Positions 1 through 25,554 of a DNA stretch of 25,554 nt are shown in pieces. The notes under the pieces were generated by a model. It saw nothing but the letters and a program-made list of their open reading frames with translations, ran no database searches and had not been told where the DNA came from. The position numbers and the translations under genes were made by a program. This DNA is from a virus: positions 1 to 25,554 of IMG/VR virus record IMGVR_UViG_3300042887_000443. One strand, 5' to 3'. Positions within the stretch are counted from its first letter, which is position 1; every line of letters begins with the position of its first letter.

Positions 1-47
1 TACGTGTGTATGCCATGCAATTAAACGCAATTTTTGCCGGAGCATAA
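1..47 (+). CDS. C-terminal end of an upstream gene (partial)
   Basis: From base 3 an open frame runs to a TAA at 45-47 and gives the tail RVYAMQLNAIFAGA. The other two frames look poorer: one stops at 22-24 and one reads on through the tail gene as unlikely protein. The stop lies one base before the ATG of the next gene, the same tight junction seen across this block. In T7-type genomes the gene before tail tubular protein A encodes the major capsid protein, so this is probably its last residues. That identity rests on position only. Confidence 0.55.
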   Translation, partial: RVYAMQLNAIFAGA

Positions 48-48
48 T

Positions 49-753
49 ATGGCAAAACTTACACTATTAGACATGACGCAGAACATTCTTTCTGCACTTG
101 ACTCAGACCCTGTAGATAGCATTGACGAAACTGTTGAAGCTGTACAAGTAGCTGAACTTGTTAAAGAAGCCTACTTTGAACTTATTAGCCAGCGTGACTG
201 GCCTTTTCTATTTCAGCTTGCACCACTACAAGCATTGGGTGATACTAGTAACCCAACTAAAATGAAAATTCCAGATACGTGGAATAAGGTTAAGTGGATT
301 AAATATAATAAAAAAGAAGTGCAGTGGGTAGACCCACAAACGTTTAACGATATTATTAGTAACAGAGTTGCACAAGCTGGTGTTATCAACGCTAACGGGT
401 ACGTTATTAACCAAGACCCACAATACTGGACTAGTTACGATGACCAGTTCTTAATCTTTGATGGCTATAACATTACTGTAGACACTACGTTACAAGCTAG
501 CAAGAGTAGCGCATATGGTACACAGCAAGCTAGCTGGACACATACAGACAACTTCATTCCAGCCATTCCAGAGAAGTTCTTTCCTACGTTATTAGCCGAA
601 GCAAAGAGTCAAGCGTTTGTAAACTTAAAGCAACAAGCTAACGCACGAGAAGAACGTAAGGCTACTAGAGGACGTATGGCAATGCGTAACGATAGTTGGA
701 AGAATGAGAATGGTGAAATTAAATACAATACAAGGGTAAATTATGGTCGATAA
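49..753 (+). CDS. Tail tubular protein A (T7 gp11-like)
   Basis: Predicted structural protein of the short tail: in T7 the gp11 ring sits under the portal and carries the nozzle protein. The 234-residue product matches the usual size of about 200. Its N-terminal part has the typical helix followed by YFELISQRDWPFL (about residues 42-54), a signature of this family, and the rest is mixed with an Arg/Lys-rich end. The start is ATG 49, preceded by GGAG at 39-42 with 6 bases spacing; a TTG 15 bases upstream has no ribosome site. The gene lies directly before the tail nozzle gene apart from two small genes, as in related marine podoviruses. Family call from recognised motifs and gene order. Confidence 0.85.
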   Translation: MAKLTLLDMTQNILSALDSDPVDSIDETVEAVQVAELVKEAYFELISQRDWPFLFQLAPLQALGDTSNPTKMKIPDTWNKVKWIKYNKKEVQWVDPQTFNDIISNRVAQAGVINANGYVINQDPQYWTSYDDQFLIFDGYNITVDTTLQASKSSAYGTQQASWTHTDNFIPAIPEKFFPTLLAEAKSQAFVNLKQQANAREERKATRGRMAMRNDSWKNENGEIKYNTRVNYGR

Positions 754-1006
754 AACTGCATACGATAAGGTTATGGACAAGCATCAAGAAAAAAAGCTAG
801 CAGCTAAAGAACGTAAAGAAGAACGTGCAGAGAGTGGTATTGTAAATAAACTTGCCATTGATCGTACTCCTATGGGTTTATACCAAGCACGCTACTCAAT
901 GCGTGGCCCTGTACCAGATGAACTTAAAGGTTTGTTTACACGTAAAGAACGCATCTTAGCAATTGCCAAGCAACGAGGTATTGAAATTGAAGAAGCCACT
1001 GCGTAA
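743..1006 (+). CDS. Small basic virion-module protein, unknown function
   Basis: Encodes 87 residues, strongly charged: the first 35 residues are Lys/Glu/Arg-rich and probably helical, followed by a segment with YQARYSMRGPVPDELKGLF and a basic helix. The start ATG overlaps the tail gene by 11 bases and has AAGGG 6 bases upstream inside that gene. It lies between the two tail tubular genes, where T7 has none but several marine T7-like phages carry small proteins. I do not recognise a family with a known role. It could be a minor tail or assembly factor, which is inference from position. Confidence 0.75.
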   Translation: MVDKTAYDKVMDKHQEKKLAAKERKEERAESGIVNKLAIDRTPMGLYQARYSMRGPVPDELKGLFTRKERILAIAKQRGIEIEEATA

Positions 1007-1142
1007 AGAAGATGCAATGCAGCGTCAACAACGTTTAACCAAACTTGCTCAAGCTGGAGAGAAAGCTAAGCAAGAATTGGGTATTCAAGAAAAACCAGAT
1101 AAAGAAGATGTGAATAGTCACAAGTGGAAAGGTAAAATGTAA
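987..1142 (+). CDS. Small charged protein between tail genes (TTG start)
   Basis: This frame is open and protein-like from TTG 987 to TAA 1140-1142, giving about 51 residues that begin (M)KKPLRKEDAMQRQQRLTK and end in HKWKGKM. It is highly charged and probably helical. TTG 987 has GAGG at 975-978 with 8 bases spacing; ATG 1017 (41 residues) is the alternative, with AAGAAG upstream. The 5' end overlaps the preceding gene by 20 bases and its stop shares one base with the ATG of the nozzle gene (TAATG), so coupling is likely. It fills the gap between 1006 and 1142 exactly. A +1 frameshift joining it to the previous gene is possible but no slippery site is evident. Confidence 0.65.
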   Translation: MKKPLRKEDAMQRQQRLTKLAQAGEKAKQELGIQEKPDKEDVNSHKWKGKM

Positions 1143-3409
1143 TGGCAGCACAAGCTTCAGTCAACGATTCGTTTACGTTTGTAGGTGGTCTAGTCACTGA
1201 AGGCGGCTATTTTATTACACCTCCAAACAGTTACAAAGAAGGTGTAAACGTAATTCCACAAGTGGACGGTGTTATTGAACGCCGTAATGGTTTAGACTAT
1301 GAGAGTGAGTATAACCTATATGCTGCTTCAATCACTGCTGACAGTAAGGATTTATGGGCCTTTACAACGGGTACATGGACTACGGTAGCAGGTAGTGGCA
1401 ATAGGGATTTTATTGTAACTCAAACAGGTCGTTATTTAAACTTTTACAACGCTGCTACAGGCAGCGTCAGTGCATCACGTAATACTGTATTCCGTATTGA
1501 TTTAGAAAGCTACAAGGTTCCCGGTAATCCCAACATTGTTGGCACAGGAATTTGTGGCTTTGCGCCTACTTATGGTCGCCTTATCATTACTAGTGCTGAC
1601 ACACTACCCTTACTAGTAACATATACACCAGTACCGGGTGATGAAAGTGTTTGGGGTACGTTTGATGTTAAAACAATAGACTTAGAAATTAGAGATTTTA
1701 AAGGTAAGCCACTTGTTGCTACAGTTGCTATACTAGGTTACTCTATAGGTCAAACCATTGCCATTGATGCAGAGTTTACATCTGCTGAGTGGGTTAGTTT
1801 AGGTATTGACATTGAGGATGTTAAATACAACTTGTATAACCAAGGTTGGACAGATACACAGATTGATGCTTATAGGATTGCTAATGGCGGTAGTTCGGGC
1901 GATCCGTTGCTAGGCAAGTACCCTTCAAATACTAAGAGTTGGATTTACGGTAAAGATACTAACGACAACTTTGACAGTGCAGTATTAAACAAACAAGACT
2001 TTGGTAACTCCCCTGCCCCTAAAGGGCACTTTATCATTGATCCGTTTGAAAACATTACCTACCGTCCTAAAGCATGTGCATTCTTTGCAGGGCGCACATG
2101 GTATTCAGGTATGCCCACATCTGACCTACTAGGCACTGTGTTCTTCAGTCAAGTGTTGGACACCATTGATAAAGTAGGCAATTGCTATCAAACCAATGAC
2201 CCCTCATCTGAAGTTATTAGTGACTTAGAAGATGATGATGGTGGTACTATTGAAATTCCTGAAGCAGGTGAGATTGTAGCGTTACAAGCCCTAGGTAGAG
2301 GCATTATGGTTTTTGCAACTAACGGTGTGTGGTTTATTTCAGGAATTGACCAAGGGTTCAAAGCATCTAACTACGCAGTTGATCGTGTATCGGCTGTAGG
2401 TTGTGTTAGTGGTAAGAGTGTTGTAGCTGTAGAAGACACCGTGCTTTATTGGAGCACGAGTGGCATTTACGTTATCAGTGCGACTAACTCTGTAGAGTAT
2501 ACATCTACTAACATTAGTGAAAAAAACATTAAAACCTTTTACCAAGACATTCCAATTTTAGGTAAACTATATGCTGAAGGATCGTATAATGCTACAAGTA
2601 AAACTATTTATTGGTTATATTCAAACTCAATTAATACATCTACTAGTAGTGGTCGATTCAACAAAAATACTGTTTTGGCCTTTGACGCTCGCTTAACAAG
2701 TTGGTATTGGTTTTCTATTAATAGTTCTGTAGGTGTAGTTCCTGTATCCATTGAGGTTACAAAAGAAACAACTACTATTAGTAATGAGTATAATGTTATT
2801 GCTGGTGTAGATAATGTATTAGCCAGCACTAACACAGTTGTTGCTAATGTAGCTAACGTGTCTGGTACACGTAAGTCTTACAAAATACTAGCACTACATC
2901 CAGTTACTAGTAACAACTACTCTGTAACCTTTGCTGACTTTGACAATACACGAGATAGCAGCACTAAGTTTAAAGACTGGTATTCGTTTAACAACGCAGG
3001 CGTAGAGCAACAAGCATACTTCATTACAGGGTATAACATGGGTGGTAATGGCCCTGCTCGTGCTAGTACAGGTCAATACCTCACTGTGTTTATGAAGCGT
3101 ACTGAAACATCTTTTGATAGCAACACTAACCCACTAAATCAAAGTAGCTGCAAGATGCAAAGTCGTTGGGACTTTACGGACAATACCTACCCCGGTAAGT
3201 GGGCTGATGAAGTAGAAGTGTATCGTCAACTACGCCCATACTTTACTGATCCCGGCAGTACATTCGATGATGGCTATCCACTAGTTATCTCCAAGAATAA
3301 ACTGCGTGGACGAGGTAAAGCAGTGCAGTTTAAGTTTACCTCACAAACTGGTAAGGACATGAAGATTGTAGGGTGGACAGGAACATTCGTAGGAAATACC
3401 AATGTATAA
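1142..3409 (+). CDS. Tail tubular protein B / tail nozzle (T7 gp12-like)
   Basis: Large structural protein of 755 residues (T7 gp12 is 794) that in T7 forms the hexameric nozzle at the tip of the tail tube. The N-terminus has the family pattern: a short segment with FVGGLVTEGGYFITPPNSY, then NVIPQVDGVIERRNGL, matching the 'GGVSQQPD...N..p.v..gl.rR.p' layout of gp12 proteins. The rest is beta-rich with repeated Gly/Thr/Ser/Asn turns, fitting a beta-propeller. The ATG shares one base with the preceding stop (TAATG). It follows tail tubular protein A apart from two small genes and precedes the gp13-slot gene, as in T7. Assigned from N-terminal pattern, size and order. Confidence 0.85.
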   Translation: MAAQASVNDSFTFVGGLVTEGGYFITPPNSYKEGVNVIPQVDGVIERRNGLDYESEYNLYAASITADSKDLWAFTTGTWTTVAGSGNRDFIVTQTGRYLNFYNAATGSVSASRNTVFRIDLESYKVPGNPNIVGTGICGFAPTYGRLIITSADTLPLLVTYTPVPGDESVWGTFDVKTIDLEIRDFKGKPLVATVAILGYSIGQTIAIDAEFTSAEWVSLGIDIEDVKYNLYNQGWTDTQIDAYRIANGGSSGDPLLGKYPSNTKSWIYGKDTNDNFDSAVLNKQDFGNSPAPKGHFIIDPFENITYRPKACAFFAGRTWYSGMPTSDLLGTVFFSQVLDTIDKVGNCYQTNDPSSEVISDLEDDDGGTIEIPEAGEIVALQALGRGIMVFATNGVWFISGIDQGFKASNYAVDRVSAVGCVSGKSVVAVEDTVLYWSTSGIYVISATNSVEYTSTNISEKNIKTFYQDIPILGKLYAEGSYNATSKTIYWLYSNSINTSTSSGRFNKNTVLAFDARLTSWYWFSINSSVGVVPVSIEVTKETTTISNEYNVIAGVDNVLASTNTVVANVANVSGTRKSYKILALHPVTSNNYSVTFADFDNTRDSSTKFKDWYSFNNAGVEQQAYFITGYNMGGNGPARASTGQYLTVFMKRTETSFDSNTNPLNQSSCKMQSRWDFTDNTYPGKWADEVEVYRQLRPYFTDPGSTFDDGYPLVISKNKLRGRGKAVQFKFTSQTGKDMKIVGWTGTFVGNTNV
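2903..2914. repeat. 12-bp palindrome GTTACTAGTAAC, copy 1 of 3
   Basis: Lies inside the tail nozzle gene, coding V-T-S-N. Identical to the copies at 21180 and 25086, which are in genes on the opposite strand. A codon habit (ACT AGT AAC) may account for it. Confidence 0.55.
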
Positions 3410-3863
3410 GATTGAATACAATGTAGACACTGATAAGTTTTTAGACGATGCATCTGGTGTATTAGTAGAACATTGGGATGAGTTAGCTTTAAATAAAGAA
3501 AATGTTAAGTTAGCCCCAGATCGTAAGAAGTATAAACAACTACAAGAGTTAAACATTATTAATAACATTGTTGTTTATGACGGTGAGAAGGTTGTAGGAT
3601 ACAGTGTTTTAATTGTGCAGCCTAACTTACATTATTCTGAGAATGTGTTTGCACATGTAGACATTATTTACGTGTCTAAACAATATAGACAGAGTAGCAT
3701 TGGTGCACGATTGTTGTTAGCTACTGAACAGTTAGCAAAAGATTTAGGAGCATCTGTTATTACCCACCATGCAAAGCCTTACGTACCAATGATAATTAAA
3801 CCGTTGGAAAAACTAGGCTACACATTGTACGAACACATTTACGGTAAATATTTAGGAGTATAA
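3402..3863 (+). CDS. GNAT-fold protein in the T7 gp13 position
   Basis: A 153-residue protein of the GCN5-related N-acetyltransferase fold. Residues about 50-70 hold the beta hairpin NNIVVYDGEKVVGYSVLIV, and about 88-118 hold motif A, VDIIYVSKQYRQSSIGARLL, with the acetyl-CoA loop Q/R-x-x-x-G-x-A followed by a helix. A C-terminal 'LEKLGYTLYEHIYGKYL' segment is also typical. It overlaps the nozzle gene by 8 bases and has AGGA upstream inside it. T7 gp13 occupies this place and has been linked to virion assembly, and phage members of this family often have a GNAT-like fold, so the role may be structural or assembly rather than enzymatic. Whether it binds acetyl-CoA is unknown. Confidence 0.75.
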   Translation: MYKIEYNVDTDKFLDDASGVLVEHWDELALNKENVKLAPDRKKYKQLQELNIINNIVVYDGEKVVGYSVLIVQPNLHYSENVFAHVDIIYVSKQYRQSSIGARLLLATEQLAKDLGASVITHHAKPYVPMIIKPLEKLGYTLYEHIYGKYLGV

Positions 3864-3864
3864 G

Positions 3865-4281
3865 ATGGCACTAACAACAATTGCAGTTGCAGCCACTGCT
3901 GCTGCTTATAGCAGTTACGAAGCAGGTGAAGCACAAAAAGAACAGTTTCAAGCTGAATCACGTAAAGCAGAAATTCAAAATGTACGTAGTGTTCGCCAAC
4001 AAATCCGTGAAGCTCGTATGACACAAGCGTCTATGACTAACGTAGCGGCACAAACAGGTGGTATGGGTGGTAGTGGTTTAGCGGGTGGTACATCTAGTGT
4101 AAGTGCTCAACTAGCTGGTAATTTAAGTTATATGTCTGACATTGCAGATCAGAACACTGCCATTACTAATGCTGCAATTAGTGCTACTAACTGGCAAACA
4201 GCGGCTACTATTTTTGGAACTATCGGTAGTGTTGCAGGTACATACGGTAAAGTTAAAACTCCTACTAAAGCTGTTGAATAA
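3865..4281 (+). CDS. Internal virion protein (T7 gp14-like)
   Basis: A 138-residue protein with an Ala-rich, mildly hydrophobic N-terminus (about residues 1-20), a Gln/Glu/Arg-rich helix (25-55), a Gly-rich stretch with GGMGGSGLAGG (about 65-78) and a second Ala-rich helical region with a Gly-containing hydrophobic segment near 115-130. T7 gp14 (196 residues) is the first ejection protein and inserts in the outer membrane; the layout of small helical protein with Gly-rich hinge and the position after the gp13-slot gene match. The start ATG follows AGGAG by 6 bases, one base after the preceding stop. Call rests on layout and order more than sequence signature. Confidence 0.7.
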   Translation: MALTTIAVAATAAAYSSYEAGEAQKEQFQAESRKAEIQNVRSVRQQIREARMTQASMTNVAAQTGGMGGSGLAGGTSSVSAQLAGNLSYMSDIADQNTAITNAAISATNWQTAATIFGTIGSVAGTYGKVKTPTKAVE

Positions 4282-4289
4282 GGTTCGTA

Positions 4290-7200
4290 ATGATGCTATA
4301 TGAAGATGACGGTGCGGAACTCCCTGAACAAAGCTTATACACTGCTGAAGACACTGTAGTTGCTCCTGACACTAGTGTTGGTAACTATTCAGTTGTTAAA
4401 GGCATTGTAGCTGCTGCTACAGGTAACACAGACATTCCAGATAAAGTTAACTTCGACCAGTTTGTAGATAGCAACTGGCGTACTACTGTTCCTGAACAGA
4501 ATGACATTGACCGTAACATTGCGGTTAAAGCTGCATCTGAAGGTAACGTAAACATTGTTCAACAAACACTAGATAGTGTTGCTACACGCAACAGGATGTA
4601 TGGTGAACTCAGTATTAATAACGTTAACGATGTACGAGCTAAACTAAAAGAGTTGACAACACAAGCTGTAGAGACAACTGCTGTACGTAACCCTGCTGTA
4701 CTATTCAACAACACCCCTGCTGAGATTAACGAGTCTACTGCTCGTATGTCTAAACGGTTAAGTGCGGCTGCTACACTTGATAAAGCAATTGAAGATGGTA
4801 AGAGTTGGTCTACTGTAGGTTTAGGTTTCTTGTACGAGTTTACACCGATGGCTGCTGAACAAGGTGCAGCTATTGACCGAGTGGCAGTTAAGTATGGTGT
4901 CCCTGCGGATGCTATTAGTCGTTCTACAGGTAGATCACAAACTAAAAGTTATTTACAAGCGGCATTTAGTGCTCAACCTGAAGAATTAAAAGGTGAGTGG
5001 CTAAGTGGCTTGTATAACGATTTAAAGGATAGCTGGCTTATCACTGATTGGCAAGCTGCATTACTAATACAAGAAGTAGCCACTGGTGCAGAACAAACAT
5101 GGAATGGTTTGTCTGACTGGTTGGATAGACTTGGTGTAGTTGGCGCTGCTCTATCTGGTGGTGTAACTTTAACTAAGTCAGCTAAACTATTTAAGAACGC
5201 TAGTGCTCTACAAAGTGTAGAACGATCACTAGCTGCTGCTGGTGGCAAGAATGCCATTATGTCTGCTGAAGCTGCTAAGATTGCTTCAGAGGTAGCTAAC
5301 AAACAACGTTTACAAGCTGTTGGTGTAGTTGCAGGTGAACTCACTGGTATCAGCACAGCCATTGACTTAGGCAAACTAGTCAGTGTTAACGCTGCTAAGG
5401 TATTGCCTGATTCAATTACAACTGCTGCTGATGACCTACAGAAAACTATTCGTGCACCTATTGAGAAACTAATTGCCGAACTACAGGATGTGGTTGCGGC
5501 TAAAGGTGTTCGTGCTTCAGAAGCTGCTGCTGAACTTACAGACTTACAGCGCATTTATTCTAAAACAAACAACCCTAACGTACATTCAGTAGACCCATTT
5601 ACTTTGTCTGAAAATGGTTTAGTCATTACTGGTAAAGTATTTTACAAACCAGATACAGCTACTAGCTTCTTAACTAAAGAAGCGGCTGAGTCATACATTA
5701 AAGCTGCTGATCCTGCTAACACTATGGGTATGAAGGTTGTACCAGATACAACTAACACAGGGTTCTTAGTAGAAGAAAGCATTAAGAAAGATTTACAACT
5801 ACGTAAGTCAGCACTAGAAGCACTAGTGTTAGAAGAGTTAAACAAATCAAAACCTAAGCGTGGTAAGAAAGCTCCTGTTGTAGAGACTCCTCCATTAGAA
5901 CGTGCCCCTGCACCGAAAGCTTTAACTGACAGTAAACCTCGCTATAAAGCATCTATGTTGTCTTTTGAAGATGATGTAGATAAAGCTGCCTACCAAATTG
6001 GGAGCAAGACTGCTACTAGTAAGAGTGATAAAGAAATTAAAACGTGGCTACAGAATACAACAGGTTGGGATGATGCCACCATTGCTGGTCATGCACAAAC
6101 TGTTCGTGACTACATTAAAGCTAACGAAGACATGGTAGATGACGTTGGCAACATTATGGTTGCTAGTCAAGTACCTACAGGTCGCCCATCATATACTGCA
6201 CAAGTTGATATTAATAGAACATTTGCTAACTTACAAGTTGCTCCCGGTACAACTACTGTGGGCAACATTACTATGTCTGCTGGTGTTAAGAAAGCCTTCA
6301 TTGTAGAGTTTGTTAGCAAGCTAGGTAAAGCACTAGGTATGGACAATCGTAAACTTGTAGTCATGGACTACGAGGATATGGTTAAAAGTAAAGACCCGTC
6401 TGTACAAGTTTATGTATCCAATGTAAAAGAAAAACACGGTAGTGCAGGTGCTATTCATTACGATTTAGGTAATAGTCAATCGTTAATAGTAATGCGTAGG
6501 GGTACTGTTGATAAACCCCTATCTCTGCGTCAATACATGGAGAACTTTGCTCACGAGTATGGCCATGCTTTTGAAGCAGAGTTTGCTACTAAGTATTTTG
6601 GTATTATTAATAGCAGTTTTAATAAGTGGTTACGTGCTAAGGGTATTGCCTTTAAAGGTGACGGTATTAAAAAATCCGTTACTGATGTATTTCCACCTGA
6701 AGCTCTGTTAGAATATCGTTCCATTACCAATGCAGAAGACATTGCTGTCAACTGGATTGACAAGTGGGCTGGTGGAGACTACGGTAAATACAAAGCATAC
6801 GAGTCTGAGATTCATAAGTGGGCATCTAGCTACAGTGAATTTTTTGCCGAGAACTTTGCTAAATGGGCCTTCACTGATGAGATACCTACCACGGTATTAG
6901 GGCAGACATTTAAGCGCCTTGTAGACGGTTTTAAGCTCATTGCTAGCGATGTTATGGATAGGCTAGCTAAGCTAGGTATTGTAGCTGATGTGGGTAAGGT
7001 GGACAAGAACATTGCTGCCATGCTTAACACACACGTTAAACAACTTCAAGCTGAAGCTGTTGAGGTGAAAGCTAATATGACAATGATTGCTTCTGAAAGC
7101 AAAAAGATTAAACCAACACTAGCCTCTCTACAAAAAGAGTTGGATGAAGTAATGGACGAATTAAATGCCATTGAAGACGCTGAAAAAGGATTGAAGACAG

Positions 7201-10199
7201 GGTGGCTAGTTGAACAACCTATCAACCGTACGCTAGACTATTCCATCGTTGGTAAATACTCTGACGATGACATTAATAGCGCAGCACGGTTTGCTATGGG
7301 TGATTGGGCGTTGTCCACCTCTAACGAACTATACTCACAGCGTGTAGTTGGTATTAACCAAGCTAGTCGCTACCAGAAGCTATTAACCAACTTTGTACGA
7401 CCATCCATTGAGAAGCTAAGTAAAGCTGACATGGTTGCACTAAACGATGCATTAGTCATCGGTGATAAAGAAGGTAAAGTATTCTCAGCACATGAACTAG
7501 CTGGTCAAGGTCTGTCATTAAAAGCTCGTGATGCCTACTACAAAGTACGTGCATTGCGTGATGTTATGTGGCAAGTACGTAACGATGTGGCTGTGAAGAG
7601 CATGACCCGCAGAGGGTTTGTACAACTTAACACAGGGATTAAGTTTGATGACAATGGCAACCAACTGTTTGGTAAGCCAACAACACCTAAAGAAGGTAGT
7701 TTTGTCTATCTTGGCGATACTGGAACTATGCAACGTATGAGTGCAGAGTTTCGTGAAGAGATTGCTACTAAGGGTTATGTCTTCTACGAAGCTGCTGAGC
7801 CTGTACTAATTGATGGTAAATACCGCAAGACCTTTGGCTTTAAAGTTGGTAGCTTTGCTAGCCAACCTATTGATACGGTAATTCCCTATCGTGCTGGTGA
7901 GTATCGCCGTATTTACAGCGATGAGTATTTTGTTAAACTGAAGTCTAGCTATGAAGTTGATGGTGCTATTGAAGAGGTTACTACTACTCATCGTACTGCT
8001 GCTAGCGTGGCTGATGCCAATAATTATGTAAAAGCTTTATCTGAAGCTCAGTCGTTACATAAAGCAGGTAAGCTAACCATTCAAGATGCTAGCCGCTTAA
8101 TGGAGCCTTATGGATGGCGACCAGAAGAAATCATTGACGCATTAAACAACAACAGGTTTGGTACAGACTTTAAAGCTGAAGTTAGGTTTACCCGTACTGA
8201 TGATGATTATGTAGAAGAAGCAATTGGCCTTACTAGTAACTTTGCTAGCAAGCGTGGTGATAAGGTGTTGTCTGTATTCGGTAAGGATACAGTTAACACA
8301 GTGAGTCCGTTAGATAGTGTGGCTGCTGAGATTGGTAACACTGCATATGTAGCGTCTACAACTGAGTGGCGTGAGAGTCACATTCAACGTTGGTTCAACA
8401 CCTTTGCTGATGACTTGCCAGCTAACGTGCAGACAATGACACCTGACAATGCATTCCGCTACATGTTAAACAACAAAGGATATTATGTTGGGCAAAGCAA
8501 ACGTTTATCTGTAGCAGAGAAGGTGCAAGACTACATCATTGCTCAAATGAATATTCCTACTAAAGAAGAGAAGGGATATTTAGGCTTTATGCGTATGATA
8601 AGTGAGGGTATTGAGGGTGGTGTAGGTGGCAAACCAGTTATGAAACTAGGTGCTGCATTACGTGCTACCAAAGACTACCCTACATGGGCACGTACAATTG
8701 CATTTCACAGCTTCTTCGCATTCAACCCTGTGCAGTTCTTTATGCAAGGTATGAACGCTTTCAATGCTGTAGCCATCTCCCCTGTGCATGGATTGCGTAG
8801 TGCTAAGAGTAGTGCTATGTATGCTATGGCTTTGTTTAGCGATCAAGAAAGTATTTGGCAAACTGTTGCTAAGACTAACAAACTAACTAACCTTGGTTTG
8901 GGTATGTCTGAGGAAGAGTTCGTTGAAGTTGTACGGGCTATTCGCCGCACTGGTCTAATGGACGGTATTAACACTACTAGTTTGTATGGTGCTGAAGTAG
9001 GTAAGTACGGTATTATGAACAAGCTAACTCGTAACGTAGGAGACTTAGCTGCTACACCATTCAACTCTGGTGAAGGCTATAGCCGACTAGTTAGCTTTGA
9101 CATTGCACGTAGGGAGTTTATTGAAACTAACCCCGGTGCTGCATGGTGGACTGATGATAGCTTAGCTAAGATTCTAGAGCGCCAAGATGACTTGACTCAG
9201 AACATGACTAAGGCTAACGTAGCTTCATGGCAACAAGGTTGGAAGTCTATCCCTGCACAGTTCGTACAGTATCAAGTTAAATTGATGATGAACGTTGTAC
9301 AGAGTTTGATGGGCAACCCAAGAGCATTCACACAGAAAGAAGCACTACAGTTATTGGTAACACACGCACTAGTGATGGGTACTGCTGGTAACTTCTTATG
9401 GCCTTTCCGTGACCTCCTCACAGATGTAGTACCCGAAGATATGTCTCCAGAAGCTCGTCTGTACGTACAACAAGGTGTTGTTGCAGGTATGATTGGTTCC
9501 ATCACTGATGGTGAAGCTAAGCTAGCCTTAGGTAGTCGATTCAACACTTTTAAATATTACGAAGATGTTGTTAAGGGGTTGTTAGACCCTGAGAAGACAT
9601 TCATGGAAGTAGCTGGTGGCCCGTCAGGGTTTGCTGCACTACGTATCCTAGGTAGCTTTGGTGAAGCATTCTCAATCATTGCTAAAGCTCCTATGACTAT
9701 GGATACATTGCAAATTGCACTAACTGAAATTGGTAAAGGAAGTTTCTCTTTCTTTAACAACATTCAGAAGTCACGCATTGCAATGGCTAACTACAATCAA
9801 GTACAGAGTGGTGCTGGTGGTGCAATGTTCCGTGTTACAGATACTGAAGCATGGATGTTAAGTTTCGGTATTCCACCTGCTGTGCAAGAAGATTTGTCAA
9901 TATTGTACAGTAGTCGAAAGTCACAGGGGGATGATGTTAAAACATCTGCTAAAGCAATTGGTAAACACTCCATGTTAGCTTTAACAGCGTTACGTAACAA
10001 TGACACTGAAGGACATAGAACACACGCTGCAATTGTACAGGCTATTCTAAATACATATTCAGGTAGCGATTTACAGCAACTATATAAAGAAGCATATAAA
10101 GTAGAGGCATTTACTCAATACGAAAAGATGCTTACAGATCAAGCTGTAAAGGATTGGGCAGTGAAAGACATTGTAGTAAATACAGGAGTTAACGAATAA
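4290..10199 (+). CDS. Giant internal virion/ejection protein with zinc-metallopeptidase motif
   Basis: A 1969-residue protein, far longer than T7 gp16 (1318), in the place of the gp15/gp16 ejection proteins. The first 500 residues are Ala/Thr-rich helix. A basic, Pro-rich linker (about 515-565, with KPKRGKK) follows, then a domain with HEYGH at residues 755-759 (HExxH) and SEFFAENFA with glutamates at 850 and 854 as candidate third zinc ligands. This matches a gluzincin-type metallopeptidase. The C-terminal 900 residues are long helices with a few hydrophobic stretches (near 1470 and 1695), as expected of proteins that cross the envelope during DNA ejection. It has no transglycosylase motif; that activity is encoded two genes downstream. 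ATG 4290 follows AAGG by 6 bases; ATG 4293 is an alternative. The protease call is motif-based, the substrate unknown. Confidence 0.75.
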   Translation: MMLYEDDGAELPEQSLYTAEDTVVAPDTSVGNYSVVKGIVAAATGNTDIPDKVNFDQFVDSNWRTTVPEQNDIDRNIAVKAASEGNVNIVQQTLDSVATRNRMYGELSINNVNDVRAKLKELTTQAVETTAVRNPAVLFNNTPAEINESTARMSKRLSAAATLDKAIEDGKSWSTVGLGFLYEFTPMAAEQGAAIDRVAVKYGVPADAISRSTGRSQTKSYLQAAFSAQPEELKGEWLSGLYNDLKDSWLITDWQAALLIQEVATGAEQTWNGLSDWLDRLGVVGAALSGGVTLTKSAKLFKNASALQSVERSLAAAGGKNAIMSAEAAKIASEVANKQRLQAVGVVAGELTGISTAIDLGKLVSVNAAKVLPDSITTAADDLQKTIRAPIEKLIAELQDVVAAKGVRASEAAAELTDLQRIYSKTNNPNVHSVDPFTLSENGLVITGKVFYKPDTATSFLTKEAAESYIKAADPANTMGMKVVPDTTNTGFLVEESIKKDLQLRKSALEALVLEELNKSKPKRGKKAPVVETPPLERAPAPKALTDSKPRYKASMLSFEDDVDKAAYQIGSKTATSKSDKEIKTWLQNTTGWDDATIAGHAQTVRDYIKANEDMVDDVGNIMVASQVPTGRPSYTAQVDINRTFANLQVAPGTTTVGNITMSAGVKKAFIVEFVSKLGKALGMDNRKLVVMDYEDMVKSKDPSVQVYVSNVKEKHGSAGAIHYDLGNSQSLIVMRRGTVDKPLSLRQYMENFAHEYGHAFEAEFATKYFGIINSSFNKWLRAKGIAFKGDGIKKSVTDVFPPEALLEYRSITNAEDIAVNWIDKWAGGDYGKYKAYESEIHKWASSYSEFFAENFAKWAFTDEIPTTVLGQTFKRLVDGFKLIASDVMDRLAKLGIVADVGKVDKNIAAMLNTHVKQLQAEAVEVKANMTMIASESKKIKPTLASLQKELDEVMDELNAIEDAEKGLKTGWLVEQPINRTLDYSIVGKYSDDDINSAARFAMGDWALSTSNELYSQRVVGINQASRYQKLLTNFVRPSIEKLSKADMVALNDALVIGDKEGKVFSAHELAGQGLSLKARDAYYKVRALRDVMWQVRNDVAVKSMTRRGFVQLNTGIKFDDNGNQLFGKPTTPKEGSFVYLGDTGTMQRMSAEFREEIATKGYVFYEAAEPVLIDGKYRKTFGFKVGSFASQPIDTVIPYRAGEYRRIYSDEYFVKLKSSYEVDGAIEEVTTTHRTAASVADANNYVKALSEAQSLHKAGKLTIQDASRLMEPYGWRPEEIIDALNNNRFGTDFKAEVRFTRTDDDYVEEAIGLTSNFASKRGDKVLSVFGKDTVNTVSPLDSVAAEIGNTAYVASTTEWRESHIQRWFNTFADDLPANVQTMTPDNAFRYMLNNKGYYVGQSKRLSVAEKVQDYIIAQMNIPTKEEKGYLGFMRMISEGIEGGVGGKPVMKLGAALRATKDYPTWARTIAFHSFFAFNPVQFFMQGMNAFNAVAISPVHGLRSAKSSAMYAMALFSDQESIWQTVAKTNKLTNLGLGMSEEEFVEVVRAIRRTGLMDGINTTSLYGAEVGKYGIMNKLTRNVGDLAATPFNSGEGYSRLVSFDIARREFIETNPGAAWWTDDSLAKILERQDDLTQNMTKANVASWQQGWKSIPAQFVQYQVKLMMNVVQSLMGNPRAFTQKEALQLLVTHALVMGTAGNFLWPFRDLLTDVVPEDMSPEARLYVQQGVVAGMIGSITDGEAKLALGSRFNTFKYYEDVVKGLLDPEKTFMEVAGGPSGFAALRILGSFGEAFSIIAKAPMTMDTLQIALTEIGKGSFSFFNNIQKSRIAMANYNQVQSGAGGAMFRVTDTEAWMLSFGIPPAVQEDLSILYSSRKSQGDDVKTSAKAIGKHSMLALTALRNNDTEGHRTHAAIVQAILNTYSGSDLQQLYKEAYKVEAFTQYEKMLTDQAVKDWAVKDIVVNTGVNE

Positions 10200-12466
10200 T
10201 GGCAACCTATCAAGCAAACATTACTAAGAACATTGAGCCAGCAATGGCTAATCCAGCAACATTACAACAAGCTGGTGCATCTACTCGGGCTGCTATTCAA
10301 GCACTAGGAGAGGGTGCTAGTGCTGTATATAAGGGGTATGTAGAGCAAGAGGTAGCTAACATCGAAGAAGGAGCCTCTAACCTAGCTCAAGAATTCTTTA
10401 TTAGTAATCAAGCTGCACAAGTTGCAGGGAGACAAGCTGCTCAAATGCAGAGTGGCGCACCTATGGCAGGGAGTGTGTTTGCAGAAACATTGTTAGGTGC
10501 ACAGGGTGAAGATGCACAAGCAAAGGCTGCACAACAACTACGTTCCTACGATAGTGAGTTAGTTCGTTTAAAGGCTGCTGCTGAAGGTGGTATGTCTAAT
10601 GAACAGTATGTCTCCCGCATTGATGCGTTGACAAAGAAAGCCATTGCACAATATCCCGGTTTGTCTAACCAGATTCGTGAAAAGGTGGGTGCTGTTACAG
10701 GGTTGCCATACGCTGATCGTTGGGCACAGATGAACTATGTGCGTGAACGGTTTTCTAAAGTTGAAGCACCAAAGACTACTACACCTGAAGACATGGCAAT
10801 GAAAGACATTGACGATGCTGCTAAGACAGGTTTGTTTGGTACTCGTGAAGAGTTGCTAACTGATTATAAGACTAATCGTGGCACATATGATGTTAAGATG
10901 ACTGGGTTTAAACAAGTGCTACAAGCACAAACACAAGTTAACGTTATTAAGAACAACGTAGGTGCATTGAGTGGTCAAAGTGATTTAGAAGCTGACACTG
11001 TACGTGCAGGGTTCTCTGCCATCTTTGATGGAGGTTTAGGTGCAACTACACTAAGCCAGTCTGTTAATGACAAAGAACAAGTGTTAGGAACAACCCTAAA
11101 GTTAATGGCTGAAGGTAAAAGTATTACAGTTGATCCTGTAGCATTCCAAACATCTATTGCTGTACACAACGCACAGATGAAGACAAACATTGAGGGTTCA
11201 CGCACACAAGCCTACCGTTCAATTGATGCCTACCTTGCTAAAAACCCTAACGTGTCTGATGGTAAGCGTAAAGAGTTGTATGCAGACATTGATAGACAAG
11301 CCAACCAGTCATTGAGTTTATATGCTGATGATAAGGGTGTAGGGTTGTTAGCCATTGCTAACATCTTTAAAACCTATCGTGATAAGAGTTTAACAGAGAA
11401 GCAACAACTAGTTAACCTTGCAATTCAACAGCAATCTGCTATGCAAAATAACCCTATGGTTATGGCATATTGGGCTGGTGGTACTGCTCGTGAGAATCTA
11501 CAGCGTACTAATAAGGACTTTTATGAGTTTATGGTGGGACAAGAGAATGAGTTAACCACATCGGTTAGTGGTGTACGTAACCTCGTAACTGGTGCTACCA
11601 ACCTAGCTAACGTACAGCGTGTGCTAGTGCAAGCACAACAAGCCCCCACTGCTGTACCCACTGACCCTGTGGCATCTCCAGCAACTACTCGTGCAGCACA
11701 CCAAGCACTAGGTGCTAGTGCTGCTGAACTGTTAAAGAAGACCTCCCTTCTCCCTGCTGAAGTTAACATTGCCAGTGCTGCCTTCTCTACTAACGTAGCT
11801 ACAGGTGCTAACAGCTTAACTTTAGCTCGTGATTATAAGAAGTACGGTGAGCAAATTGCTAAGCTACCAGAAACTGACCAAGCTGTCATTAAGAGTAATG
11901 TAAGCAACAGTGTGTCAGGTGCTGTTATTAGTATCAACGGTGTTAAACAGGCAATTGAAGCTAAGTATAAGACAACACTTACATTAGGTGTTAACGATGC
12001 TGGTGAGATTAGTGTGGTTGTACCTCAACAACAAGCCACTGGTTTATCCAACCGTCCGTTGGTATCAGGTGGTGGTTTTAACGCTGCCGCTGCTGCTGAG
12101 TTTATGAAGCAGGTTAAACCCATGCTGAATAACATTGTGTACGGTACATCTATGCTTACTATGAAACAACCTAAAGAAGTTGGCACAGAGTTTGCAACTG
12201 TTATTAATAAGAATGAGCGTTACGGTGGATTCTATAAGAGTGAGGCACAGCCTGTAACTCCTGCTGCGACAACTCCTACTACACAAACATCCGATTTAGA
12301 CACACAAGTAAAAGGTGCGCTACAAAAGATGAAAGAAGTAGACCCTACACTTAACACAGAGTACATATTAAATGCATACAAAAACGCAACTACTGAGCAA
12401 AAGAAAACATTAGCTGAAAAGTTTAAGTCTAATACTGTTACTATGGCTGACCTTAATACTAAGTAA
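10199..12466 (+). CDS. Internal virion protein (T7 gp15-like candidate)
   Basis: A 755-residue, mostly helical protein, close to the size of T7 gp15 (747), which builds part of the ejection channel. Residues 1-180 are Ala/Gln/Glu-rich and likely coiled; a Pro/Thr/Ala linker (near 480-500, with APTAVPTDPVASPATT) and a Thr/Pro linker (near 685-700) separate further helical segments; the last 55 residues form a small charged helical domain. The ATG shares one base with the TAA of the giant ejection protein, with AGGAG about 10 bases upstream, so the two are likely translated together. No catalytic motif is visible. Assignment is by size, composition and location; the gp15 and gp16 orders appear swapped relative to T7. 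Confidence 0.65.
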   Translation: MATYQANITKNIEPAMANPATLQQAGASTRAAIQALGEGASAVYKGYVEQEVANIEEGASNLAQEFFISNQAAQVAGRQAAQMQSGAPMAGSVFAETLLGAQGEDAQAKAAQQLRSYDSELVRLKAAAEGGMSNEQYVSRIDALTKKAIAQYPGLSNQIREKVGAVTGLPYADRWAQMNYVRERFSKVEAPKTTTPEDMAMKDIDDAAKTGLFGTREELLTDYKTNRGTYDVKMTGFKQVLQAQTQVNVIKNNVGALSGQSDLEADTVRAGFSAIFDGGLGATTLSQSVNDKEQVLGTTLKLMAEGKSITVDPVAFQTSIAVHNAQMKTNIEGSRTQAYRSIDAYLAKNPNVSDGKRKELYADIDRQANQSLSLYADDKGVGLLAIANIFKTYRDKSLTEKQQLVNLAIQQQSAMQNNPMVMAYWAGGTARENLQRTNKDFYEFMVGQENELTTSVSGVRNLVTGATNLANVQRVLVQAQQAPTAVPTDPVASPATTRAAHQALGASAAELLKKTSLLPAEVNIASAAFSTNVATGANSLTLARDYKKYGEQIAKLPETDQAVIKSNVSNSVSGAVISINGVKQAIEAKYKTTLTLGVNDAGEISVVVPQQQATGLSNRPLVSGGGFNAAAAAEFMKQVKPMLNNIVYGTSMLTMKQPKEVGTEFATVINKNERYGGFYKSEAQPVTPAATTPTTQTSDLDTQVKGALQKMKEVDPTLNTEYILNAYKNATTEQKKTLAEKFKSNTVTMADLNTK

Positions 12467-12467
12467 T

Positions 12468-13016
12468 ATGGACATTCTTAAATTCTTTGATGACTTCTTT
12501 AAAACAGGTAAGCCACCTAAAGTGGAACAACCTGTACAACAAGAAGCACCTGCTCCATCTAAACCCGATTACTATGAGAGGCTGAAGGCGGCTGAGAGTA
12601 GTGGTCAGGCTGATGTTAAGTCTAAAACTAGTAGTGCTACAGGGCATCACCAGTTTATTGAGGGTACATGGGAATCTCTAACTAAGAAGTATAAAAAAGA
12701 CTATACACTAGATGATAGGAAAGACCCTGCTAAATCGTTAGAGATTGCTAAATTATTTACTGAGGAGAATAAATCTTCTTTGCAGAAAGCATTGAAGAGG
12801 GAGCCTACAGATACAGAATTGTATGCGGCTCACTTCTTAGGTACAAGTGGGGCTAAGAAGTTCTTGATGGCATCACCTTTTGATAAGGCAAGTAAGGTTG
12901 TTCAGAAGGGTCAAGTACAGCGTAATAAGAATATCTTCTACGATAGTAAGACGGGTAAAGAACGTACAGTTTCACAGGTGTACGAAGTCCTTAAAACTAA
13001 GATTGGTGAGGAATAA
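12468..13016 (+). CDS. Lytic transglycosylase (SLT-like), virion-associated
   Basis: A 182-residue enzyme expected to cleave peptidoglycan during DNA entry or at lysis. After a Pro/Gln-rich leader (about 15-33), residues 35-70 hold the lysozyme-like core: YYERLKAAESSG with Glu43 as the candidate acid catalyst, then SSATGHHQFIEGTW, which corresponds to the 'GlmQf.pgTw' motif, and AAHFLGTSGAKKFL at 120-133, the 'AHFLG..GA..fL' block common in phage transglycosylases. No signal peptide or membrane segment. In T7 this domain is the N-terminus of gp16; here it is a separate gene at the end of the late block, one base after the previous stop. The AAGTAAT upstream is a weak ribosome site, so coupled translation is likely. 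A role as the lysis enzyme is the alternative. Confidence 0.8.
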   Translation: MDILKFFDDFFKTGKPPKVEQPVQQEAPAPSKPDYYERLKAAESSGQADVKSKTSSATGHHQFIEGTWESLTKKYKKDYTLDDRKDPAKSLEIAKLFTEENKSSLQKALKREPTDTELYAAHFLGTSGAKKFLMASPFDKASKVVQKGQVQRNKNIFYDSKTGKERTVSQVYEVLKTKIGEE

Positions 13017-13018
13017 GA

Positions 13019-13039
13019 AACGGGGCATTGCGCCCCGTT
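13019..13039. terminator. Convergent (bidirectional) terminator hairpin
   Basis: A perfect 8-bp GC-rich stem, AACGGGGC (13019-13026) and GCCCCGTT (13032-13039), with a 5-base loop. It sits in the only gap between the + strand late block (stop at 13016) and the - strand block (stop at 13042). Read leftward, the stem is followed by TTTCTTATT, a fair U-tract, so it should work best for the replication operon; read rightward the tail is CGTCATTT, which is weaker. Seen directly; function inferred. Confidence 0.8.
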
Positions 13040-13041
13040 CG

Positions 13042-13332
13042 TCATTTAGTTAGTTGTCCAACCATGTTATTAATAACTGTGTTAACTGACTGCTTAGTCT
13101 CTTCAGCCATTAACCTACGTTCTTCTTTGGCAATTAGATATTGAACGTTGTGCATACATTTGTACAAGTCTTCTAGTGGTTTACCCTTATCCTTGTAGCG
13201 TAGCAAGTATTTAAGGGCACTAGCTTCCCAACCATTCAAATCGTACGCTTCCCACACTTCCCAAGGTTGAATGGCACGTTCTTTATAGTGGTTGCCACCA
13301 TACTGTGTTTCCATAACTTGATTATAGTTCAC
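13042..13332 (-). CDS. DUF3310-family phage protein
   Basis: Encodes 96 residues. The central part matches the DUF3310 family common in phages: YGGNHYKERAIQPWEVWEAY (about residues 11-30), then a helix with ALKYLLRYKDKGKPLEDLYK and a following HNVQYLI helix, corresponding to the family's 'HY....iqP.e......gl.f..gn.iKYl.Ry..K....edL.Ka..yl..li'. Its molecular role is unknown. The start is GTG 13332, chosen because AAAGG lies 8 bases upstream; ATG 13314 has none. It overlaps the preceding gene by 11 bases and is the last gene of the leftward block, its stop 3 bases from the terminator hairpin. Confidence 0.8.
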   Translation of the reverse strand: MNYNQVMETQYGGNHYKERAIQPWEVWEAYDLNGWEASALKYLLRYKDKGKPLEDLYKCMHNVQYLIAKEERRLMAEETKQSVNTVINNMVGQLTK

Positions 13333-13510
13333 TTGGTTTACCTTTCAACAAAGCGGGAATCTTGTCTTCTTTCTCTAGTCGTGCAATTTCTTTTGACAGT
13401 AAGGATACTAGCCCCTCTTGCAACAACAACTGCATCATACGGGGTTCAATGTCTTTCAACACCACTGTTGCAGACCCATCTTCATGCTCTTCAATCATTT
13501 CAACTTGCAT
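13322..13510 (-). CDS. Small acidic/helical phage protein
   Basis: A 62-residue protein starting at ATG 13510, which has GGAG 7 bases upstream; the longer open frame to 13579 has no such site. The sequence opens MQVEMIEEHEDGSATVVLKD, a short beta segment, then a helix EPRMMQLLLQEGLVSLLSKE and a charged tail. I recall similar short proteins of unknown role in many T7-like and siphophage genomes. It overlaps the gene before it by 11 bases and the gene after it by 11 bases. No function assigned. Confidence 0.75.
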   Translation of the reverse strand: MQVEMIEEHEDGSATVVLKDIEPRMMQLLLQEGLVSLLSKEIARLEKEDKIPALLKGKPSEL

Positions 13511-13670
13511 TTGATTTCTCCATAAAACTGTTACAAACTTGGTGCATCTTACCATCTTCTGTCTTAAACTGTAAGACAATTTCCACTGTCTTATCTGTCT
13601 CGTACACCTTCAGCTTTAAGTAGCGTCTCAGTGCCTCCATCATTCGATAACTTTCTTCATTGCTGCTCAT
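13500..13670 (-). CDS. 56-residue protein of unknown function
   Basis: A short gene in the gap between the sigma factor and the next small gene. ATG 13670 has an excellent ribosome site, AAGGAG, 5 bases upstream. The product starts MSSNEESYRMMEALRRYLKL, a charged helix, continues with a beta-like stretch (VYETDKTVEIVLQFKTEDGK) and ends at a TGA at 13500-13502. It overlaps the sigma gene by 14 bases and the next gene by 11. The perfect fit, the Shine-Dalgarno sequence and normal amino-acid content make it likely real. Function unknown; its place directly after the sigma gene makes a regulator of that factor a speculative option. Confidence 0.75.
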   Translation of the reverse strand: MSSNEESYRMMEALRRYLKLKVYETDKTVEIVLQFKTEDGKMHQVCNSFMEKSNAS

Positions 13671-14178
13671 ACCTACTCCTTAATGTTTTCTTTGCTTTGT
13701 ACACTAGGTTCTTAGCATGTTTAGAAGAACAACACAGTGCAACACCAATATCATTGTAACACATTCCTTGAGCATGTTTCATGTACAGTGCCTTGCGTTG
13801 TTTTTCTGGTAAATCACCAATCATATCTAACAGCATAAAAAACTCTTGCTTAGTGTTTAAGAGTGTTTCAGGGGTAACACTAGTCACACTATCAACTTCT
13901 GTTTTAATGCTCTCAAATGGCCTTCTAGATGCCTTGTTGATGGCAATCGTGCATAGCCAAGTATAGAACTGACTATCACCACGAAACGTATTCAGATACC
14001 TAAAGGCTGCTGCAAACGTATCTTGTGTCAATTCTTCTGCAAGAGCATTGTCATTAACTCGTCTACGTAAGAAACTAAATATACGTTTCCAATATTTAGT
14101 TGTCAGGGAGGAGTAAGCTTTTTCACTCCCCCCTAACGCTTCAGCTATTAGTATCTCATCTTCAGATTTCACAGACAC
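13657..14178 (-). CDS. ECF-type sigma-70 family RNA polymerase sigma factor
   Basis: A protein of about 173 residues with the two domains of an ECF sigma factor. Region 2: EILIAEALGGSEKAYSSLTT, then ELTQDTFAAAFRYLNTFRG and FYTWLCTIAINKASRR, matching 'eDltQevFlrawr.l..frg...f.tWL..IarN.a.d.lR'. Region 4: LPEKQRKALYMKHAQGMCYN, DIGVALCCSS and AKNLVYKAKKTLRSRYEQQ, the -35 recognition helix-turn-helix, matching 'LPe.qR.vl.L.y.eglsy.EIA..Lg.s.gTVkSrl.rArk.Lr'. It should bind host core RNA polymerase and direct it to particular promoters. No anti-sigma gene is recognised. The start is uncertain: GTG 14178 or 14172 gives a standard-length N-terminus but neither has a good ribosome site, and the frame is open to TTG 14229 inside the reductase gene. 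Its 5' end overlaps the last codons of the reductase. Confidence 0.85.
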   Translation of the reverse strand: MSVKSEDEILIAEALGGSEKAYSSLTTKYWKRIFSFLRRRVNDNALAEELTQDTFAAAFRYLNTFRGDSQFYTWLCTIAINKASRRPFESIKTEVDSVTSVTPETLLNTKQEFFMLLDMIGDLPEKQRKALYMKHAQGMCYNDIGVALCCSSKHAKNLVYKAKKTLRSRYEQQ

Positions 14179-16069
14179 CCGATACACAGGCCAGTTGTTG
14201 AGCACCCTCAACGTTATCTGTATACTCAATGAAGGTTTCCCAATCTACAGACTTAGGCATAGCACTCTTCAATGTGTCGTAGATAGCCTTGTCAATCTCC
14301 TCGTACGGGGCTTGTTTGTAACTGCCACCATCCCACGGTAGGAAACTGATACCGCTAATCTCATCGAAGTGTTCCCACACCCAAGCACCAACTGAAGGCC
14401 AATCTTTCTCTTTAACGTACACAGTTACTGAGGGCTTATGTTCACACCAGTGACGTTGATAGGTTAGCCACAACTTCAAGTGTGTGAAGGAGTCCAACTC
14501 ATCTCGTGTAACACAACCATCTGGTGCTTTCATAGGAAAGCTAAAGATAGTAGTGTCGTGAGGCTTCATTACATCCGCTTCTGAAGGTACTCCCTGACCC
14601 TGTAGAAAGGCTGTGATAGGGTCTTTGTTATCATTCCGAACACGGCGAATGTAGTAATCACTGTGGCGAGCATGAATGCCACTGGCACTATCAACAAGTT
14701 GAGAAACAGTACCAGAAGGCTTAACACACGTAATAGCAGCGGATTGAGGAATTCCCAATTCATTAGCAAGTTCCTTATTAGTAATAACAGCTAGCTCACG
14801 CAAACCACTTAATCTTGATGACAGACCCACATCATCAATGTTATTCAACAATGCGGAGTCTAGGATGCCTGTGATTGATACACCTAGCAAACGTTCCTCT
14901 TCAGTGTTCTTCTGCCACACCTTCCTTAGATAAGGGAATTCTGTAAGAGTAGACTGGAAAGTGCCAAGGATAGAGGCCAATCTAACTTTTCGCTGTAAAC
15001 TTGCGTCATCATCGTCTGCTCGGGCAACGACTTCAGTAAGGTTACAGAACTGATACGGACGTAAGATGATTTCGGAGCATGGGTTAGTCCCAAATTCATA
15101 AGAGCTGTCTCTCCGTCCATGTTTTTCAACCGTAGACTTAGCAGCGGCTCGGGAAAATACTCCTCGTTCGCCAGAGTATGACTGATACAACGCCAACCAT
15201 TCTGACATAAATTCCCCAACGGTGGGGCGTTCATTATAGCTCGCACTATTATTTGCAAGTGCTCGTTGTCCTTCTCGCTCCCACCACTGTCCGGCTTTGG
15301 CATGACGCATCCTATCATCTGATAAATCACTGAGGCTAATCATCGCTGACCTACGCACCCCACCAACAACCACGACTTCTCCAATCTTGCACATAATGTC
15401 ATGGCATTCCAAGCTGTTAAGTTTCCTACCCGCCGCACCTTTAAACTTATTAGTAACAAATTCAAAGAGTTCAGTGAGGGGTTTAGGGCCGCTAGCTCGA
15501 CCACCAAACGTTTTAAGGCGTGCCCCTGCCGGACGCACCTTGGTAACATCCCACTTCGGTACTTCCCCGGAATATAGCAAGGCGATGAGTTGACGTAAAC
15601 TCTTGGCCCAACCTGCTTTAGAGTCAGACACAGAGATAGTAGTGTCGCTATTAAACATCTGCGTAGGTACTTCAGGTAGCTTGTTAACATACTTACTCTC
15701 AACTGAGAATCCAACACCAGTGCCACATAACAAGATGTACATGGCTTCATCAAAGGATTTAACATCATCTACAGGGAGGTATGAACAGTTATACCCTGCT
15801 GTGTTGTCTCGTGTTAGTGCCTCTCCTGCGGTCATCATAGCTCGCATAGAAGGCATTACTTCGTGGTTTAGAACTGCTGAGTGTAACTCGCTGTACAACT
15901 CTACAGGCATAGCATACTTCATCTTATGTGTAAGATGGCGATCCATAAACTTCATGTAACGATCAACTGTCTCAGGCCAATGCTCACGGCGATTCTCTTC
16001 TTCAATGAATCGGCTGTAACGGCTCTTGGCAATGAATGTTTCGTAAATACCCATTTCGTGTTTAATCAT
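14162..16069 (-). CDS. nrdJ: Adenosylcobalamin-dependent ribonucleoside-triphosphate reductase (class II RNR)
   Basis: Reduces ribonucleotides to deoxyribonucleotides using coenzyme B12, supplying DNA precursors. The 635-residue product has the cysteines of the monomeric Lactobacillus-type enzyme: Cys95 in YNCSYLPVDD, Cys331 (thiyl radical) in NPCSEIIL with Asn329 and Glu333, Cys342 in QFCNLTEV, and the C-terminal pair Cys628 and Cys633 in ACVSGVCEI that re-reduces the active site. The 331-342 and 628-633 spacings equal those of the L. leichmannii enzyme (408-419 and 731-736). CVKPSGTVSQLVDSASGIH is the conserved phosphate-binding block. ATG 16069 has GAGG about 9 bases upstream; the longer open frame to 16105 lacks a site. 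It overlaps the sigma gene at its end and a 38-codon gene at its start. Confidence 0.93.
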   Translation of the reverse strand: MIKHEMGIYETFIAKSRYSRFIEEENRREHWPETVDRYMKFMDRHLTHKMKYAMPVELYSELHSAVLNHEVMPSMRAMMTAGEALTRDNTAGYNCSYLPVDDVKSFDEAMYILLCGTGVGFSVESKYVNKLPEVPTQMFNSDTTISVSDSKAGWAKSLRQLIALLYSGEVPKWDVTKVRPAGARLKTFGGRASGPKPLTELFEFVTNKFKGAAGRKLNSLECHDIMCKIGEVVVVGGVRRSAMISLSDLSDDRMRHAKAGQWWEREGQRALANNSASYNERPTVGEFMSEWLALYQSYSGERGVFSRAAAKSTVEKHGRRDSSYEFGTNPCSEIILRPYQFCNLTEVVARADDDDASLQRKVRLASILGTFQSTLTEFPYLRKVWQKNTEEERLLGVSITGILDSALLNNIDDVGLSSRLSGLRELAVITNKELANELGIPQSAAITCVKPSGTVSQLVDSASGIHARHSDYYIRRVRNDNKDPITAFLQGQGVPSEADVMKPHDTTIFSFPMKAPDGCVTRDELDSFTHLKLWLTYQRHWCEHKPSVTVYVKEKDWPSVGAWVWEHFDEISGISFLPWDGGSYKQAPYEEIDKAIYDTLKSAMPKSVDWETFIEYTDNVEGAQQLACVSGVCEI

Positions 16070-16178
16070 CTTCCATTTCCTCTTCGTTATAAATTGCAAT
16101 TTCAATAATACCTAAATACAAACTTACATATACACCGGGTACTGATGCAAACTCTATGCCTACACACACCCCTGTCAT
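16062..16178 (-). CDS. 38-residue hydrophobic protein with acidic tail
   Basis: A very short gene filling the gap before the reductase. ATG 16178 overlaps the TGA of the previous gene (ATGA), the standard coupling seen in this operon, and its TAA (16062-16064) lies 8 bases inside the reductase gene. The peptide begins MTGVCVGIEFASVPGVYVSL, continues hydrophobic with a beta-like or membrane-associated character, and ends EEEMEDD. It contains the reductase ribosome site in its last codons, so its translation may help open the reductase start. Function unknown; it could be a leader peptide or a small regulatory protein. Confidence 0.6.
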   Translation of the reverse strand: MTGVCVGIEFASVPGVYVSLYLGIIEIAIYNEEEMEDD

Positions 16179-16363
16179 AAATCTAATTGCGATGGACATT
16201 TGACCTCCATGTTGCGTAGCTCACATTCACGCATGTTATTAATAATGAATTTGGCTTCATCAGACAGTAGGGCATAGAACAAGGGGCCGTACTTACCACT
16301 ACGTACAATGTAATCAAAGTCTTTAATTACATGGTGTAGCCAAGCTTCTTCTTCGTTTACCAT
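16175..16363 (-). CDS. 62-residue protein of unknown function
   Basis: Starts at ATG 16363 with AAGGA 8 bases upstream and ends in a TGA overlapping the ATG of the next small gene. The product is acidic at the N-terminus (MVNEEEAWLHHVIKDFDYIV), mostly helical, and carries LSDEAKFIINNMRECELRNM near the end. No known motif. It lies 4 bases after the preceding gene, within the string of small genes between mazG and the reductase. Likely real on ribosome site and spacing; function not assigned. Confidence 0.7.
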   Translation of the reverse strand: MVNEEEAWLHHVIKDFDYIVRSGKYGPLFYALLSDEAKFIINNMRECELRNMEVKCPSQLDL

Positions 16364-16367
16364 TGTT

Positions 16368-16652
16368 TCAATCCTTTACTTTTACTAGTTCATTAGCAAG
16401 TCTACGATGAAAACTATCTTCCCCGTCATCACCACTAACTAACCAGTCAATACGTTGAACGTACACATATGCCTCTTTCAATAGAGACACGGCTTTATCA
16501 AACTCCCTAATAGTCTCTCTACTGTAGTGGTGGCCGATAACATCACCCCACTGGTTTTCATCGTTGCAATCGTTCTTTTCAATTAACTCTGCAATTTCTT
16601 CTGCAATCATTTGTAGCTGATATTGGTGGTAGTTAAAGTGACCTCCACTCAT
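16368..16652 (-). CDS. Conserved small phage protein (SGGHFNY family), unknown function
   Basis: A 94-residue protein with a start MSGGHFNYHQYQLQMIAEEI and a late block YVQRIDWLVSGDDGEDSFHR. I recognise both blocks from a family of phage proteins of unknown role that begin with S-G-G-H-F-N-Y and contain the DWL-SGDDGE-SFHRRL stretch. Between them lie two acidic helices and a HHYSRETI loop. No catalytic function has been tied to it that I know of. ATG 16652 overlaps the mazG TGA by 4 bases (ATGA) and GGAG lies 7 bases upstream inside mazG, so it is translated with mazG. Confidence 0.8.
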   Translation of the reverse strand: MSGGHFNYHQYQLQMIAEEIAELIEKNDCNDENQWGDVIGHHYSRETIREFDKAVSLLKEAYVYVQRIDWLVSGDDGEDSFHRRLANELVKVKD

Positions 16653-16963
16653 CGTTCGTCTCCACTACCTTGCAACTTACCACGTACTTGTCGGCTACGT
16701 AGTTTGTTGATGTTTGCAATTGCTACATCTTGCATATCCATGTTATAAAATTCAGCTAGCACAGCTACAAACCACAACACATCACCCAACTCCTTTTTTA
16801 GGTTGTCTCGGTTTACTAACCCTGCGCTGTCCCTCACTGCTTTTGCGAACAGGGACGCTACTTCCCCTGCTTCCCCTACTAGCCCTAGGCTTAGGTACTG
16901 ATTGTTTAATGCTGTCGGGAGGGCTAGCCTTGCTGCCATCTCTTGATACTCTCGTAGATTCAT
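16649..16963 (-). CDS. mazG: MazG-like nucleotide pyrophosphohydrolase
   Basis: Expected to hydrolyse nucleoside triphosphates to monophosphates, either house-cleaning or lowering host alarmone levels. The 104-residue product is a single MazG domain: helix 1 (MNLREYQEMAARLALP), then GLVGEAGEVASLFAKAV with Glu31 and Glu34, and KKELGDVLWFVAVLAEFY with Glu58 and Asp61, giving the ExxE...ExxD magnesium site. ATG 16963 is chosen because it starts the family's usual first helix and has AGGA/AGAAG upstream; the longer open frame to 17065 lies in the HNH gene. Its first 182 bases are also read in another frame by the HNH gene. Works with the reductase and ThyX in dNTP control. Confidence 0.88.
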   Translation of the reverse strand: MNLREYQEMAARLALPTALNNQYLSLGLVGEAGEVASLFAKAVRDSAGLVNRDNLKKELGDVLWFVAVLAEFYNMDMQDVAIANINKLRSRQVRGKLQGSGDER

Positions 16964-17321
16964 TCTTCTCTTCCTTTGTTTTAACTTTATGACACGCAGT
17001 ACACAACACCTGTAAGTTACTCTTCTCACAGAACATACGGTCAATGTACACATCCCAAGAAACAAAACCAGTAGTCGGGTTAACTACTGGCTCCATATGA
17101 TCTACTTGAACATCCTTAGCTGTGTATTCATTGTGACAACAAGCACACCTGTAATGCATTGCTAGTTTACCAGACTTCTTATTAATCTTTCTACCTAGCT
17201 CTGCCTCTTTCAGTGCCTTCCATTTAGGGGGCCACCTTCGCATTCCACCACGTAGCGTACTAGTAATGAAGCTGCGATAGCGGCCCTCTGTCCACTCTCC
17301 ATCGTTCCTTACTTCACCCAC
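16782..17321 (-). CDS. HNH endonuclease with overprinted C-terminal tail
   Basis: A 179-residue HNH nuclease. Residues 1-55 form the basic N-terminal part (EVRNDGEWTEGRYRSFITST). Cys59 and Cys62 (CACC) and Cys107 and Cys110 form a zinc site, and VDH (Asp74, His75), Asn102 and His111 are the HNH residues. Similar phage proteins are packaging-associated, homing-like or free-standing nucleases. From about residue 120 the tail is Ser/Arg/Lys/Pro-rich, low in complexity, and lies wholly inside the first 182 bases of mazG in another frame. The start is uncertain: GTG 17321 fits the start I recall for relatives, TTG 17339 is possible, and neither has a strong ribosome site. It overlaps the preceding gene by 13 bases. 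Confidence 0.82.
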   Translation of the reverse strand: MGEVRNDGEWTEGRYRSFITSTLRGGMRRWPPKWKALKEAELGRKINKKSGKLAMHYRCACCHNEYTAKDVQVDHMEPVVNPTTGFVSWDVYIDRMFCEKSNLQVLCTACHKVKTKEEKNESTRVSRDGSKASPPDSIKQSVPKPRASRGSRGSSVPVRKSSEGQRRVSKPRQPKKGVG

Positions 17322-17545
17322 GGTACTACTTTTGTCCAAGCAGCGAAGTGGTGCATAGTGCCATTGCTGTCAACGCATTTGCTGTACATTCCGTCAATAC
17401 CCATGAATTTGTATACATCACCCATTGTAAACTCTTCACTAGCTGGTGGTACGCTGACCACATCTGTCGGTGCAAGTTTAAAATGTTTTCCATATTCCAT
17501 GTCATACAATGCTTTCATATCCGAAATATCTATTTCGCTAATCAT
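17309..17545 (-). CDS. 78-residue protein of unknown function
   Basis: Starts at ATG 17545 with GGGAG 4 bases upstream. The product opens MISEIDISDMKALYDMEYGK and ends HHFAAWTKVVPWVK. The middle has a Pro-Pro turn and EEFTMGDVYKFMGIDGMY. The last part looks like a small beta domain that could read a ligand or protein, but no family is recognised. It overlaps the HNH start by 13 bases and begins 9 bases after the small membrane protein gene. Confidence 0.75.
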   Translation of the reverse strand: MISEIDISDMKALYDMEYGKHFKLAPTDVVSVPPASEEFTMGDVYKFMGIDGMYSKCVDSNGTMHHFAAWTKVVPWVK

Positions 17546-17554
17546 ATTACTCCC

Positions 17555-17704
17555 TTATTTTAAATTTAACCATAATCCAATCTGTGCAATGGCATACCCT
17601 GTCCAAATCATACCATTAGACATTTCACCCTTGCTCCATTGTAGCACACCTACGATGAGGTAGCCAACCCCTGTAGCCCCTACAATAAGGTGTTCAAGTG
17701 TCAT
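17555..17704 (-). CDS. 49-residue membrane protein with two hydrophobic segments (holin-like size)
   Basis: A short gene from ATG 17704 to TAA 17555-17557. The product has two hydrophobic stretches: HLIVGATGVGYLIVGVLQW (about residues 5-23) and MIWTGYAIAQIGLWLNL (about 32-48), linked by the polar loop SKGEMSNG. The first is Gly-rich like a helix-packing segment. It overlaps the previous gene by 11 bases, with AGGG in the upstream gene about 7 bases before the ATG, and the next gene follows after 9 bases with its own ribosome site. The size and two-helix layout resemble small class II holins or pinholins, but the position in the early block does not demand that role. Membrane location is a strong inference; function is open. 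Confidence 0.7.
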   Translation of the reverse strand: MTLEHLIVGATGVGYLIVGVLQWSKGEMSNGMIWTGYAIAQIGLWLNLK

Positions 17705-17981
17705 AGTCTAACCCTAATTCTTTGGCATTCTCTGCCATCTTGTTGAGTGCGTCATTAGATGTTAGTGGCTTGTACAGTGTGTTCATTGTTTCAAAACTTC
17801 CGTCTGGATATTTCTTTAACACAGCACTGGTTCTAATAACATCTCTGCCCCACACATAGTGGTCTACTGCATTAACACGACCTACCTCTATCCCCTCAAA
17901 CCGTGTTGTGTCAAACGTTGCTTTACCCGTAAAGTAAACAACAGGTTTAATTACAACTTCATCGTAAATTATTTCGTCCAT
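17694..17981 (-). CDS. 95-residue protein of unknown function
   Basis: ATG 17981 with GGAG 5 bases upstream, inside the end of thyX (13-base overlap). The product starts MDEIIYDEVVIKPVVYFTGK and is beta-rich through about residue 60 with RVNAVDHYVWGRDVIRTSAV, then ends in a helical, acidic stretch (LNKMAENAKELGLDYDT). No known motif; the first part could be a small barrel. Its stop overlaps the ATG of the membrane protein gene. Translation is probably coupled to thyX. Confidence 0.75.
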   Translation of the reverse strand: MDEIIYDEVVIKPVVYFTGKATFDTTRFEGIEVGRVNAVDHYVWGRDVIRTSAVLKKYPDGSFETMNTLYKPLTSNDALNKMAENAKELGLDYDT

Positions 17982-18604
17982 AAATACTCCATTGTTGGGT
18001 AACATTTAAGAAGCTGTTCTTTTACTAGTAATGCCACCTCTCGGTGTTCTTTCTGAGTAGAGGGATCACAACGCACATCAATGTAGTGAATCCAATTACG
18101 TAGTGTACCCTTCATGTACATCCTACTCATTGTCAATCCTTCAGGTAGTATTTTACGTGCTACTTCTTTTGCAATGTTACGGTCTAACGCTTGCTTATAA
18201 AGGAATTCAGCGTCATCAATGACTCGCTGTTGAGCACGTTGCCACCACACTTCTAGATCAGGATTCTCACACTCTAAACTGTTCTGTCGATTCTTTTCAT
18301 CTTGCATACGACACTCAGATCGTTCAAACCCTTGTACCTCTGCATATCGTTGACTAAACTCTTGAAAGTAAAAGCTGCGGTGACGTAAGATTTGACGGGC
18401 AATGTCTCGTGTAGTTTCAATCTCTACACACATATCCACCATATCTAACGGTGACCAATGCTTATTCTTTACAAGGTACTTAACCAACTTACCTGCTGTC
18501 TCTTTATTATCTTGGTTCTCAGGGTTGGACACTCGTGCCATGTATGCCACTAAATCCTCCCCTGCCGGGGTACTCCAAATCAGTTTTACCTTGCTCATAC
18601 TCAT
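17969..18604 (-). CDS. thyX: Flavin-dependent thymidylate synthase
   Basis: Makes dTMP from dUMP using FAD, NADPH and methylene-tetrahydrofolate, independent of ThyA. The 211-residue product has the family signature RHRSFYFQEFSQRY (residues 74-87: RHR, seven residues, then Ser84), the early block YMARVSNP (21-28) and the C-terminal block from PEGLTMSRM through RNWIHYIDVR (about 155-178), then HREVA. Length is normal. ATG 18604 has AGGAG 4 bases upstream; a second ATG 6 bases further on is possible. It follows a 53-base gap that holds no other certain gene. With the class II reductase and MazG it forms the phage's DNA-precursor supply. Confidence 0.95.
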   Translation of the reverse strand: MSMSKVKLIWSTPAGEDLVAYMARVSNPENQDNKETAGKLVKYLVKNKHWSPLDMVDMCVEIETTRDIARQILRHRSFYFQEFSQRYAEVQGFERSECRMQDEKNRQNSLECENPDLEVWWQRAQQRVIDDAEFLYKQALDRNIAKEVARKILPEGLTMSRMYMKGTLRNWIHYIDVRCDPSTQKEHREVALLVKEQLLKCYPTMEYLWTK

Positions 18605-18686
18605 GTAGCTCCTCAGCCCAATCACGGTTTCGTTCGTTATTAATAATGATGGCTCGTTTACTCTTCCCAATCTTCTCCAGTTCCAA
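18519..18686 (-). CDS. Possible short protein overlapping thyX
   Basis: An open frame covers the only gap of the leftward block (18605-18657) and runs 86 bases into thyX before a TGA at 18519-18521. From TTG 18686 it reads 55 residues, including KSKRAIIINNERNRDWAEEL and LHEYEQGKTDLEYPGRGGF, with a balanced, protein-like content. The ATT-ATT-AAT-AAC codon run for IINN recurs in the gene at 16175-16363. Against it: no convincing ribosome site and no ATG, and the overlap with thyX is long. It may be a real small protein, a decayed remnant or chance. Confidence 0.3.
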   Translation of the reverse strand: MELEKIGKSKRAIIINNERNRDWAEELHEYEQGKTDLEYPGRGGFSGIHGTSVQP

Positions 18687-18888
18687 AGTCGGGCGGCTCG
18701 TCTTCATCAAGGTCTTCTGTGTCGTCATTTGTTTGAAAGAATTTGTGGTAGTTAGCAACTAATACATCGGGGATGAGGAGCACTATATCGTCTACTGACA
18801 ATCCTAGTGCAATTGTTAACTCAACAGGGTCATCAAAGTTCTCCTCAATGAATTGTTTCACTTGCCATAGTTTATCGTTATAGTTCAA
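18658..18888 (-). CDS. Small acidic protein, TTG start
   Basis: Encodes about 76 residues with a helical N-terminal part (NYNDKLWQVKQFIEENFDDP), a hydrophobic middle (ALGLSVDDIVLLIPDVLV) and a strongly acidic tail (DDTEDLDEDEPP and on to EDWEE). There is no ATG near the 5' end; TTG 18888 has AAAGG 9 bases upstream and TTG 18894 has it only 3 bases upstream. It overlaps the previous gene by about 11 bases. Acidic tails of this sort occur in DNA mimics and in single-strand DNA-binding proteins, but no family is recognised. Function unknown. Confidence 0.7.
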   Translation of the reverse strand: MNYNDKLWQVKQFIEENFDDPVELTIALGLSVDDIVLLIPDVLVANYHKFFQTNDDTEDLDEDEPPDFGTGEDWEE

Positions 18889-19228
18889 TTTCAACTACCT
18901 TTGGTTTATCACGTTTCTTGTTGCTCTCCTTACGCTTCTTAGCTGCCTCATCCATTGCATTGCAAAGATCGTCAGAGTTGTCAATGAACATTTCTTGTAG
19001 CTTAGTTAACTCAGTGATGAGTAGGTCAAGCTTCTGAATTCGTGCGTCTAAATCTTTCTTAGAGTATACACTGAAGTCTAAGTTGATGTGTCGGCTACAG
19101 TCTGAGATGGACACTGTAGCGTCAACGCCACCGCTAGACCATGCGTAACTCTCCATGTTCACTTCAATGGCTGCAATGCCTGTTGTTTTGTTTAAAAACT
19201 TACGTGAGTGATATTTAATCTTTGCCAT
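18878..19228 (-). CDS. 116-residue protein of unknown function
   Basis: ATG 19228 overlaps the phosphoesterase gene by 14 bases. The N-terminal half is beta-rich (IAAIEVNMESYAWSSGGVDA, then TVSISDCSRHINLDFSVY), followed by a long helix (DLDARIQKLDLLITELTKLQ) and a Lys/Arg-rich helix ending KPKVVEIEL. A small beta sheet with a helical hairpin suggests an oligomer, but nothing identifies it. Placed between the phosphoesterase and the acidic small gene, it belongs to the replication operon by layout only. Confidence 0.72.
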   Translation of the reverse strand: MAKIKYHSRKFLNKTTGIAAIEVNMESYAWSSGGVDATVSISDCSRHINLDFSVYSKKDLDARIQKLDLLITELTKLQEMFIDNSDDLCNAMDEAAKKRKESNKKRDKPKVVEIEL

Positions 19229-19982
19229 ACCGTCTTCCTAAATATTCAATTGATAAGAACATCTCATCAAAGTGACCATCATTAACCTCATTCAGCATTA
19301 CCAAACCACGCCAATGTTTGTTAGATAGTTGATCCATATAACTCTCATCGTGTAGGTAGTAGCTACCTGCAATTATAGCACAGATGGCCCTACCATCTGC
19401 CCTCTTACCGTAGGCTACTTGCTTTCCTTGTTGATGACCAGCAACACAAGACATATGGAGCTTACTGATAATAGCAGCAGCAGTACCAGCGGGCCTACCC
19501 ATTGCTCCAACAGGCCAATAGTGGTTGAAACCAACACCATTGATAAAAACAGGATGTAAGAATTCATGTACTTCCCAATCTTTTTCGTAACATAAATCCT
19601 TGGTGGAGATTAATCCCTCAAGGGTAGGGTTGTTATTAATAGCACGGTTAATGCGGTTCTCATGGTTCCCCATAAGCATAACCATACGTGGCTTATACAC
19701 CTTGTGCTTAGTTTCTTTCTGCACTTTCTGTAGTGTACGTAGGGGTGCTAGCATCTCCTGCATTGCCACCTTAGTTACTTCCACATCCTTCTTATAACGC
19801 AATCCTTCAAAGTATTTTGATCCTTTAATATCGTGCGTTGATAAAGATGGCATGTCTGCAAAGTCACCAATGTTAACTACCACATCAGGTCGGTAGTCAA
19901 CAATGGCTTTACCTGCCCATGCCAGATGTTCTCGTGCTACTCCTTCTTTAATCTGACAATCCGGGATTACCAATATCTTCAT
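19215..19982 (-). CDS. Calcineurin-like metallophosphoesterase
   Basis: A 255-residue phosphoesterase of a type often found in phages. Visible metal ligands: PDCQ (Asp8, with Gln10 where most families have His), NIGDFADM (Asp40), LMGNHENR (Asn106, His107), a single His154 in FNHY and AGHQQGK (His183). The final third carries the usual beta core. Such proteins may act on nucleic-acid phosphates or cyclic nucleotides; the substrate cannot be told here. ATG 19982 is chosen because it starts MKILVIPD, the first strand of the fold, and has AAGGA about 8 bases upstream; the longer open frame to 20018 has none. It overlaps the preceding gene by 35 bases. Confidence 0.88.
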   Translation of the reverse strand: MKILVIPDCQIKEGVAREHLAWAGKAIVDYRPDVVVNIGDFADMPSLSTHDIKGSKYFEGLRYKKDVEVTKVAMQEMLAPLRTLQKVQKETKHKVYKPRMVMLMGNHENRINRAINNNPTLEGLISTKDLCYEKDWEVHEFLHPVFINGVGFNHYWPVGAMGRPAGTAAAIISKLHMSCVAGHQQGKQVAYGKRADGRAICAIIAGSYYLHDESYMDQLSNKHWRGLVMLNEVNDGHFDEMFLSIEYLGRRYGKD

Positions 19983-20223
19983 AACCAAGTCCTTCTGTAA
20001 TAGTTGTCCAATCCTCATCTACACGCTTGCTAACCTTATCATAGACACCAACATACCCTGTCGCATCTAGAAACTTAGCAAACTGCAACAAAACATTGTC
20101 CCATCTTGTTGCATCATCCATCTCAAACTCATAGACAACCGATAGGTTGGTTGGGAACTCAATGTCGTTATACACATTGTCTTCAATCTCACTGGGCTTA
20201 ACACATTCAAAACGAAATTGCAT
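19948..20223 (-). CDS. 91-residue acidic protein of unknown function
   Basis: ATG 20223 with GGAG 8 bases upstream; the longer frame to 20244 lacks a site. The product opens MQFRFECVKPSEIEDNVYND and has a block VVYEFEMDDATRWDNVLLQF then KFLDATGYVGVYDK. Acidic, mixed alpha/beta. I recall similar small proteins in phages without a defined role. It overlaps the gene before by 17 bases and the phosphoesterase after by 35 bases. Function not assigned. Confidence 0.75.
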   Translation of the reverse strand: MQFRFECVKPSEIEDNVYNDIEFPTNLSVVYEFEMDDATRWDNVLLQFAKFLDATGYVGVYDKVSKRVDEDWTTITEGLGYEDIGNPGLSD

Positions 20224-20428
20224 CACTATCTCCTTCAATAACAATAAAAGCTTTCACGGGTTTATAAACACTGACACCTTTATTACAGTGCTCAGCGTGG
20301 TAGTTTGCGCTACTAATAGCACTCCTTTCAGACACATACATCTTAGGGGTGGCGGTGTTTTGTGTACACATAAACTCCCCTAAGTTTGCTCGGTGCTTTA
20401 ACAGCCACCCTTCCTTAATTACTTGCAT
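20207..20428 (-). CDS. 73-residue protein of unknown function
   Basis: ATG 20428 has GGAG 7 bases upstream, inside the end of the nuclease gene, which it overlaps by 14 bases. The product reads MQVIKEGWLLKHRANLGEFM, then CTQNTATPKMYVSERSAISS and a C-terminal beta stretch ending VIEGDSDAISF. It contains a few Cys and His residues (Cys, HAEHC) without a clear zinc pattern. The longer frame to 20467 is a shadow of the nuclease. No family recognised; small size and place suggest an accessory replication or host-takeover protein. Confidence 0.7.
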   Translation of the reverse strand: MQVIKEGWLLKHRANLGEFMCTQNTATPKMYVSERSAISSANYHAEHCNKGVSVYKPVKAFIVIEGDSDAISF

Positions 20429-21254
20429 TTGTAATCTCCATAACTCGTGGCACATCGACCACTTCAACTAAAAACTCTGGGCCACTAGCGTACAAGAATG
20501 TACGTAGTTCAGGGAAACACTCTTTCTTGAAAGAACAATAACTGCATGAGGTACACAGCTTCTTATTCTTGCTAGTCTTACTAGCTGGAACAGGGTCAAG
20601 TCGTTTAATGCTGTCAGGGCTGGACAATGAAGCTGTCTCTGCCGCATGTTCAGCTTGCATCTTAAACAAACCTTTGTTCACTTCAATGGGGTAGTAGTTT
20701 ACATGTCCTAGTTCTTTCTGAATTGTGAGAAAGCCAGCATCAGGATAATCAAGAGTAGTAGCATAGCCGTTAAGTTGTTGATAGTAGCCAAATGGATCAT
20801 CAATAAGATTGTTCTTAAACTTCTCTTCAGAATATTTAGTAACACTCTTAACGTCAACCATCACACCATCAATCACTGCGTCAATACGACCTCGTACATA
20901 CCAACCATCACCAATGTCGTAAATAACTCGCTCTTGCTTCTTCTCTACCGTGTGCCCTGCATCCTCTGCCACATTCAACACCAACTCTTCTAGAATGTCT
21001 CCGTAAAAGAATTTAAGTAGTGCCCTACCATCATGCTTAACTGCAACATCTGGCATATTATATTTATACCATAGTCGCCGTGGGCAGGGGTCACCTACCT
21101 CAGAGAAATACAATACTTTCTCATCTCGTGCCCTATCTCGTGGTGTAAACCACTTGTCGTAGCTAACATCCACCTTGTTGTTACTAGTAACGGGAGCCAA
21201 GCTCCCGCTAACAACACTGTAAATATCACTTACTAGCGTTGTAATGTTTTTCAT
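20415..21254 (-). CDS. PD-(D/E)XK exonuclease with Fe-S cluster (Cas4/RecB-like)
   Basis: A 279-residue nuclease taking the place of the T7 gp6 exonuclease: probable roles are host-DNA breakdown and recombination. Cys57 in GDPCPRRLWY and a C-terminal trio-plus-one, Cys234, Cys237, Cys240 and Cys246 (CTSCSYCSFKKEC), form the iron-sulphur site typical of Cas4 and AddB. Core motif: Glu89/Glu90 in GDILEEL, Asp125 in RIDAVIDG, DVK at 134-136, and Gln159/Gln160 with Tyr164 in YYQQLNGYA (motif IV). ATG 21254 overlaps the previous stop by 4 bases. The first codons contain a hairpin and a 12-bp palindrome. No Cas1 or other CRISPR gene is near, so a CRISPR role is unlikely. Confidence 0.88.
   Translation of the reverse strand: MKNITTLVSDIYSVVSGSLAPVTSNNKVDVSYDKWFTPRDRARDEKVLYFSEVGDPCPRRLWYKYNMPDVAVKHDGRALLKFFYGDILEELVLNVAEDAGHTVEKKQERVIYDIGDGWYVRGRIDAVIDGVMVDVKSVTKYSEEKFKNNLIDDPFGYYQQLNGYATTLDYPDAGFLTIQKELGHVNYYPIEVNKGLFKMQAEHAAETASLSSPDSIKRLDPVPASKTSKNKKLCTSCSYCSFKKECFPELRTFLYASGPEFLVEVVDVPRVMEITNASN
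21180..21191. repeat. 12-bp palindrome GTTACTAGTAAC, copy 2 of 3
   Basis: A perfect palindrome in the first codons of the nuclease gene (codes V-T-S-N on the - strand). The same 12-mer is found at 2903-2914 and 25086-25097, and several sites differ by one base (for example near 1610, 8231, 23410 and 24400). It directly abuts a 7-bp stem hairpin. Seen in sequence; function unknown. Confidence 0.6.
21191..21207. other. Short hairpin in the nuclease gene 5' region
   Basis: CGGGAGC (21191-21197) and GCTCCCG (21201-21207) form a 7-bp stem with a 3-base CAA loop. It lies 47-63 bases downstream of the nuclease start codon and shares a base with the GTTACTAGTAAC palindrome. In the mRNA it could slow ribosomes or be an RNase site; no U-run follows, so it is not a standard terminator. 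Confidence 0.45.
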
Positions 21255-21754
21255 TCTTTAACCATTGCCTCTGCTGCTTGTGCATCCAAATCACCACATG
21301 AATAAGCTTCAAACTTACGTGCAATATCAATGATTAGATCAGCATACTCAATAAGAGATTCGGGGAAAGTACTATCTGCACCACAATAGTCGTTCACTGC
21401 CTTGGTAGCATTCGTAACAGAGTTCTGTCGAACAATGGCACGATCACCGTGTAGTAGAGGGATTGGAAACACCTTAGCTGGAGGGCTGTAAGGGGCTTTA
21501 ACGGGGCTAGCGGATGAGGCGCTAGGGGTAGGTGCTCCTGTACCCTTCTTAAGCATCTGCACTGAGGTTAGGTCTACGTTCTTACCATATGTGTTCTCGG
21601 TGAATTGAAAGTCAATCTCATCACCAATTGCAAATGCTGGCTTCTTAAAGCCGTAGCTGAAACGCTCACCACCTGCGACAATGGTGTATGCTGGCTTAGG
21701 GCCAAACTTGGTTGTAACTTCTTTGGTTGTGATGTTCTCGATGATATAGCTCAT
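21251..21754 (-). CDS. Probable single-stranded DNA-binding protein (gp2.5 slot)
   Basis: A 167-residue protein directly downstream of DNA polymerase. Residues 1-70 are beta-rich with KFGPKPAYTIVAGGERFSYG and AIGDEIDFQFTENTYGKNVD, compatible with an OB fold; residues 73-95 are a Pro/Ala/Ser linker; the last 65 residues are helical, with LLHGDRAIVRQNSVTNATKA and LIIDIARKFEAY. The OB-like start and the place between polymerase and nuclease match the ssDNA-binding protein of T7-like phages, but it lacks the strongly acidic C-terminus of gp2.5. The helical tail may instead contact a partner. ATG 21754 overlaps the polymerase TGA (ATGA) and has AAGGAAG upstream. Function is an inference. Confidence 0.55.
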   Translation of the reverse strand: MSYIIENITTKEVTTKFGPKPAYTIVAGGERFSYGFKKPAFAIGDEIDFQFTENTYGKNVDLTSVQMLKKGTGAPTPSASSASPVKAPYSPPAKVFPIPLLHGDRAIVRQNSVTNATKAVNDYCGADSTFPESLIEYADLIIDIARKFEAYSCGDLDAQAAEAMVKE

Positions 21755-23658
21755 TTATCTTCCTTTAATAAAACTTCTTTGTCTTGCCAATTAAAACCAG
21801 CTTCCACGCCAACACCTAGTTGGCAAGGAAAGTCAATGTTGAAAATACTCTTCATGTACTTAGGTGCATCCTCCAGTGTTTGTTTTGCTAATATAGCACA
21901 TTCTTGTAGCTTGTCAATAGGTACATCAAGCACCACAGAGTCATGCACAGTCATAACAAGTTTAACATCTGGTATTAGTTTAGCATCTTCCAACTTACGT
22001 AGCAAGATACCAACCATCATAGGGACAACATCCCCTGTAGCAAAGCCTTGGATAGGCCAGTTCTTTAACTCGGTAGGACTGAATGACAGACCCCCTTTGT
22101 ATTCGTTAGGATACTTGTTAAAGATGTAGTGTCGCCCTGTAGGGCTGTTGTGGTAGTAGGTGTACTGCGGCCCACTCTTATCTGGGTCGTAGCTAACTAC
22201 TGCATCCTTCTCAGCTTTGGCAACTATTTCTTCATGGTATCGTTTAACTCCTGTGTAACGGTTGTAGAATGTGTTAATGAATTTCTTAGCTGTTGCTCTA
22301 TCACAACCGCTTTGCGCCATAAGTGTAGTGATTCCTCCTCCGTAAACGAGTAGGAAACTGAATCGCTTAAAGGGTTTCCGTTCTTTGTCAGTTGGATACC
22401 TACCATACATTCCTTTGTACAACTCTCGGTGCATGTCCCGACCGTTATTAATATCGTCAATGAGGGTCTTGTCATCAGCTAAGTAGGCCAAGGCCACCAT
22501 CTCTAGTTGGCTGTAGTCAAGCTCTAGGAGTTTGCCAAACGTCCCGTGTCTGCTAATGTATGCTCTCTTAACATCTCCTGTCTCTGTCTGGTTCTGTAGG
22601 TTAGGGTTAGTTGCTGACAATCTCCCTGTCTTGGTTGCACAATGGTTTAGGTTGGGGTAGATGTTTCCATCTGGAAATCGTAAGGACAACAATCCTTCAT
22701 AGTAGGTGTCTTTAATCTTACTGCACTCACGAATGATGAGTAGCTGCTCTGCAACGCTATCTCCACCTGCTGCCAACTGTTTCAATACACTGTCGTCTGT
22801 TGAATAGTAACCACCTTTGCCTAGCTCCCCCGTAGGGGCATACTTGCCAATAATTCCCCGAATGCTCTCCACCGTTTTAGTTTTTGGTTTACCATTCTTA
22901 TAAAATCCATCATCTACCTTCTCCTTGTATTTCTCCTCACCACCAAAGAAATATAACGACAACTGCTTAGGGCTAGCTGTGTCTAAGCCGGGTGCTTCCA
23001 TTGCAACTTCAAATTGTGCCTGTTCTAGTAAGGCTGCATACTTATCACGCTGTGATGTTACGTAGTACCAATTAACACACATACCATTACGGTTCATCTC
23101 AATGGTGGAGCGTAGTGCGTCCATCTGTGTGAACATCAACGGCAATATCTCTAGTGCTTCTGCTTCTGCCCACTGTGCTTGAAAGATATGAGATGTGTTC
23201 TCAACATCACCAATTAGATAATCTAGCAAATCATCTTTAGGAATATCTGGTGTATCAATGCCAGCCTTCCAATAGGCTTTGATGCGATCATCCTTTAGTG
23301 CATGTTTGCCAATGTACTCTGCTGTCAACTCATCCAGTGATGCATACAAATGACGCTGACCACTGAGTAGGTAGGCTGCTAGCTGTGTATCCCATATACG
23401 GGGCAACTTGTTACTAGTATCACGATAGATGTACAACAAATCAAACTTAACATTGTGACCAATGACTAGCTCAGACTTATCGCAAATCTCACGTATTGTT
23501 TGTAGGTCTACACCTAATCTGTCGTACATCACATCTACATTACCACCTACAGCTTGCATACCTGCTGCAATGACCTCGTTACCTCTCCACATGGGATTAC
23601 CTGTGCTGTTACCCACTGGACAGCGGATAGTTGTTTCAAGGTCAACTACTAGATTCAT
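21751..23658 (-). CDS. polA: DNA polymerase, family A with 3'-5' exonuclease
   Basis: The phage replicative polymerase, 635 residues. Exonuclease: VVDLETT (Asp6, Glu8), GHNVKFD (Asn69, Asp73) and YLIGD (Tyr147, Asp151), all intact, so proofreading is expected. Polymerase: TGRLSATNPNLQNQ (344-357), motif A LDYSQLE (Asp381, Glu386), motif B RKPFKRFSFLLVYG (Arg427, Lys431, Phe435, Tyr439) and motif C VHDS (His572, Asp573). The residue equal to E. coli position 762 is Phe (T7 has Tyr). No 5'-3' exonuclease domain, as in T7. ATG 23658 follows AAAGGAG by 7 bases and lies inside the end of the preceding small gene. Confidence 0.95.
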   Translation of the reverse strand: MNLVVDLETTIRCPVGNSTGNPMWRGNEVIAAGMQAVGGNVDVMYDRLGVDLQTIREICDKSELVIGHNVKFDLLYIYRDTSNKLPRIWDTQLAAYLLSGQRHLYASLDELTAEYIGKHALKDDRIKAYWKAGIDTPDIPKDDLLDYLIGDVENTSHIFQAQWAEAEALEILPLMFTQMDALRSTIEMNRNGMCVNWYYVTSQRDKYAALLEQAQFEVAMEAPGLDTASPKQLSLYFFGGEEKYKEKVDDGFYKNGKPKTKTVESIRGIIGKYAPTGELGKGGYYSTDDSVLKQLAAGGDSVAEQLLIIRECSKIKDTYYEGLLSLRFPDGNIYPNLNHCATKTGRLSATNPNLQNQTETGDVKRAYISRHGTFGKLLELDYSQLEMVALAYLADDKTLIDDINNGRDMHRELYKGMYGRYPTDKERKPFKRFSFLLVYGGGITTLMAQSGCDRATAKKFINTFYNRYTGVKRYHEEIVAKAEKDAVVSYDPDKSGPQYTYYHNSPTGRHYIFNKYPNEYKGGLSFSPTELKNWPIQGFATGDVVPMMVGILLRKLEDAKLIPDVKLVMTVHDSVVLDVPIDKLQECAILAKQTLEDAPKYMKSIFNIDFPCQLGVGVEAGFNWQDKEVLLKEDK

Positions 23659-23887
23659 CTTGCAACTCCTTTCTCACTGAGATTAACAACTCTTTAATGT
23701 TCATTACGTGATCCCCATTGCAATATGCATTAGTGGTGGCATCACTCAGCCACATAGAGTTACCTTTACTTTCTGGCCCTAGATACAACCTATACCAACA
23801 TCCATTTGCGTTCTTCAAGTAACACAACATGTACCCATCTTTTTCTAGGTAAACATCACCTTCATTTGGTTTTCCATTTACTGACAT
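23642..23887 (-). CDS. 81-residue protein of unknown function
   Basis: ATG 23887 with AAAGG 6 bases upstream, inside the end of the helicase gene (26-base overlap); the open frame to 23920 has no site. The product opens MSVNGKPNEGDVYLEKDGYM, is beta-rich with GCWYRLYLGPESKGNSMWLS, and ends in a helix (NIKELLISVRKELQDESSS). The polymerase ATG lies inside its last 17 bases, so its translation probably feeds polymerase expression. No family recognised. Confidence 0.75.
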   Translation of the reverse strand: MSVNGKPNEGDVYLEKDGYMLCYLKNANGCWYRLYLGPESKGNSMWLSDATTNAYCNGDHVMNIKELLISVRKELQDESSS

Positions 23888-25124
23888 ATCTTGCCTTTGC
23901 TGGTTCAATATCAACTTCAAAGCACCCGTGTCTGTGTGCCTCTAGTGTTTCCTTACCTCCGAACAATTTGTTCTTTGGTACGTGAATGAAGCGTTGTAAG
24001 TCCATTCCCGGTTCGTTACTCTTGCCAATGGTGACAATGGCATCTGCCTCCCCAATCTTATCTGTCTTACTGCCTCGTAGCTGGTTCATTTGAATCCACT
24101 TCTCTCCCTCACCTGTACCGTCTACCTGACTAATTGCAATGACGGGGCAATACTCTTTAGCCAAGTCTCGTGCCCACTCATACAACTGTCCGATACGCAG
24201 GTCTTCCCTATCTTGCTTGAATCCATGCACCTTGTCAAGTTGGTCAAAGATAATGAGTCCCGGCTTGTACTCCTTGAACAGCATAGCAATCTTGTTAGTG
24301 CTCTTAATGCCTGAGTCATCATCCAAGATGAGGAAACGTTGACCACCTCCCAATAAGAATTTACTCTCGTGTACCTTAGGGTCACTCAGCAACTCGCTAC
24401 TAGTAACTTGGTTGTACGCTTGAATCACACGCATCATCACCTTGTTACTTGCCTCTTCGTTGTTAATCCAAACTACATGCTCATCAGGTTGTAGCTGAGT
24501 CATCATGTAGCTAGCCTCACTTGCAGTGAACGTTGTCTTACCTGTCTCTGGTCGTGCTGCAATGATGATGAAGTCACCCTTACGTATCGGCCCTAGTGCT
24601 ACGTTCAACTCTTTCAGTCGCCAGTTAAGGCCACCACTTGCTACAGTGCTTGATAGATAGTCTAGCGATGGCTTAACGAACACATCATCTTTGTCTACCG
24701 ATGCACCAACCTCTTTCTTATACGCATTAAGTAGCGGCTCAATAGATTCCAAGTCACCGCCCATACCAGTGCCAATCTTAAGGCACACATCGTATATCTG
24801 TGTTGCATAGTCAGTCTCAATTAGTTTGCCTAGCAAATCCTTAACAATGGGGGATGGTTTGTCTAACGCATCCTTCAGGTTGTCAAACGCTACCTCATAC
24901 GATGACGGGTCTTTAAGCTTCCTACCCTTCACAATTGAAAAGAATGTACGAAACTCAGGGTAGTTCAGTTCAGTACGTGTTGGGTAGTTGTCCCAATACT
25001 CACCTAACACACTGAAGATTTCTAATGTAATGGGTGATACGTTGTGCTTCTTTACATGCTCCTTAAATCTGTTGTAGGTATCTTTGTTACTAGTAACAAC
25101 TAGTAGGTCAATGTCGTAACTCAT
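23862..25124 (-). CDS. Replicative DNA helicase, DnaB-type
   Basis: Hexameric helicase of the phage fork, 420 residues. Residues 1-140 are a helical N-terminal domain that differs from DnaB and probably binds primase. The RecA-type motor starts near 160 with GGLNWRLKELN; Walker A is ARPETGKTTF (190-199), Walker B GLIIFDQ (289-295), motif 3 AISQVDG (330-336) and motif 4 QLRGSKTDKIGEADAIV (348-364), which suits the DnaB/gp4 arginine-finger region; a KNKLFGGKE loop follows. T7 has a fused primase-helicase; here the primase is the next gene upstream and the two share one base (TAATG). Translation coupling is likely. Confidence 0.92.
   Translation of the reverse strand: MSYDIDLLVVTSNKDTYNRFKEHVKKHNVSPITLEIFSVLGEYWDNYPTRTELNYPEFRTFFSIVKGRKLKDPSSYEVAFDNLKDALDKPSPIVKDLLGKLIETDYATQIYDVCLKIGTGMGGDLESIEPLLNAYKKEVGASVDKDDVFVKPSLDYLSSTVASGGLNWRLKELNVALGPIRKGDFIIIAARPETGKTTFTASEASYMMTQLQPDEHVVWINNEEASNKVMMRVIQAYNQVTSSELLSDPKVHESKFLLGGGQRFLILDDDSGIKSTNKIAMLFKEYKPGLIIFDQLDKVHGFKQDREDLRIGQLYEWARDLAKEYCPVIAISQVDGTGEGEKWIQMNQLRGSKTDKIGEADAIVTIGKSNEPGMDLQRFIHVPKNKLFGGKETLEAHRHGCFEVDIEPAKARYVSKWKTK
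25086..25097. repeat. 12-bp palindrome GTTACTAGTAAC, copy 3 of 3
   Basis: Lies near the start of the helicase gene (codes V-T-S-N), followed directly by another ACTAGT. Identical to the copies at 2903 and 21180. Confidence 0.55.
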
Positions 25125-25554
25125 TAAATCTCCATCTCTTGTAGTGTTTCAAAATCCAGTTCCTTTGCTTGATGATTGAACATAGCTGAAATGTTAGGGC
25201 ATAGGGGACTTAGATCAACGAACAACTTCTTAGCTGCTACATGCCCTGCCACATCATCATCCAGCCACAACACAACTCTTGGATGACTTAACAACACCTT
25301 CTTAGCCTCATCATCCATCTTGGTTCCCAACAAACATAACGTTGGATAACCTGCTCTATGTAGTTTATAACTACTTAATAAATCTTCTACAACTACTAAT
25401 GGTTTATCTGTATATGGTAATACATTTAAGTAACTATATCTTTGTTTACTATAAGTAAGGTATTTGGGGGATTTATTATATCTCCTTACTTGGCAACCTT
25501 TAATGCCCTTACTTAAACCTCCGAATATCGGTAGGACAATACCATCTACAGATT
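25124..25554 (-). CDS. DNA primase C-terminal part, TOPRIM domain (partial, runs off right edge)
   Basis: The open frame enters at the right edge and gives 142 residues to TAA 25124-25126. Visible TOPRIM elements: a beta strand PLVVVEDLLSS (residues 51-61 of the visible part) with Glu56 as metal ligand, then GYPTLCLLGTK, and VVLWLDDDVAGHVAAKKL with Asp98 and Asp100 (the DxD), followed by KELDF. This is the catalytic core of a DnaG/T7-type primase that makes RNA primers. No start is visible in the window and the zinc-binding and N-terminal parts lie outside. It precedes the helicase directly, so primase and helicase are separate here. Confidence 0.85.
   Translation of the reverse strand, partial: SVDGIVLPIFGGLSKGIKGCQVRRYNKSPKYLTYSKQRYSYLNVLPYTDKPLVVVEDLLSSYKLHRAGYPTLCLLGTKMDDEAKKVLLSHPRVVLWLDDDVAGHVAAKKLFVDLSPLCPNISAMFNHQAKELDFETLQEMEI

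Follow-up and report, generated by a model that had tools for sequence, protein, structure and literature searches.

The closest described systems to the locus reported here are two phages that encode sigma factors of their own. Salmonella phage 7-11, an unrelated phage of 89.9 kb (Grimontviridae according to its record), carries deep in its leftward gene block an ECF-like sigma factor, SaPh711_gp47, which drives the late genes from bipartite promoters with the host RNA polymerase. Its proven late promoters read GTAAtg-(16)-aCTA, and its early genes use host sigma70 (PMC8948821). In Escherichia phage phiEco32 the factor phi32_gp36, also annotated as an ECF sigma, serves the middle and late genes; it has no homology to region 4 and reads a promoter of a single element, tAATGTAtA (PMC8948821), and the phage has a co-regulator, gp79. 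The authors of the 7-11 work predicted further, undescribed sigma-promoter pairs (PMC8948821).

Here we describe an ECF sigma gene in a clade of uncultured phages that, like 7-11, places it deep in the leftward block. On comparative grounds it very probably encodes a late sigma factor that redirects host RNA polymerase to two late ECF-type promoters. The clade is related to the SIO1/VpV262-type podophages without a T7-type RNA polymerase, for whose late-gene switch we know of no answer.

The window, by which we mean the whole stretch of DNA analysed (one viral record, 25,554 bases), contains two converging gene blocks (Table 1). Genes for a tail protein, a tail appendage, a 1969-aa internal virion protein and a lytic transglycosylase lie on the plus strand, and the window holds the distal half of these rightward virion and lysis genes. 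The minus strand, from 25552 to 13042, carries the replication genes (primase, helicase, DNA polymerase A, nuclease, metallophosphatase, ThyX and HNH), followed by ribonucleotide reductase (RNR), the sigma gene, small ORFs and finally a DUF3310 gene.

Table 1. Features of the window around the sigma gene and at the junction of the two blocks.
Feature	Position	Strand	Basis or remark
Late (virion and lysis) block	34..13016	plus	Gene annotations, synteny with relatives
Terminator-like hairpin where early and late blocks converge	13018..13040	minus	
DUF3310 gene, last of the early block	13042..13332	minus	Pfam
Small conserved ORF, family c19	13322..13579	minus	Also in sigma-less G061
56-aa ORF, overlaps the sigma stop	13500..13670	minus	Candidate sigma partner
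ECF (RpoE/AlgU-like) sigma factor gene, 173 aa	13657..14178	minus	GTG start at 14178, stop at 13657
Sigma region 4 (Sigma70_r4_2, residues 115-166), -35 recognition helix-turn-helix	13681..13836	minus	Pfam, structure model
Sigma region 2 (Sigma70_r2, residues 28-85), core binding and -10 recognition	13924..14097	minus	Pfam
Ribonucleotide reductase (RNR), a conserved neighbour lying immediately upstream of sigma and overlapping it	14162..16105	minus	

ECF (group 4) factors consist of sigma regions 2 and 4 only, without region 1.1 or 3, and are about 170-200 aa long. By its size and by both domains the window gene is confirmed as a member of this group of the sigma70 family, as an earlier note made from the letters alone had proposed: Pfam search gave Sigma70_r2 (E = 3.4e-12, 46.4 bits against a cut-off of 24) and Sigma70_r4_2 (E = 1.6e-8, 34.5 bits against 25.7). 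The product also passes the sigma70-ECF superfamily model of NCBIfam (64.7, cut-off 42.9) and matches PHROG 1740, 'RNA polymerase sigma factor' (3.6e-23). Its top-scoring NCBIfam model is RpoE, at 87 bits and thus short of the equivalog cut-off of 236, and we therefore call the factor RpoE-like rather than RpoE. The structure model has a low overall confidence (mean pLDDT 62) with only the sigma-4 part good; since that part matches solved sigma-4 domains, the model may be taken as mild support for region 4. An in-frame extension of the gene to a TTG at 14229 is possible, but relatives keep the GTG start. Values of dN/dS against close relatives are 0.08-0.13, by which measure the gene is under purifying selection.

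Among solved structures, AlgU and E. coli sigmaE are nearest by profile (93-100 bits; 6in7, 8z6g, 1or7 and 6jbq, all of the RpoE/AlgU group). These nearest characterised factors have an AAC-type -35 and a TC-type -10, as the clade does, but they share about 30% identity or less with the window sigma, beside which no anti-sigma gene is recognised. They are nonetheless closer by profile than either described phage factor, in whose sub-families the window sigma does not fall: SaPh711_gp47 can be aligned over region 2 alone (25% over 80 aa; hhalign probability 27%), and with phi32_gp36 the profile match spans just 39 residues of region 2, at a probability of 10%. The sigma matches among annotated phage isolates come from crAss-like phages and others, with about 20-43% identity, and none is from the Zobellviridae; the match in Salmonella S.Kent 1-2-1 lies in a 1.9-kb record without annotation. 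A scan of a bacterial genome collection returned three weak relatives (27-30% identity), and consequently no bacterial donor is named.

The terminase, portal, capsid and internal virion proteins of the clade match those of ICP2 and VpV262, and its capsid protein is 47-51% identical to that of SIO1-type phages. With VpV262, ICP2, SIO1 and P12053L the clade shares the virion module and a family A DNA polymerase, and as in other Zobellviridae phages its early and late blocks run in opposite directions. On these proteins and the genome plan we regard it as Zobellviridae-like. The description of the phage as T7-like in the earlier note does not hold in the strict sense; what stands is a relative of Zobellviridae with a shared virion module and genome plan. 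As that note had expected, no T7-type RNA polymerase (PF00940) was found in the window, in 39 related contigs, in VpV262 or in ICP2, while the T7 control was positive, and the clade accordingly lacks the single-subunit enzyme by which Autographiviridae are recognised. VpV262, ICP2 and P12053L differ from the clade in having no recognisable sigma factor when scanned. A CobS/CobT-like gene pair, seen in G013 and G014 between the early gene c35 and the primase, is conserved across the clade and is also present in ICP2.

The relatives of the window come from metagenomic collections of viral contigs, the closest long one (G001) having 84% nucleotide identity over 23.7 kb. Scans of IMG/VR showed that 80 loci encode a DNA polymerase related to that of the window, and that 33 viral contigs or loci encode a related sigma factor (31 at 65-98%, one at 55% and one fragment). 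A 19-sequence profile finds sigma once each in 18 of the 22 longer related contigs, and the apparent absences in G009, G010, G018 and G019 are not real, these contigs being cut inside or before the RNR-sigma site. Throughout, the gene follows RNR and precedes DUF3310, the exception among contigs spanning the site being G061; three covering contigs have other small genes between RNR and sigma. This position is fixed in the sigma-bearing covering genomes over 53-98% protein identity and, judged by this conservation, sigma is a core gene of the clade.

The earlier note had placed the late promoter to the left of the window and had suggested looking for a shared -35/-10 pair before the late genes. 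Such a pair, of ECF type, is indeed seen upstream in the relatives, at two late promoters rather than one. In the longer relatives a non-coding region of ∼1.1 kb separates c35 from c33, the tail-fibre-like first late gene, and from it the two blocks run apart, the early one from c35 and the late one from c33. A 29-base bipartite motif, GTRACGT-N16-TCTAAG, is common to sigma-bearing relatives and precedes both c33 (by 30-46 bp in most contigs) and ICP17 (by 23-30 bp), the latter being the homologue of ICP2 gp17, which precedes the major capsid gene. The motif stands before ICP17 in all 16 sigma-bearing contigs containing that gene and before c33 in all nine covering that region, the weakest of these copies scoring 13.7 bits; G001, for example, carries both copies, GGTGACATTTTTTAATTAGCCTACTCTAAG and GATGACCTTTGTATATATATAAGGTCTAAG. 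With its AAC-type -35, TCTAA -10, fixed N16 spacer and normal distance from start codons, it has the anatomy of an ECF promoter, and sigmaE promoters (GGAACTTTT) resemble it in geometry (PMC1804206).

When a position weight matrix was built from the ICP17 sites alone, its top further matches were the c33 sites. A matrix of 21 non-redundant sites, excluding the spacer, gave 28 matches above 18 bits in 1.11 Mb, all 28 at ICP17 or c33, with an expectation from shuffles of 2 per set, and only the late strand carries strong copies. Searched across 2.9 million viral contigs, the strict pattern GTRACGTTTTT-N11-CWCTAAG matched 34 stretches, 33 of them before ICP17 and one before c33, and nowhere else in that collection. 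At ICP17 the -35 shares bases with the stop codon of the gene before it, and coding constraint could therefore account for some of the conservation there, a caveat that does not hold for the c33 site. The motif is weak at c33 in G018, and at ICP17 it is lost or changed in G032 and G034, two contigs that stop short of the sigma site. Upstream of ICP17, L247/G034 has an extended -10 (TGGTATAAT) in place of the sigma motif.

We regard the motif as the candidate cognate promoter of the window sigma, read in the relatives; the window starts downstream of it. A matrix scan of the 25,554 bases found no late promoter, the one match above 10 bits lying on the early strand inside a gene, as chance would give, and the late block of the window would be served by a sigma-type promoter upstream. 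The late -35 (GTAA) and -10 (CTA) of 7-11 are strikingly similar to the clade motif, although 7-11 has eight such promoters and the clade two per genome, or three kinds of site with G012 included. In that contig (IMGVR_UViG_3300017766_000946) an HNH-like endonuclease gene (4767-5307, minus strand) is inserted between RNR and sigma with a sigma-type promoter of its own, TGTGAGTATTT...CTCTAAA, from which feedback on sigma could also be possible.

The divergent region holds further elements. Early-strand TATAAT sites are visible in some relatives, and in G007, G008, G018 and G019 the early strand has repeats of the form TGTAAG-N5-TGTAAG-N8..9-TGTATAAT, in up to three copies per region, which resemble early promoters whose -35 region is, unusually, repeated; other groups have similar TGTAAG repeats, mostly without TATAAT. 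Also conserved there is a G-rich element, GGGGGGTAGGGGGGTTGGTTTTATATTGCAATG, with TAAAATTATCTCATAAAAATTA after it and a very AT-rich stretch before it; it is possibly a replication origin or a structural element.

The assignment of the motif to the phage sigma is supported by the way in which the two change together. G041 and G042 encode a diverged sigma (31% and 33% identity, about 94 bits), and their ICP17 promoters read GTAAACTTTT-N-CTCTAAG, a GTAAACT-N16-TCTAA type. The c33 promoter of G041, inspected afterwards, reads GTAAACTTTT-N-CTCTAAA with unchanged spacing; G042 covers the ICP17 site only. Across ten lineages the two promoters of each genome differ by 18 bases in sum, and none of 200,000 random re-pairings was as low (mean 38, minimum 20), a result to be read as support rather than as an exact probability because the lineages are related and, for G012/G054, each site was read on a different contig from a single sample. 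Such parallel change at two sites that are not homologous points to a single trans-acting reader.

The sigma-less relatives bear on who that reader might be. G061 (49.7 kb) looks complete, as its ThyX gene is split across the contig ends; its RNR gene is directly followed by c19, searches for the two sigma Pfam domains gave no match, and the motif is absent at ICP17. Before its first late gene it has GGAACTT-N16-TCTAAC, which is close to the sigmaE consensus. The contig of G062, a near relative, does not include the RNR site, and its lack of sigma is assumed from this kinship; before its first late gene stands TTGACA-N16-TATAAT, a consensus sigma70 promoter. ICP2 has an annotated sigma70-like promoter at the position matching ICP17. 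Related phages without the factor thus appear to rely on promoters of host type at these positions. The G061 site and the closeness of the late motif itself to the sigmaE consensus would fit a host RpoE-type sigma reading the late promoters, with the phage factor acting as a supplement, a competitor for core enzyme or a means of anti-sigma release. We consider this very improbable, since the sigma-bearing phages have GTRACGT rather than GGAACTT, the promoters diverge where the phage sigma diverges (GTAAACT at both sites in G041), and G062 has turned out to carry a sigma70 consensus instead.

It is very improbable that a different phage regulator, an activator or a repressor, binds the motif while sigma serves host or middle genes. 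There are as a rule just two copies per genome and the bare sequence is compatible with such a regulator, but the ECF promoter anatomy, the normal distance from start codons, the co-variation with sigma and the restriction of strong copies to the late strand all speak against it. Phage-borne sigmas acting on host programmes are known, the sporulation-type factors of Bacillota phages being an example (PMC9429907), yet a recent host acquisition kept as cargo or for host reprogramming without a fixed phage role is scarcely credible for a gene with a fixed position, purifying selection, matched late promoters and no relative above 30% identity in the bacterial genome collection.

ECF factors usually, though not universally, have a cognate anti-sigma gene beside them. 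Searches of Pfam and NCBIfam recognised none beside the window sigma, and its use in the phage is probably constitutive. The 56-residue gene put forward in the earlier note as an anti-sigma candidate proves to be a real and conserved ORF that co-occurs with sigma, its anti-sigma role staying that of a candidate. The family (52-61 aa, overlapping the sigma stop) accompanies sigma in 21 of 23 contigs, with G012 and G017 having sigma without it, and is absent from G061, a distribution that suggests a possible sigma partner; no Pfam or NCBIfam family matches it at E <= 0.1. The c19 gene was rejected for the same role, because its presence in G061 means that it is not linked to sigma.

Taken as a late sigma, the factor would act as follows. 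Host RNA polymerase with the housekeeping sigma would start in the divergent promoter region and read leftward through the long early and replication operon. Sigma, coupled to RNR, is among the last genes of this operon; its placement near the end of the early block, noted at first from the window, agrees with gene order in the relatives, and a gene so near the far end would be made late and so set the timing. The phage sigma would then join the host core enzyme and take it to the GTRACGT-N16-TCTAAG promoters before c33 and ICP17, where transcription of the rightward virion and lysis genes would start. The motif at the late units, the co-variation and the case of G061 lend comparative support to this direction of host polymerase to the late genes, as first suggested from the window.

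It is possible, and we put it forward tentatively, that one lineage switched its late transcription from host-sigma promoters (sigma70 in G062 and ICP2, RpoE-like GGAACTT in G061) to an RpoE-type sigma of its own, and that sigma and its two promoters then drifted together into at least three specificities (GTRACGT, GTAAACT and GTGAGKA/GTGAGGT). If true, these phages would form a natural series showing the birth of a new sigma-promoter pair and its independence from the host.

The same logic has been proven in 7-11 and phiEco32, and the pair described here therefore belongs to a known kind. It appears to be one of the predicted further pairs, independent and undescribed in the open-licence literature, and, with those two phages, would bring the independent cases of an ECF-type late sigma to three. 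An uncultured clade found in many metagenomes thereby gains a concrete candidate for its late-gene factor, candidate promoters for that factor, and a series of matched sigma-promoter variants.
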